From the NCBI GenBank assembly GCA_023257625.1, contig JALRBW010000004.1:1-57559 (forward strand): DNA of 57,559 nucleotides. Reading direction: 5' to 3'. This DNA is from Flavobacteriaceae bacterium. GTDB lineage: Bacteria > Bacteroidota > Bacteroidia > Flavobacteriales > Flavobacteriaceae. A model generated the notes under the pieces. It saw only the letters and a program-made list of their open reading frames with translations. It was not told where the DNA came from and ran no database searches. A program made the position numbers and the translations under genes. Position 1 is the stretch's first letter. Each line of letters begins with the position of its first letter. This document shows positions 1 through 57,559 of this stretch, piece by piece.

Positions 1-1216
1 CTTCATATGACTTTATACACCATTCCGCTCGTGCTGCAAAATCATTTTGTATAACATCTGTCCACCGTGTTTGTGGAAAAAATGAATCTAATTTGCCTGT
101 AAATGTGTTGATGTCTGCTGCTTTCTCTCCATCTTCAAATCGAGAAGGTATCGTTTTGGAAGCTACAAATCGTCCTCCCCATCCTCCATATGAGGGATGA
201 TTATAATTGTCTAACCCTACATCAACTAAATGTAAAAATGCAGGGGTATCCCCTTCAGAAATAAAGGCGTATTGATCAAATGATCCCCATTGAGCATCTT
301 TAATTTTGGAAAGATCACCATGAATATGCTCCTCATCACCTTTTTGTTTTTTACCATCTCCATAGGAATAATAGTGGTTTAGAAGAGGGCCATGATTTTG
401 AATACTTTTTCTCATGAATTCACCTTCCAAAAAAGGTTGCATCTTTTTTGGAACAGTTCTTTGCCATGAATAAGCAAATCCAGCAAATTGAAAACTATTG
501 TAAAATACACGGATATTAGGCCAGAATATTCCGATATATTTTTTGTAGGTAGCGTCTTGATCCATGATGGTGTAGATAATGGCTTTTTTGGATACCCTTT
601 GATAAACAGTTTCCCATTGGTCAGTGTTTTTGTACTCCTCTTCAATTGATTTTAATGCACGGGCAATAGTGTTTGTTCCACCCCATGCTTGTAAAAATAG
701 ATCGTTTGTATCTGGTTCTAAAAGTTTTTCTTTAATCCACTCAGATCCAGGTGTAATTTTTGACATTTCACCTTCAAAATCTATATTTCCAATCCGTATT
801 TTTGATTTAAGTTTTTCTGGTGAAGGATACCCTTGATCATGAAGAATAAGATTAGGGTAAACCTCGCTGTAAGCTGATATTAATTCTTCAATCCATTGAG
901 TGCCTGGCCATCGCAAATCGGTTCTTTCTCCATATAATGCTTTCGTCATTTCCATTTCTGAAGTAAATAATGTCCCTTTACCGTCGCCTTTATAATGCCA
1001 CATAGAACTTGAATAAATTAATCCTTCAATTTCAAATTCATTGGCATATAATAACATACGAATAAAGGTATCTATGTCATCAATTTCACCATCGGTAGTT
1101 ATTATCGTTTTTATTTTTTGCTTATTCTCTTTCAAATCAACAGGATCTAAACAACTTAATATGATTGTAGAAAATAAAAAGATCAAAAAAGTTGATGTTA
1201 GAGTTTTTGTTTTCAT
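1..1216 (-). CDS. DUF1593 (nucleoside-hydrolase-like) lipoprotein, 3'-truncated by window edge
   Basis: About 405 codons are visible; the C-terminus lies left of base 1. The ATG at 1216 opens a lipoprotein signal peptide: hydrophobic residues 9-20 and then Cys22 in the context TIILSC. Residues 40-55 read TTDGEIDDIDTFIRML, the Asp-rich signature of the DUF1593 family, which has a nucleoside-hydrolase-like fold and is often found in secreted polysaccharide-related proteins of Bacteroidota. The Asp cluster resembles the Ca-binding site of nucleoside hydrolases; the true substrate is not known. The protein should be lipid-anchored outside the cytoplasm. It is divergent from the next gene at 1352. 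Family assignment is firm; function is not. Confidence 0.8.
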   Translation of the reverse strand, partial: MKTKTLTSTFLIFLFSTIILSCLDPVDLKENKQKIKTIITTDGEIDDIDTFIRMLLYANEFEIEGLIYSSSMWHYKGDGKGTLFTSEMEMTKALYGERTDLRWPGTQWIEELISAYSEVYPNLILHDQGYPSPEKLKSKIRIGNIDFEGEMSKITPGSEWIKEKLLEPDTNDLFLQAWGGTNTIARALKSIEEEYKNTDQWETVYQRVSKKAIIYTIMDQDATYKKYIGIFWPNIRVFYNSFQFAGFAYSWQRTVPKKMQPFLEGEFMRKSIQNHGPLLNHYYSYGDGKKQKGDEEHIHGDLSKIKDAQWGSFDQYAFISEGDTPAFLHLVDVGLDNYNHPSYGGWGGRFVASKTIPSRFEDGEKAADINTFTGKLDSFFPQTRWTDVIQNDFAARAEWCIKSYE

Positions 1217-1302
1217 TTAAAGTGGGTTCAAGAGGAAAATTAACTAATTTTTAAATTAAATAGGCACAAGAAATCTTGAATTTAACTTTTAGATATCGTC
1301 TT

Positions 1303-1334
1303 TTTGGGTGCCATTTCATTTAAAGTTACATTTG
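1303..1334 (+). promoter_or_regulatory. Bacteroidota-type promoter of the YdeI-CDGSH gene
   Basis: TTTG at 1303-1306 and TACATTTG at 1327-1334, separated by 20 bp, match the Bacteroidota housekeeping sigma consensus (TTTG, about 19 bp, TAnnTTTG). The start codon follows 17 bp after the -7 box. Confidence 0.55.
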
Positions 1335-1351
1335 AATCATAAATAATAACT

Positions 1352-2005
1352 ATGAGTACTCCCTTAGAGGTGTTTTTTCAAAAAGAGGGCCCTTGGCTAA
1401 AGGGAATGCTTTATTTAAGGAAGCTTGCCTTAGCCACTGGCCTTGAGGAATCCTTAAAATGGAAGAATCCTTGTTATACTTACCAAAATAAAAACATCGC
1501 TATTATTGGGCATTTTAAAAATTATTTTTGCCTTAGTTTTTTTAAAGGAGCATTACTAGAAGATGCTTCCAAAATGCTAGTATCGGCAGGAGAAAATAGC
1601 GCTTCTTTTCGTATGTTTCGTTTTACAAATATTGAACAAATCAAGCCCTTAGAAGTAATTATATCACAATATCTTTTTGAGGCAATTGAAATAGAAAAAG
1701 CAGGATTAAAAATAAAATCCAAAGCAATTGAAACCTATACAATTCCTAAAGAATTAATTGATAGATTTCATTTCGATAACGCATTTAAAGTTGCTTTTTA
1801 TAAATTAACACCAGGACGTCAAAAAGGGTATCTCCTCTTTTTTAATTCAGCTAAACAATCTCAAACTCGAGTGGATCGAATTGAAAAATATTACTCTAGA
1901 ATCCTTAAAGGTTATGGGCAGAATGATTGTGTTTGTGGATACTCCAAAAGACCTCCAGGTTGCGATGGATCTCATAAATTTTTAAACCATAAGCCTCAAC
2001 TTTAA
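1352..2005 (+). CDS. YdeI/OmdA-like DUF1801 protein with C-terminal CDGSH iron-sulfur motif
   Basis: 217 residues. The N-terminal part (about 1-110) is a DUF1801-type fold with the usual LKWKNPCYTY and FKNYFCLSFFKGALL signatures. The second part has the YdeI/OmdA signature AFYKLTPGRQKGYLLFF followed by AKQSQTRVDRIEKY. The last 25 residues hold C193-x-C195, Ser198, Pro202, C204-D-G-S-H208, an exact match to the 3-Cys/1-His CDGSH [2Fe-2S] motif known from mitoNEET-type proteins. A cytoplasmic iron-sulfur protein is inferred. The YdeI family has been linked to stress and peptide resistance, but the biochemical role is unclear. The methyltransferase starts 6 bp downstream, so the two are probably co-transcribed. 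Confidence 0.85.
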   Translation: MSTPLEVFFQKEGPWLKGMLYLRKLALATGLEESLKWKNPCYTYQNKNIAIIGHFKNYFCLSFFKGALLEDASKMLVSAGENSASFRMFRFTNIEQIKPLEVIISQYLFEAIEIEKAGLKIKSKAIETYTIPKELIDRFHFDNAFKVAFYKLTPGRQKGYLLFFNSAKQSQTRVDRIEKYYSRILKGYGQNDCVCGYSKRPPGCDGSHKFLNHKPQL

Positions 2006-2010
2006 AAACG

Positions 2011-2622
2011 ATGAAGTCCTTTTGGAATCAAAGATTTAGTGATAAGCGGTATGCCTATGGTAAAGAACCTAATGTTTATTTTAAAGAAAAATTAGATCTT
2101 TTATCTCCTGGAAAAATATTGTTAGCTGCAGAAGGAGAAGGACGAAATGCAGTATATGCAGCAAAAATGGGTTGGGAAGTATATGCATATGATTTTAGTG
2201 AAGAAGCTTTTAAAAAGGCGCAAGCACTTGCCCGAGAGAATAAAGTTGAGATACACTACACGATAGGCTCATTGAATGATTTGACATTTGAAGCAGAATT
2301 TTTTGATGCAATTGGTTTAATTTATGTTCATTTTCCAGATTCAATTCGTTCACAAAACCATTCAAAATTATTATCCTTTTTATCGCCAGGGGGACATGTC
2401 ATCTTAGAAGGCTTTAGTTCAAATCATACTATTTATCAAGCGCTTCATCCTAAAGTGGGCGGCCCAAAAGATCTATTTCAATTATATAATAATGAAAAAT
2501 TAAGTCAGGATTTTGCCTCCTTAACACTTTTTCAATTAGAGGAGCAAAAAATAAGACTAGAAGAGGGATATTGCCATGTAGGCGAAACAACAGTTATGCG
2601 ATTATTTGCCCAGTTAAAGTAA
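2011..2622 (+). CDS. class I SAM-dependent methyltransferase (TehB/thiopurine-methyltransferase-like)
   Basis: 203 residues. SAM-binding motif I is ILLAAEGEGRNAVYAA (about residues 35-50), followed by the acidic end of strand 2 in VYAYDFSEEAF. A later strand-4 region, FDAIGLIYVHFP, replaces the usual GxVDxVF stretch. Length and the N-terminal WNQRFSDKRYAYGKEPN fit small Bacteroidota methyltransferases related to tellurite-resistance TehB. The substrate cannot be read from the sequence. It lies 6 bp after the CDGSH gene and ends at a hairpin, so it is probably the last gene of a two-gene unit. Confidence 0.8.
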   Translation: MKSFWNQRFSDKRYAYGKEPNVYFKEKLDLLSPGKILLAAEGEGRNAVYAAKMGWEVYAYDFSEEAFKKAQALARENKVEIHYTIGSLNDLTFEAEFFDAIGLIYVHFPDSIRSQNHSKLLSFLSPGGHVILEGFSSNHTIYQALHPKVGGPKDLFQLYNNEKLSQDFASLTLFQLEEQKIRLEEGYCHVGETTVMRLFAQLK

Positions 2623-2650
2623 AAAATGAACATTAAATGACATTTTTTAC
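2619..2650 (+). terminator. probable hairpin terminator after the methyltransferase gene
   Basis: Perfect 10-bp inverted repeat (GTAAAAAATG at 2619-2628 and CATTTTTTAC at 2641-2650) with a 12-nt loop, overlapping the stop codon. The stem is A/T rich and the T-run sits inside the stem, so termination strength is uncertain. It is also nearly symmetrical on the other strand. Confidence 0.45.
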
Positions 2651-2676
2651 TACTTTCATCCTCCAAATGTAAACGT

Positions 2677-5652
2677 ATGAAAAAATGGATATTAATGCTA
2701 TTGTCTCCATTGACAATAGTAATGGGACAAGATTATTTTCCCACCAACACTGGAGTTAAAACTTCAGAATTAAACTATCAAGCATTCATCCACGCTACAG
2801 TGCATATTTCTCCCACAGAAGTTCTTGAAGACGCTACCCTTTTGGAACAAAATGGAAAAATTATTGCCGTTGGAAAAAATGTTTCAATTCCAAAAAATAC
2901 TAGAATATTTGACAAATCTGGATTACATCTATATCCTTCTTTTGTTGAAATAAATTCAAGTTTTGGAATAGCCACTCCTAAACGAAATTCTAGTGGCAGA
3001 AGTTCACAATATGATCCTAATAGACAGGGATACTATTGGAATGACCATATAATTAGTGACTATAGTAGTTTTTCTGATTATTCTTATGATGCAAAAGAAG
3101 CAGACGCTTTGAGAAAAGCGGGTTTTGGAACTGTAAACAGTCATCGTGCTGACGGAATACACCGAGGTACAAGTACTTTAGTTGTTCTAAGCGATGAATT
3201 ACAAGACCAAGATCGTATACTGAACATTAAAGCGGCTGAACATTTTTCATTTCAAAAAAGTGTTACATCAAATCAATCTTATCCCAGTTCTGTTATGGGT
3301 GCAATGGCCTTACTTCGTCAGTTTTATTATGATTCTCGTTGGTATGAACAAGGAAATGCTGAACAGAAGGATTTAGCTCTTGAAGCAGCATTAAGCCAAA
3401 AAAATCTTCCAAAGATTTTTTATGCAGATGATAAACTAAATACTCTACGTGCTGCAAAAATTGGTCAAGAAATGGAATTACCTTTTAAGATTGTAGCAAG
3501 TGGTCAAGAATATGAATTGTTAAGAGAATTAAAAGCAACCAATGCACAATTGATACTTCCTTTGAATTTTCCTGCTGCTTATGATGCCGAGGATCCATTG
3601 TTGATGAAAAAAATAACGTTAGCTCAGCTTCGCCATTGGAATCAAGCCCCTATGAATCCTGCAGAAGTAGAAAAAGCAGGAATTTCCTTTGCTTTGACTA
3701 CAGCTAAATTAAAGTCACCAACTACTTTTCTATCTAATCTTAGAAAAGCCGTTTCTTATGGGCTCTCTGAAGAAAAAGCATTGGCTGCACTTACCACCAT
3801 ACCTTCACAATGGTTAAATCAACAAAATACACTTGGCGTATTAAAAAAAGGAGCATTATCAAACTTTATAGTCACCTCTGGCCCACTCTTTGATAACGAA
3901 ACAATTATATACGAAAACTGGGTTAAAGGAACTCCGCACATAATTCAAGACCATACCACTTTATCAATTGACGGAAACTATACATTAGTTGCTGGTGAAG
4001 AAACTCTTGAAATTGAAATTAAAAACAGTTTGAAAAAAATTGCTGTAACTGCAAAAAAAGACTCCCTATCTTTTAAAACAAAAAGTGAATATAAAGAACA
4101 CTGGCTTTATCTTACCTTAATCGATGATAAAGAAAAAGAATACGCACAACTTCATGCAAAAGTGGTAGAAAATTCGGTATTATCAGGTCAAGGGATCAAT
4201 TTTGATGGTAATACAATCAATTGGTCGGCTACACATTCTCAATCAGAAACAAAAGAAGATAAAAAATCAAAGACTCCTTCATATTATGACCCTGTACCCG
4301 TTACATTTCCAAATAAAGCGTTTGGTTTTAGCACTTTGCCTACTGCTAAAAATACGCTCTTTAAAAATGCAACCGTTTGGACAAACGAAAGTGAAGGTAT
4401 TATAGAAGACGCTGATGTTTTAGTAGTGAATGGTAAGATTTCGAAAGTGGGTAAAAATTTAATTTCTGATGGTGCTATTATTATTGATGCAACTGGAAAA
4501 CACCTTACTTCAGGAATAATAGATGAGCATTCACATTTAGGTGCTTCAAGTATAAACGAAGGAGGACATAATTCATCAGCAGAGGTCAGTATAGAAGATG
4601 TATTAGAACCCGATGATATAGGACTCTACCGTGATTTAGCAGGTGGAGTAACTGCAATTCAAATACTTCATGGATCCGCGAATCCAATTGGAGGACGCTC
4701 TGCTTTAATAAAACTTAAATGGGGGGCATCACTTGATGAATTACCCATTAAAAATGCAGACCCCTTTATAAAATTCGCATTGGGTGAAAATGTAAAGCAA
4801 TCAAATTGGTCAAGCTTTTCAAGATTCCCACAAACCCGAATGGGTGTTGAACAAGTGTTTGTAGATTATTTTCAACGTGCAAAAGAATATGGACAACAGT
4901 GGGATGCTTATAATTCATTATCAAACAAACTAAAAACGCAAACTAAAAAACCTCGCTACGATATTGAAATGGAAGTGCTTTGGCAAATCTTAAAAGGTGA
5001 GCGTTTTATCTCAAGTCACTCTTACGTACAATCAGAAATCAACATGCTGATGAAAGTTGCTGAGCGCTTTAATTTTAGAATCAACACATTTACACACATT
5101 TTAGAGGGGTATAAAGTGGCAGATAAAATGGCTGAACACGGTGTAGGAGGATCTACTTTTTCAGACTGGTGGGCCTATAAAAATGAAGTGAAAGATGCTA
5201 TACCATACAATGGCGCAATTATGCATAATGCAGGTGTTACTGTAGCTTTTAACTCTGATGATGCTGAAATGTCAAGACGACTAAATCAAGAGGCGGGAAA
5301 AGCTGTTAAATATGGAGGGGTATCAGAAGAAGATGCATGGAAGTTTGTAACGCTTAACCCTGCAAAACTATTGCACCTTGACGATCGAATGGGGAGTATA
5401 AAAGTTGGGAAAGATGCAGATCTTGTACTTTGGAGTGATCATCCGCTTTCAATTTATGCCAAAGCAGAAAAAACTATGATTGACGGAGTTGTATATTATG
5501 ACGCTTCAAAAATTGAAGCACAATTGCAAGCTGATGGCCAAGAAAAACAAAAGATTATCAGTCAAATGCTTATTGAAAAGGAACAAGGGGGGGCAATACA
5601 AAAAGCTCCTAGTCCAGTTAAGAGAGAATTTACCTGTGAAACTTTAGAATAA
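2677..5652 (+). CDS. secreted two-unit amidohydrolase family protein
   Basis: 991 residues with a signal peptide at 1-17 (MKKWILMLLSPLTIVMG). It holds two amidohydrolase-like units. In the first (about 30-430) the strand that should carry the HxH metal ligands reads VEINSSFGI, so this unit looks catalytically dead. The second (about 560-970) keeps DEHSHLG, later histidines in SHSYVQSE and FTHILEGY, and the metal Asp in AFNSDDAEM, so it can bind metal. It also ends with the composite-domain strand VGKDADLVLWSDHPL. Likely a periplasmic hydrolase of cyclic amides or peptides; the substrate is unknown. The next gene, a shorter paralogue, begins 6 bp downstream, indicating an operon and probably a functional pair. 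Confidence 0.85.
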   Translation: MKKWILMLLSPLTIVMGQDYFPTNTGVKTSELNYQAFIHATVHISPTEVLEDATLLEQNGKIIAVGKNVSIPKNTRIFDKSGLHLYPSFVEINSSFGIATPKRNSSGRSSQYDPNRQGYYWNDHIISDYSSFSDYSYDAKEADALRKAGFGTVNSHRADGIHRGTSTLVVLSDELQDQDRILNIKAAEHFSFQKSVTSNQSYPSSVMGAMALLRQFYYDSRWYEQGNAEQKDLALEAALSQKNLPKIFYADDKLNTLRAAKIGQEMELPFKIVASGQEYELLRELKATNAQLILPLNFPAAYDAEDPLLMKKITLAQLRHWNQAPMNPAEVEKAGISFALTTAKLKSPTTFLSNLRKAVSYGLSEEKALAALTTIPSQWLNQQNTLGVLKKGALSNFIVTSGPLFDNETIIYENWVKGTPHIIQDHTTLSIDGNYTLVAGEETLEIEIKNSLKKIAVTAKKDSLSFKTKSEYKEHWLYLTLIDDKEKEYAQLHAKVVENSVLSGQGINFDGNTINWSATHSQSETKEDKKSKTPSYYDPVPVTFPNKAFGFSTLPTAKNTLFKNATVWTNESEGIIEDADVLVVNGKISKVGKNLISDGAIIIDATGKHLTSGIIDEHSHLGASSINEGGHNSSAEVSIEDVLEPDDIGLYRDLAGGVTAIQILHGSANPIGGRSALIKLKWGASLDELPIKNADPFIKFALGENVKQSNWSSFSRFPQTRMGVEQVFVDYFQRAKEYGQQWDAYNSLSNKLKTQTKKPRYDIEMEVLWQILKGERFISSHSYVQSEINMLMKVAERFNFRINTFTHILEGYKVADKMAEHGVGGSTFSDWWAYKNEVKDAIPYNGAIMHNAGVTVAFNSDDAEMSRRLNQEAGKAVKYGGVSEEDAWKFVTLNPAKLLHLDDRMGSIKVGKDADLVLWSDHPLSIYAKAEKTMIDGVVYYDASKIEAQLQADGQEKQKIISQMLIEKEQGGAIQKAPSPVKREFTCETLE

Positions 5653-5658
5653 AATCTT

Positions 5659-6945
5659 ATGAAAAATTATATATATATCCTTTTTATTCTTGTTATATCT
5701 ACCACAATTGCACAACAAACACCTGCTGATGCACAAAAAACTGCCGTGGTAATAACAAATACTACCCTTCACATTGGTGATGGAACAGTTTTAGAAAATG
5801 CAGCTATCGCATTTGACAAAGGAAAGATCACCTATGTAGGGTCTTCAGCAAATGCGCCTGCCTATCCATCAAAAATTGATGCAGCCGGTCAACATGTCTA
5901 TCCTGGTTTTATTGCTACTAATTCAAGTTTGGGATTAGTTGAAATAGATGCAGTTCGTGCTAGTGATGATGAAGATGAACTTGGCGATTTTTTACCACAT
6001 GTACGATCGGCAATTGCTTACGATGCCGAATCTAAAATTGTGGAAAGTATGCGTCCTAATGGGGTGCTCATTGCCCAAGTTACCCCTAGAGGAGGACTGA
6101 TCTCAGGTAGTTCATCTGTAATGCAAATGGATGCCTGGAATTGGGAAGATGCTTTAATAAAATCAGATGAAGGGATACATCTCAATTGGCCCAACCCCTA
6201 CTCAAGAGGACGATGGTGGCTAGGAGAGGATCCTGTGTTAAAACAAAACAGTAATTATTCTTCCGAGATACAAAGCCTAAAAGATTTTTTTGAAAATGCA
6301 AAGGTGTATGATCCAAATCAAAACCCAAAGCACCTTCCATATCAAGCGATGCTTGGACTGTTTGATGGAAGCAAATCTCTTTATATTCATGCAGAAGATG
6401 AAAAACAAATTGTTGACGGTATAACTTATTTAAAAAACATTGGTGTTCAAAAAGTTGTTTTAGTTGGTGGAAATGAAGCTCTACAGCAACTCACATTTCT
6501 TCAATCACACAATATTCCTGTTATTGTTTCTAGACCCCATCGCCTTCCTGACGGAGAAGATGAAGATCCAAAACTATCCTTCAAAATCGCATCTAAACTG
6601 ATTCATGCAGGATTAACTGTAAGTATTGATGTGAGTGGAAGAATGGAACGTATGTATACAAGAAACCTTCCATTTTACGCAGGTAGCTTTGCTGCCTATG
6701 GAATGGATAAAGAGGTAGCACTTCAATTAATCACATCTTATCCAGCTAAAATATTAGGTATTGCTGACCGTTTAGGTACTTTAACCGTAGGAAAAGATGC
6801 TACTTTATTTATTTCTATAGGTGATGCATTAGATATGCGGACAAACCAAATTCAAAAAGCCTTTATTGAAGGACGAGATTTGAGTTTGGAAACACATCAA
6901 ACCACTCTTTGGAAACGTTATTCTACTAAATTTCAATCCAAATAA
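5659..6945 (+). CDS. secreted amidohydrolase-like protein lacking the HxH metal motif
   Basis: 428 residues with an N-terminal signal peptide (hydrophobic 4-18, cut near IAQQ). The fold is that of the amidohydrolase superfamily: the composite domain VVITNTTLHIGDG...ENAAIAFDKGKITYVG at the start and LGTLTVGKDATLFI near the end. The strand-1 motif that normally carries HxH reads YPGFIATNSSLGL, and the C-terminal metal Asp region reads SIDVSGRMERM, so the usual ligands are missing. It resembles the N-terminal half of the 991-residue neighbour more than its active half. It may be a scaffold or partner subunit of that protein; this is inference. A strong terminator follows. Confidence 0.8.
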   Translation: MKNYIYILFILVISTTIAQQTPADAQKTAVVITNTTLHIGDGTVLENAAIAFDKGKITYVGSSANAPAYPSKIDAAGQHVYPGFIATNSSLGLVEIDAVRASDDEDELGDFLPHVRSAIAYDAESKIVESMRPNGVLIAQVTPRGGLISGSSSVMQMDAWNWEDALIKSDEGIHLNWPNPYSRGRWWLGEDPVLKQNSNYSSEIQSLKDFFENAKVYDPNQNPKHLPYQAMLGLFDGSKSLYIHAEDEKQIVDGITYLKNIGVQKVVLVGGNEALQQLTFLQSHNIPVIVSRPHRLPDGEDEDPKLSFKIASKLIHAGLTVSIDVSGRMERMYTRNLPFYAGSFAAYGMDKEVALQLITSYPAKILGIADRLGTLTVGKDATLFISIGDALDMRTNQIQKAFIEGRDLSLETHQTTLWKRYSTKFQSK

Positions 6946-6967
6946 AAAAGTATTTAAATCATTAAAG

Positions 6968-7007
6968 AAACCCCTGTTAATTCATAATTGAATTAATTCA
7001 GGGGTTT
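6968..7007 (+). terminator. rho-independent terminator of the amidohydrolase operon
   Basis: AAACCCCTG (6968-6976) pairs with CAGGGGTTT (6999-7007), extended inside by TTAATT/AATTAA after a small bulge, and followed by TTCATTT. It lies 22 bp after the stop codon of the second amidohydrolase gene. Confidence 0.8.
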
Positions 7008-7048
7008 TCATTTGATATTTTAATACAAATTAAATTCCCTATAAACTA

Positions 7049-9256
7049 ATGGTATTTGTTATTCGTTTCTTTTTTTTCTTCACATTTATTTTTGGGTTTT
7101 TCACACCCCTATTGGCTCAAAGTGAAGAACGAACGGTATTTGTAAAAAAAATTGACGAATTTATTCAGATTGATGGTGTATTGGATGAAAAAATTTGGGC
7201 TGAGGCTGAAAGTGCAGATTATTTTTGGCAAATATTCCCTTTAGATTCAGTAAAAGCTATAGATCTTACGAGTGTAAAAATAATGTACAATGATGAATTT
7301 TTATATTTTGGAATAGAAGCTTCAAGTGATAATCCTAACTTTATTGTTAGCTCTCTAAAACGAGATTTTGGTGCTCGAAACAATGATAATGTTACCGTTG
7401 TATTTGATACCTTTCAAGACGGTCAGAATGCATATCTTTTTGGAGTAAGTGCTTATGGTGTTCAACGTGAAGGATTAATCTCTGATAGAGGAATTGATTT
7501 AAATGGATTCAATTTGAGTTGGGATACCAAATGGTTTTCTGAAAGTCAGTCAGATAAAACAGGATTTAGAATAGAGATCGCTATTCCCTTTAGCTCAATC
7601 AAATATGCTGAAAATAGTAAAAAATGGGGCTTTCAGGCTTATCGGTATAATCTTCAGACTAATGAACAATCTATTTGGACAAATGTACCTCAAAATCAAA
7701 TCCCAGTAAATTTGGGATATCTTGGCATTCTAGAATTTGAAAAGCCACTGCAAAAAAGCAAAACTCCAATTTACCTTATACCCTATTTGAATGGTTTGGA
7801 AGCTTCTGATTTCAAAATAAATACAACTAAAACAACATTAAGAGTAGGTGGTGACCTTAAAATTCCCATTGGAAACGGTTTAAATCTTGATGTTACCCTG
7901 AATCCAGATTTTTCTAATGTAGAGGTTGATAATGTTATTACAAATCTTACACGTTTTGAAATTTCACTTCCAGAAAAACGACAATTCTTTATCGACAATG
8001 GCGATTTATTTGGAAAATTTGGAAGTTTTAGAGATGCTATTCCATTCTTTTCTAGACGTATTGGAATAGCAAGAGACAAAGAGGGTAATAGCATTCAAAA
8101 TTCAATTCTAGGAGGTGTCAGACTTAGCGGAAAAGTTGATGAAAATTGGCGTTTAGGGGTCCTTAATATTCAAAATAAAGAAGATTTAACCAATCAAATT
8201 GCATCCAATAATAATACTATGATTGCCTTACAACGCAAGGTTTTAGGACAATCTCAAATGGGTATGTTTTTTGTTAATCGAGAAACTTTTGGAGACTATG
8301 AATTTGTTTCAGAACACGATAAATACAACCGAGTATTGGGGATGGATTACAACTTAGCCTCTACTAATAATAAATGGATTGGAAAATTTTACACGCACAA
8401 ATCGTTTCAACCCAATGATAACAAAGGAAATCTCTCTAGTCAAGCATATTTAACCTACAATACTCGGATATGGCGTTTTAGTTCTGATTGGGTTTATGTT
8501 GACCGTGATTACCGTTCTGATCTTGGTTTTATTCCCAGAACAGGCATTTTTAAATCAGGGGCAAATGCTATTCGCACTTTTTACCCTAAAGACAGTAATA
8601 TCATCTCTCATAAACTAGGAATTCTTAACCTAATGTGGTTTCAGCAAAATTTAGATTATAAAAAAACGGATCATATGACCCGTTACAGTTATATAGCTCA
8701 ATTTAAAAATCTTGCACAGCTTCAATTAAATTACAATAACGATTACGTATTTCTATCGAATTCGTTTGATCCAAGTAGAACAGGGGCTATTCCATTACCA
8801 GGGGGCGTAGGTTATCAATTCAATAGTTGGGAAATAATGTATCTTTCAAACTATGCTAACCTTTTTAACTTTACTTCTGAAATAGGGTATGGTGCTTTTT
8901 TTAATGGAACCAAATTTTCCTTCAAAGGAAACCTAAACTATCGCTTTCAACCCAAGGTTGCCCTTAGTTTATTATGGGATTTCAATAAAGTAAATTTACC
9001 AAACCCATATGCTCAATCAAATCTTATTTTGGTCAGTCCTAAAGTTGAGGTAACTCTTAATAAACAATTGTTTTGGTCAACTCTTGTTCAATACAGCAAT
9101 CAAACTGAAAACCTAGGTATAAACTCTAGAATCCAATGGCGATTTGCTCCACTCTCAGATTTATTTTTGGTATACAACGACAATTATTTTTCAGAGGCTT
9201 TAATTCCAACCTTTAGATCAATAAATCTAAAATTTACCTATTGGCTTAATCTGTAA
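7049..9256 (+). CDS. DUF5916 outer-membrane protein with N-terminal CBM9-like domain
   Basis: 735 residues. A strongly hydrophobic Phe-rich signal peptide covers 1-23 (ending PLLAQ). Residues about 30-230 match the carbohydrate-binding-family-9-like domain found at the front of DUF5916 proteins: IDGVLDEKIWAEA, then VKIMYNDEFLYFGIEA. The remaining 500 residues alternate polar and aromatic residues in the way of an outer-membrane beta-barrel and include TLNPDFSNVEVD and the FSRRIGI motif; the last residue region ends LKFTYWLNL. DUF5916 proteins are common in Bacteroidota; ligand and role are undetermined. The gene stands alone between two terminator-like hairpins. Confidence 0.85.
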   Translation: MVFVIRFFFFFTFIFGFFTPLLAQSEERTVFVKKIDEFIQIDGVLDEKIWAEAESADYFWQIFPLDSVKAIDLTSVKIMYNDEFLYFGIEASSDNPNFIVSSLKRDFGARNNDNVTVVFDTFQDGQNAYLFGVSAYGVQREGLISDRGIDLNGFNLSWDTKWFSESQSDKTGFRIEIAIPFSSIKYAENSKKWGFQAYRYNLQTNEQSIWTNVPQNQIPVNLGYLGILEFEKPLQKSKTPIYLIPYLNGLEASDFKINTTKTTLRVGGDLKIPIGNGLNLDVTLNPDFSNVEVDNVITNLTRFEISLPEKRQFFIDNGDLFGKFGSFRDAIPFFSRRIGIARDKEGNSIQNSILGGVRLSGKVDENWRLGVLNIQNKEDLTNQIASNNNTMIALQRKVLGQSQMGMFFVNRETFGDYEFVSEHDKYNRVLGMDYNLASTNNKWIGKFYTHKSFQPNDNKGNLSSQAYLTYNTRIWRFSSDWVYVDRDYRSDLGFIPRTGIFKSGANAIRTFYPKDSNIISHKLGILNLMWFQQNLDYKKTDHMTRYSYIAQFKNLAQLQLNYNNDYVFLSNSFDPSRTGAIPLPGGVGYQFNSWEIMYLSNYANLFNFTSEIGYGAFFNGTKFSFKGNLNYRFQPKVALSLLWDFNKVNLPNPYAQSNLILVSPKVEVTLNKQLFWSTLVQYSNQTENLGINSRIQWRFAPLSDLFLVYNDNYFSEALIPTFRSINLKFTYWLNL

Positions 9257-9274
9257 TAAACAACTCAAATTATT

Positions 9275-9303
9275 TTGAATCAATTGATCTATTGTTGATT
9301 CAA
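9275..9303. terminator. possible bidirectional terminator between DUF5916 and aconitase genes
   Basis: 9-bp inverted repeat TTGAATCAA (9275-9283) / TTGATTCAA (9295-9303) with an 11-nt loop, lying between two convergent genes and overlapping the last aconitase codons. There is no good T-run on either side, so this is weak. Confidence 0.3.
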
Positions 9304-11556
9304 CCGTTTAATTTGATTTAATGCTGATCCTTCTCTAAACCATTGTATTTGTTGCTCATTATAGGAATGATTAGCCTTGATTTGTTCTTTCGAGCCGTCA
9401 TTATGAACTAATTCAATAGTGATAGGTTTTCCAGGAGCAAAATCTTTTAAATTAACAAAATTGAAGATATCGTCCTCTTGAATTAGATCGTAATCTTTTT
9501 CATTAGCAAAAGTAATTCCTAACATTCCTTGCTTTTTCAAGTTGGTTTCGTGAATTCTAGCAAAAGATTTGACCAATACAACCTTTACCCCTAAATGACG
9601 TGGTTCCATAGCAGCATGTTCACGTGATGAGCCCTCTCCATAATTATGATCTCCAACTACAACAGTGGCTATGCCCGCTGCTTTGTATTCCCTTTGAGTG
9701 TCGGGTACTGGGCCATAGGCGCCAGTAAGCTGATTTTTTACAAAATTTGTTTTATCATTATAAGCATTTACTGCTCCAATCAAGCAATTGTTTGAAATAT
9801 TGTCCAAATGTCCTCTAAAACGTAGCCATGGCCCTGCCATAGAGATATGGTCTGTCGTACATTTGCCCTTGGCTTTTATAAGCAGTTTTGCTCCAACAAT
9901 ATTATCACCATTCCATGGTTGAAATGGAGATAGAAGTTGTAAACGTTCTGAATCTGGACGCACTATTACTTCAACTGATGAACCATCTTCTTGCGGTGCC
10001 AAATAGCCATTATCTTCAACATCAAATCCTTTAGGTGGAAGTTCTAATCCATGTGGAGGGTCTAATTTTACTGCCTCACCCTCATCATTTAATAAGGTGT
10101 CTGTAATAGGATTAAAGTCTAAACGCCCTGAAATTGCGATAGCAGCAACCATTTCTGGAGAAGCTACAAAGGCATGGGTATTTGGATTACCATCAGCTCG
10201 TTTTGAAAAGTTTCGATTAAAAGAGTGAATAATTGAATTGCGTTCTTGTTTATCAGCTCCTTCTCTCGCCCACTGTCCTATACAAGGCCCACAAGCATTT
10301 GTGAAAATTTTTGCATTAAGGTCCTCAAAAATAGTTAATAAACCATCACGTTCAGCAGTAAATCGCACTTGTTCAGATCCTGGGTTTATTCCAAATTCAG
10401 CTTTTGTTTTCAGTTTTTTATCAACCGCTTGCTTTGCTATCGAAGCAGCTCTTGAGAGATCCTCATATGATGAGTTTGTACATGAGCCAATTAAACCCCA
10501 TTCAACATCTAAAGGCCAATTATTTTCTGTAGCAACTTTACTCATTTCGGCCACTGGTGTAGCTAAATCTGGAGTAAAAGGTCCATTTAAATGAGGCGTT
10601 AAGGTGTTTAGATCAATTTCAATTAACTGATCAAAATATTTTTCAGGATGTTGATACACTTCTGGATCCGCGGTTAAATGCATTTTTACCGCATTGGCAG
10701 CATCAGCTACATCATCTCTGCCAGTAGCCCTGAGATAGCGTTCCATGGCAGCATCGTACCCAAAAGTTGAAGTTGTGGCACCTACTTCAGCACCCATATT
10801 GCAAATTGTCCCTTTTCCTGTACAGGATAAGGATTCGGCACCATCACCAAAATACTCTATAATGGCACCTGTACCACCCTTAACTGTAAGTATTCCAGCA
10901 ACTTTTAGGATTACATCTTTTGGAGCGGTCCAACCATTGAGTTGGCCCGTTAATTTTACCCCAATGAGTTTTGGAAATTTTAATTCCCAAGCCATATCTG
11001 CCATTACATCTACAGCATCAGCTCCACCAACACCAATGGCTACCATACCTAGACCACCAGCGTTTACGGTATGTGAATCAGTTCCTATCATCATTCCTCC
11101 TGGAAAAGCATAATTTTCAAGGACTACTTGGTGAATAATACCTGCCCCTGGTTTCCAGAATCCAATTCCATATTTATTGGACACTGATTCCAAAAAATCA
11201 AATACCTCTTTAGAAGAAGAATTTGCTGTTTTCAAGTCACTTGCAGCACCTTCTTTTGCTTGAATTAAATGATCACAATGAACTGTAGTAGGAACAGCAA
11301 CTTTAGATTTTCCGGATTGCATAAATTGTAATAACGCCATTTGAGCGGTTGCATCTTGACAAGCAATACGATCTGGTGCAAAATCAACATAATCTACACC
11401 GCGCTGAAATTCTTTTTTTTCTTGACTTTCCCAAAGATGTACATATAAAATTTTCTCTGCAGCAGTTAAAGGTTTTCCTGTGATTTTTCGAGCTTCTGCC
11501 ACCCGTCCAGGTAGACGTTCATATACCTTTTTTATCATGTCAATGTCGAAAGCCAT
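9289..11556 (-). CDS. acn: aconitate hydratase (mitochondrial-type)
   Basis: 755 residues, the length of the mitochondrial-type aconitases usual in Bacteroidota. It interconverts citrate and isocitrate in the TCA cycle in the cytoplasm. The three [4Fe-4S] ligands are visible: C359 in [12 protein letters not shown], and C422 and C425 in [10 protein letters not shown]. Other family signatures are [17 protein letters not shown] near 153-169 and, in the C-terminal swivel domain, [19 protein letters not shown]. The domain order (1-3, linker, 4) is complete with no frameshift. It is a single-gene unit with its own TAATTTTG boxes upstream. Identification is secure. Confidence 0.95.
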
Positions 11557-11578
11557 AATAGTATGTTTAAATTTTGCA

Positions 11579-11596
11579 CAAAATTAATCAAAATTA
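11579..11596 (-). promoter_or_regulatory. -7 promoter boxes of the aconitase gene
   Basis: Read on the minus strand, two TAATTTTG copies (11589-11596 and 11579-11586) match TAnnTTTG; the second lies 22 bp before the ATG at 11556. No good TTTG at the expected -33 distance was found. Confidence 0.4.
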
Positions 11597-11755
11597 AAGT
11601 AGTTTTTGTCCTTTCTAGTAATGGATTTGCATTGTCTTCAGTAGTTATTTTAGGAAGTAACGAAATTTTAATTTTTCTCGTTTTAGATAATTATAAATTA
11701 AACTCTTTTGATAATTATCTGTCTTAAAAATAAGTCTTTACATTAATAATTAGAT

Positions 11756-11763
11756 TAAATTTG
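11756..11763 (+). promoter_or_regulatory. -7 promoter box of the HxlR gene
   Basis: TAAATTTG matches TAnnTTTG exactly and ends 8 bp before the ATG at 11772, implying a very short leader. The TTG codon at 11766 lies only 2 bp after the box, probably at or upstream of the transcript start, which favours the ATG as the real start. Confidence 0.45.
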
Positions 11764-11771
11764 AATTGCTA

Positions 11772-12242
11772 ATGAAAAATCCCATCAGATCAAATAGTAC
11801 GGTATCAAGTTTTTTAGATATTGTTGGTGATAAATGGTCATTGATTATCGTTAGAGATCTTTTTTTAGAACGCACTACTTTTACTCAATTACTTGAGAGT
11901 AGCGGAGAAAATATATCTACAAACATACTTAGTGATAGATTAAAAAAACTAATCTCAAACAATATAATTGAATTTATAAAAGACAGAAATGACAATAAAA
12001 TAAAACATTATTATTTAACAGATAAAGGAGTAGATTTAGGTAAGGTGTTATTTGAAATATCCGTTTGGAGTATGACGCATCTAGATTTAGAAGAAAATTT
12101 ACTCTACATGGATTTTTTTTCAAAAACAAAAAAATATCCAAGAGAAAAACTTATTAATGAAGGTTATCAGGAATATTGTGAAAAGCGGAAAAAATTGCTA
12201 GAATTTCATGATGCTATGGAATTTCATTCAATAAAATTCTAA
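11772..12242 (+). CDS. HxlR-family winged-helix transcriptional regulator
   Basis: 156 residues from the ATG at 11772; a TTG six bases upstream would add only Leu and is too close to the promoter box. The N-terminal half is a typical HxlR winged helix: FLDIVGDKWSLIIVRDLF, then GENISTNILSDRLKKL as recognition region, then a wing ending HYYLTDKGVDLG. The C-terminal 50 residues are charged and lack an obvious ligand domain. It lies tail-to-tail, 1 bp apart, with the last gene of an RND efflux operon. Control of that operon is a reasonable guess from position only; HxlR proteins commonly sense redox or reactive electrophiles. Confidence 0.88.
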   Translation: MKNPIRSNSTVSSFLDIVGDKWSLIIVRDLFLERTTFTQLLESSGENISTNILSDRLKKLISNNIIEFIKDRNDNKIKHYYLTDKGVDLGKVLFEISVWSMTHLDLEENLLYMDFFSKTKKYPREKLINEGYQEYCEKRKKLLEFHDAMEFHSIKF

Positions 12243-12243
12243 A

Positions 12244-13581
12244 CTACAAATCCGCATTTATTAATTGCCCCGTAATTTGTATCAATTCAATTTCTGATAT
12301 TTTTGCTTGGTATTTCGAAATGGCATTCTGATTTTGTGCATTTCTTAAATTTATTTGTGCTTGGCGAAATTCTATAGCAGTAATTGCTCCGATAGCATAC
12401 TGTGCTTGTGACCGTTGAAAATTATAAGTTGCAGTTTCTACTTGCTTTTGTTGAATCGAATAGATTTCTAATGCGTTTTTATAATTCTGTTTAGCATTTA
12501 AAATATCTCGTGAAAAAGTTAAATCAACTTGTTGTTCCATTAAAGTTTGGTTTTCAAGTGCAATTTTTGAATTTTGTACACGAGTAGATGTCCTTCCTCC
12601 ATCAAAAATATTCCAACTAAGACTTGCTCCTAATCCTAAAGAATAAGTAGTGTTATCGGTACCTGGGAAAAAAGCAGAAGCAGGGCTTTGATTCAAATTC
12701 CATCCATAGCTTCCAACTAATCCAACAACAGGGAGATAGCCAGATTGACTTACTTTAATGTCATATGCATTAATTTGAACGTTACTTTTTTGTTTTAAAA
12801 TAGTTACATTATATTCTTCTGCAGTATTTAGCCACTCCTCAATCTGTAAGTATGGTATAAATTGAACCTGTGTTTCAACTATAAAAAAGGTATCCATTGG
12901 TTGATTTAAAAGTAAATTCAAATCCCGTTTAGCATTGTCTAACTGCTGTTTGGCTTGAAGTAAATTAATGCTGTCATTGGTTACATCAACCTGTGCATTT
13001 AAAACTGCAAGTTTATTAGTTTGACCATAAGAATATGCACTTTCAGCTCTTTTCAAACGGTCTTTTGAAATCGCTAATGCCTCCTGAAAAATACTATTTG
13101 ATTCTGTTAATTGAGCAACATTAAAATAGACGGCATAAAGCTGTCGAATGGTTTCCTCTATGGTTTCACGTAATTGTAATTCACTCAGCGCATATTGTTC
13201 TTTGAGTCGCTGATAATTGAATTTTCTTCCCAATCCGTCAAATAAGGTATAATTTAAATTTATCCCCGCGTTATATCTTCGAGACTCCTGGTCATTTAAG
13301 TTTCGATTAGGGCGCGGTGTTCCATCATCTAAAAATTGATTTGGAAATACAATTTCTGAATCAGATGCTGTAAAGTTTCCTCCGCTAGAAAAAGTTACAT
13401 TTGGTAAATACCCAGAATTTAAAACGCTTGAATTATTCTTTGAAATTTCTAAGTTATTTTTTGACATTAAAATTCCGAAATTCTTTTCAAGAGCTATAGC
13501 TAACGCAGTCTCTTTGGTAAGTGTATTTTGACCCACCAAATGACTTGTAAAAAAAATAAATAAATAAAAAAATTGTTTCAT
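12244..13581 (-). CDS. TolC-family outer-membrane efflux channel
   Basis: 445 residues with a signal peptide (MKQFFYLFIFFTSHLVGQ). It shows the doubled structural repeat of TolC proteins: two long helical hairpins with coiled-coil character (about 130-230 and 340-430) and conserved strand segments NYTLFDGLGR and SWNIFDGGRTSTR at equivalent positions. It forms the trimeric outer-membrane exit duct of a tripartite pump. Its start overlaps the stop of the RND gene by 4 bp, so translation is probably coupled. It is the last gene of the adaptor-RND-TolC operon. Confidence 0.9.
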   Translation of the reverse strand: MKQFFYLFIFFTSHLVGQNTLTKETALAIALEKNFGILMSKNNLEISKNNSSVLNSGYLPNVTFSSGGNFTASDSEIVFPNQFLDDGTPRPNRNLNDQESRRYNAGINLNYTLFDGLGRKFNYQRLKEQYALSELQLRETIEETIRQLYAVYFNVAQLTESNSIFQEALAISKDRLKRAESAYSYGQTNKLAVLNAQVDVTNDSINLLQAKQQLDNAKRDLNLLLNQPMDTFFIVETQVQFIPYLQIEEWLNTAEEYNVTILKQKSNVQINAYDIKVSQSGYLPVVGLVGSYGWNLNQSPASAFFPGTDNTTYSLGLGASLSWNIFDGGRTSTRVQNSKIALENQTLMEQQVDLTFSRDILNAKQNYKNALEIYSIQQKQVETATYNFQRSQAQYAIGAITAIEFRQAQINLRNAQNQNAISKYQAKISEIELIQITGQLINADL

Positions 13582-16500
13582 AATTTCTCCACTTCATTTT
13601 CAGTTTGTCCTAACATCATATGGTGTTCATCTTTTTGCTCAATTAACGCTCTTTCTACTTCTTCTTTAGAAGGGAATTTTCCTGATAACAACCATTTAAA
13701 ATAAACTTTTAAATCGTTATTGAAAGACAAAAGGATTGGGAGCACCATAAGTGTAAGTAGGGTAGAAAAAGCAATGCCATAAGACACTGATATCGCCATT
13801 GGTTTTAAAAATTGAGCTTGCCTGCTTTTTTCTAACAAAAGGGGCATTAACCCTGCAACTGTAGTAATTGAAGTTAAAAAAATTGCTCTAAATCTTGATT
13901 TTCCAGCTTCTAAAATGGATTCATCAAACGAAATACCATCTCTTAGGTTGATGTTAAACTTACCAATGAGTACCAATCCATCATTTACCATAATACCTAT
14001 AAGCGCAATAATTCCAAGAACTGAAGTAATATTCAAAGGAAATCCATGTATCCAATGACCCCATGCTACTCCTGTAATACTGAGTGGTACTAAAAGAATC
14101 AGTAAAACGGGTTGAGAAAAACTGCGAAAGGTAAACGCAATTGTCATATAAATTAAAATTAATATTGGAATACCAGCTCCTGCGAGTGAATTAGAAAGCT
14201 TTTCAGCTTCCCTATTTTGCCCTTCATAAGATGGACTTACTGTGGGATATTTTGCAAGTAATTGAGGAATTATATTAATCCTCAAGTCATTCATAATATC
14301 TGTGGCAGAAGTGCTTTTAATATCTTTTATATCAGCAGAAACTTGAATTTCTCTTCTCCCATCAAGGTGATTTATAGCTACTTCTCCTCTTTGAACTGTG
14401 TAATTTGCAATCTCTTTTAGAGGAACTCGTTCTCCATTAGGCAATCCAATTTTCATATCCTCTAGTTGAGTAATTGAAGAACGGTCTTCTTTTTTATATC
14501 GAACCCAAACTCTAATTTCATCTTGTCCGCGTTGGAAGCGTTGTGCTTGTACTCCAAAAAATCCTGCTCGAACTTGATTCATAACATATTGTAAATCTAA
14601 GCCTAGTGCGTACGCATTATCTTTGAGCTGTAATGTTATTTCTTTTATCCCAGCCGGATCATTATCAGATATATCTTTTAACAAGGCATTGGCAAGCAAT
14701 ATTTGTTTCAATTCGTTTTTTGCTGCTTTTAGTTCTTCAATATTGTTTGAAAGTAATGATACTGAAACCGGACTTCCTCCAAAATTTACACCCGACCCAA
14801 AAACTAAACTTTCAACGCCAATAACAGGACCAACCAAATCTGAAAGTAGTGAAGAAACAATATCTGCACGCAATTCATCAGGACGTTCTTCACCAGGGAG
14901 TAAATTAATTGTTAAAGTTGCCCGAGAAGATCCATTACCCAGCGTTTTAATTGTATTAACAAAAAGTGTTTTGCCAGTTCCTTCCAAATATTTTTTATTT
15001 AACTCTTGCTCTACTAAGACTGTTTTTTGTTCAATCATACTTATGATTGAATCTGTTACTGTTTCATTTGTTCCATTAGGCATAGTAAGGGTAACCTGAA
15101 CACGATCACTAGCTAAATTTGGAAAAAAAGAAGTTCTTACAATTCCTCCTGAAATAGAACCCATTGTAAGCATTAGTGCGGCTATGAAAAGGGAAAAAGT
15201 TAAAAATCTATTACGTAATGCAAAAATTAAAAACGGAGCATAAAGTTTATCGCGCATGGTTTTCATTAATTGATCCCCAAACCGATTTATTGCCCTAAGT
15301 TTAGAAAATATTTTTTCTTTAAGAGTGTCAGGGTTTTTACGCATCTTAACTAAAGCTTTTGAGTGTGCTAAATGTGCTGGTAATATAATTAGAGCTTCAA
15401 ACAAAGACACCACCAAAGTTAGAATTACAATAACTGAAACTTCGCTAAAAAATTCACCAATTCTACTATCTAAAAATAGAAATAATGAAAAGGCTAAAAC
15501 AGTGGTAATTATAGCGGATACTACAGGTGGAATAACTTCCATAACCCCATCAATTGCAGCACGATAGGGAGACTTTCCTTTTTCATATTGTTGATATATA
15601 TTTTCAGCAATGACAATTCCGTCATCTACTAAAATTCCAATAACAATTATCATTCCAAAAAGAGAAAGAATGTTAATGGTAACGTTAAAAAGAGGAGCGA
15701 AAATAAACATTCCTAAAAAAGAAATAGGAAGTCCAAAGGCAACCCAAAAAGCTAAGCGAGTGTTGAGAAATAACGATAAAAAGATCAAAACCAAAAGCAT
15801 CCCTTGGATGGCATTTTTGACCAATAACTCTGTTCGTTCATTTAACACCTTTGATTGGTCATTTAAAACTTCCAATTGAAGGTTTGTATGCTTCGTATTG
15901 AAATCATTTATATAATCTTTAACCTTTTGGGCAGATGAAATTAAATCTTCTGTATTGGTTGAATTAATACTAATAGTAACAGATAATTTACCATCAATGA
16001 AGGATGCGTTAGGGGTTTCAGAAAATCGATCTCGGACCTGAGCAATATCTTGTAAGTAAACTAATGTACCGTCTGGTTGAGCAGAAACAATTATTCGATT
16101 GAGTTCATCAGCGTAATAAGATTTATTTTTTGCCCTTATTAAAAACTCTTCTGCATCTGTTTTTACCTGACCTCCAGTAACAATTATATTTGCCCTTGCA
16201 ACTGCTTGTGCAACAGTAGTAAAGTTCAAATTGTAAGCAAGTAGTTTACTTTCTTCTACGGCAATTTCAATTTCTTCTTCAGGATAGCCCGTAACTTCAA
16301 TCTGTGAAATTCCGTTCATCGATCTCAAATCGTTCTCTATTTGACGTCCAATTTTTTTAAGTGTGAGCAATGGAATATTTTCTCCACTTAAAGCAAAGTT
16401 AATTGTGGGTCGAATCTGTTCTTGTTTAGATACCACTAGGGGTTCCATGCCTGATGGATAGCTTGGTACACGATCAACTGCATTTTTTACTTGAAGTAAC

Positions 16501-16814
16501 ATGAAGTCAATATCTCTTTCTTTTTCAACCTCTACTGTTATAGAGCCACTATTTTCTCTTGAAATTGATGTCACTCGTTCTACTCCTTCTAGGCCCTTGA
16601 GATTATCTTCAATTTTTAAAACAACTCCTTCTTCAATTTCCAGAGGTGAGGCACCCGGATAGACAACTGTAATCTGTATAATATGAGATTCTGTTAGTGG
16701 AAAGAATGATGATTTCAAAGAAGTTGCCCCTATGATTCCAAAAAGGAAAAAGGCCAAAATAACCACGCTTACTGCCACATGGTATTTTATAAAATAATTA
16801 ATAATATTTCTCAT
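13578..16814 (-). CDS. RND efflux transporter, inner-membrane permease (AcrB/HAE1-like)
   Basis: 1078 residues, the usual size of RND drug pumps, with the doubled layout: one TM helix, a large periplasmic loop, five to six TM helices, repeated. The proton-relay acidic pair is visible in the TM4 region, VIGILVDDGIVIAENI, and the matching TM10 segment reads IGIMVNDGLVLIG. The C-terminal tail is cytoplasmic and charged. The pump would be driven by proton antiport and expel hydrophobic compounds through the TolC partner; the substrate cannot be told. It starts 9 bp after the adaptor gene and overlaps the TolC gene by 4 bp. Confidence 0.92.
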   Translation of the reverse strand: MRNIINYFIKYHVAVSVVILAFFLFGIIGATSLKSSFFPLTESHIIQITVVYPGASPLEIEEGVVLKIEDNLKGLEGVERVTSISRENSGSITVEVEKERDIDFMLLQVKNAVDRVPSYPSGMEPLVVSKQEQIRPTINFALSGENIPLLTLKKIGRQIENDLRSMNGISQIEVTGYPEEEIEIAVEESKLLAYNLNFTTVAQAVARANIIVTGGQVKTDAEEFLIRAKNKSYYADELNRIIVSAQPDGTLVYLQDIAQVRDRFSETPNASFIDGKLSVTISINSTNTEDLISSAQKVKDYINDFNTKHTNLQLEVLNDQSKVLNERTELLVKNAIQGMLLVLIFLSLFLNTRLAFWVAFGLPISFLGMFIFAPLFNVTINILSLFGMIIVIGILVDDGIVIAENIYQQYEKGKSPYRAAIDGVMEVIPPVVSAIITTVLAFSLFLFLDSRIGEFFSEVSVIVILTLVVSLFEALIILPAHLAHSKALVKMRKNPDTLKEKIFSKLRAINRFGDQLMKTMRDKLYAPFLIFALRNRFLTFSLFIAALMLTMGSISGGIVRTSFFPNLASDRVQVTLTMPNGTNETVTDSIISMIEQKTVLVEQELNKKYLEGTGKTLFVNTIKTLGNGSSRATLTINLLPGEERPDELRADIVSSLLSDLVGPVIGVESLVFGSGVNFGGSPVSVSLLSNNIEELKAAKNELKQILLANALLKDISDNDPAGIKEITLQLKDNAYALGLDLQYVMNQVRAGFFGVQAQRFQRGQDEIRVWVRYKKEDRSSITQLEDMKIGLPNGERVPLKEIANYTVQRGEVAINHLDGRREIQVSADIKDIKSTSATDIMNDLRINIIPQLLAKYPTVSPSYEGQNREAEKLSNSLAGAGIPILILIYMTIAFTFRSFSQPVLLILLVPLSITGVAWGHWIHGFPLNITSVLGIIALIGIMVNDGLVLIGKFNINLRDGISFDESILEAGKSRFRAIFLTSITTVAGLMPLLLEKSRQAQFLKPMAISVSYGIAFSTLLTLMVLPILLSFNNDLKVYFKWLLSGKFPSKEEVERALIEQKDEHHMMLGQTENEVEKL

Positions 16815-16823
16815 TGAAGGCGC

Positions 16824-17969
16824 TTATTCGTTTTTTGGTAATTCTTGAGAAAGCACTTCCATTCCCTCATAAGCTCCAATTAGAGGTTGAGCAATAATAA
16901 TTTCTCCGTCTTTAAGTCCTTTTACAATGGCTAACGTTTCTGTAAAATGGATGGCTACCACTTGCCGAAGCACTAGTTTATTGTTTTCAACAATATACAA
17001 TTGTTGATCGCCATTAAGTAATCCGCGATCTAATGCAAAAACATTTTCGAAATCAACAGCATTAATATTTGCTTCTAAAAACATTCCCTCTTTTAAATTT
17101 TTATTTTTTACTTGAATAAAAACTTCTACAGATTGTGTTTGGGTGTTCACTTTAGAATTAATTCTTACAATTGTACCCATAAAAATTTGGTCAGTATCTA
17201 TAGAATGTAATTTCACTTGAGCACCAACTTCAACTTTTTGAATGTATGATTTAGGTAATGCTACTCTTAATTCATATACTTCAGGAGCAATAAATTCACC
17301 TAAAGACTGCCCAGGACGTATTAATGATCCTTCTGTTGTAGTTGCAGAAACTAAAATGCCATCAAAAGGAGCTTGAATTGAATAATATGCTAATGTTTGT
17401 TCTAAATTTTGAAGTGAATAGTAGCTTGAAATTATACCTCTCCCAGACACAAATAATCGCTCTTTTTCTTCCATTTCTGGAAGTGGGAGAGTGGGTTGGT
17501 CTAAAACAAATTTCATTACATAGTTTCTCCAATTAGGATAGGCTTTAGGAAAATCCAACTCAAGATCTGGTAAAATTGCAGTAATTTGGTTTAGCAATGC
17601 TGCTCTTTGAGCGGTTACATTGGCCTTAAAATCAGAAGGGTCAATTTTTAATAAGGTTTGCCCTTTTTTATAAAATTGTCCGGGTTTAAACAATGGATTA
17701 ATAGTTAACATTACTCCTTGAACTCTAGCTGTTAACTGTACTCGCTGGTATGCTGTTAGTATCCCTTCAGTGGGTATTTCAACTTTATATGTATCATTCT
17801 TTACCCTAATAGTATATACTTCTTTTACAATATTATCTGCTTTTTTGCGAGGAGGTGGACTACTATTTGCAATTTTTTGAGAAAGAAAAACAGAGGTTAT
17901 AATTACAAGGAAACCAAGGATTAACAAAATCCCTTTTCTTATGTTTTTTAAGGCTGAAATTTTTGACAT
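16824..17969 (-). CDS. RND efflux periplasmic adaptor (membrane fusion protein)
   Basis: 381 residues. A single N-terminal membrane segment lies at about 11-30 (GILLILGFLVIITSVFLS), followed by a split lipoyl-like domain (VQLTARVQGVMLTINPLF before the helical part and APFDGILVSATTTEGSLI after it) with an alpha-helical hairpin between, then a beta-barrel domain. This is the standard order for membrane fusion proteins that bridge RND permease and TolC channel. It is the first gene of the three-gene operon; the upstream 190 bp hold a possible TAGCTTTG -7 box about 80 bp from the start, without a good -33 element. Confidence 0.9.
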   Translation of the reverse strand: MSKISALKNIRKGILLILGFLVIITSVFLSQKIANSSPPPRKKADNIVKEVYTIRVKNDTYKVEIPTEGILTAYQRVQLTARVQGVMLTINPLFKPGQFYKKGQTLLKIDPSDFKANVTAQRAALLNQITAILPDLELDFPKAYPNWRNYVMKFVLDQPTLPLPEMEEKERLFVSGRGIISSYYSLQNLEQTLAYYSIQAPFDGILVSATTTEGSLIRPGQSLGEFIAPEVYELRVALPKSYIQKVEVGAQVKLHSIDTDQIFMGTIVRINSKVNTQTQSVEVFIQVKNKNLKEGMFLEANINAVDFENVFALDRGLLNGDQQLYIVENNKLVLRQVVAIHFTETLAIVKGLKDGEIIIAQPLIGAYEGMEVLSQELPKNE

Positions 17970-18159
17970 TTTGAAGAAGTGTGATAAAAGCCAAGAGTTA
18001 TAGATTTAGTACTATTGGCGTATCTTTTTAATTATGAACTCTTTTACAATTTTTGGTGCAAAGCTATTATAAGTTGACAAAAGATTGTTTAGTTATAAAT
18101 AATCTTTTACATTAATGTCTTAATAGACAAAAAAATTTAGCAAAGGTTTAAAATGTTTT

Positions 18160-19152
18160 ATGATGACAACCTTTTTAGAAACTATTTGGAATGAACTTAC
18201 AGGCTTTTTTGGCCTTAAAAATTTTATCACCATTCTTCAAATAGGTGAATATGAACGATTATTAACCTACGATGGCCTTGTTGCATTAATTATTCCAATA
18301 ATTCCATTACTAATTGTATTAGAATTTATATTGGGAATAGTATATAAAAAGCGCCATACTAAAGTGTATACAGTAGTCTTTTTTACCTATGTATTTAACC
18401 GCTTTATTGGTCGTTTTATTGCACTTGGGGTAGTCTCGTTTTGCATTGGATGGCTACAACCTTTTACTATTCTGAAAACCGAATTGACTTGGTATTGGTT
18501 CATTTACGGCTATATTGTTTGGGAATTTGCTCATTACATCTATCATTTTTTAGCCCACAAAGTGCGTTTATTTTGGTGTTTACATGCCACACATCACAGC
18601 CCAGAAGAAATGAATTTAAGCGTTACTCATGCTCATTTTTTCTTAGAAGCACCCTATGCTGATTTTATTCGAACTTCTATTTGTATTCTTATGGGGGTTG
18701 AACCTATTCTTTTATTTACCATTATGTTTATTGATGGCACTTATGGTGCCTTTATTCATATTGGGGAGAACTTAATTAAAGATGCTCGTTTTGGAATTTT
18801 GAATACCATTATATTAACTCCTTCGCATCATAGAGTACACCACTCTCGAAATCCAATTTATATTGACACCAATTATTGTAATCTTTTAAATTTTTGGGAC
18901 CGTATTTTTGGAACATACAAAGAAGAAGATCCTGAAATTGAAATTGAATATGGTGTCACAAGATCTATAAAATCTGGAAATTTTGTTGATGTTTATTTTG
19001 GTGAAATCTTGTTACTTATCAAAGATGTGCTAAAAGCACCCGGTATTTTAAATAAACTAAAATATATATTATATCCCCCTGGATGGAGTCATACGGGGAA
19101 TCATAAAACTGCTCATTTAATAAAAAAATTAAATAAGTTAAGTTCGAATTAA
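18160..19152 (+). CDS. sterol desaturase / fatty acid hydroxylase family membrane protein
   Basis: 330 residues. Four or more hydrophobic segments lie in the first 190 residues. The histidine boxes of the di-iron fatty acid hydroxylase superfamily are clear: HYIYHFLAHK, CLHATHHSPEEMN and later SHHRVHHSRN. These membrane enzymes use O2 to hydroxylate or desaturate lipids; related proteins act on fatty acids, sterols or ether lipids. It is too long to be a CrtZ-type carotene hydroxylase, though a role with the carotenoid genes 22 kb away cannot be excluded. It stands alone, divergent from the RND operon. Two adjacent ATG codons begin the gene. Confidence 0.85.
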   Translation: MMTTFLETIWNELTGFFGLKNFITILQIGEYERLLTYDGLVALIIPIIPLLIVLEFILGIVYKKRHTKVYTVVFFTYVFNRFIGRFIALGVVSFCIGWLQPFTILKTELTWYWFIYGYIVWEFAHYIYHFLAHKVRLFWCLHATHHSPEEMNLSVTHAHFFLEAPYADFIRTSICILMGVEPILLFTIMFIDGTYGAFIHIGENLIKDARFGILNTIILTPSHHRVHHSRNPIYIDTNYCNLLNFWDRIFGTYKEEDPEIEIEYGVTRSIKSGNFVDVYFGEILLLIKDVLKAPGILNKLKYILYPPGWSHTGNHKTAHLIKKLNKLSSN

Positions 19153-19901
19153 AAGTACTCTCAAAATGATATTAAGATTTATTATCAATTTGAATACTTA
19201 TTGGATGAAAATGAACCCATTTTATAATAAAAAATCAACCTATTTTATTTAAATAACTTTTAATTGTTTTAATTCAATAATAAACCAAAGAAAGTTTATA
19301 GTTCTCTTAAGGGGTTGTTATAAAATTTTCTATTCCATTTAGAGTTTACGCATTAAATTGAAAAAATACTTTTTTTACTACAGTTTTTGCTAATATGTTT
19401 AAAACACATTTTGAATAGTTTTTTAACTAGATTATGCAATAGTAACTTTGCTAATAAATTGTAGGTATTGTTTTCCTTAGATTAATTTTTAATAAAATAA
19501 AATAAAACCAGTAAACTTATGGCTAATATGACCATTATTCCAAACAATTTTATGTCTTGATTCATAACAGAATTGATTTTACAATTTCAAATTATGACAA
19601 TCTTTAATTCCTTTAAAATTAATTTAGTTGTATCATTATGTAACTATTTTTTGATGGAGTTTAAATCAATATAATTACATAAAAAACCTAGGTGTACTTA
19701 TAAAAGTTGAAGATTCTAGTATTGCTCAATGCGAATTAAAGATAATTGGAGGTATTTTTTAATTTGAGTTTAAATAAAAATTAAAAACTACTCCCCTTGA
19801 CTAAAAACGTTTTTTAAAACCTTCGCCCCTTTTATTTGGATTAAGAAATTTTAAGAAGATTTAAGATTAAAAATAATTTAACGTTCAAATACCGTAAAAA
19901 C
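19153..19901. other. AT-rich spacer without a recognised gene, apart from one small ORF
   Basis: About 750 bp of very AT-rich sequence between the desaturase-family gene and the tRNA terminator. No homologue-like frame longer than 60 residues, no tRNA or rRNA, no repeat family. The only coding candidate is the 27-codon ORF at 19482-19565. A few weak A/T hairpins are present, such as AAAATGaacCCATTTT near 19207-19223, which might end the desaturase-family transcript. Confidence 0.5.
19482..19565 (-). CDS. possible 27-residue single-pass membrane microprotein
   Basis: ATG at 19565 to TAA at 19482-19484. The peptide begins MNQDIKLF, continues with about 17 strongly hydrophobic residues (Ile, Leu, Val, Phe, Ala) and ends YFIKN: a short polar head, one membrane-length helix and a Lys at the end. 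That topology is typical of bacterial membrane microproteins. There is no homology evidence and a random AT-rich sequence can give hydrophobic codons, so this is only a candidate. Confidence 0.25.
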   Translation of the reverse strand: MNQDIKLFGIMVILAISLLVLFYFIKN

Positions 19902-19931
19902 AAAAAAGCCCTCCATTTCACTGGAAAGCTT
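19902..19931 (-). terminator. rho-independent terminator of tRNA-Asp
   Basis: On the minus strand: AAGCTTTCCA, loop GTGAAA, TGGAGGGCTT then TTTTG. The 10-bp stem contains two G-U pairs that form only when read on this strand, and the T-run follows directly. It lies 62 nt after the tRNA 3' end. Confidence 0.75.
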
Positions 19932-19992
19932 CTCACTGGTTGAAAATATTGGATTTTTTGCCAATTTAACAACACACAACTTCTTAAAAGTG

Positions 19993-20066
19993 CGGTCTGG
20001 ACGGGACTCGAACCCGCGACCCCATGCGTGACAGGCATGTATTCTAACCAACTGAACTACCAGACC
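19993..20066 (-). tRNA. tRNA-Asp (anticodon GTC)
   Basis: 74 nt with a full cloverleaf: acceptor stem GGTCTGG/CCAGACC, D-arm, anticodon stem CATGC/GCATG with loop CTGTCAC, T-arm GCGGG/CCCGT with loop TTCGAGT, discriminator G. The anticodon GTC is at 20030-20032. CCA is not encoded. It has its own promoter and terminator. Confidence 0.97.
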
Positions 20067-20079
20067 TAATTAGCGTGTG

Positions 20080-20109
20080 CAAATATACACACATTTTGTT
20101 TTTGCCAAA
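20080..20109 (-). promoter_or_regulatory. promoter of tRNA-Asp
   Basis: Minus-strand TTTG (20106-20109), 18-bp spacer, TATATTTG (20080-20087): the best match to the Bacteroidota consensus in the window. The tRNA begins 13 bp downstream. Confidence 0.75.
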
Positions 20110-20157
20110 CATTTATTAGGAAAAAGAAAAGTGAGTTATACTACATATTCTTTTATT

Positions 20158-20475
20158 TTAGAGTGCCGCATCTAGTGCTTCAATATATGTAGCTTTTGGA
20201 GCTACCCCTACATGTCGACCAACTAATTCGCCACCTTTAAAAACCAATACAGTAGGTATGTTACGCACTCCATATTTCGCAGCAAATTCTTGATTTACAT
20301 CTACATCTACTTTACCTACTACAGCCTTACCTTGATAATCATCACTTAATTCTTCAATAATGGGTCCTACCATTCTGCATGGACCACACCATGCTGCCCA
20401 AAAATCTACTAATACAGGTTTATCTGAATTTAAAACAATCTTTTCAAAAGTTGCGTCTGTTATTTCTAATGCCAT
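20158..20475 (-). CDS. trxA: thioredoxin
   Basis: 105 residues from the ATG at 20475, the usual thioredoxin length. An in-frame ATG six codons upstream (20493) sits within 2 bp of the TACATTTG promoter box and would add an atypical leader, so it is rejected as start. The redox motif WCGPC holds C30 and C33, preceded by VLVDFWAA and followed by the cis-Pro strand NIPTVLVFKGGE. It is a cytoplasmic disulfide reductase serving ribonucleotide reductase, peroxidases and others. It lies downstream of dnaE on the same strand, 98 bp apart with its own promoter. Confidence 0.95.
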   Translation of the reverse strand: MALEITDATFEKIVLNSDKPVLVDFWAAWCGPCRMVGPIIEELSDDYQGKAVVGKVDVDVNQEFAAKYGVRNIPTVLVFKGGELVGRHVGVAPKATYIEALDAAL

Positions 20476-20494
20476 TGTTATTAATTTAAGCATT

Positions 20495-20502
20495 CAAATG
20501 TA
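20495..20502 (-). promoter_or_regulatory. -7 promoter box of trxA
   Basis: Minus-strand TACATTTG matches TAnnTTTG; 19 bp separate it from the ATG at 20475. No TTTG at the expected upstream distance. Confidence 0.4.
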
Positions 20503-20573
20503 GTTATTTTTGAGCTAGTGATTGGTTGTAAAAATCAAATTTGCTTATGCCTCCATGTATTTTACTAATGGTT

Positions 20574-23500
20574 TTAATTTAATTTAAAATGACACTGTTT
20601 TTCTTTTAAATCTTTCAATAACGATGAAGTAATTTTTATTTTTTGACGTTTACTGCTTAACGTTAATTTTATTTTTTTTGAATCTTCGTAAACATTAAAA
20701 AATAGAGCTTTATCTCCTTTATATAATCTAAATAATTCTTGTAACTCTATAATTTTTTCTGAGTCTAAATGTTGTATGTCTAATTGAACAGTCAATTTTT
20801 TAGCATTATTTTCCAAGGTCGACTGCAACATTTCAAAATACAAATAGTCTATTCGTGGAGCACCCACTTTTCCAGTTTCCCTATTTGCCCAACCTTCACG
20901 AACCATAAATCGAAGTCTAATGAATTGATTTATAACTAAAAAATGACGGTATTTCAAGTAATCTTCTCCAAAAATTCTAAACTCGTATTGATCAGAAAAG
21001 TCTTCAATACTAAATCGGGCCCATCCTTTTCCGCTTCTACTTTCTAAATGTTGCACTTCATTCACGATTCCTGCTACATTACATTCTCTATTTAGCAATG
21101 GTTCTAAATCTGATAACTGATTTAGTGAAATGGTTACAAAAAAATCTATTTCGTGCTTAAAATCATCTAAAGGATGAGAAGATATATATATACCAACTAC
21201 CTCTTTTTCTTTTTTTAAACGGGTTAAATTTGACCAAGGTTCACAATCTGGTATTGATAAATCTTGATATGTTTGATTGGTAGTTTCACCAAAAAGACTC
21301 ATTTGTGAAGCATGAATGGCTTCTTGAAATTTGGATCCGAAGCGAATAGCTTTCTCTAAAAAAGTAATACCATCACCGTCTGGATTAAAGTATTGAGCAC
21401 GGTGAATTCCTTTAAATGAATCAAATCCACCTGCTAATGCTAAGTTTTCAAGTGTTTTTTTGTTGGCTTGTCTTAAATCTACACGTTTTACCAAATCGAA
21501 AAGTGACTCATACGAAGTCTCTTTTCGGTTTTCAATTATTGTTTCTACAGCCCCTCGACCTACCCCTTTTATAGCTCCCATTCCAAATCGTATTGCTTGA
21601 TCTTCATTTACTGTAAACTTGTAAAATGATTCATTCACATCAGGACCTAATACCTGTAATCCCATACGTCTACATTCCTCCATAAAGAAGGTTACCTGTT
21701 TAATGTCGTTCATATTATTTGACAAAACAGCTGCCATATATTCTGCCGGGTAGTGGGCTTTTAAATATGCTGTTTGATAACCAATCAATGCATAACAGGT
21801 AGAGTGAGATTTATTAAATGCATATGCAGCAAAAGCTTCCCAATCTTTCCAAATTTTTTCTAAAATAATTTCTGGATGCCCTCGCTCATTTCCTCCCTCA
21901 ATAAATTGAGGTTTTAACTTTTGCAGTAAAGAAAATATTTTTTTACCCATCGCCTTTCGAAGGACATCGGCGTCACCCTTAGAAAATCCTGCCAATTTTT
22001 GTGACAATAGCATTACCTGCTCTTGATATACAGTGATCCCATAAGTTTCTTCAAGAAATTCCGCCATTTCAGGAAGGTCGTAGCGTATTTCTTCATTTCC
22101 ATTTTTTCTGTCTACAAAACTGGGGATATATTCTAATGGACCGGGGCGATATAAGGCGTTCATGGCAATTAAATCTCCAAAAACGGTGGGCTTTAATTCT
22201 TTAAGGTATTTTTGCATACCTGCTGATTCATACTGAAATATTCCTACTGTTTCTCCTCGTTGGAAGAGTTCATATGTTTTTTTATCGTCAAGTGGAAATT
22301 GATCTGGGACTAAAGCTATATTATGTTTGTATTTTACAATTTCAACAGTATCCTTTATTAGAGTTAATGTTTTTAAACCTAAAAAATCCATTTTTAATAA
22401 TCCTGCTTCTTCAACTACTGAATTATCAAATTGAGTAACGAAGAGTTCAGAATCTTTAGCCGTTGCAACAGGTACAAATTGTGTGATATCATCTGGGGTA
22501 ATAATTACTCCACAGGCATGTGTTCCCGTATTGCGAAGTGAGCCCTCTAAAACTTTTGCTTGTTGTATGGTTTGACCAGCAATGCTGTTCTCATCTGCAA
22601 TGTTTTTTATTTCATTAACTCGTAAAATCTCTTCAGAACGTAGCGTCTCTTTTAATTTACTTTCTTCAGTTGAAAAAAGAGTACTCAACTTAATATTAGG
22701 TAATAATTTCGCGATTCGATCAGCTTCACCAAGTGGCAAGTCTAATACTCTGGCTGTATCGCGAATAGATGACTTTGCGGCCATTGTCCCGTAGGTTACA
22801 ATTTGAGCAACTTGATTAGAACCGTATTTTTGAATTACATAATCAATAACTTTTCCTCTTCCTTCATCATCAAAATCAATATCGATATCTGGTAAACTTA
22901 CTCGATCAGGGTTCAAAAAACGCTCAAAAAGCAAATCGTATTTTATAGGGTCTATATTGGTAATTTTTAAGCAATATGCAACTACAGAGCCTGCAGCAGA
23001 CCCTCTTCCAGGACCTACTGATACTCCCATTCTTCGGGCTGCAGCTATAAAGTCTTGAACAATTAAAAAATAGCCTGGATAACCTGTATTAGCTATTACA
23101 TCAAGCTCAAAATCTATACGTTCTGAAATTTCTTTAGAGAGTTCTGGATATCTTTCCTGAGCTCCTTTATAAGTTAAATAATGTAAATATTTATTTTCAC
23201 CTTCGTTGCTTTGTGTTTCATTAATAACTTGGAAATCAGAGGGGATTTCAAATTTTGGAAGTAGAACATCTCTCGCCAATGTAAAAGATTCAATTTTATC
23301 TAATAAGCCCTTTAAATTGAATATGGCCTCAGGAATGTCTTGGAACAAAGCCTTCATCTCCGCTTGTGATTTAAAATAGTATTCCTGATTAGGAAAACCA
23401 TATCGAAACCCTCTTCCCTTACCTATAGGTGTAGCCTGTTTTTCACCTTCCTTTACACACAGTAAAATATCATGTGCGTTGGCTTCTTCTTTTTTTATGT

Positions 23501-24887
23501 AAAAGGTATTATTTGAAGCAATAACTGGAATATTATGTTTTTTTGAAAAGGACAATAATACTTCGTTTGCTCTATTTTCTCCTTCTTCGCCATGGCGCAT
23601 AAGTTCAATGTAAAGATCATCCCCAAAATGTTTATTCCACCACAGCAAGGCTTCTTCTGCTTGCCGATCTCCAACGTTTAAAATCTTTGATGGAACTTCT
23701 CCGTAGGTGTTCCCTGTGAGTACGATCAGGTTTTCTTTGTAACGCTCCACTAACGATCTATCAATTCTAGGAACATAATAAAATCCATCTACATACGCAG
23801 CAGAGGTTAATTTAGCTAAGTTGTGATATCCTTCTTTATTTTTTGCCAAGAAGACAATTTGATACCCATCATCCCTTCTCGTTTTATCTTTATGGTTATC
23901 ACAAACGTTTAATTCACAACCAATTATTGGTTTTATCTGATGTTCTGATTCTTTATTATGATTAGATACTGCTTTAATAAAATGGAAAGCTCCCATCAAG
24001 TTTCCCATGTCTGTAATTGCAACGGCAGGCATTTTTTCTGAAACTGTCGCTTCAACTAACTGATGAATTCTTGTAGTTGCTTGAAGCACAGAAAATTGAG
24101 TATGGTTATGTAAATGAATATAAGGGGCGTCTAAAAGAGCAGCAGTTATTTCTTTTGTTGGTTTAGAAGCCATTGAATCCTCTTCATTTTGAGCAAGTAT
24201 TTCAGAAGCCTTTTTTAAATTTTGATGATGTAATCCAAATAGCAAGAAAGGTGAGGTGCGTGCTTTAAGTATTTCCGTTTGGATCTCTTGGTTTTCAAAT
24301 GCTTCTGGATGTATTTTATCACGTCTTAGCAGTTCTAAAAAAATCCTAGAGGTAGCCTCAACATCTGCTGTTGCATTATGAGCTTCTTCAAAATACTCAT
24401 CAAATAAAAAATGATAAAGTTCAGAAAGTGTAGGTAACTTAAACTTTCCACCTCGCCCTCCGGAAAGCTGGCATAAATTGGCCGTTTCTTCAGTACAGGT
24501 GTCTAAAATGTACTTCCCTTCTAATTCATCTTTTAAGTGTAATCGTAAATATTCGGCTCCAATTATGTTACGGTCAAAGGATACATTATGACCCACTACA
24601 AAAGATACTGTTTTAAGGGAATTAGTGAATTTTTTTAGTGCCTCAACTAAGGGTATTCCCTGAGTTTCAGCCAAGGCGGTAGAAATTCCATGTACTTTTT
24701 CTGAGTCATAGGGTATGGTAAACCCATCGGGTTGAATCAAATAATTTTCATGAGTAAGTAACTCGCCCGCTTCGTCATGAATTTGCCATGCAATTTGGAT
24801 GCATCGCGGCCAATTTTCGCTGTCACTTAATGGGGCATCCCAATGTTTGGGTAAACCTGTTGTTTCGGTATCAAAAATTAAAAACAT
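20574..24887 (-). CDS. dnaE: DNA polymerase III alpha subunit with fused N-terminal DEDD exonuclease
   Basis: 1437 residues. Residues 1-190 are a DnaQ-like 3'-5' exonuclease: FDTETTGLP (D6, E8), VGHNVSFDRN and HNATADVEA supply the DEDDh residues. A PHP domain follows (about 250-480), then the polymerase palm with the catalytic LPDIDIDFDDEGRG, fingers, tandem HhH (LRQANKKTLENLALAGGFD) and an OB-type domain. In the PHP domain the TDHG motif reads TDMG and the later D-x-H reads NNTF, so its own nuclease site is probably lost. The fused exonuclease likely does the proofreading. This fusion is, from memory, common in Bacteroidota. It is divergent from the ligase-associated repair operon. Confidence 0.93.
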   Translation of the reverse strand: MFLIFDTETTGLPKHWDAPLSDSENWPRCIQIAWQIHDEAGELLTHENYLIQPDGFTIPYDSEKVHGISTALAETQGIPLVEALKKFTNSLKTVSFVVGHNVSFDRNIIGAEYLRLHLKDELEGKYILDTCTEETANLCQLSGGRGGKFKLPTLSELYHFLFDEYFEEAHNATADVEATSRIFLELLRRDKIHPEAFENQEIQTEILKARTSPFLLFGLHHQNLKKASEILAQNEEDSMASKPTKEITAALLDAPYIHLHNHTQFSVLQATTRIHQLVEATVSEKMPAVAITDMGNLMGAFHFIKAVSNHNKESEHQIKPIIGCELNVCDNHKDKTRRDDGYQIVFLAKNKEGYHNLAKLTSAAYVDGFYYVPRIDRSLVERYKENLIVLTGNTYGEVPSKILNVGDRQAEEALLWWNKHFGDDLYIELMRHGEEGENRANEVLLSFSKKHNIPVIASNNTFYIKKEEANAHDILLCVKEGEKQATPIGKGRGFRYGFPNQEYYFKSQAEMKALFQDIPEAIFNLKGLLDKIESFTLARDVLLPKFEIPSDFQVINETQSNEGENKYLHYLTYKGAQERYPELSKEISERIDFELDVIANTGYPGYFLIVQDFIAAARRMGVSVGPGRGSAAGSVVAYCLKITNIDPIKYDLLFERFLNPDRVSLPDIDIDFDDEGRGKVIDYVIQKYGSNQVAQIVTYGTMAAKSSIRDTARVLDLPLGEADRIAKLLPNIKLSTLFSTEESKLKETLRSEEILRVNEIKNIADENSIAGQTIQQAKVLEGSLRNTGTHACGVIITPDDITQFVPVATAKDSELFVTQFDNSVVEEAGLLKMDFLGLKTLTLIKDTVEIVKYKHNIALVPDQFPLDDKKTYELFQRGETVGIFQYESAGMQKYLKELKPTVFGDLIAMNALYRPGPLEYIPSFVDRKNGNEEIRYDLPEMAEFLEETYGITVYQEQVMLLSQKLAGFSKGDADVLRKAMGKKIFSLLQKLKPQFIEGGNERGHPEIILEKIWKDWEAFAAYAFNKSHSTCYALIGYQTAYLKAHYPAEYMAAVLSNNMNDIKQVTFFMEECRRMGLQVLGPDVNESFYKFTVNEDQAIRFGMGAIKGVGRGAVETIIENRKETSYESLFDLVKRVDLRQANKKTLENLALAGGFDSFKGIHRAQYFNPDGDGITFLEKAIRFGSKFQEAIHASQMSLFGETTNQTYQDLSIPDCEPWSNLTRLKKEKEVVGIYISSHPLDDFKHEIDFFVTISLNQLSDLEPLLNRECNVAGIVNEVQHLESRSGKGWARFSIEDFSDQYEFRIFGEDYLKYRHFLVINQFIRLRFMVREGWANRETGKVGAPRIDYLYFEMLQSTLENNAKKLTVQLDIQHLDSEKIIELQELFRLYKGDKALFFNVYEDSKKIKLTLSSKRQKIKITSSLLKDLKEKQCHFKLN

Positions 24888-25096
24888 TAAAACGAAAGTA
24901 GGAAATTATTGCTGTGAAAGAAAAAGGATTTATTGTGACTTATTAACGGTTTTTAAAGGGCTTTCTATTATTCTTATTATAAACTTATTTCTTCCGTATC
25001 AGCTGTTTTTAAATCAATTAATAGAGGATAAAACCAAGTAAAAAGTGGAAATAAATTATTGTATTTGTACCTTCCCAATAAAAAGAAAAAAGAAAA

Positions 25097-26098
25097 ATGC
25101 CGCTATTGGAATTTACCTCAAAAGGAATTTATTGCTCACAAGCTAACGTATATCTTGATCCATGGCGCGGAGTGAATAAAGCCCTTATTACTCATGGTCA
25201 TTCTGATCATGCCCGTTGGGGTAGCCAACATTATATTACCCACGAATTAAATGTTCCTATAATAAAACATCGACTAGGCTCTATATCAGTTGTTGGAAAA
25301 AGATACGGTGATCCCTTTAACATTAATGGGGTACAGTTTTCTTTTCATCCTTCGGGGCACGTTCCTGGGGCCTCACAAATTCGAGTAGAATACAAAGGAG
25401 AGGTTTGGGTTTTTACTGGTGATTATAAAGTACAATCCGATGGTATTTCTACTCCTTTTGAACCCATAAAATGCCATACATTCATCACCGAATCAACATT
25501 CGGATTACCAGTGTTTCAATGGGAGGAACCATACAGAATACATGAAAAAATAAATATATGGTGGGCTGAAAATCAAGCTCAAAAAACAACCAGTCTTTTA
25601 ATGGGCTACTCGTTAGGTAAAATTCAACGCCTTTTAAAGCACCTTGACCCCTCAATTGGAACCATATACACTCATGGGGCTACAGATGAAATGACCATGG
25701 TATTGAGAGCGTATTTAGATTTACCCGCCACAAAAAGAATAACAGCAGAAACATCTAAAAAAGAAATTGAAGGTAACTTGGTTCTAGCGCCTCCTGCAGT
25801 AATGGGAAGTACCTGGATTAAGAAACTAGGTAACCTATCAACTGGCTATGCTTCGGGTTGGATGGCCTTTAGAGGAGCACGTAGAAGAAGAGCCGTAGAT
25901 CGAGCTTTTGTTTTATCTGATCATGCAGATTGGAATGGGCTACTAAGTTCAATTAAAGCCACAGGTTGTGAAAATGTAATTACTACGCATGGCTATACCG
26001 ACCTATTTGCGCAATACCTGAGTGCTAATGGCTGGAATGCCAAAACAGAAAAAACTCAATACGAAGGAGAAACCCTAGAAAATAGCACTGAAGAATGA
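25097..26098 (+). CDS. ligase-associated DNA exonuclease (metallo-beta-lactamase fold)
   Basis: 333 residues. The metallo-beta-lactamase signature is THGHSDHARWG at about residues 32-42, with GHVPGASQI, FTGDYK and a late VLSDHADW that complete the metal site and beta-CASP-like region. It belongs to the DNA-ligase-associated exonuclease family related to SNM1/Artemis nucleases, which would trim DNA ends. It is the first gene of a four-gene unit in which each junction overlaps by 4 bp (ATGA type), so the proteins are likely made in fixed ratio and act together. Confidence 0.9.
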   Translation: MPLLEFTSKGIYCSQANVYLDPWRGVNKALITHGHSDHARWGSQHYITHELNVPIIKHRLGSISVVGKRYGDPFNINGVQFSFHPSGHVPGASQIRVEYKGEVWVFTGDYKVQSDGISTPFEPIKCHTFITESTFGLPVFQWEEPYRIHEKINIWWAENQAQKTTSLLMGYSLGKIQRLLKHLDPSIGTIYTHGATDEMTMVLRAYLDLPATKRITAETSKKEIEGNLVLAPPAVMGSTWIKKLGNLSTGYASGWMAFRGARRRRAVDRAFVLSDHADWNGLLSSIKATGCENVITTHGYTDLFAQYLSANGWNAKTEKTQYEGETLENSTEE

Positions 26099-27681
26099 AA
26101 CGTTTTGCCGCTTTAATAGAACAGTTGGATAATAGTAATAAAACCAATGTAAAAGTTGCTGCGTTGACTGCATATTTTGAAAAAGCACCTAAAAAAGATG
26201 TTTTATGGGCTGTCGCTTTATTTTCACATCGTCGCCCCTCAAGACCTATTAACACAACACTTATGAGAGAGTGGGCGGCAGAAGTGGCGCAACTCCCACC
26301 CTGGCTTTTTGAAGAAACATATCATATTGTTGGAGATTTAGCAGAAACTATTGCCCTACTAGTTCAACAAAAATCTAATGGAACCACTTCTTCCTTAAGC
26401 CAGTGTATTCAAGAAATTATTGACTTAAAACCGAAAACGGAGGAAGAAAAAAAGGAATACATTCTAAAACAATGGGAATCTTTTACAACTTCAGAAAGAT
26501 TTGTTTTTAATAAAATACTTACAGGCGGATTTCGTATTGGAATAAGTCAAAAATTAATGACTCGAGCTTTATCTAAAGCTTTGGGTATTGATCAAAACAT
26601 AATTGCCCATCGCTTAATGGGTCAATGGTCACCGCTTACAACTACGTTTGATAAGTTAATTCTATATCCGAATCCTGAAGATCAAATTGCACAACCTTAC
26701 CCTTTTTTTCTAGCATATGCATTAGAGGATTCAATCATGAAAAATGAAAACTGTAATGATTATCGAATTGAACATAAATGGGATGGAATGCGCGCTCAGC
26801 TAATTCTTCGAAAAGGAAAACATTTTTTATGGAGTCGAGGAGAAGAACTAATAACTGATAAATTTCCAGAATTTGCCTGTCTTGCTGAAACTTTTCCTGA
26901 AGGTACAGTTTTAGATGGTGAACTTATACCTTATAATGACAATCAAATTGGTTATTTTAATGCACTTCAAAAAAGAATTGGAAGAAAAACAATTTCCCAA
27001 AAATTACTCCAAGAGATTCCCATTCGACTTATGCTTTATGACATTTTGGAATGGAATGGAAAAGATATTCGTTCTCTTCCTTTATACAAAAGACAAACAA
27101 TTTTGGCTAAACTCTATAAAAACTATAGCACTAAAAATATGCCCTTACTATTATCAGAACCCATGACCTTTTCTAGTTGGGATGAAGTAACAAAAGAACG
27201 TGAGCGCGCTTTTGAAAAAAGAAGTGAGGGGATAATGCTTAAACGAAAAAATGCTCCTTATGAAGTGGGTAGAAAAAAGGGAGGTTGGTGGAAATGGAAG
27301 TCTAATCCAAAAACTATTGACGCAGTATTAACATATGCTATGAGGGGTCATGGAAGAAGAACAAATTTGTATACAGATTACACTTTTGCACTTTGGGAGG
27401 GTGATGAATTAGTGACCTTTGCAAAGGCTTATTCTGGACTAACGGATGCAGAAATTAAAAAAATAGATCGATTTGTAAAGCAAAATACGATAGACCGATT
27501 TGGGCCTGTTAAACAGGTAAAACCTGAATTGGTTTTTGAAATTGCCTTTGAAGGTATTGCTGCTTCTACCCGACATAAAAGCGGAGTAGCTGTTCGATTT
27601 CCACGCATTTTACGCTGGCGTCATGATAAAAAAAGTAACGAAGCTAATTCACTTGTAGATTTAAAAAAGTTGCTCTTATGA
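26095..27681 (+). CDS. ATP-dependent DNA ligase (ligase-associated repair operon)
   Basis: 528 residues. An N-terminal alpha-helical DNA-binding domain (1-210, ending FRIGISQKLMTRALSKALG) precedes the nucleotidyltransferase core. The adenylation motif is EHKWDGMR near residue 225 (Lys is the AMP acceptor); other ligase motifs are VLDGELIPY, SEGIMLKRKNAPYEVG and WWKWKSNP, and the OB domain ends with RFPRILRWRHDKKSNEAN. It seals nicks using ATP, in contrast to the NAD-dependent LigA that all bacteria need. Gene order and 4-bp overlaps on both sides define the ligase-associated repair cassette. Confidence 0.93.
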   Translation: MKRFAALIEQLDNSNKTNVKVAALTAYFEKAPKKDVLWAVALFSHRRPSRPINTTLMREWAAEVAQLPPWLFEETYHIVGDLAETIALLVQQKSNGTTSSLSQCIQEIIDLKPKTEEEKKEYILKQWESFTTSERFVFNKILTGGFRIGISQKLMTRALSKALGIDQNIIAHRLMGQWSPLTTTFDKLILYPNPEDQIAQPYPFFLAYALEDSIMKNENCNDYRIEHKWDGMRAQLILRKGKHFLWSRGEELITDKFPEFACLAETFPEGTVLDGELIPYNDNQIGYFNALQKRIGRKTISQKLLQEIPIRLMLYDILEWNGKDIRSLPLYKRQTILAKLYKNYSTKNMPLLLSEPMTFSSWDEVTKERERAFEKRSEGIMLKRKNAPYEVGRKKGGWWKWKSNPKTIDAVLTYAMRGHGRRTNLYTDYTFALWEGDELVTFAKAYSGLTDAEIKKIDRFVKQNTIDRFGPVKQVKPELVFEIAFEGIAASTRHKSGVAVRFPRILRWRHDKKSNEANSLVDLKKLLL

Positions 27682-30095
27682 AAGAACTTTTCTCATGGTT
27701 TAAAGGGCAAAAATGGGTACCTCAAGACTTTCAAATAGAATGTTGGACTGCCTACAGTGAGGGGAAAAATGGAATGTTACATGCCCCCACTGGAAGCGGT
27801 AAAACTTATGCTCTTTGGGGTGCGATACTTCAGGACACAATAAAAAATAAACAATACCCTCTAGGGCTTCAAGTACTTTGGATTACTCCACTTAGGGCCT
27901 TAGCGACAGAAATTCAAAAAGCAACCCAACGGATGACTACTGATCTTTGTCCTGGATTGAAGGTGGAATTGAGAACCGGTGATAGTCCACAAAGTGAACG
28001 AACCCGACAAAAACGTTCACCTTCTTTTGGGTTAATAACTACACCTGAAAGTTTACATGTATTAATCAGTAACAAAGAGCATAAAAGATATTTTGAAAAT
28101 TTACAGATAATTGTAGTTGATGAGTGGCATGAATTATTGGGTTCCAAAAGGGGAGTTCAAATTGAACTCGCCCTTGCATATTTGCGTTCTTTTTTGCCAA
28201 AATTAAAAGTTTGGGGGATTTCTGCTACTCTGGGAAACAAGACATTAGCTCGTAAAATTTTGTTGGGTAATACAAAAAAATATACCTCAATCACAGCACA
28301 GATTCAAAAAGAAATCAAAGTTATATCCATTATTCCAAATAAAATGGAACAATTCCCTTGGCGGGGACATCTTGGAATTCATCTTTTGCCTGAAGTTTTA
28401 AAATTGATTGAAAAAAATAAAACAACACTTCTTTTTACAAATACTCGAGCACAATGTGAAATTTGGTTTCATAAAATTTTAGAGGGAAATCCTGATTTAG
28501 CAGGCTCAATAGCCATGCACCACGGTAGTATTGATAAAAAAATTCGCTTGTGGGTTGAAGATGCTTTAAGAAAAGAAGAGTTGAAAGTTGTTGTTTGTAC
28601 CTCTAGTTTAGATTTAGGCGTTGATTTTAGCCCTGTAGAAAGTTGTATTCAAATAGGAAGTCCTAAAGGGGTTGGTCGGTTTATTCAACGTGCGGGTAGA
28701 AGTGGACACCGCCCTAATGTGCCTAGTAAAATCTATTTTCTTCCAACCTATGCTTTGGAATTGATAGAATCTGTAGCACTTCAAGAAGGAATAAAACAGC
28801 AAAAAATTGAAGACCGGATTCCCTATCTAAATGCCTATGATGTCTTGCTCCAATTTTTGATGACCCTAGCTGTAGGGTCAGGATTTTATCCTGACACGTT
28901 ATTCCCTGTCATAAAAAAAACATTTTGCTACCAAACCTTAGATCAAAAAAAATGGCATTGGTTGCTAAATTTTTTAGTGAAGGGTAGCCAAAGTCTTGAA
29001 CATTATGATGAATACAAAAAAGTTAACGTTTTGGCCAATGGATTACTTCAAGTTACCCACAAAGGAATAGCAATGAGGCATCGCTTGTCAATGGGAACTA
29101 TTGTTAGTGATGCTGATTTAAAAGTTCGTTATCAAAAGGGGGGGTATTTAGGCGCAATTGAAGAATGGTTTGTCTCTAAATTAAATCCAGGAGATGTGTT
29201 TACTTTTTCTGGTCACAATTTAGAACTCATCCGACTGCAGCATATGGAAGTTATTGTAAAAAAATCAAAAATAAAAAAAGCAAAAGTCCCCGCATGGATG
29301 GGGGGTCGGATGAGTTTTAGTGCTCATTTAAGTGATTTATTAAAATTGACTCTTCAGAATAAGACACATAAAAACTCTCCTGAATTTGTAGCATTGGAAC
29401 CGATTTTTAGGCAACAACAGAAAGAATCTATTCTACCCAAACCCCATGAGTTTTTAATTGAACGGTTTCATACTAAAGAGGGTTGTCATACTCTTTTTTA
29501 CCCTTTTGAGGGCTATGCAATTCATGAAGCTATGGCGAGTTTAATAGCCTATAGAATCAGCTTATTGAGGCCTATTTCATTCACAATGTCTTATAATGAT
29601 TATGGATTTGAATTACTTTCTGATCAAGCATTTGATAAAATAAGTTTTTTAGATAATGATCTTTTCACTACACAATATATACTAGAGGATTTAGAAAAAA
29701 GCATCAATCTTTCAGAAATGGCAAGGCGAAGATTTAGAGACATTGCTGTTATCTCTGGTTTAGTATTTCAAGGTTTTCCTAATAAACCTACAAAAACAAA
29801 ACATTTACAAAGTGGATCTCAATTGTTTTACAATGTATTTAAAGATTATGAACCCGATAATTTACTTTACCAACAAGCTATTGAAGAAACTTATGACCAT
29901 GGAATGGAACGAGGTAGATTACTTAAGGTTTTTGAAGCCATTCAAAGGCAAAATATTGTATGGAAGGAATGTAATCAACCCACCCCTTTATCTTTCCCAA
30001 TAATTACCGACCGAATGCGTACAAAATTATCATCAGAAAATATAGAAGATAGAATTAAAAAAATGTATCTCCAATTAGAAAAAGCCAGTCGATGA
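27678..30095 (+). CDS. ligase-associated DEXH-box helicase (Lhr-type)
   Basis: 805 residues. Superfamily-2 helicase motifs in order: Walker A APTGSGKTYALW near residue 38, TPLRALA, TTPESLH, the DEXH box VVDEWHELLGSKRG, ISATLGN, and the C-terminal RecA domain with SLDLGVDFSPVE and QRAGRSGHRP. The C-terminal half (about 380-805) is the Lhr-type winged-helix and DUF4238-like region that binds DNA. It is an Lhr-related 3'-5' translocase specialised to the ligase cassette; loading exonuclease and ligase onto damaged DNA is an inference. It overlaps both neighbouring genes by 4 bp. Confidence 0.92.
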   Translation: MKELFSWFKGQKWVPQDFQIECWTAYSEGKNGMLHAPTGSGKTYALWGAILQDTIKNKQYPLGLQVLWITPLRALATEIQKATQRMTTDLCPGLKVELRTGDSPQSERTRQKRSPSFGLITTPESLHVLISNKEHKRYFENLQIIVVDEWHELLGSKRGVQIELALAYLRSFLPKLKVWGISATLGNKTLARKILLGNTKKYTSITAQIQKEIKVISIIPNKMEQFPWRGHLGIHLLPEVLKLIEKNKTTLLFTNTRAQCEIWFHKILEGNPDLAGSIAMHHGSIDKKIRLWVEDALRKEELKVVVCTSSLDLGVDFSPVESCIQIGSPKGVGRFIQRAGRSGHRPNVPSKIYFLPTYALELIESVALQEGIKQQKIEDRIPYLNAYDVLLQFLMTLAVGSGFYPDTLFPVIKKTFCYQTLDQKKWHWLLNFLVKGSQSLEHYDEYKKVNVLANGLLQVTHKGIAMRHRLSMGTIVSDADLKVRYQKGGYLGAIEEWFVSKLNPGDVFTFSGHNLELIRLQHMEVIVKKSKIKKAKVPAWMGGRMSFSAHLSDLLKLTLQNKTHKNSPEFVALEPIFRQQQKESILPKPHEFLIERFHTKEGCHTLFYPFEGYAIHEAMASLIAYRISLLRPISFTMSYNDYGFELLSDQAFDKISFLDNDLFTTQYILEDLEKSINLSEMARRRFRDIAVISGLVFQGFPNKPTKTKHLQSGSQLFYNVFKDYEPDNLLYQQAIEETYDHGMERGRLLKVFEAIQRQNIVWKECNQPTPLSFPIITDRMRTKLSSENIEDRIKKMYLQLEKASR

Positions 30096-30733
30096 TAGAA
30101 ATTGTGATTCACCAACAACATTTTATTTTACACCCAAGTGGGGGAATTTATTGGAAAGAAACCCAAACATGGCTCTTAGCCGATGTTCACTTGGGGAAAG
30201 TTGCTCATTTCCGTAAGCATGGAATTGCTGTTCCTCGTAAGATAGAAGGAATATTTTATCAAAAGATAGATAGACTATTAAAAAAATTTCCTTCAAAGCG
30301 TGTAATTTTTTTAGGTGATTTATTTCATAGTTATCAAAACAATGAATGGTATTTGTTTGAAGCTTGGGTAAATAAACAAAAGGCTAAATTGATTTTAATA
30401 CAAGGAAATCATGATATCATACCCGTTAAAGAATTTAAGATATTGGGGCTAACAGTAGTTGATTCTTTTGAAGAGGATGAGTTTTATTTTACACATTACC
30501 CTATCGAAAAAGAACCCTATTTTGTATTTTGTGGTCACCTACATCCTGGAGCAAAACTTATGGGAATTGGACATCAACAATTAAAATTACCTTGCTTTTA
30601 TCAAACGCCGAAAAAATTAATTCTGCCCGCATTTGGATCATTTACAGGGCTTCATTTGGTATCCCCAACAACAGAAGATCAGGTATATGCTATCACAGAA
30701 AATGCAGTACTTGAAATTGAGAAAAAAAACTAG
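30092..30733 (+). CDS. pdeM: ligase-associated metallophosphoesterase
   Basis: 213 residues. Calcineurin-like phosphoesterase motifs are complete: LADVHLGKVAHFRKHG, FLGDLFHS, IQGNHD and FCGHLHPG. It is the short enzyme found only with the DNA-ligase-associated genes, presumably cleaning phosphoester ends at breaks. It is the last gene of the cassette, overlaps the helicase gene by 4 bp, and is followed 102 bp later by mfd with a promoter box in between. Confidence 0.9.
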   Translation: MIEIVIHQQHFILHPSGGIYWKETQTWLLADVHLGKVAHFRKHGIAVPRKIEGIFYQKIDRLLKKFPSKRVIFLGDLFHSYQNNEWYLFEAWVNKQKAKLILIQGNHDIIPVKEFKILGLTVVDSFEEDEFYFTHYPIEKEPYFVFCGHLHPGAKLMGIGHQQLKLPCFYQTPKKLILPAFGSFTGLHLVSPTTEDQVYAITENAVLEIEKKN

Positions 30734-30741
30734 GAATCTCT

Positions 30742-30749
30742 TACTTTTG
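30742..30749 (+). promoter_or_regulatory. -7 promoter box of mfd
   Basis: TACTTTTG fits TAnnTTTG; ATTG at 30716-30719 could be the -33 element at a long 22-bp spacing. The expected transcript start is near 30756, which leaves about 80 nt before the only start codon (30836) but only a few nt before the in-frame ATC at 30761. Confidence 0.4.
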
Positions 30750-30835
30750 CGAAAAAAGGAATCGAACCGCTATTTAATACCATCGCATCAACCCCTACTC
30801 AGAAACTCCTAAATCAGGTTTTTTCCGGAAAATGT

Positions 30836-33800
30836 GTGTCTTTACACTTAAAAGGGGCTGTTGGTTCTGGGTTAAATCTCCGTATAGCCACTGCCTTTAC
30901 TCAACACCCTAAAACCACTTTGTTTGTTTGTGAAGATCGTGAAAAAGCTGCTTATCACCTCAATGATCTTGAAAACCTACTGGGAGATGAAACAGTTTTC
31001 TTTTTTCCTTCAAGTTATAGAAAGCCCTATCAAACAGAAGCCACTGATAACGCAAATGTTTTACTAAGGTCAGAAGTACTCAATGCTCTAAGTACTTCCA
31101 AAAAACCTAAAGTAATTGTAAGCTATCCTCAAGCTATTTTTGAAAAAGTAGTTACACAATCTACCCTACGAAAACATACTTTAGAAATTAAAAAAGGGGA
31201 TCGATTGTCTTTAGATTTTATTAATGAAACACTATTTGAATATAATTTTGAACGGGTGGATTTTGTATCACAACCCGGAGAATTTTCCGTTCGGGGAGGT
31301 ATTATTGATGTCTTTTCTTTTGCAAATCAATACCCCTACCGAATTGAGTTTTTTGATGATGAAGTAGAAAGTTTACGTAGTTTTGATGTAGCCACTCAAC
31401 TTTCCATTGCTTCTTTAGATCAAATTCAGTTATTACCAAATACCTCTGAAGGATTTAAACGTGCTATACGAAAAAGTATTCTTGAAAGTATTGCTCCAGA
31501 GGGTGTTGTTGTTTTTCAAAATATTGATGGTTGTGCACAAGATTTACAAAAATTATATGAAAGTGCACAGAAAAATTATGCCGCAATAACTAGTGAACTA
31601 AAACCCTTGCCTCCTGATTCCTTATTTCTTAACCAATTTGAATTATTTTCACATTTAAAGTTACTTTCATGGGTCACTTTACTTCCTTCTGAAGAAATAA
31701 AAACACAACTTCAGGTAACGTTAAAACAAAGTCCACAACCTGCTTTTCATAGAAAATTTGATCGTTTACTTGAGTATTTACACAACAATCATGAAAAAGG
31801 GTATGTAAATTATATTTGTTGTGCTTCTGCTGAGCAAGTCCAACGATTAAAAGCCATTTTTGAAGAATTAGAAAAAGACGCGAATTACAAAACGGAAGTA
31901 CTTCCCTTATTTGAGGGATTTGAAGATCTAGAGGCTCAAATTGCAGTATTTACAGATCATCAGTTATTTGAACGATTTCATAAATACCATCTCAAATCAA
32001 GATTCACCAAAAAACAAGCGTTAACCCTAAAAGAACTTACCCATTTAGAAATTGGTGATTACGTAACCCATATTGATCATGGAATTGGAAAGTTTGGTGG
32101 ACTTCAAAAAATTGAAGTAGAAGGAAATCAACAAGAAGCCATAAAATTAATCTATGCCGAACGAGATATTTTATATTTGAGTATCCATTCTCTTCATAAA
32201 ATTTCAAAGTTTTGTGGTAAGGAAGGTAAACCCCCAAAAGTTTATAAACTTGGTTCAAACGCTTGGAAAGTTTTAAAACAGAAAACCAAAAAACGCGTAA
32301 AAGAAATTGCTTTCAATTTAATTGATTTATATGCCAAACGAAAAGAAAAAATAGGAACTGCTTGTGCACCAGATTCTTATTTACAGTATGAATTAGAAGC
32401 CTCTTTTTTATTTGAAGATACTCCAGACCAAACTAAAGCAATTGAGGAAGTAAAAAAAGATATGGAAAATGAACGTCCTATGGACCGTCTCATTTGCGGT
32501 GATGTTGGTTTTGGTAAAACTGAAGTTGCCATCCGTGCGGCTTTTAAGTCAGTAGACAATGGACTTCAAGTGGCCGTTTTAGTTCCAACAACCATTCTTG
32601 CCTTTCAGCATTTTAAAACATTTTCAAAACGCTTAGAAGAATTACCTGTAAGGGTTGATTACTTAAATCGTTTTCGTACTTCAAAAGAAAAAAATGCTAT
32701 TTTAAAGGATCTAAAAGAAGGAAAAATTGACATTCTTGTAGGAACCCATCAACTCGTTGGAAAAGGAGTTGATTTCAAAAATTTAGGATTATTAATTGTT
32801 GACGAAGAACAAAAATTTGGTGTTGCTGTAAAAGAAAAACTTAGAGATTTAAAAACCAATGTCGACGTGTTAACCCTTACCGCTACTCCTATTCCTCGAA
32901 CATTACAATTCAGTTTAATGTCGGCACGAGACCTTTCTGTTATTTCCACCCCTCCACCAAATCGCTACCCAATTGAAAGTGAAGTAATTCGTTTTAATGA
33001 AGTTATCCTTCGCGATAGTATTTTGTATGAAATGCAACGGGGTGGTCAAGTGTTTTTTATACATAATCGGGTAGAGAATATTTTAGAGTTGACTGGAATG
33101 CTTCAACGCTTAGTTCCCGATGCAAAAATTCGAATTGGTCATGGTCAAATGGAGGGAAAACAATTGGAGAAAAACTTACTGGATTTTATGGAAGGCAAGT
33201 TTGATATTTTAGTTGCAACTACCATAATTGAAAATGGTTTGGATGTTCCAAATGCCAATACAATTTTTATAAACGATGCTCATCGTTTTGGACTTAGTGA
33301 CTTACACCAAATGCGAGGTCGAGTTGGACGAAGTAATAAAAAGGCTTTTTGTTTTTTTATTACCCCACCTTTAAGTGCCCTTTCAAGTGATGCGCAAAAA
33401 AGAATTCAAGCCATTGAGCATTTCGCAGAATTAGGCTCTGGAATAAAAATTGCCATGAAAGATCTTGAGATTAGAGGTGCTGGTGATATTTTAGGGGGTG
33501 AACAAAGTGGATTTATCAATGAAATTGGATTTGATGCCTATCAAAAAATATTACAAGAAGCCTTGACTGAACTCAAAGAAAATGAATTTAAATCACTATT
33601 TGGAAAAGGTGAAACCCCATCTTCATATATTAAGGATATTCAAATTGATACGGACTTAGAAGTTGTCTTCCCTGACAATTATATAAATATTGTAAAAGAG
33701 CGATTGTCGTTGTATAATCGACTAAGTAATGTCGAAAATGAAGCTGAGTTAATACAATTTGAAAAAGATTTAGAAGATCGATTTGGTCCATTACCCCATC

Positions 33801-34090
33801 AAGCCCAAGCCTTACTCAATAGTGTTCGCCTAAAATGGAAAGGACAGTCTTTAGGTTGGGAACGTATTCTGCTAAAGAAAGGGCGAATGGTTGCTTATTT
33901 TATTTCTAATCCCGATAGTCCTTATTTTCAAAGTTCATTATTTACCAAACTACTTCAATGGGTACATAAACATCAAGGCAAAGTAATGATGAAAGAGAAA
34001 AGCACCCCTCAAGGGCTTCGTTTACAATTATCATTTACTAAAATAAATTCAGTTTCAGAGGCTCTTTCTGCACTTCCTGATTTAGAGTGA
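30836..34090 (+). CDS. mfd: transcription-repair coupling factor Mfd
   Basis: 1084 residues from a GTG start. Mfd removes stalled RNA polymerase and recruits UvrA. Domain order is complete: UvrB-like N-terminal domains (1-370), RNA-polymerase-interacting domain with LEIGDYVTHIDHGIGKFGG (about 400), translocase with Walker A GDVGFGKTEVA near 557, DEEQKFGV, TATPIPRT, and TTIIENGLDVPN/QMRGRVGRS, and a C-terminal TRCF domain. The same frame stays open for 35 codons upstream to 30734, and the first part (STPTQKLLNQVFSG) looks like the normal Mfd N-terminus, but it contains no ATG, GTG or TTG. The end overlaps the convergent ACT-domain gene by 9 bp. Confidence 0.93.
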   Translation: MSLHLKGAVGSGLNLRIATAFTQHPKTTLFVCEDREKAAYHLNDLENLLGDETVFFFPSSYRKPYQTEATDNANVLLRSEVLNALSTSKKPKVIVSYPQAIFEKVVTQSTLRKHTLEIKKGDRLSLDFINETLFEYNFERVDFVSQPGEFSVRGGIIDVFSFANQYPYRIEFFDDEVESLRSFDVATQLSIASLDQIQLLPNTSEGFKRAIRKSILESIAPEGVVVFQNIDGCAQDLQKLYESAQKNYAAITSELKPLPPDSLFLNQFELFSHLKLLSWVTLLPSEEIKTQLQVTLKQSPQPAFHRKFDRLLEYLHNNHEKGYVNYICCASAEQVQRLKAIFEELEKDANYKTEVLPLFEGFEDLEAQIAVFTDHQLFERFHKYHLKSRFTKKQALTLKELTHLEIGDYVTHIDHGIGKFGGLQKIEVEGNQQEAIKLIYAERDILYLSIHSLHKISKFCGKEGKPPKVYKLGSNAWKVLKQKTKKRVKEIAFNLIDLYAKRKEKIGTACAPDSYLQYELEASFLFEDTPDQTKAIEEVKKDMENERPMDRLICGDVGFGKTEVAIRAAFKSVDNGLQVAVLVPTTILAFQHFKTFSKRLEELPVRVDYLNRFRTSKEKNAILKDLKEGKIDILVGTHQLVGKGVDFKNLGLLIVDEEQKFGVAVKEKLRDLKTNVDVLTLTATPIPRTLQFSLMSARDLSVISTPPPNRYPIESEVIRFNEVILRDSILYEMQRGGQVFFIHNRVENILELTGMLQRLVPDAKIRIGHGQMEGKQLEKNLLDFMEGKFDILVATTIIENGLDVPNANTIFINDAHRFGLSDLHQMRGRVGRSNKKAFCFFITPPLSALSSDAQKRIQAIEHFAELGSGIKIAMKDLEIRGAGDILGGEQSGFINEIGFDAYQKILQEALTELKENEFKSLFGKGETPSSYIKDIQIDTDLEVVFPDNYINIVKERLSLYNRLSNVENEAELIQFEKDLEDRFGPLPHQAQALLNSVRLKWKGQSLGWERILLKKGRMVAYFISNPDSPYFQSSLFTKLLQWVHKHQGKVMMKEKSTPQGLRLQLSFTKINSVSEALSALPDLE

Positions 34091-34738
34091 TTTGAGTTCC
34101 TTTATCGCTTTAAAAGCAACATTTACATAATCTTCACCTACCAATATTGTAAATTCATTTGACGTTGATATGACCTCAAAAATATTCACTCCCTCCCAAG
34201 ATAAGCGTTGAAAAATAAAATAATAAATCCCCGGAACGGTAACATTTTCAATGGGTAATTTCATAGAAATAGACGATAAATTGTCTGTTTTTTCAATTAA
34301 AATTTCTCTTTTAAAATATGTTTCAATCTTTGATGTTAAATCACTATTTACGATAATATTAGATTCAGTTACTCCACGTGATGAGGTATAAAAAATATTA
34401 GGATCATTTTTTACCTCTTCTAAAAACCGAGCTTGTGCATCCAGTAAAGTGTCTGAAATTTTAAAACTGTAATCTGTTAAATTTGATCGAACAGTTATAT
34501 CGCCAATGGCACGTAATACCTTAACAATTTTTCGAGAAGTATTCATTTCCGTTTCAAATTGAATCCGCTTTAGAGCCATAATGATGGCTCCTTTATTTAC
34601 AGGCTTTCTTAAGTTTTTTTCAATATCAACTTGAATATGGCGTGCTAATGACGTTAGATTTATTATTCCATCTGAAAGCGCAGAAGAGAGATAAGGCTTC
34701 TTTTTTATGTATTGAGATACCGCAGCTGCAACTGTCAT
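34082..34738 (-). CDS. ACT-domain protein of unknown function
   Basis: 218 residues. The C-terminal 70 residues (LPIENVTVPGIYYFIFQRL...VNIFEVISTSNEFTILV) have the beta-alpha-beta pattern of an ACT ligand-binding domain like that of aspartate kinases, which explains why such proteins are sometimes named aspartate kinase. No kinase domain is present. The N-terminal 100 residues are mostly helical; SLARHIQVDIEKNL and NKGAIIMALKRIQ suggest a helix-turn-helix-like segment. An amino-acid-sensing regulator is possible but unproven. Upstream, ATAACAAATTTA occurs twice, 20 bp apart. Confidence 0.7.
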   Translation of the reverse strand: MTVAAAVSQYIKKKPYLSSALSDGIINLTSLARHIQVDIEKNLRKPVNKGAIIMALKRIQFETEMNTSRKIVKVLRAIGDITVRSNLTDYSFKISDTLLDAQARFLEEVKNDPNIFYTSSRGVTESNIIVNSDLTSKIETYFKREILIEKTDNLSSISMKLPIENVTVPGIYYFIFQRLSWEGVNIFEVISTSNEFTILVGEDYVNVAFKAIKELKSL

Positions 34739-34771
34739 TTGTTGTATTTTAACAAAGTTGTTTTATTTATA

Positions 34772-34779
34772 ACAAATTT
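34772..34779 (-). promoter_or_regulatory. -7 promoter box of the ACT-domain gene, within a direct repeat
   Basis: Minus-strand TAAATTTG fits TAnnTTTG, 33 bp before the ATG. It lies in one of two TAACAAATTT repeats starting 20 bp (two helical turns) apart, so an operator is possible. Confidence 0.35.
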
Positions 34780-34821
34780 ACATATTATATAACAAATTTT
34801 AGTAATAGTGTCTGCAAAGAT

Positions 34822-35184
34822 CTACTCCCATGAATAAAAGGCGTTAGGAATATGAGTTATAATCCATTGATTTTGTTGAATTAAACATTCAATAACATCA
34901 AATCGAACCTCAACTTGTAATTTATTTTCCATTATATAATAATCCATAGCTGAACAGAGACGTTTTATTTTTGTGGATCTAATAAAAGAGGCTGGTTTTC
35001 CAAAATATTCTGTTTTACGAGCTTTTACTTCAACACAAATAAGGGTTTCTTAAATTTGCATTATTAAGTCAATTTCTGCTTTTCCAAAACGGTAATTTTT
35101 TTCAATACAACGGTATCCATTTTGTATTAAATATTGGCAAGCTTTCTCTTCGGCAAGTTTACCAAAAATGTTGTGTTCAGCCAT
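34822..35184 (-). pseudogene. yraN: YraN/UPF0102 endonuclease-like gene interrupted by an in-frame stop
   Basis: Read from the ATG at 35184, 120 codons give a full-length YraN protein (family length about 115-125): FGKLAEEKACQYLIQNGY at the start, the nuclease motif AEIDLI, then CVEVKARKTEYFGKPAS and a normal C-terminus HIPNAFYSWE. Codon 45 (35050-35052) is TAA, between AEIDLIMQ and ETLICVEVKAR, inside the nuclease active-site region. Both sides are in the same frame, so this is a single-base nonsense change rather than a frameshift. YraN is thought to act in DNA recombination or uptake-related processing. Either the gene is dead in this strain or the base is a sequencing error. It is divergent from metG. 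Confidence 0.8.
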
Positions 35185-35245
35185 TGTTCATGAAATAGGG
35201 ATTATTAAAGATAGTATCTCCCCAAAGAAAAGGTGAAGATTTGTT

Positions 35246-35253
35246 TATTTTTG
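35246..35253 (+). promoter_or_regulatory. -7 promoter box of metG
   Basis: TATTTTTG fits TAnnTTTG and ends 20 bp before the metG ATG. No clear TTTG 18-20 bp upstream. Confidence 0.45.
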
Positions 35254-35273
35254 ATAAAAATTGAAAACAATTT

Positions 35274-37328
35274 ATGTCCAAACGCTACACCATCACAGCA
35301 GCTTTACCTTATACAAACGGTCCCATTCATATAGGCCATTTAGCTGGGGTTTACATCCCTGCAGATATCTACTCACGCTATTTGCGGAGTCAAGGTCACG
35401 ATGTTGCTTTTATTTGTGGTAGTGATGAACATGGAGTAGCTATTTCTCTCAAAGCTAAGAAAGAAGGTAAAACACCTCAAGAAATTATTGATCATTACGA
35501 TGCGTTAATACGTTCTTCATTTGAGGCATTTGGTATATCATTTGACAATTATTCACGTACTTCAAGAGCCATTCACCATAAAACAGCGCAAGAGATTTTT
35601 CAAGTTTTACATGAAAAAGGAGTTTTTGAAGAAAAAACTACAGCCCAACTCTATGATCCCGAAGCCAAACAGTTTCTTGCTGATCGTTTTGTGATTGGTA
35701 CCTGTCCAATTTGCCAAAATCAAGAGGCTTATGGAGATCAATGTGAAAGTTGTGGTAGTAGCCTAAATGCAACAGAATTAATTAATCCACAATCTACCCT
35801 AAGTGGAGCCAAGCCTGAATATAAAGAAACCAAACATTGGTATCTTCCCCTTGATCGCTACTCAGAATTTATCACAAAATGGATATTAGAGGGCCATAAA
35901 AATGACTGGAAGCCGAATGTATATGGGCAAGTTAAATCTTGGGTTGATTCTGGATTACAACCAAGAGCTGTAACTCGAGATTTGGATTGGGGAATTCCTG
36001 TGCCATTGATTGACGCAACAGGGAAAGTATTGTACGTATGGTTTGATGCACCAATAGGTTACATCTCCTCAACCAAAGAATGGGCAGAGAAAATTGGAAA
36101 AGACTGGAAACCTTATTGGTGTGATTCTGAAACCCAACTTATTCATTTTATTGGAAAAGATAACATTGTGTTTCATTGTATTATTTTCCCCGTTATGCTC
36201 CATGCTACAGGGCAGTATATACTTCCAGAAAATGTTCCTGCTAATGAATTTCTGAATTTGGAAGGACAAAAAATTTCAACCTCTAAAAATTGGGCAGTAT
36301 GGCTCCATGAGTATTTGGAAGCATTTCCACAACAACAAGATGTATTGCGTTATGTGCTAATTGCCAATGCTCCAGAAACAAAGGACAATGATTTTACTTG
36401 GGAGGAATTTCAAGCACGAAACAACAATGAGCTTGTTGCAATTTTCGGAAATTTTGTAAACCGAGTATTTGTATTAACACATAAATATTTTGAGGGCAGA
36501 GTTCCCGATCTTAAAACCCTGTATCCTGAGGATAATCTAACTTTAGCCTCTCTTCAAACTATTCCTATTCAATATTCTGAATCTGTTGAAAAATTTCGCT
36601 TTCGTGAGGCAAGTCAACACCTTATTCAATTGGCCCGTGTAGGTAATAAGTATTTAGCTGATACTGAACCTTGGAAGCTGATTAAAACTGATCCTGATCG
36701 TGTATCTACAATCCTAAATACTGCTCTTCAATTAACAACAGCCTTGAGTATTTTAAGCACTCACATTCTACCTTTTACAAGTGAAAAACTTCAAAAAATG
36801 CTACGATTAAATTCAAAAATTGATTTGTGGAATTCATTAATATCTGGAAAAGAACTCCTCTCTCCAAATCATCAAATTGAAATGGCTTCTTTATTATTTG
36901 AAAAAATTGATGATGCCCAAATGGATTTTCAACGAGAAAAGTTAAAAAATACAGAAAAAGGGGCGGCCTCAATTTCTCTCTCTATTGCCCCTGAAAAACC
37001 AAATATTGATCCTAAAGTTTTTAATGAACTTCAACTAAAAGTTGGTCAAATAATAGCGGCTGAAAAGGTGCCAAAAACCAAAAAACTGATGAAACTTTCG
37101 CTTGAAGTAGGACAAGAAGTTCATTCCGTAGTTTCTGGCATTGCAGAAGATTATGAACCAGAATTACTCATAGGAAAAAAAGTAACTTGGCTTTCCAATT
37201 TAGCATCTAGAACATTAAAAGGAGTTGAAAGTAAAGGAATGATTCTATTAGGTGAAAATGAAGAAGGAAAATTGGTATTTGTTTCTCCTGAAGATTCCAA
37301 TACTCATACTGGATTAGATATTAATTAA
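35274..37328 (+). CDS. metG: methionine--tRNA ligase
   Basis: 684 residues. It charges tRNA-Met with methionine. The class I signature HIGHLAG lies near residues 18-24, the zinc-binding insert is CPICQNQEAYGDQCESCG, and the KMSKS loop reads KISTS at 331-335, a variant that I recall from Bacteroidota enzymes. The C-terminal 110 residues form an EMAP-II/Arc1p-like tRNA-binding OB domain (LKVGQIIAAEKVPKTKKLMKL...VSGIAEDYEPELLIGKKV). It is complete and followed 5 bp later by the histone-deacetylase-family gene, suggesting co-transcription. Confidence 0.96.
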   Translation: MSKRYTITAALPYTNGPIHIGHLAGVYIPADIYSRYLRSQGHDVAFICGSDEHGVAISLKAKKEGKTPQEIIDHYDALIRSSFEAFGISFDNYSRTSRAIHHKTAQEIFQVLHEKGVFEEKTTAQLYDPEAKQFLADRFVIGTCPICQNQEAYGDQCESCGSSLNATELINPQSTLSGAKPEYKETKHWYLPLDRYSEFITKWILEGHKNDWKPNVYGQVKSWVDSGLQPRAVTRDLDWGIPVPLIDATGKVLYVWFDAPIGYISSTKEWAEKIGKDWKPYWCDSETQLIHFIGKDNIVFHCIIFPVMLHATGQYILPENVPANEFLNLEGQKISTSKNWAVWLHEYLEAFPQQQDVLRYVLIANAPETKDNDFTWEEFQARNNNELVAIFGNFVNRVFVLTHKYFEGRVPDLKTLYPEDNLTLASLQTIPIQYSESVEKFRFREASQHLIQLARVGNKYLADTEPWKLIKTDPDRVSTILNTALQLTTALSILSTHILPFTSEKLQKMLRLNSKIDLWNSLISGKELLSPNHQIEMASLLFEKIDDAQMDFQREKLKNTEKGAASISLSIAPEKPNIDPKVFNELQLKVGQIIAAEKVPKTKKLMKLSLEVGQEVHSVVSGIAEDYEPELLIGKKVTWLSNLASRTLKGVESKGMILLGENEEGKLVFVSPEDSNTHTGLDIN

Positions 37329-37333
37329 TTGTA

Positions 37334-38245
37334 TTGATACGCCCATTCCCAATAGCATTTCATCCTTCTTACAAACTTTCATTACCCGAAAAGCATCGTT
37401 TTCCTATGGAAAAATATGAGTTACTTCCTCAACAACTTTTACGGGAAGGCACCTGTATTCCCTCTGATTTTTTTGAACCTACCCCTCCGCCTATAGAGAT
37501 TTTAGAGCTTGCCCATAACACAAACTATATTCATCGACTACTCAATCTTTCACTAACCCAAAAAGAAATTCGAAGTATTGGTTTTCCATTAACTTCAGAA
37601 TTAATAACGCGTGAATTTTTAATTGTTGGAGGAACAATTTCAGGTGCTGAACAAGCAATGTCATCGGGTATCGCATTTAATATAGCTGGTGGTACACACC
37701 ATGCGTTTCGATCAAAAGGAGAAGCTTTTTGCCTTTTAAATGATCAGGCAATAGCAGCTCATTTCTTAATTCAAAATAAAAAGGTCAAAAAAGTAATTAT
37801 TATAGATCTAGATGTTCATCAAGGAAATGGAACCGCAGAGATTTGTAAGACAACCGAATCTATTTTTACCTTCTCAGTTCATGGTGCAAAAAATTATCCC
37901 TTCCAAAAAGAAAAAAGTGATTTTGATCTAGCATTAGAAGACAATACTGATGATGCTATTTACCTAAGTCATATTGAAAAATTAATTCCATATTTAATTG
38001 ATAAAGTTAAACCCGATTTTATTTTTTATTTGAGTGGAGTTGATGTATTATCAACTGATAAATTGGGTCGTTTGGGAATGAGTTTAGAGGGTTGTAAAAT
38101 CCGTGATCGTATTGTATTTGAGTTTTCTAAAAAAAAAGGAATCCCTCTACAATGCAGTATGGGAGGGGGCTATTCAAAAGAGCTTAAAGTTATAATTGAA
38201 GCCCATGCTAATACCTACCGTGAAGCTAAAAAAATTTATACTTAG
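37334..38245 (+). CDS. histone deacetylase / acetoin-utilisation family amidohydrolase
   Basis: 303 residues from a TTG start 5 bp after metG; no ATG or GTG lies closer, and the protein begins at the normal family position (RPFPIAFHPSYKLSLPEKHRFPM). Zinc-deacetylase motifs are intact: GGTHHAF (tandem His), FCLLND, DLDVHQGNG (D and H ligands near 158-160) and SGVDVLSTD (third ligand). It would remove acetyl groups from a lysine, polyamine or small amide; bacterial members vary and the substrate is unknown. Its stop codon overlaps the convergent CBS gene by 4 bp. Confidence 0.87.
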   Translation: MIRPFPIAFHPSYKLSLPEKHRFPMEKYELLPQQLLREGTCIPSDFFEPTPPPIEILELAHNTNYIHRLLNLSLTQKEIRSIGFPLTSELITREFLIVGGTISGAEQAMSSGIAFNIAGGTHHAFRSKGEAFCLLNDQAIAAHFLIQNKKVKKVIIIDLDVHQGNGTAEICKTTESIFTFSVHGAKNYPFQKEKSDFDLALEDNTDDAIYLSHIEKLIPYLIDKVKPDFIFYLSGVDVLSTDKLGRLGMSLEGCKIRDRIVFEFSKKKGIPLQCSMGGGYSKELKVIIEAHANTYREAKKIYT

Positions 38246-38712
38246 CCTTGATGCCAAGTATGGCTTTTCAAGTTGATGGCAGCAACTACAATATCTTTTC
38301 TACTTACCTGACCAACAAGTCTACCATGTTCCATCACAGGATAACGCCTTCTACTGGATTTTGAAAATTTTGATGCTGCATCAAAAATACTTAATTGAGA
38401 GTCTATTGTATCAACTGAAATCGTCATAAAATGATCTACTGTTTTGTCTAATATTGGCATATTAAAATAACGACTGTCTGAAATTTGTTTCATACAATCA
38501 GCTTCTGATATTACACCTACAAGGTTTCCCTCAATATCAACCACAGGACCTCCTGAAATTCGATGTTTTACAAATGCCTTCATCACTTCGTGAATAGTTT
38601 GTTCTGGGTGAAATAAAACAAGTTGTCGAGTCATTATATCGGCAACAGTCAATTTACTTGGAGTGACTCTTCCAATTTTGGCTCGTTCTCCTTGAAAACT
38701 TTTTACTGGCAT
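38242..38712 (-). CDS. CBS-domain pair protein
   Basis: 156 residues. Two CBS motifs fill the protein: TVADIMTRQLVLFHPEQTI...GGPVVDIEGNLVGVISEAD (about 22-72) and VDHFMTISVDTIDSQLSI...RRYPVMEHGRLVGQVSRKD (about 90-145). Such pairs bind adenine nucleotides and usually regulate a partner, but no partner domain is fused here. The gene is single, convergent with the deacetylase-family gene, and divergent from the epimerase-like gene. Confidence 0.88.
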   Translation of the reverse strand: MPVKSFQGERAKIGRVTPSKLTVADIMTRQLVLFHPEQTIHEVMKAFVKHRISGGPVVDIEGNLVGVISEADCMKQISDSRYFNMPILDKTVDHFMTISVDTIDSQLSIFDAASKFSKSSRRRYPVMEHGRLVGQVSRKDIVVAAINLKSHTWHQG

Positions 38713-38829
38713 TGTTTACTGAGATTGATTTTTATAAATATAACATTTTAATAGCAATAAAACTATGGTTATCTTATTTATTATGGCATTTTTTTGAAAA
38801 TATATCATTATAATTGTCAAAAATTGATT

Positions 38830-39621
38830 TTGAAAACTGTAGGCATCTTAGGCTGTGGATGGCTTGGAAAGGCACTTGCTCAAAAGTTATTAGAAAAAGG
38901 GTATCAAGTAAAAGGATCATCTACTTCTCTAGAAAAAGTAAAGGCAATTGAACAACTTGGGGTTAAGGGTTATGTAGTTGTTTTACAGTCAAATAAAATT
39001 AATGGCGACCTAACTTTTTTTGATTCTATCGAAGCTCTTTTTATTTGTATTCCTCCAAAACAGGAAAATCTAAGCTTTAAATTAAATCAAAGTATATTCA
39101 ATTTATTTGAGCAAATCCCTTCTTTATCAAATACAAAAGTTCTTTTCACTAGCAGTATATCAGTATACGGAAATCAATCGGGTGCAAAAACAGAACAATC
39201 AAAACTTTTCCCTGAAACAGAAAATGCCAAACAATTGGTTGCCAGTGAAAAATTAGTAATTGATTCCTTTAAAAATAGTGTAGTAATAAGATTGGGGGGG
39301 TTAATAGGTGAAGACCGAAATCCGATAAAATCATTATTAAATAAACCCATTGGGAATCCCTATGGCTTTATCAACTTTATTCCACAAAATGACGCTGTAG
39401 AAGGCTTACTGTGTCTCCTTTTATCAGATGCTTCAGGAGTATTTAATTTAGTAGCTCCTCACCATCCTACACGAAAAGAATACTATACCTATGCGGCCCA
39501 AAAGTTTGGCTATCCCTCCCCTAAATTTTCATCTGATGAAGGAATAAGAAAAATCGTAAAAGGCGACAAAATCACACGCCTATGTTTGTTTAAATATACT
39601 GTCAATAATCTGTTAATATAA
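38830..39621 (+). CDS. NAD(P)-binding epimerase-like protein (YeeZ-type SDR)
   Basis: 263 residues from a TTG at 38830, chosen because the Rossmann strand starts at once (MKTVGILGCGWLGKALA). Another TTG is two codons upstream and one more at 38794, which would add 12 unlikely residues. The dinucleotide fold has GCGWLG, a basic residue after strand 2 (VKGSST) that suggests NADP, and VLFTSSISVYG as the SDR-type serine region. The usual YxxxK is not clear; NAKQLVASEK stands in its place. The substrate is unknown; YeeZ-type proteins are extended-SDR relatives. Confidence 0.75.
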   Translation: MKTVGILGCGWLGKALAQKLLEKGYQVKGSSTSLEKVKAIEQLGVKGYVVVLQSNKINGDLTFFDSIEALFICIPPKQENLSFKLNQSIFNLFEQIPSLSNTKVLFTSSISVYGNQSGAKTEQSKLFPETENAKQLVASEKLVIDSFKNSVVIRLGGLIGEDRNPIKSLLNKPIGNPYGFINFIPQNDAVEGLLCLLLSDASGVFNLVAPHHPTRKEYYTYAAQKFGYPSPKFSSDEGIRKIVKGDKITRLCLFKYTVNNLLI

Positions 39622-39682
39622 ATTTGAATGTCTTAAAAAATACCAATACTGATTTTTATAAATTAATGGTACATAATTTTTT

Positions 39683-40141
39683 ATGACAAAAAAAAACCAA
39701 TATATAGGAAGGTTAGAAGGGTTACTTACACATTTAAAAAACACTAAACTTGAGTATTTAAAGGCGGCAGACCAACTTAACAACTCAGAACACAAGCGGC
39801 ATCTTAATCAACAAGCTATTTTGCGAAATCGTTTTTTTCAAGAGATACTTAAAGAGCTTCATCGACTTGGAATGACTTTAGATAACCTTGTTATTAGCCG
39901 ATTTAATTTTGACCAATTGTTAATATCTTCCATTGATATCCTTCAAGTCTCAGCAATTGAAAAATGTATACAATCTGACGCCTATTTACTTGAAAAATAC
40001 AATGAGATTCAAGTTGAATTTGAATCAGTATCAGAAATTGATCTTTTCAGTGCCTGTGAGAAAATTAAAGATGCAATCGAAAAGAATCAATTTCTCATAG
40101 ATAATTTTGCCTCCAAAAGTAGAATACACTCAATTTTTTAA
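39683..40141 (+). CDS. small four-helix protein, DUF2383-like
   Basis: 152 residues, entirely helical by residue pattern. The N-terminal half (RLEGLLTHLKNTKLEYLKAADQ... then RNRFFQEILKELHRLGM) resembles DUF2383/PA2169-type ferritin-like bundles: a short Leu-rich helix, a helix with a KxxYLKAA motif, and an RxxFxxEL helix. Metal-binding Glu/His pairs typical of true ferritins are not obvious. The last 12 bp overlap the convergent lipoprotein gene. Assignment is tentative. Confidence 0.55.
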   Translation: MTKKNQYIGRLEGLLTHLKNTKLEYLKAADQLNNSEHKRHLNQQAILRNRFFQEILKELHRLGMTLDNLVISRFNFDQLLISSIDILQVSAIEKCIQSDAYLLEKYNEIQVEFESVSEIDLFSACEKIKDAIEKNQFLIDNFASKSRIHSIF

Positions 40142-40660
40142 ATGTATACTTTCAAAATCAACTCCCTCTTCCCCTTCATAAAGCGTATTAAATCTTGAAA
40201 TTAATGCATTGTAATAGTCATAGATTAAGACAATTGAAGGAGTTAAAGAATCTGATTTAAAGTGCTGAGTAAAGTACCTAGATTTTAGCACTTGCATTTG
40301 AACTACTTTAAAGCGACTTCGAATTTGGGGAACTTCTAAAGGTGGTGGTAAATCAGCTAAAATTAGCTTATTTATTCTAGAGGATAAAGCGATTAAATCC
40401 ACTTCTACGTCTTTAAAATTAAGCTCCTTTAAACGTTCCATTGATTCATACAACTTAGAAAAATCTTCCCATTCTTCTAAGCCATTGTCTTTTAAAAAAC
40501 CTTCTGGATAAGGTGCCAATTCAACCATAGGCAACTCAAGTGTTGAGCTATTCGAGGTTGTAGATGTGGAATTAAATTGAGAAGTATCTGTCTCTGTCTG
40601 ATTACATCTAACGGATATAAGAAAACAAAGCACTAGAAAGAAATGGTTCTTGTTTTTCAT
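40130..40660 (-). CDS. putative lipoprotein of unknown function
   Basis: 176 residues. A signal-like start (hydrophobic 7-16) precedes Cys in LISVRC; Arg directly before the Cys is unusual for a lipobox. A Ser/Thr-rich linker (about 22-42) follows, then an acidic, helical domain with no recognised motif. It lies 9 bp after the CruF-like gene on the same strand, so it is probably the fourth gene of the crt operon. No function can be assigned. Confidence 0.6.
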   Translation of the reverse strand: MKNKNHFFLVLCFLISVRCNQTETDTSQFNSTSTTSNSSTLELPMVELAPYPEGFLKDNGLEEWEDFSKLYESMERLKELNFKDVEVDLIALSSRINKLILADLPPPLEVPQIRSRFKVVQMQVLKSRYFTQHFKSDSLTPSIVLIYDYYNALISRFNTLYEGEEGVDFESIHLKN

Positions 40661-40669
40661 TGATCTAAG

Positions 40670-41317
40670 TTACAAGGAATTCAAGCGCATGAGAAGGAGA
40701 GTGAAAAATAAAAATTGAAGGAAATAAAGATGGAATGCAAAAATTGTTTTAACTGCAGGACGTGCCCTGTGATATAAAATCTGTAAAGGAAAAGCAACAA
40801 ATGCCCAACCCAAATAATTTTGGATAGGCGCAATTCCTCCTTCAAAAGTCCAAAAATCAAGTTGTGGAGCTATGGGTTCCATTACCAAATCTAAAAATAT
40901 CATCAACCCAACTCCAATTAGGCTCCTAATCAAAAAATTTGTAGTGAAAAAAGTTGCGATTTGACCAGTTATAAATACAAGTACACACCAATTAATTCCA
41001 ATAAGTAATGGGACATCTAGGAATTTAATTCCTAAAACATTTCCGTAAGAATATTGCCCAAATAATAAGCCGTATTTTACTCCCAAAATTTCTGCACCCA
41101 TGCCCACAATAAAAGTCATAATAACTATTAAAATGGTTTTTAAATTTATTTTAGTATTTACTAACAAAAGTGAAAAGCTAAGTACTAAATTAAAAGGAGT
41201 AGCTCGAATAAACCATTCGCTATCACTATATATTATTCCAATAATTCCTGACAAATGGAATAGCCAAATAAGGCCGATTGATAGTTGTAATTTACCTAGT
41301 GGAATTTGTTTTGTCAT
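40670..41317 (-). CDS. cruF: CruF-like carotenoid 1,2-hydratase (DUF422)
   Basis: 215 residues with six or seven hydrophobic segments. The family signature is visible: EILGVKYGLLFGQYSYGNVLGIKF-type loop (EILGVKYGLLFG then YSYGNVLG), VPLLIGINWCVLVF, and DLVMEPIAPQLDFWTF with the acidic DxxxEP. CruF adds water across the psi-end double bond of carotenes, giving 1'-hydroxy groups as in myxol and saproxanthin. Overlap of 4 bp with the CrtD-like gene upstream supports joint action: hydration plus 3,4-desaturation. Function is inferred from family and context. Confidence 0.82.
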   Translation of the reverse strand: MTKQIPLGKLQLSIGLIWLFHLSGIIGIIYSDSEWFIRATPFNLVLSFSLLLVNTKINLKTILIVIMTFIVGMGAEILGVKYGLLFGQYSYGNVLGIKFLDVPLLIGINWCVLVFITGQIATFFTTNFLIRSLIGVGLMIFLDLVMEPIAPQLDFWTFEGGIAPIQNYLGWAFVAFPLQILYHRARPAVKTIFAFHLYFLQFLFFTLLLMRLNSL

Positions 41318-42786
41318 GGGCTGAATTCAGGAATCAGATCATCTACTATTTTGGCAGAAAGCAAACATAGGGGTATCCCACCACCTGGATGAACACTTCC
41401 TCCGCAAAAATAAAGGTTTTTTAACTGCTTTGAGAAATTAGAATGCCTTAAAAAAGCAGCCATAGCTTTATTACTTGAAGCCCCATAAAGAGCCCCTAAA
41501 TAGGAGGTTGTTTTAGTTTGTATCATTGGTGGAGTTAATACATCTTCACATTTAATGAGGGATGCTACATCAATGTTTAATTGCATTGATAGTTTTTTAA
41601 TAACAATTTTTCTTAATCGGCTTATTTCTTCTTCCCAATTTTGACCGAAATCAGCGGGTGTGTTAATCATCACAAACCAATTCTCTGAGGCCTCTGGGGC
41701 ATCTTCAGGCACATCTTTTGAAGTTATGTTTATGTAAATTGTCGGATCTTCATCAATTGTTTTTAAATTAAAAATAGCATCAAACTCTTTTTTATAATCT
41801 TTGGAAAAAAAGATATTATGTAAATCTAACTCTTGAAAAGAATGGGAAATACCCCAATAAAAAATTACTGCTGCACTAGATCGCTCTTGTCTTAAAATTT
41901 TCTCAGGACGCTTTTGAGTAGGCAGCAATTTTGAGAAAGTGTAATAAATATCCATATTTGAAATAACCAATGAATAGGGTATTTCTTTTTTGTTCACTTT
42001 TATACTGGTTACGCGATTATGTTTGACATAAAGTTCTTCTACAATTTTTTCATAATGAAAAGTAACCCCATTACGTTCTGCCAATTGAACCAAAGCATTT
42101 GTTATGGAAATCATTCCTCCATGAGGAATATAGGTGCCATAATTCCCTTCCAAATGCTGAATTAAAGTCATCATTCCTGATGTTTTATATGGATTTGAAC
42201 CATTATAGGTTGCATATCGATCAAAAAGTTGTATTAAGTGAGGTGATGAAAAAGCCTTTGAATTAGCGCTGTGTAACGTTTTTTCTAATTCATAAATGGG
42301 AAGCTGTAAAAGGGCTTTTAGGGTATCTAATGAAAAAAATGTTTTGGTTTTATGTAGGGATTGATTCAAAAATAAAGGCGCTGTGAGATCATACTTTTTT
42401 TTGGCTCTTTGAAGATATTTTTTAACACGTTCGGAAGATTCACCAAAAACCGTTTCTACTTCATCTAGAAACCGATCTCTATCACTGTATGCTGTAAATC
42501 GGGTACCGTCTTGCCAAAAATATTGACAAGCAATTTCTTTTTTAGAATATTGAAAATAATCTTGGGGATTTTCTCCGGCTTTTTCAAATAATTCAGTAAC
42601 AAAATGAGGCATTGTAAAAAGTGAGGGGCCTGCATCAAAACGAAAGCCATCTTTTTCAAAAGCAGATAATTTTCCCCCTGGATAACTATTTTTTTCAAAA
42701 ACATCTACTTTGTAACCTTTAATCGCCAATCTTACGGCTGTAGCTATACCAGCAATACCCGCACCAACAATAGCAACTTTATTCAT
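41314..42786 (-). CDS. crtD: CrtD-like carotenoid 3,4-desaturase (phytoene desaturase family)
   Basis: 490 residues. FAD-binding N-terminus VAIVGAGIAGIATAVRLA and the acidic VDVFEKNSYPGGKLSAFE, followed by FRFDAGPSLFTMPH. The C-terminal flavin motif is GGSVHPGGGIPLCLLSAKI, which with the CruF neighbour fits 1-hydroxycarotenoid 3,4-desaturase (CrtD) better than lycopene-forming CrtI. It sits between the CrtA-like and CruF-like genes (0 bp and 4-bp overlap). The distinction from CrtI is by motif and neighbours, not by direct evidence. Confidence 0.8.
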   Translation of the reverse strand: MNKVAIVGAGIAGIATAVRLAIKGYKVDVFEKNSYPGGKLSAFEKDGFRFDAGPSLFTMPHFVTELFEKAGENPQDYFQYSKKEIACQYFWQDGTRFTAYSDRDRFLDEVETVFGESSERVKKYLQRAKKKYDLTAPLFLNQSLHKTKTFFSLDTLKALLQLPIYELEKTLHSANSKAFSSPHLIQLFDRYATYNGSNPYKTSGMMTLIQHLEGNYGTYIPHGGMISITNALVQLAERNGVTFHYEKIVEELYVKHNRVTSIKVNKKEIPYSLVISNMDIYYTFSKLLPTQKRPEKILRQERSSAAVIFYWGISHSFQELDLHNIFFSKDYKKEFDAIFNLKTIDEDPTIYINITSKDVPEDAPEASENWFVMINTPADFGQNWEEEISRLRKIVIKKLSMQLNIDVASLIKCEDVLTPPMIQTKTTSYLGALYGASSNKAMAAFLRHSNFSKQLKNLYFCGGSVHPGGGIPLCLLSAKIVDDLIPEFSP

Positions 42787-43461
42787 CTACCTTTCATTAA
42801 TTTCATCTGAAAGTAAAACAAATCTTGAAAAAAGTTCTTCTTGGTACCATTTTTCCTTTTTGGTTGTTTTAACTATAGTACTATGATCTTGATTTCGATA
42901 GGCAAATTTTTGTACCGAATCAAAATTATCCCAAATACTTACAGTAGCTTGTTGAATTAATGGCCATTCTCCTATTCCTTTATAAAATTGAACTCCTTTT
43001 GCTTTTTCAATGGCTTTACTGGCTTTGGGCACGGCACACCAAAAATAAAAAAGTTTGTTCCACCGTAAAGTTGCCCGAGTTAGAACAACAGCAGGTAGAT
43101 GATTTTCTTCAATACTTTCTTCTCCCTGAAAGGGGTTAATTTCGTTCCACTTTCCGTGACTCTTAATTGATTTTAAAATAAGTGTTCTTTGCTTTTGAGA
43201 TTTGGAATTAAACATTTTTAAAACAGGATGATGATTCATACAATTTTCAAACATTAACTTATTTTCCCATACTCCTAAAAATGCATATGTAGAAAAATCA
43301 GGCCAAAGACTAAACCCTTTTCCTCCTCCTGTTCCAAGAAATTTGAAAAAAGTAAGCCCTGGTATATCATTCCTTTTTAATGGATTTAGACCCATTTGTT
43401 GAAAAGCCCAAAATCGATTTGATTTAAAGTAATAAAAAGTAATAGTAGTAATTGGCTTCAA
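42787..43461 (-). CDS. crtA: CrtA-like (spheroidene monooxygenase family) protein
   Basis: 224 residues starting at a TTG (43461); an in-frame stop three codons upstream rules out a longer form. It has two dimeric-barrel-like halves. The family signature near the C-terminus is clear: FYKGIGEWPLIQQATVSIWD, FAYRNQDHS and WYQEELFSRFVLLS. CrtA inserts 2-keto groups into carotenoids in phototrophs. Here it heads a crtA-crtD-cruF unit, so a 2-keto, 3,4-dehydro, 1-hydroxy end group is a possible product. The hairpin at 43509-43568 lies just upstream. Confidence 0.8.
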   Translation of the reverse strand: MKPITTITFYYFKSNRFWAFQQMGLNPLKRNDIPGLTFFKFLGTGGGKGFSLWPDFSTYAFLGVWENKLMFENCMNHHPVLKMFNSKSQKQRTLILKSIKSHGKWNEINPFQGEESIEENHLPAVVLTRATLRWNKLFYFWCAVPKASKAIEKAKGVQFYKGIGEWPLIQQATVSIWDNFDSVQKFAYRNQDHSTIVKTTKKEKWYQEELFSRFVLLSDEINER

Positions 43462-43508
43462 TGATATTTAGAAATCGAATTAAGTGATATCAAGTTAACT
43501 AAAAAAAT

Positions 43509-43568
43509 AAAACGTCTCTGATAAGGATTTTAGAATCTACTTATGGAAGAAAACTTCAGAGACGTTTT
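43509..43568. promoter_or_regulatory. 13-bp inverted repeat upstream of the crt operon
   Basis: AAAACGTCTCTGA (43509-43521) and TCAGAGACGTTTT (43556-43568) are perfectly complementary with a 34-nt loop. Read on the minus strand the second arm is followed by ATTTTTTTAG, like an intrinsic terminator, 47 nt before the crtA-like start. It may be an attenuator, the end of a small upstream RNA, or an operator. The rest of the 303-bp gap (43462-43764) is AT-rich with nothing else recognised. Confidence 0.5.
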
Positions 43569-43764
43569 GAAACCAAATTGAATTTAAACTTGTTTAAAGA
43601 TAATGATTTATTTTTAAACAAAATTTGATTTTGAAATTAATTTTTTTGTGAATTTTTTTTTATAGCTAATATTTTATTTTATATAATTGATTATCAATGC
43701 TTTAACTTTTAAAATAATTAATTTTTCTTTTTATAAAAAAAATGTAGAATTTTGTAAAATACAG

Positions 43765-44463
43765 ATGGAAAGATTTAAAAAATTAGACCTGTTTATCTAT
43801 TCTTTAATCATTGCAAATATAATTGCTATGATTTTAGAGTCGCATGTAGCCTTGAAACTTAAATACGATTCATTTTTTAATTTATTTGAAGCAATTTCCA
43901 TTGGGATTTTTTCCTTAGAATATCTTTTTAGATTGTATTTAAACTTTCAAGAAAAAAAATGGAAGGGAGTAAAAAACTATGTTTTTAGTTTTTTTGGTCT
44001 AATCGACTTGTTATCTATTCTGCCTTTTTATGTTAAAGAATTTGTTCTACTTGACGGTAGGTTTTTCAGAATTCTACGCTTATTTAGATTGACACGTATT
44101 TTTAAATTAGGTAGAGGAAGTAAATCTTTAAAACTATTTATCAAAGCGCTAAGTGCTGTAAGAAACGAGCTTTTTTTTACTTTATTCCTCTCTTTACTTA
44201 CGATATTATTTTCGGCCTCTGCAATATATTTTTTAGAAAACGAAGCTCAGCCAGAGGTTTTTTCAAGCATCACTGCTTCAATTTGGTGGGCAACAGTTTC
44301 TCTTGCAACAGTTGGATATGGTGATGTAGTACCAATTACAGTGTGGGGAAAAGTTTTTGCAGCTATAATTTCACTCGTAGGTATTGGGGTTGTAGCAATT
44401 CCAACAGGGATTATAAGCGCTTCTTTTGTTGAAGAAATTCACAATGCCAAAAAAAAGAATTAA
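43765..44463 (+). CDS. voltage-gated-type potassium channel
   Basis: 232 residues from the ATG at 43765; a TTG 26 codons upstream would add an unstructured Phe-rich leader. Six membrane helices: S1-S3 in residues 8-90, S4 with regularly spaced Arg (RFFRILRLFRLTRIFKLGRG), S5, pore helix with selectivity filter TVGYGD at 182-187, and S6. The pattern is that of small Kv-type bacterial channels. The acidic S2/S3 partners are present (SLEYLFR, GLIDLL). It lies between crt genes, overlapping nothing functional; ThuA follows 19 bp after. Confidence 0.9.
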   Translation: MERFKKLDLFIYSLIIANIIAMILESHVALKLKYDSFFNLFEAISIGIFSLEYLFRLYLNFQEKKWKGVKNYVFSFFGLIDLLSILPFYVKEFVLLDGRFFRILRLFRLTRIFKLGRGSKSLKLFIKALSAVRNELFFTLFLSLLTILFSASAIYFLENEAQPEVFSSITASIWWATVSLATVGYGDVVPITVWGKVFAAIISLVGIGVVAIPTGIISASFVEEIHNAKKKN

Positions 44464-44482
44464 CTTAATTCAATTCATTTTT

Positions 44483-45205
44483 ATGAAAAAGATATTTTTC
44501 CTCATTCTATTTACTATTTCCATCGTCGGATGGTCTCAAACAATTAATGACTCGCTAAAGGATAAAAATATTCTAGTTGTTTATGGAGGTTGGCAAGGTC
44601 ACAATCCGAATATTTTTGGAGAAAAAATTGCAGAATGGTTTTTATCGAAAGGAGCCAATGTTAATGTTACCCAAGACACAGAAATTTACACCGACAAAGC
44701 CTATATGGATAAAGTTGACTTAGTTATTAATCATATAACAATGAGTGAAATTAGTAATGAGGCTTCTCGTGGACTTCAAAATGCAATTGCTTCAGGTACC
44801 GGACTTGCAGGATGCCATGGTGGATTAGGAGATTCTTTTAGAAATGACACAGAATATCAGTACATGGTTGGTGGCCAATTTGTAAAACACCCAGGGGGAC
44901 AAATAGACTATACAGTATCAATTCTAGATACTAACGACCCGGTAACAGAAGGGCTTTCAAATTTTAATTTACATACAGAACAATATTTCATGCATTTTGA
45001 TCCCTCAATTAATGTTTTGGCAACAACAACTTTTACTGGCGTACACGACCCTAGGATAAATGGAGTCGTTATGCCTGTAGTTTGGAAAAAAACTTACGGA
45101 AAGGGAAAGGTGTTTTATTCAGCAATCGGACACTCTGGAGATCTTTTTGATATTGAAGAAGTTTGGACCCTCATCACTAGAGGAGCGACTTGGGCTATTC
45201 GTTAA
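44483..45205 (+). CDS. secreted ThuA-like protein
   Basis: 240 residues from the ATG at 44483, which opens a clear signal peptide (MKKIFFLILFTISIVGWSQ). A start 19 codons upstream would overlap the K+ channel gene and put charged residues before the signal. The ThuA/glutamine-amidotransferase-like fold shows ILVVYGGWQGHNP, DLVINHITMSEIS, GTGLAGCHGGLGDSF and GKVFYSAIGHSGDLF. ThuA proteins are linked to trehalose and other sugar use. Its location between carotenoid genes looks coincidental or reflects shared light/envelope control; no direct evidence. Confidence 0.8.
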   Translation: MKKIFFLILFTISIVGWSQTINDSLKDKNILVVYGGWQGHNPNIFGEKIAEWFLSKGANVNVTQDTEIYTDKAYMDKVDLVINHITMSEISNEASRGLQNAIASGTGLAGCHGGLGDSFRNDTEYQYMVGGQFVKHPGGQIDYTVSILDTNDPVTEGLSNFNLHTEQYFMHFDPSINVLATTTFTGVHDPRINGVVMPVVWKKTYGKGKVFYSAIGHSGDLFDIEEVWTLITRGATWAIR

Positions 45206-45247
45206 CCACTCTTAAAATTAATGCTTCCGTTCCGTATTCTTTTATAA

Positions 45248-45255
45248 TATCTTTG
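45248..45255 (+). promoter_or_regulatory. -7 promoter box of crtI
   Basis: TATCTTTG matches TAnnTTTG and ends only 7 bp before the ATG at 45263, so the mRNA may be nearly leaderless. No TTTG at -33. Confidence 0.4.
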
Positions 45256-45262
45256 TGGTGTT

Positions 45263-46717
45263 ATGAAAAGAAAAATTATCATAATTGGTTCTGGATTTTC
45301 ATCGCTTTCTGCAGCAAGCTATTTAGCTAAAAAAGGATATGAAGTTCAAGTTTTTGAAAAAAATTCTAGTCTTGGGGGTAGAGCTCGACAATTTACTAAA
45401 GACGGTTTCACTTTTGATATGGGGCCATCTTGGTATTGGATGCCCGATGTTTTTGAATCTTTTTATAATGATTTTGGAAAAACTACCTCTGACTTCTACA
45501 AACTAGACCGGCTGGATCCTGGATACCAAGTGATTTTTGGTGAAGAAGATTTTATGCCCATAGGAGGTTCCTTAGAAAAAATTTATTCTGTTTTTGAAAA
45601 TGAAGAAAATGGAAGTCATAAAAAGCTGGAAAATTTTATGGCTGAAGCAAAAGAAAATTATGAGATTGCTATCAAAGATTTAGTGTATCGGCCAGGAATT
45701 TCTCCCTTAGAATTAGTTACTCCTTCAACAATTCGAAAAATTCACCTCTTTGTAAGCACCATACAAAAAGAAGTTTATAGACAATTTAAAAGTGATAAAC
45801 TTAGACAAGTCCTTCAATTCCCAGTTCTTTTTTTAGGAGCGAAACCTGAAAATACTCCTGCGTTTTACAATTTCATGAATTATGCTGATTTTGGCCTTGG
45901 AACTTGGCACCCAGAGGGTGGCATGTATAGTATTGTGAAAGCTATGACCTCTATTGCAAGATCACTAGGTGTTGTTTTCAACACTGATGCCGCCGTTGAA
46001 AAAATAAATGTAGATTTTAAAGGTAACGCTGTTGGGGTTCGAATTAATGGAGTAGATATACCTTCAGATATAGTTCTTTCTGGAGCGGATTATCACCATA
46101 GTGAATCCCTTTTAGATAAAAAATATCGTGCGTATAGTGATGCATATTGGAACAAAAAAGTATTTGCTCCATCCTCATTACTTTTTTACATGGGAATTGA
46201 TAAAAAAGTAGAGCGCCTTTTACATCATAATTTGTTTTTTGATGTTGATTTCAATACCCATGCAAAAACAATTTATGATTCACCCTCATGGCCTAAAGAA
46301 CCCCTTTTCTATGCAAATTTTCCCTCTATTTCTGATCCAACTATGGCCCCTAAAAACAAAGAAACAGGATTTATTCTTATTCCCATTGCACCTGGAATAA
46401 AAGATACTCCTGAAATGAGAAAAGAACAATTTGAAATTGTTTTAGAAAGAATGGAAAGAATAACTAAACAGAACATCAAAAAACACATTCTATTTACAGA
46501 ATCTTATTGTGTAAATGATTTTGTTTCAGATTACAACTCTTATAAAGGCAATGCCTATGGAATGGCCAATACATTATTACAAACTGCTTTTTTGAGGCCC
46601 AAATTAAAAAGCAAAAAAGTTAAAAATCTCTATTTTACAGGCCAACTTACAGTTCCTGGACCAGGTGTGCCTCCGGCTTTAATTTCAGGAAAACTAGTGT
46701 CAGATTTGATTGGCTAA
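45263..46717 (+). CDS. crtI: phytoene desaturase (CrtI type)
   Basis: 484 residues. FAD site IIIIGSGFSSLSAASYLA and VFEKNSSLGGRARQF, then FTFDMGPSWYWMPD; the C-terminal flavin motif is FTGQLTVPGPGVPPALISGK, the form seen in lycopene-forming CrtI of Bacteroidota. It introduces four double bonds into phytoene. The usual neighbour crtB (phytoene synthase) is not next to it: the convergent gene 3 bp downstream is a DUF6090-like hypothetical. The CrtD-like paralogue at 41314 has a different C-terminal motif. Confidence 0.88.
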   Translation: MKRKIIIIGSGFSSLSAASYLAKKGYEVQVFEKNSSLGGRARQFTKDGFTFDMGPSWYWMPDVFESFYNDFGKTTSDFYKLDRLDPGYQVIFGEEDFMPIGGSLEKIYSVFENEENGSHKKLENFMAEAKENYEIAIKDLVYRPGISPLELVTPSTIRKIHLFVSTIQKEVYRQFKSDKLRQVLQFPVLFLGAKPENTPAFYNFMNYADFGLGTWHPEGGMYSIVKAMTSIARSLGVVFNTDAAVEKINVDFKGNAVGVRINGVDIPSDIVLSGADYHHSESLLDKKYRAYSDAYWNKKVFAPSSLLFYMGIDKKVERLLHHNLFFDVDFNTHAKTIYDSPSWPKEPLFYANFPSISDPTMAPKNKETGFILIPIAPGIKDTPEMRKEQFEIVLERMERITKQNIKKHILFTESYCVNDFVSDYNSYKGNAYGMANTLLQTAFLRPKLKSKKVKNLYFTGQLTVPGPGVPPALISGKLVSDLIG

Positions 46718-46719
46718 AA

Positions 46720-47589
46720 TTAATCTTTAGGGTTAATTACCCACCAAATGATTTCAATTTCACTATCGCGAACAGTCAAAACTGAATCTAACATTTTTAT
46801 ACTTTCATTTAGTGAGTTTTTATATTCTATAAGTTGCTCTTTTATAGAATATTCCCATAGTTCTACTCGCTTAAACAAATTATATTTTACAAATTTATCC
46901 TGTTGGATGTATTTTCGGTTTTTAATCCAAAATACGGGGTCATCAATATCTACCCATGGCAAATCATAAACCCATTTATTAGCAATTCGATCAATATATT
47001 GAGTCACAAGTCGTTCTTCAACTTTTCCTGTATTTTCTATTAAATATTTTAGCTCTGAACCATCATAAATCTTAGTCATTTGAAGGCCCACTTCTTTTGG
47101 AAGTAAACGAAATGTACCATCTAATTTTATAGCGTCAAAACTTACCCTTGGAGGATCAAAAGGGTCCCTCTGATTGTACCTTCCCATTGGAGCAAAATAA
47201 TATTTCCCATTAGGTTCCTCTTCGTCTAAAATAAAATCAATATAAACACTATCATAGTCATCCTCCCAACGAGTATATTGTTTTAAATACATTTCTGAAA
47301 CCCAATCAATTTGTTCTATATAATTTTCAGTATATACTAAAAGAGAATCTATTTCTTCCCTTAAATTAGTAAGGTTTTCAATGGCATCCTCTCTATCATC
47401 AGAATCTCCACCTTGTTGTTCTATTCCAAAGGAAACTGTTACACCAAATACCAATAGTATAAATTGAACTGCAGATTTTTTTAATCTGTCCCAAAAATCT
47501 TGAATATCAAATCGTTCTCCTAAAGTAAAGAGGCGAATGAACCAATTCAATTCTTTTTTGTCTTTTTCTTTGTTCATTATTTTTTGCAC
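46720..47589 (-). CDS. membrane-anchored hypothetical, DUF6090-like layout
   Basis: 289 residues. A short charged N-terminus with amphipathic stretch is followed by one membrane helix (about 40-57, AVQFILLVFGVTVSFGIE), then a long acidic helical part with ENLTNLREEIDSLL, and a C-terminal helix pair ending DSVLTVRDSEIEII. This layout matches Flavobacteriia DUF6090 proteins in general form, but no exact motif could be confirmed. ATG at 47589 and a second in-frame ATG four codons later are both possible starts. Function unknown. Confidence 0.55.
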   Translation of the reverse strand: MQKIMNKEKDKKELNWFIRLFTLGERFDIQDFWDRLKKSAVQFILLVFGVTVSFGIEQQGGDSDDREDAIENLTNLREEIDSLLVYTENYIEQIDWVSEMYLKQYTRWEDDYDSVYIDFILDEEEPNGKYYFAPMGRYNQRDPFDPPRVSFDAIKLDGTFRLLPKEVGLQMTKIYDGSELKYLIENTGKVEERLVTQYIDRIANKWVYDLPWVDIDDPVFWIKNRKYIQQDKFVKYNLFKRVELWEYSIKEQLIEYKNSLNESIKMLDSVLTVRDSEIEIIWWVINPKD

Positions 47590-47670
47590 TAAATAAATTT
47601 AAAAATAATTTCGGAAAGTACTGCATCTGTTTAATTTACTATTTCACTATAAAAGAATGTAAAGTCTTTT

Positions 47671-50388
47671 CTAATTAATCTTCTGAATAAAAGGGTTGTT
47701 TGGATCAAAAAGCTCATTCAGTAAATTAAATAACTGTATTTCAAAATAAGTGAGAGTGTCTTTATTAATTAACAAATTGTTTTTTTTTGATCGAGATTCT
47801 ATTCTATGAATAGGGAGATAATTTGCATCAAAATTTTTTAAAGAAATTACTCCTCCCCAATTTAGTTGATCATTAAAATTTTCATTAATTGCGTATGCAT
47901 ACAAAAGAACTTGAAACAAAGCATTCTTTTTTGGATCTAATATGATTTCTTCCCAAGAGGAAAATCCTAAATCATTAAGGGTAACTATTCCCGTTTTATA
48001 ATCAATAATTCGGTGTTCACCATTAAAAGAGTCAATTCTATCTACAATACCTTTAAGTAATAGTTCATTACCTGTGTTTGGATGAATTATTTTTTTGGTA
48101 AACTTGTATTCAAGTGCTTTTATAACAATCGAGTTACCAGATGAGATTAATCTTTTTTCATTATCTAAAAAATGATACAAGACCTTTTGTAAAATTTTTA
48201 TGATTAAATAATTTTTTCCTGTCAAAAAATTATTATCACCTAACTGAAATTCTATCTTTTCCAACAATACTTTTGGCATCATTTGAATCATTTTATTTAA
48301 ATGAACTTGAGAAAGCTTTACTCCAATAAAAGGAGTATATAAATCTTCCAAAACAGCATGCATTACGGTTCCCTTTTCAGCTGCATTTAAATAGTTTTCA
48401 AATTTTTCAATAGGCTTTATTCGAAGTACCTTTTGCTCATAAAATTGATAAGGATCTCTTATGTATAGTGCCAAAGAAGAAGGTGATAATCCTTTCAAAC
48501 CTAGAGCCTCTATATCTTTTAAAATGTCTTTTGTTTTCTCTATTTTTTTTGGAACTGTTGAGAGTGTTGGTATTTTAACGTTTAGATTACTAATTGAAAC
48601 TTTGTGTAAAGGGGGTGAAAAATATTCCAATTGAACCAAAAAACGACTTTTTTCTCCTGATAATAAACCTTCTGATGCATTATTATAAATTAAATAGATC
48701 TTTTTTGCTCTTTGTAATAATCTGAAAAAATGATAGGCATACACATGGTCCTGTTCTATGAAGGTATTCAACCCAAATTTTTTTCTAACATCAAATGGAA
48801 GTAAAGGTGTAGGGGTTTTACCAAGGGGTAAAATACCCTCATTAACATGAGTTATAATTACGGTGTCAAAGTCCAAAACTCGGGTTTCAAGTAAACCCAT
48901 TATTTGAATACCTTTAAGTGGATCACCTTTAAAATCAAGTGTTTGTTGTGAAAGAAGTAGATTAAAAACTTCTTTAACCTCTAACAATGTTGAACCTGGA
49001 GTGTAGGTTTTAAAAAGTGTCTTACAGGAAGTCCATATAGAAAGTAATTGACGGCTGGAAAATAATTCAATTTGAGAAGAAGACAGACTTAAGTAATGTT
49101 GAATGAATAATTCCGTTAACGAAATCATTCGATTAATATACATTTCAACCGTTACAAAAGGTGAAAAAATAAGGTTTCCTAAATTTCCCTTATTTAATTT
49201 TGATAAGGATACAAATGGATTGTTTTTAGTTTCACATTCTTTTAGGTAGGTATCGAAAGAAAAAGAGCTTTTAATAATTATTTCTTGAAAAATTGAATAA
49301 TTCGATAGTCTTTTTAGATCCTCATATAAGTAGCCCTTTTCAGAAATATTTGAATGCAGTCTAAAAAAATCTAAAAATAAACTGGAACTCACAGTGTTTT
49401 TAAGGGGATAACCCATAGTAACATTCCATGGTATATCTGATTCAGATAGTCCTGATAATACTGCTTGTAAAAGAGTCTCCTCTCCTAAGACAAGTGCAAC
49501 TGACTCATTTGGGTTAAGTTGATAATTTTCTTGTGCTAATTGACTAGCCAGTTGGGCCTGTGACTGATTTTTAATTGCACTAATAATTTCAATTTTTTTT
49601 GCTTGAGAGTAATGGTCTTCAAATTGATTTTGATCCTTTATTCTCAAACCTTTCCATTGCTTAAAGTGATTACGGATAAAATGTCCTGCGCTATGATGAG
49701 GATCAGAAAAAAAAGACCGATCCAAATCCCAAAAAACTTCAGCCTTATCCACTGAAATCAATTCTTGAATAAGAACAGATTCAGCAGTAGTAAGTGCATT
49801 AAATCCAACAAAATAGTGATAGTGTGGTGATGAGGCAATGTAATGCTCAAGTTGATGAGTCGCTTCGCGAAAAAGCATCCCAGAATACCCCATTTCACGT
49901 TCAATTAGAGCATCATATAAGCTGTAATAAAGTTTTGGTATAGTTTGTTGGAATGTAAAATTCTTTTCTGTTTTGTTTGATGTCCTATTCCATTGTTCTA
50001 ATTTTTCAACCTCTGACATAAATTGAAATACATCTTTAGGTTCTACTAGTTGATTGTCTATCTCATTAAACTCACTTATCATTAACGAAGCCCACTTTAA
50101 AAAAACATAAAATGAAACTCTTTTATCAACTGGAGTTTGTTTCTTATAAAGGGAATAAAAAAGTAAATAAAGCTCAATTTTGGAAACTAAAGAGCACCCC
50201 GAAAGGTCTTCTACAAACTCTTCAATACTTATTATTTCGGGAGAAAATTGTGTTTTTTTTATAGTTATTTTAAATTCTTCTTTTAAAAACAAAATAGCTC
50301 TACGTGAAGGAAGTATAATCTTAACCCGAGGATGAATATCTAAAGCGGGAGTTATTGTTTTTGCTACATCACTTAAAAATGTTTTCAT
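47671..50388 (-). CDS. AddB-like PD-(D/E)XK nuclease / inactive helicase-like protein
   Basis: 905 residues. The C-terminal domain (about 640-905) is a RecB-type nuclease: EKGTVMHAVLEDLY (conserved His), ALEYKF, LLLKGIVDRIDSFNG and IIDYKTG. The front 600 residues look like a degenerate UvrD/AddB helicase core; the Walker A position reads LPSRRAILFL with no GKT, as in AddB. With the AddA-like gene 14 bp upstream it forms an end-processing helicase-nuclease that prepares double-strand breaks for RecA. I could not see four clear Fe-S cysteines. Confidence 0.85.
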   Translation of the reverse strand: MKTFLSDVAKTITPALDIHPRVKIILPSRRAILFLKEEFKITIKKTQFSPEIISIEEFVEDLSGCSLVSKIELYLLFYSLYKKQTPVDKRVSFYVFLKWASLMISEFNEIDNQLVEPKDVFQFMSEVEKLEQWNRTSNKTEKNFTFQQTIPKLYYSLYDALIEREMGYSGMLFREATHQLEHYIASSPHYHYFVGFNALTTAESVLIQELISVDKAEVFWDLDRSFFSDPHHSAGHFIRNHFKQWKGLRIKDQNQFEDHYSQAKKIEIISAIKNQSQAQLASQLAQENYQLNPNESVALVLGEETLLQAVLSGLSESDIPWNVTMGYPLKNTVSSSLFLDFFRLHSNISEKGYLYEDLKRLSNYSIFQEIIIKSSFSFDTYLKECETKNNPFVSLSKLNKGNLGNLIFSPFVTVEMYINRMISLTELFIQHYLSLSSSQIELFSSRQLLSIWTSCKTLFKTYTPGSTLLEVKEVFNLLLSQQTLDFKGDPLKGIQIMGLLETRVLDFDTVIITHVNEGILPLGKTPTPLLPFDVRKKFGLNTFIEQDHVYAYHFFRLLQRAKKIYLIYNNASEGLLSGEKSRFLVQLEYFSPPLHKVSISNLNVKIPTLSTVPKKIEKTKDILKDIEALGLKGLSPSSLALYIRDPYQFYEQKVLRIKPIEKFENYLNAAEKGTVMHAVLEDLYTPFIGVKLSQVHLNKMIQMMPKVLLEKIEFQLGDNNFLTGKNYLIIKILQKVLYHFLDNEKRLISSGNSIVIKALEYKFTKKIIHPNTGNELLLKGIVDRIDSFNGEHRIIDYKTGIVTLNDLGFSSWEEIILDPKKNALFQVLLYAYAINENFNDQLNWGGVISLKNFDANYLPIHRIESRSKKNNLLINKDTLTYFEIQLFNLLNELFDPNNPFIQKIN

Positions 50389-50402
50389 TTTTATTAGAAT
50401 AT

Positions 50403-53400
50403 TTAAAAATCTTCAATTTTTTGAACCATAATGTCCTTGTCAATGTAAATCAGATATTTTTCTATTGTATCGAATTCCATTGACTCAATTGCTTTAGCAT
50501 AATTCATAATTTGAATTTTATCTTCCTTCTTTGGAGTTCCTGTTTTATAATCTATAATAGACGCTTTACCTTGTTCATAGAATAAATTAACTCGATCAGG
50601 TCGAATCGTTTCTCCCTTTGGAATTAGAATTTCCTTTTCACAAAATACTTCTCCACTTCCGTCGTAGAGGTGTTCTATCAGGGGGTGTGAAACAATTTTT
50701 AAACATTGTGTTTTAACATTTTTTATTTCTTCAATGGTTAAATCATAAGGCTTAAATATTTTTTGAAATGTATTTTCTATATCATTGGCTGTAATTATTT
50801 TAGCCATCATTGCATGTAAAAAAAGTCCATGCTGTTGCGCTATTTGAGATGTTAAGCTTTTAGATTTTGAGGCAACCAATTGTTTTTTCCATAAAGTAGA
50901 TTTTCTAAATATTAAATCTCGGCTCACTTTATCTTTATGCTCAGAAACCTCTTCTTGCTTTGGATTTCTCATGGGGTTTCCAAAAGTTATTACTCCTTCA
51001 TCCCAATTTTTTTGTATTGAATAAATAAAGTTGTAAATAAGTTGAGCATATGAAGGAGCCGATTCTTTACTGGTTTCTTGTGTTATTATGTATAGTTGTT
51101 CTACTGCTCTTGTCATTGCTACATAGAGTACATTTACTGCATCCATTGCACTTTCTATGCATATCTTATCATAAAGTGCTTTTCCTTTAGCACCATACTC
51201 CATTAGATCTTTAGAAAAGGCAAACCAACTCCATTTAATTGTACTTAGATTCCCTTCTTGAAAAGGATACCATACCATGGTTTTTCGATTTGGTAACAAA
51301 CTACTATCTAAGAAGGGTAAAATCACAAAAGGAAATTCAAGCCCTTTTGCCTGGTGTATTGTCATTACGGATATTGCATCTATTTGTTCAGGCATACTTA
51401 CTTTAATAGTTGATGAATTTAAATTCCAGTAAGAAAGAAAAGCACTTGAATTCATGGTATCCTGAGAACTAAAAACCGTTACCTCCTCTAAAAAAGAAAG
51501 CACAAAGGGATCAGAAAGATCCAAGAAGGGTAAATGTTCTATCCAATATTCTAAGCTATCTATTAGCAAAAGCCCTTTTGAAACATTCCAATCAAATTCG
51601 ATTTGGTCTAAGGAACACAATGAGATAAAAAAAGAGTGGGTGTTTAGATATATCACTTTCTTAAGCACTGAATGGTATTCTTCATATGAAAGTTTGTTTA
51701 GCACCCAATAGGCGTCAAAAATAATTTTATGTTGTTCCACATCATTGGGTTGAATACTCAGTTTTATAAGAGCTAATAGAGCTTTAACCTGAATTGATTT
51801 TCCTACAAGTAGGGCATCGGAAGATAATGTAGCAATTTTATTTTCAGCCAAATATGATACAATAACATCTGACTGATCTTTTGTTCTAACCAAAATAGCA
51901 ATTTCATTACTGTAAAATCCTTTTTCATGAGCTTCACCTACTGCTTTTATTGTTTTCTCTAAATAAAGAGGAATTCTTTCGGGTTTTGTTTTTGTTTCAG
52001 AAATGGATTCTATTTTAACATATCCTCCAGGAGATTTTATCTTTTGTTGACTGTCTTCACCATAAACCTTTTTTAGAAAATCAGATTTAAAATAAGTTGC
52101 AACAGATTTGAAAAAAGCATTATTAAAAAGCACTATTTCTTCTCCAGAACGATAATTAAAACTCAAATTTTCTACTTCAGGTTGAATTTGAAAGGGGCTT
52201 TTTAATTGTAATAAATCCACAAATTGATCTAAATCACCACCTCGCCAACGATAAATCGCTTGCTTGGGGTCACCAACTATCAATAATTTACCTGATTCTC
52301 CCCAATTCATTTCACTTTCTAAAGAATGGGCAATAAGAGGAACTAAATTTGCCCATTGTAATCTTGAAGTGTCTTGAAATTCGTCTATAAAAAAATGGGA
52401 GTAACGTTCGCCCATTCGCTCAAAAATATAAGGAGCATCTTGTCCCTGAACTAAACTATTAATTTTTTGATTAAAGCCAGATAGCAACTGAATTTCTTTA
52501 TCTAACTGTAGAGTTATTAGTCTATTTTGAATTGAATGTAATAATACTCTTGGAGTCCAATTTTTTAAGGTTTTATTTAGTAAAAGTATGGTTGATACAT
52601 AATTTTTAATTTTCAAATAGTGATTTAATAATTGTGGTTGAATTAAGTCAATTTTTGAAGCTTTTTCTAGTGGAGTTGTTTTATTATACAATTCCTCTTC
52701 TCCCTTTAAAGACAATTCTATTTTATTTTTGTATAATCCTTCCCATTTACTTTGCTGCAGTTTTTCAATATGATTTTTAAAAACTCCTCTTTTAAAATCT
52801 GTTAAATCCAAATCGTTTTGGATTAAAAGTTTCCGTATTGAATTAACTTGATTTCTGATTTCTTGTTCACATCTACTAATTTCCTGCTTTATTATGTCTA
52901 CATCCAACAAATGATCTTCTTTGGTTTTTTTTTGAATGGCCGCTAAAGGAATTTGATCATTTTCATTAACGAATAATGCAGCAAATTGATCTAATTCATT
53001 TTGAATATCCCAATTGTTATCTTGTCTTACCTTTTCAATGCTGAATTCGGTTAATAGTGAGGTGATAAAGGGATCATTTCCTACGTCTTGAATTATCGAT
53101 TGAACAGTTTCTTGTAAAATTGGAGTTGAATCAGTAACAACATCAAAACCTGGAGGTAAATTGAATTCATTTGAAAAAACCCTTACAATACGATGGGCAA
53201 ATTTATCTAATGTGATTACATCAAATGAGCCATACTCAGCAATAAGATTTCTTAGAATAATTTTGGCCCGCCGTTGCACTTCAAGGGGTTCAATTGTAAG
53301 ATCTCTACTTAAATGAATTCGAATCTCATATTCTTTAAATGCTTCATTTGAAATTTTCCAAAGTTGTTCTAAAATTCTACTTTTCATTTCGTTAACTGCC

Positions 53401-53546
53401 TTGTTAGTGAAGGTTAACGCCAACATATGACGGTAGGGATGCGGAAGAGTTGATTCCAACAAAAACTTCAAATAGCGGTAAACAAGAGTGTAGGTTTTAC
53501 CAGAACCTGCAGATGCTTGAATGATATGAAAGCCTTTTTTATTCAA
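50403..53546 (-). CDS. AddA-like UvrD helicase-nuclease
   Basis: 1047 residues from a TTG (a stop two codons upstream leaves no alternative). Motifs: Walker [17 protein letters not shown] (11-26), [73 protein letters not shown], and a C-terminal nuclease site [12 protein letters not shown] with ASIIDYKTG. It is the motor and second nuclease of an AddAB/RecBCD-like complex with the next gene. Bacteroidota lack RecBCD proper. It is divergent from the superoxide dismutase gene. Confidence 0.9.
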
Positions 53547-53584
53547 GGTTTTTTATTTAAAAATAAGGCTTTTACAGGCTTCCC

Positions 53585-53613
53585 TTTGATTCCAAAAAGA
53601 AATTTTATTTTTG
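53585..53613 (+). promoter_or_regulatory. promoter of the superoxide dismutase gene
   Basis: TTTG (53585-53588), 17-bp spacer, TATTTTTG (53606-53613), matching the Bacteroidota consensus. The ATG at 53637 is 23 bp downstream; this supports that start over an in-frame ATG at 53517 inside the AddA-like gene. Confidence 0.65.
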
Positions 53614-53636
53614 CATTAAACTTTAAAAAATATAAA

Positions 53637-54245
53637 ATGGCTTTTACACTTCCCGACTTACAATACGATTATAACGCATTAGAACCGCATATAGACGCGC
53701 GTACTATGGAAATCCATCATGGCAAACACCACAATGGATATACGACAAACCTAAATAACGAAATTGCAGGTACTGCACTTGAGAATGAAACAATTGAATC
53801 CATTTTAAAAAATTTGGACTTAGATAATAAGGCTGTTCGAAATAATGGGGGCGGATACTTCAACCACTGCCTTTTTTGGAATATTATGGGTCCAAACAAA
53901 GGAGGGCTTCCTACAGGAGCTTTAGCAAAAGCCATAGATAATGCTTTTGGTTCTTTCGAAGATTTTAAAAATACATTTTCTAAAGCTGCAGCTACACAAT
54001 TTGGTTCTGGCTGGGCTTGGCTTTGTGTCCATAATAATGGGGTATTAAAAGTTTGTGCCACAGCCAATCAAGACAACCCTCTAATGCCAGGAATAGGTTG
54101 TGGAGGAACTCCCATACTTGGCCTTGATGTTTGGGAACATGCCTATTATTTAAACTATCAAAATAGACGTCCAGATTATATTGAAGCTTTTTTTAATGTG
54201 ATTGATTGGGATGCAGTTGCAACTCTTTATACTCAAGGAGCTTAA
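53637..54245 (+). CDS. sodA: superoxide dismutase, Fe/Mn family
   Basis: 202 residues from the ATG at 53637 ([18 protein letters not shown] is the standard N-terminus; a longer frame would run across the promoter). Metal ligands sit in [16 protein letters not shown], and [10 protein letters not shown] (Asp and His). The Gln in [12 protein letters not shown] is typical of the Mn-specific subgroup, though cambialistic use is possible. It converts superoxide to H2O2 and O2 in the cytoplasm. The first hairpin of the following tandem element, 15 bp after the stop, may end its transcript. Confidence 0.93.
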
Positions 54246-54260
54246 ACTTTTTATAAAAAT

Positions 54261-54331
54261 AAAAGGGAAGAATGAATTCCTCCCTTTTGCCCCAAATCTT
54301 ACCATGAACTTAACCTACTTATGTTCTGGTA
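54261..54331 (-). ncRNA. candidate structured small RNA, copy 1 of a tandem pair
   Basis: A 71-bp unit. Read on the minus strand: 5' hairpin ACCA-GAAC / GTTC-A-TGGT with a 13-nt loop, linker AAGATTTGGGGC, then a 13-bp terminator-like hairpin with a T-rich tail (TTTTATTTTT). The first 43 nt are identical to copy 2. In the terminator stem one A-T pair of copy 2 is C-G here (compensatory), and another is G-U only on this strand. On the plus strand the same hairpin may serve as the sodA terminator. TATATTCG lies upstream at a position matching the -7 box. Confidence 0.5.
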
Positions 54332-54428
54332 CTACGAATATATTAGTGTATGTATTGAGTAATTTCTCAAACTCGATTAAATAAAATTTTATTAGTTAAA
54401 GTGAATATTTAGGGTTAGGCCTTAAAAT

Positions 54429-54499
54429 AAAAAGGAGGAATAAATTCCTCCTTTTTGCCCCAAATCTTACCATGAACTTAACCTACTTATGTTCTGGTA
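54429..54499 (-). ncRNA. candidate structured small RNA, copy 2 of a tandem pair
   Basis: Same layout as copy 1: the 43-nt 5' part (54457-54499) is base-for-base identical, and the perfect 13-bp hairpin AAAAAGGAGGAAT/ATTCCTCCTTTTT (54429-54456) ends it. The flanks of the two copies are unrelated, so conservation is confined to the unit. On the minus strand CATCTTTG ends 3 bp before the conserved block with ATTG 17 bp further upstream, a possible promoter. It also lies 71 bp after the amidotransferase gene, so it could be part of that gene's 3' end. Confidence 0.5.
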
Positions 54500-54570
54500 T
54501 ATCAAAGATGGTTTAAGAAATCAATTTCAATTTAATAATTCGTTTAAATGCATATTTTGTCGATAATATG

Positions 54571-56469
54571 TCAATAAGCCCTTTGATTATTTTTCTCGAC
54601 AAAGTTAATAAAGGCTTGATTTACTACTCTACACCCTCCTGGTGTGGGATAATTACCCGTGAAATACCAGTCACCTAAATTTTTAGGGCAAGCTTTGTGA
54701 AGACCTTCTACCGTTTGAAAAATAATTTCTACTTCAGCTTTAATGCTTTCGTTTTTTAGCATTTGAGCCATTTTTCTAGAAATTTGCTCCGCAGTAAAAG
54801 GAGCATAAAGCTCTTTAACATAATTAGGCGGCGCAAACTCTTTATTTTTACTGCTTTCTAAACATTTTGTATAAATAGCATTTACTATTTTGTCTTTATT
54901 TCCAACCTCATCATGCAAAGCTAATGCTGCTCTAAAAGCTATAAACTCTTCTAGTTTAGCCATATCTATACCATAGCAATCAGGATATCGGATTTGGGGA
55001 GCACTCGATACTACTACAATCTTTTTTGGCCCAAGCCGATCTAACATTCGTAAAATACTTTTCTGAAGGGTTGTACCTCTAACTATACTATCATCAACAA
55101 TTACTAAATTATCAGTGGGAGCAATAATTCCATAAGTAATATCATATACGTGGGCCACAAGATCATCTCTACCGCTATCTTCAGCAATAAAAGTTCTCAG
55201 TTTAACATCTTTAATTGCTATTTTCTCAATTCTAGGCTTAAGATTTAACAGTTTTGTTAAGGACTCTAAATCTGGTTTTTTTTCTTTTGTAAGAGTCTCT
55301 TTAAATTTAAATCGAACATGATTTTGAACCGCACCAATTAATCCATAAAATGAGGTTTCTGCAGTATTGGGAATAAAAGAAAAGACTGTGTTTTCTAAAT
55401 CGCCCCCAATAGATTTATGCACTAAAGGGAAAAGAGCATCTCCTAAATCTTTACGCTCTTGATAGATTTCGGCATCATTACCCCTTGAAAAATATATCCT
55501 TTCAAAAGAACAGGCTCTTTTTTCTTTAGGTTCTATTATTTGTTTAACTGAAGCTTCACCTCCTTTTTTGGTAATGAGTGCACTTCCTGGATCGAGTTCT
55601 TTAATACTTGAAAAAGGTATATTAAAGGCAGTTTGTATTGCTGGACGCTCTGAGGCTACAACAACAATTTCATCATCAGTATAATAATAAACTGGTCGAA
55701 TCCCAACAGGATCTCGTAAAACAAAAGAATCCCCATGCCCAAATAAACCGGCCATCGCATATCCTCCATCAAAATTTTTTGCAGATTTTCTCAAAATTTT
55801 GGAAATTTTTAATCGCTCAGCAATTAAGGGTGAAGCTTCCATTTTTGAATAACCTTCCTCTCTTAAGTTTTTGTAAATTTTTGCTACAGCGTCATCCAAA
55901 AAGTGTCCAATTTTTTCCATGACCGTAACTGTATCTGCTTTTTCCTTTGGGTGTTGACCTAATTCAATTAGGTTGTTAAAAAGCTCATTTACATTAGTAA
56001 GATTAAAATTTCCTGCAACAATAAGATTTCTATGCATCCAGTTATTTTGACGTAAAAAGGGATGAACGCTTTCTATATTGTTCTTCCCAAACGTACCATA
56101 GCGAACGTGACCAAGCATTAACTCCCCAACATAAGGCACTTCCTGTTTAAGTTGTTCTGGATTTGCTAATAGGTTTGGATTTGACTCTAATTGTTTTTGT
56201 ATTCGAGAGTTTATGATCTTAAAAATCTTTTGAATGGGCTGATTTTCAGCAGAACGCACACGACTTATATATCGTTGCCCTGGCAACATGTTGTATTTAA
56301 TACTTGCAAAGCCAGCTCCATCTTGCCCTCTATTGTGTTGCTTTTCCATCAACAAATACATTTTGTTGATTCCATATAACGCACTTCCGTATTTTTCTTT
56401 ATAAAAAGACAGCGGTTTTTTTAACTGTAATAGGGCAATTCCACATTCGTGTTTAATCGCATCGCTCAT
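54571..56469 (-). CDS. long PurF-type amidophosphoribosyltransferase-like protein
   Basis: 632 residues, longer than typical PurF (470-510). An 8-residue propeptide (MSDAIKHE) precedes Cys9, the N-terminal nucleophile of class II glutamine amidotransferases, followed by HNRGQDGAG and HVRYGTFG. The phosphoribosyltransferase motif VIVDDSIVRGTT lies near residue 455. Extra sequence lies between the domains (TLTKEKKPDLESLTKLL) and at the C-terminus. It may be the purine-pathway enzyme or a paralogue. It lies 11 bp after a PfkB kinase gene, so they are probably an operon. Confidence 0.82.
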   Translation of the reverse strand: MSDAIKHECGIALLQLKKPLSFYKEKYGSALYGINKMYLLMEKQHNRGQDGAGFASIKYNMLPGQRYISRVRSAENQPIQKIFKIINSRIQKQLESNPNLLANPEQLKQEVPYVGELMLGHVRYGTFGKNNIESVHPFLRQNNWMHRNLIVAGNFNLTNVNELFNNLIELGQHPKEKADTVTVMEKIGHFLDDAVAKIYKNLREEGYSKMEASPLIAERLKISKILRKSAKNFDGGYAMAGLFGHGDSFVLRDPVGIRPVYYYTDDEIVVVASERPAIQTAFNIPFSSIKELDPGSALITKKGGEASVKQIIEPKEKRACSFERIYFSRGNDAEIYQERKDLGDALFPLVHKSIGGDLENTVFSFIPNTAETSFYGLIGAVQNHVRFKFKETLTKEKKPDLESLTKLLNLKPRIEKIAIKDVKLRTFIAEDSGRDDLVAHVYDITYGIIAPTDNLVIVDDSIVRGTTLQKSILRMLDRLGPKKIVVVSSAPQIRYPDCYGIDMAKLEEFIAFRAALALHDEVGNKDKIVNAIYTKCLESSKNKEFAPPNYVKELYAPFTAEQISRKMAQMLKNESIKAEVEIIFQTVEGLHKACPKNLGDWYFTGNYPTPGGCRVVNQAFINFVEKNNQRAY

Positions 56470-56480
56470 TGTATTTTGCG

Positions 56481-57407
56481 TTAGGTGATTTCTATTTCAA
56501 ACTCGGTTAGGGCTTTAAAAGCTTCTATCCTTTGGTATAATTGTTTTACAGTTAAGGACTCTAAGGCTTTTGTTCCAAACTGTTGCACAGTAAAAGAGGC
56601 CATAGCAGAACCTACTACCATGGCTGATTTCATAGCTTCAAACGAATATGTTTGATTTTGAGTTAGAAACCCAATAAATCCGCCAATAAAACTATCGCCT
56701 GCACCTGTTGGATCAAAAACTTCTTCTAGTGGTAACCCGGGAACACAAAATATTTGGGTTCCGTGAAACAGTAGTGCTCCATGTTCTCCTTTTTTAATAA
56801 TAACATAATTGGGACCCATATTTTGAATAATTTTTGCAGCTTCTACTAAAGAGTGTGTCCCTGAAATTTGACGTGCTTCTTCATCGTTAATTGATAGTAT
56901 ATCTACCTTAGCAATTACTTCATCTAATTTCCCCCTATAACCCTCTATCCAAAAGTTCATAGTATCCATTACTACAAGTTTTGGTTGTTTAAGTTGTTCT
57001 AAAACAGAAAGCTGAAGGTTTGGATCCAGATTCCCCAAAAGAATCATACTAGCATCTTTATAGTGTTCTGGAACAATAGGTTTAAATTTTGTTAATACGT
57101 TGAGTTGCGTATCTAATGTAGTTCTCGTATTTAAATCGTTGTGGTATTTACCGCTCCAAAAAAAAGTTTTTTCTCCTTTAATAATTTCAACTCCTGTTAA
57201 GTCTAGCCCTTTTGATTTTAAAAGTGAAATATAAGCTTCATCAAAATCTTCACCCACCACAGACACCAATCCACAGTCAACTTTAAATTGTGAAGCCGCT
57301 AAGCCAATATAGGTAGCACACCCACCTAAAATTTTCCCTGTTTTACCAAAGGGAGTTTCTATGGCATCAAAAGCCATGGTGCCTAGGGCCAACAATTTAG
57401 TATTCAT
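56481..57407 (-). CDS. PfkB-family carbohydrate/nucleoside kinase
   Basis: 308 residues. PfkB signatures: GGCATYIGLAAS near residue 29 and, at the C-terminus, the anion-hole and catalytic base DPTGAGDSFIGGFIGF. It would phosphorylate a sugar or nucleoside with ATP; the substrate is not evident. It sits directly upstream of the PurF-type gene, which hints at nucleotide or ribose metabolism. Confidence 0.88.
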   Translation of the reverse strand: MNTKLLALGTMAFDAIETPFGKTGKILGGCATYIGLAASQFKVDCGLVSVVGEDFDEAYISLLKSKGLDLTGVEIIKGEKTFFWSGKYHNDLNTRTTLDTQLNVLTKFKPIVPEHYKDASMILLGNLDPNLQLSVLEQLKQPKLVVMDTMNFWIEGYRGKLDEVIAKVDILSINDEEARQISGTHSLVEAAKIIQNMGPNYVIIKKGEHGALLFHGTQIFCVPGLPLEEVFDPTGAGDSFIGGFIGFLTQNQTYSFEAMKSAMVVGSAMASFTVQQFGTKALESLTVKQLYQRIEAFKALTEFEIEIT

Positions 57408-57483
57408 TCCACAAAAATAAAAAACTCTAATGGGCTACAGTCAATATTTTACCAACATTTACAATTTGTAATGAACAAAAATT

Positions 57484-57559
57484 TCAATTGCCTTTTTGGA
57501 TCAATTCTATAGCTTGAAATCCAATGTCAAGCATTAAATCATTGCTTTTGGCTGCTTGA
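57484..57559 (-). CDS. C-terminal end of an unidentified protein (5' part outside window)
   Basis: A frame entering from the right edge ends at TGA 57484-57486 after 24 visible residues: AAKSNDLMLDIGFQAIELIQ then KGN. It is the only frame from that edge with a natural end, on the same strand as the kinase operon 76 bp away. Too short to identify. Confidence 0.45.
   Translation of the reverse strand, partial: QAAKSNDLMLDIGFQAIELIQKGN

What the first reader, a model, noticed from the sequence alone, without database searches (positions are those of the whole stretch)
54261..54499. Tandem pair of 71-bp structured elements, candidate small RNAs between sodA and a PurF-type gene
Two copies start 168 bp apart. 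43 bp are identical in both (54289-54331 and 54457-54499), while flanking sequence is unrelated. Each carries a 5' hairpin and a terminator-like hairpin on the minus strand. The terminator stem differs by one compensatory base-pair change and one change that stays paired only on the minus strand (G-U), which points to an RNA read leftwards. Near-consensus -7 boxes precede both copies. This could be a duplicated regulatory RNA, or a duplicated 3' end of the amidotransferase mRNA.
Basis: partly seen in the sequence, partly recalled or inferred. Interest (0 to 1): 0.72.

Follow-up and report, generated by a model that had tools for sequence, protein, structure and literature searches.

The report
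Tandem small RNAs across Flavobacteriaceae
The two repeated elements look like two copies of a small regulatory RNA gene that is found, usually as a small cluster at the same chromosomal spot, in most of the flavobacterial genomes searched, and whose presence closely follows that of one regulator protein.

Summary
Confirmed: two 76-nt copies, 168 bp apart, 43 bp identical. They belong to an sRNA family without a match in Rfam 15. A covariance model finds it in 272 of 299 genomes of the family at E<=0.1, 242 at E<1e-4 by my count. In 41 loci it has 1-7 copies, directly downstream of the purF-type gene in 40. The core is nearly invariant; the terminator stem is rewritten with compensation (99.8% of cells paired, 11 of 12 pairs changed on both sides). 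Most copies have a -7 box and two upstream repeats 20 bp apart that resemble LytTR-regulator sites. An orphan LytTR response regulator between priA and rpsF occurs in 27 of 30 sRNA-rich but 6 of 45 sRNA-poor genomes. sRNA-bearing genomes without it mostly lack the repeats (6 of 8 tested); in several the sRNA sits in the regulator's own slot, which arose at least twice. Transcription, binding and targets are untested.

The parts
54252..54332 (-). sRNA copy 1 (81-position model match; predicted 5' end near 54331)
   Evidence: model R1, 104.3 bits; 5' end inferred from the -7 box
54420..54500 (-). sRNA copy 2 (81-position model match; predicted 5' end near 54499)
   Evidence: model R1, 108 bits; 5' end inferred from the -7 box
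54300..54331 (-). copy 1, 5' hairpin with GUAGG loop
54468..54499 (-). copy 2, 5' hairpin with GUAGG loop
54289..54299 (-). copy 1, nearly invariant single-stranded linker AGAUUUGGGGC, candidate pairing or binding site
   Evidence: unpaired; role inferred
54457..54467 (-). copy 2, nearly invariant linker AGAUUUGGGGC
   Evidence: its GGGGC is partly paired in the fold, which included extra downstream sequence; role inferred
54250..54288 (-). copy 1, intrinsic terminator hairpin and T-rich tail
   Evidence: helix 2
54420..54456 (-). copy 2, intrinsic terminator hairpin and T-rich tail
   Evidence: (inverted repeat 54429-54456)
54335..54342 (-). copy 1, -7 box TATATTCG
   Evidence: placed by the logo
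54503..54510 (-). copy 2, -7 box CATCTTTG
   Evidence: placed by the logo
54373..54400 (-). copy 1, two regulator boxes 20 bp apart (TTTAACTA, TTAATCGA), LytTR-like
   Evidence: score 18.8; pattern match without mismatch
54540..54567 (-). copy 2, two regulator boxes 20 bp apart (ATTATCGA, TTAAACGA), LytTR-like
   Evidence: (score 13.8)
54571..56469 (-). purF-type amidotransferase gene, upstream anchor of the array in 40 of 41 loci
53640..54245 (+). sodA (Fe/Mn superoxide dismutase), convergent neighbour in 36 of 41 loci

Best explanation
The pair is a two-gene array of an approximately 75-85 nt small RNA of the family Flavobacteriaceae. Each copy is its own transcription unit, read leftwards, with an activator-type promoter (two repeats near -68 and -48, a -7 box, no clear -33 box), a 5' hairpin, a nearly invariant linker and an intrinsic terminator. 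The likely activator is the orphan receiver-LytTR regulator encoded between priA and rpsF, which would switch on the boxed copies together. The RNA most likely works in trans by pairing its invariant loop and linker with several mRNAs, with copy number setting the dose. Shown by comparison: RNA structure, strand, conservation, array, position, promoter pattern, regulator co-occurrence. Inferred: transcription, regulator binding, base pairing, targets.
For: Conservation through the family. Covariation on 114 distinct rows: 95.8% of cells paired against 86.3% shuffled and at most 57% slid; covariation score 0.333 against 0.133 and at most 0.082. Strand: helix-1 pairs that are G-U in 81 and 29 of 114 rows. 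Stops in all three sense frames of the core. Promoter logo over 97 copies. Two boxes, 20 bp apart in 77 of 93 training copies; median score 17.9 against a 99% shuffle limit of 8.2; 88 of 97 copies above 8.2. Regulator in 27 of 30 sRNA-rich against 6 of 45 sRNA-poor genomes, Fisher p 3e-11 uncorrected for kinship. Boxes in 26 of 27 regulator-bearing and 0 of 3 regulator-less family genomes. Genus: boxes in 14 of 14 regulator-bearing genomes tested; boxless in 3 of 5 without it.
Against: No transcript, footprint or target data were seen. G005 (68% complete) and G011 (89%) have boxes but no regulator found; G203 has the regulator and no boxes by score. Six sRNA-poor genomes have the regulator beside priA; four of them are 64-84% complete and one (G329) has a cousin RNA, but G278 and G047 are 99% complete and showed only weak matches. 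The box pattern in the host genome is no commoner than its control (124 against 147, up to 1 mismatch). A 12-base linker complement is not enriched there (13, the two copies included, against 23, up to 1 mismatch). Pairing with neighbouring genes gave nothing firm. The boxes are AT-rich and only resemble other LytTR sites. 9 of 97 non-variant copies score below 8.2.
Confidence: 0.68

Rival explanations
1. The RNA is a protein-binding decoy (as CsrB-type RNAs are, recalled): the invariant hairpin and linker hold an RNA-binding protein, and multiple copies set how much is held.
For: Stem bases in helix 1 hardly vary although pairing alone would allow changes. Arrays of 1-7 copies, two or more in 32 of 41 loci, suit titration. 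No target pairing was found.
Against: One core motif per RNA rather than the repeated sites of classical decoys (recalled). The unpaired linker is also what a pairing seed looks like. The cousin RNA in L362 keeps loop and linker sequence but has another hairpin.
Confidence: 0.25
2. The elements are 3' ends of the purF-type mRNA, used as terminators and released by processing.
For: Directly downstream of purF on the same strand in 40 of 41 loci; in the window the distal box of copy 2 begins 3 bp past the purF stop codon.
Against: The -7 box is conserved over 97 copies and 88 of 97 score for the two repeats. Boxless copies lie between priA and rpsF in other genomes.
Confidence: 0.05
3. A real sRNA family, but the boxes are read by another factor; the LytTR regulator follows the sRNA only through shared ancestry and genome reduction.
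For: LytTR sites share no common consensus (PMC4847170, passages). Larger genomes hold up to 19 related regulators. The p-values ignore kinship.
Against: The host assembly has one LytTR protein. Boxes are missing in most sRNA-bearing genomes without the regulator, in the genus and in three other genera. The sRNA took the regulator's own slot at least twice.
Confidence: 0.2
4. A dispersed repeat or mobile element with terminator-like palindromes and no regulatory role.
For: Tandem copies, varying copy number; five copies with nearly the same flanks in G467.
Against: One main locus, nearly invariant core, promoter and structure preserved; matches in 220 of 236 genera at E<=0.1.
Confidence: 0.01

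Closest known systems
FopS sRNAs of Bacteroides thetaiotaomicron (RF04319; PMC11697453, passages seen)
   Same: Multicopy paralogous sRNAs of a Bacteroidota species with a conserved part and a terminator.
   Different: FopS has 14 paralogues and a single-stranded 5' stretch. This RNA scores 16.3 and 19.8 bits against a gathering score of 56, starts with a hairpin, sits mostly in one array and has LytTR-like boxes.
AgrA and RNAIII of Staphylococcus aureus (PMC4227749, passages seen)
   Same: A LytTR regulator binding two direct repeats and switching on a regulatory RNA.
   Different: RNAIII is one RNA beside its regulator's operon (much longer, recalled); here short RNAs, often several, not beside the regulator in the 49 regulator loci scanned.
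YpdB and its yhjX site in E. coli (PMC4847170, passages seen)
   Same: Direct repeats GGCATTTCAT; here 31 of 95 upstream regions hold it with up to 2 mismatches (200 shuffled motifs: median 1, 95% limit 12, maximum 26).
   Different: YpdB's only target is a protein gene. The repeat period here is mostly 20 bp.
Qrr sRNAs of Vibrio (recalled, no call)
   Same: Several near-identical sRNAs with an invariant core under one response regulator.
   Different: No sequence relationship known to me; Qrr uses sigma-54 and Hfq (recalled).
Flavo-1 motif (RF01705; PMC2864571 and PMC9723704, passages)
   Same: An RNA motif widespread in Flavobacteriaceae.
   Different: No Flavo-1 match at gathering in the window or 20 family loci, nor in the matches up to E 10 listed for 401 bases of the window.
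Rfp sRNAs of Flavobacterium psychrophilum (PMC9723704, section 20 read)
   Same: 85 new transcripts were detected there; one of them could be a member of this family.
   Different: Rfp18, the one studied there, is described with a third stem-loop; this RNA has two hairpins.

Membership tests
FopS (RF04319) | Covariance-model score at or above the gathering score of 56 | tested here: not met
   16.3 bits in the window, 19.8 in L045
[quoted passage not shown]
   A 5' hairpin precedes the linker
Flavo-1 (RF01705) | Covariance-model match | tested here: not met
   Absent
Independent intergenic bacterial sRNA gene | Own promoter, intrinsic terminator, no coding potential | tested here: met
   By sequence only:
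Independent intergenic bacterial sRNA gene | Discrete transcript in the cell | not testable with these tools
   No transcript data held
Trans-acting base-pairing sRNA | Nearly invariant unpaired region | tested here: met
   Linker and loop
Trans-acting base-pairing sRNA | Conserved complementary targets | tested here: inconclusive
   Only one 12-mer in the host genome, and neighbouring genes
LytTR-controlled promoter | Two repeats of 9-11 nt with 11-13 nt spacer (PMC4847170, passages) | tested here: met
   Two repeats, start to start 20 bp in 77 of 93; counted as 9-nt repeats the spacer is 11
LytTR-controlled promoter | Regulator present together with the sites | tested here: met
   Family: boxes in 26 of 27 with it, 0 of 3 without. 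Genus: 14 of 14 with it, 2 of 5 without. Exceptions G203, G005, G011
LytTR-controlled promoter | Direct binding and activation | not testable with these tools
   Needs gel shift, footprint, reporter

The most novel reading that the evidence does not exclude
The LytTR regulator and the sRNA array form one dedicated, family-wide regulatory circuit whose main output is the RNA. When the regulator is lost, the RNA is either lost or freed from control, and on at least two occasions a boxless RNA gene has come to stand in the regulator's own chromosomal slot between priA and rpsF. In small-genome lineages the circuit would run without phosphorylation, since the usual receiver aspartate is gone.
Probability: 0.45. 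Interest if true: 0.82.

Novelty: new member of a known kind. Interest (0 to 1): 0.7.

Why it matters
[quoted passage not shown] This would be a very widespread regulatory RNA of the family, with a ready candidate regulator, so that its signal and targets can be tested directly. The pattern of joint loss also offers a natural experiment on how an RNA and its regulator part ways.

Tried and rejected
Rfam as the answer: no match at gathering; weak matches lie below the gathering scores. Folding for strand choice: rejected, both strands fold. Coding: rejected, stops in all three sense frames of the core. Homologues outside the family: non-family matches score at most 39.3 bits; of the six such genomes I looked at four (L228-L231), which show only terminator-like hairpins; the two were not looked at. 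One named record is titled Lentimicrobium (L298), possibly a binning error; not followed.

Targets: a 12-base linker complement in the host genome (13 against 23 for the reversed control); duplex energies against start regions of 11 gene groups, where the largest mean gains over shuffled RNA were -4.5 kcal/mol for the OmpA-like gene c5 and -3.0 for sodA (hairpin) and -3.1 for purF, -2.8 for purN and -2.6 for the regulator (linker); c5 and sodA in detail, without a conserved duplex that convinced me. These stay open leads. Other regulator sites in the host: 124 against 147 control; the six exact matches besides copy 1 showed no convincing -7 box at the right distance by eye. An sRNA copy beside the regulator: none in 49 regulator loci (best 24.4 bits). 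Regulator boxes at its own promoter: 2 of 46 above the 99% null. Literature: six core strings in no held paper; in the listings no title or abstract start describes this family; most subscription papers are not in that library, and no supplements could be read.

To bear in mind: the 30 sRNA-rich genomes come from the best-scoring rows, not at random. The 45 are 20 of 27 without a match and 25 of 30 with E>1e-4 (my count of the listing). Three weak rows of L088 were dropped between A3 and A5, and five genus loci were added. The box model was trained on 93 upstream regions that include the family loci judged, but not the genus or L064. The genus copies were scored over three offsets, against a null made with one; the lowest regulator-bearing genomes are G021 (10.9) and G004 (11.0 and 8.4), against 99% limits of 8.2 and 9.6. 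Gene names such as purN, rnhA, kbl, OmpA-like are by eye or recalled; purF-type, pfkB, sodA, UvrD, LytTR and receiver domains come. One search printed loci without turning all to one strand; one search replaced it.

Full report
What is in the window. Two elements of 76 nt lie 168 bp apart between a purF-type gene and sodA, whose 3' ends face each other. Of these, 43 bp are identical. Read on the minus strand each gives a 5' hairpin, a linker and a terminator hairpin with a T-rich tail. The host genome (1.93 Mb in 75 contigs, 91% complete) has only these two strong matches.

It is an RNA family. In the genus, BLAST finds it in 22 of 38 genomes, the host included, and in 7 of 7 of high quality. 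A covariance model from 20 genus rows finds it in 272 of 299 genomes of the family at E<=0.1, in 231 of 249 of high quality, and in 220 of 236 genera. By my count of that listing 242 of 299 have E<1e-4; the other 30 matches are weak. A second model, run on 196 genomes of the order and 395 of the phylum, gives strong matches in this family only; matches elsewhere score at most 39.3 bits. Some genomes of the family have none, one of them in the genus that otherwise mostly carries it (G814, genus g128). Rfam 15 has no match at gathering to the element in the window or in 20 family loci.

Structure and strand. On 116 copies (114 distinct), 95.8% of cells pair, against 86.3% when shuffled and at most 57% when one arm is slid. 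The terminator helix pairs in 99.8% of cells, and 11 of its 12 pairs have changes on both sides. This alignment was fitted to the model, which leans towards the structure. Helix 1 is mostly invariant, so it gives little covariation; one of its 11 pairs is unpaired in 98 rows, a bulge in the common form. Two helix-1 pairs are G-U in 81 and 29 of 114 rows, which would be mismatches on the other strand. The RNA is therefore read leftwards in the window. The core CATAAGTAGGTTAAGTTCATGGTAAGATTTGGGG is nearly invariant and has stops in all three sense frames.

Position. In 41 loci (the window and 40 from the best-scoring family genomes) 111 strong copies were found, 1-7 per locus, two or more in 32, and on one strand within each locus. 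The purF-type gene is directly upstream on the same strand in 40 of 41. SodA is the next convergent gene in 36 of 41. In four loci with purF but without sodA there (L074, L076, L079, L081) the copies are still present, so sodA is not needed.

Promoter. Over 97 copies the -7 box reads TAYWTTTG, with T in 99% at one position, and there is no clear -33 TTG. Two repeats of the form TTYAWCNA start near -68 and -48, 20 bp apart in 77 of 93 training copies; 88 of 97 copies score above the 99% shuffle limit. LytTR regulators bind two repeats of 9-11 nt with 11-13 nt between (PMC4847170, passages), and the E. coli YpdB repeat given there, GGCATTTCAT, occurs with up to 2 mismatches in 31 of 95 upstream regions. 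The resemblance is suggestive, not proof. In 14 of 111 copies another conserved promoter replaces the boxes; all 14 are the copy farthest from purF.

Regulator. The host assembly has one LytTR protein, a receiver-LytTR response regulator between rpsF and priA. A profile of 11 genus rows finds it in 27 of 30 sRNA-rich family genomes, all 27 beside priA or rpsF, and beside priA in 6 of 45 sRNA-poor genomes (Fisher p 3e-11, kinship not corrected). One of the six, G329, has a cousin RNA; G278 and G047, 99% complete, are true exceptions as far as one search shows. The three sRNA-rich genomes without the regulator (G223, G102, G175) have boxless copies; of the 27 with it, 26 have boxes and one, G203, does not by score. 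In the genus, 14 of 14 tested genomes with the regulator have boxes. Of five without it that could be tested, G003, G012 and G029 are boxless, while G005 (68% complete) and G011 (89%) have boxes. G025 has the regulator and no sRNA found, but it is 75% complete and nearly identical in PriA to G001, which has it.

The slot. In G003, G029 and G175 the sRNA lies between priA and rpsF where the regulator gene is missing. G015 (priA side) and G012 (rpsF side) show the same at contig ends. A PriA tree of 36 rows, with four of these five, needs two origins for this arrangement. No sRNA copy lies beside the regulator in 49 regulator loci, so it does not look like a simple leftover. I have no mechanism for this.

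Receiver. Of 48 orthologue rows, 27 keep the usual phospho-aspartate and 21 have S, A or K, among them all 15 rows of this genus. Signalling without phosphorylation in these lineages is inference.

Function. Acting in trans by base pairing is my best guess, from the nearly invariant linker and loop and the multiple copies. The searches for targets that I could run found none that convinced me. A decoy for a protein remains open.

What is known. The kind is known: multicopy sRNAs such as FopS (PMC11697453, passages) and, recalled, Qrr; a LytTR regulator driving a regulatory RNA is known from AgrA and RNAIII (PMC4227749, passages). This family has no Rfam match and its core strings are in no held paper. 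A transcript of it may already be listed among the Rfp RNAs of F. psychrophilum (PMC9723704, section 20 read) or the candidate sRNAs of F. columnare (PMC5395568, passages); I could not see those tables.

Noticed in passing
L362, 1478-1570 (genome G329): A cousin sRNA keeps ATAAGTAGGTT and AATTTGGGGC but has another hairpin (z -6.9). It lies between genes that look by eye like an asparaginase and a cyanophycin synthetase, and may share targets with the main family.
   Followed up: partly
L071 7747-7828 and 13 further copies in other loci: A variant copy, always the one farthest from purF, carries another conserved promoter (TTTGTTATTT..CACAATACCAGTAATTTAG) and often GGGACGAAA at the linker end; one copy per array may be under different control.
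   Followed up: partly
L017, L021, L064: The sRNA occupies the chromosomal slot of its presumed regulator, with at least two origins.
   Followed up: partly
L104 1075-1773 and orthologues: The receiver phospho-aspartate is replaced by S, A or K in 21 of 48 regulator rows.
   Followed up: no
L227 (genome G467): Five copies about 240-243 bp apart, the later ones with almost the same flanks, which points to recent tandem expansion.
   Followed up: no
L088, 7361-7752: Three partial copies of the 3' half of the element, about 151 bp apart.
   Followed up: no
5' region of the OmpA-like neighbour gene c5, in 26 of 41 loci: A conserved 5' untranslated region with short ACTTAA stretches that could pair weakly with the sRNA; it gave the largest gain over shuffled RNA (for the sequences).
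   Followed up: partly
L024 and L025 (genomes G032, G033): Diverged elements keep AAGATTTGGG and the terminator but not the usual hairpin.
   Followed up: no
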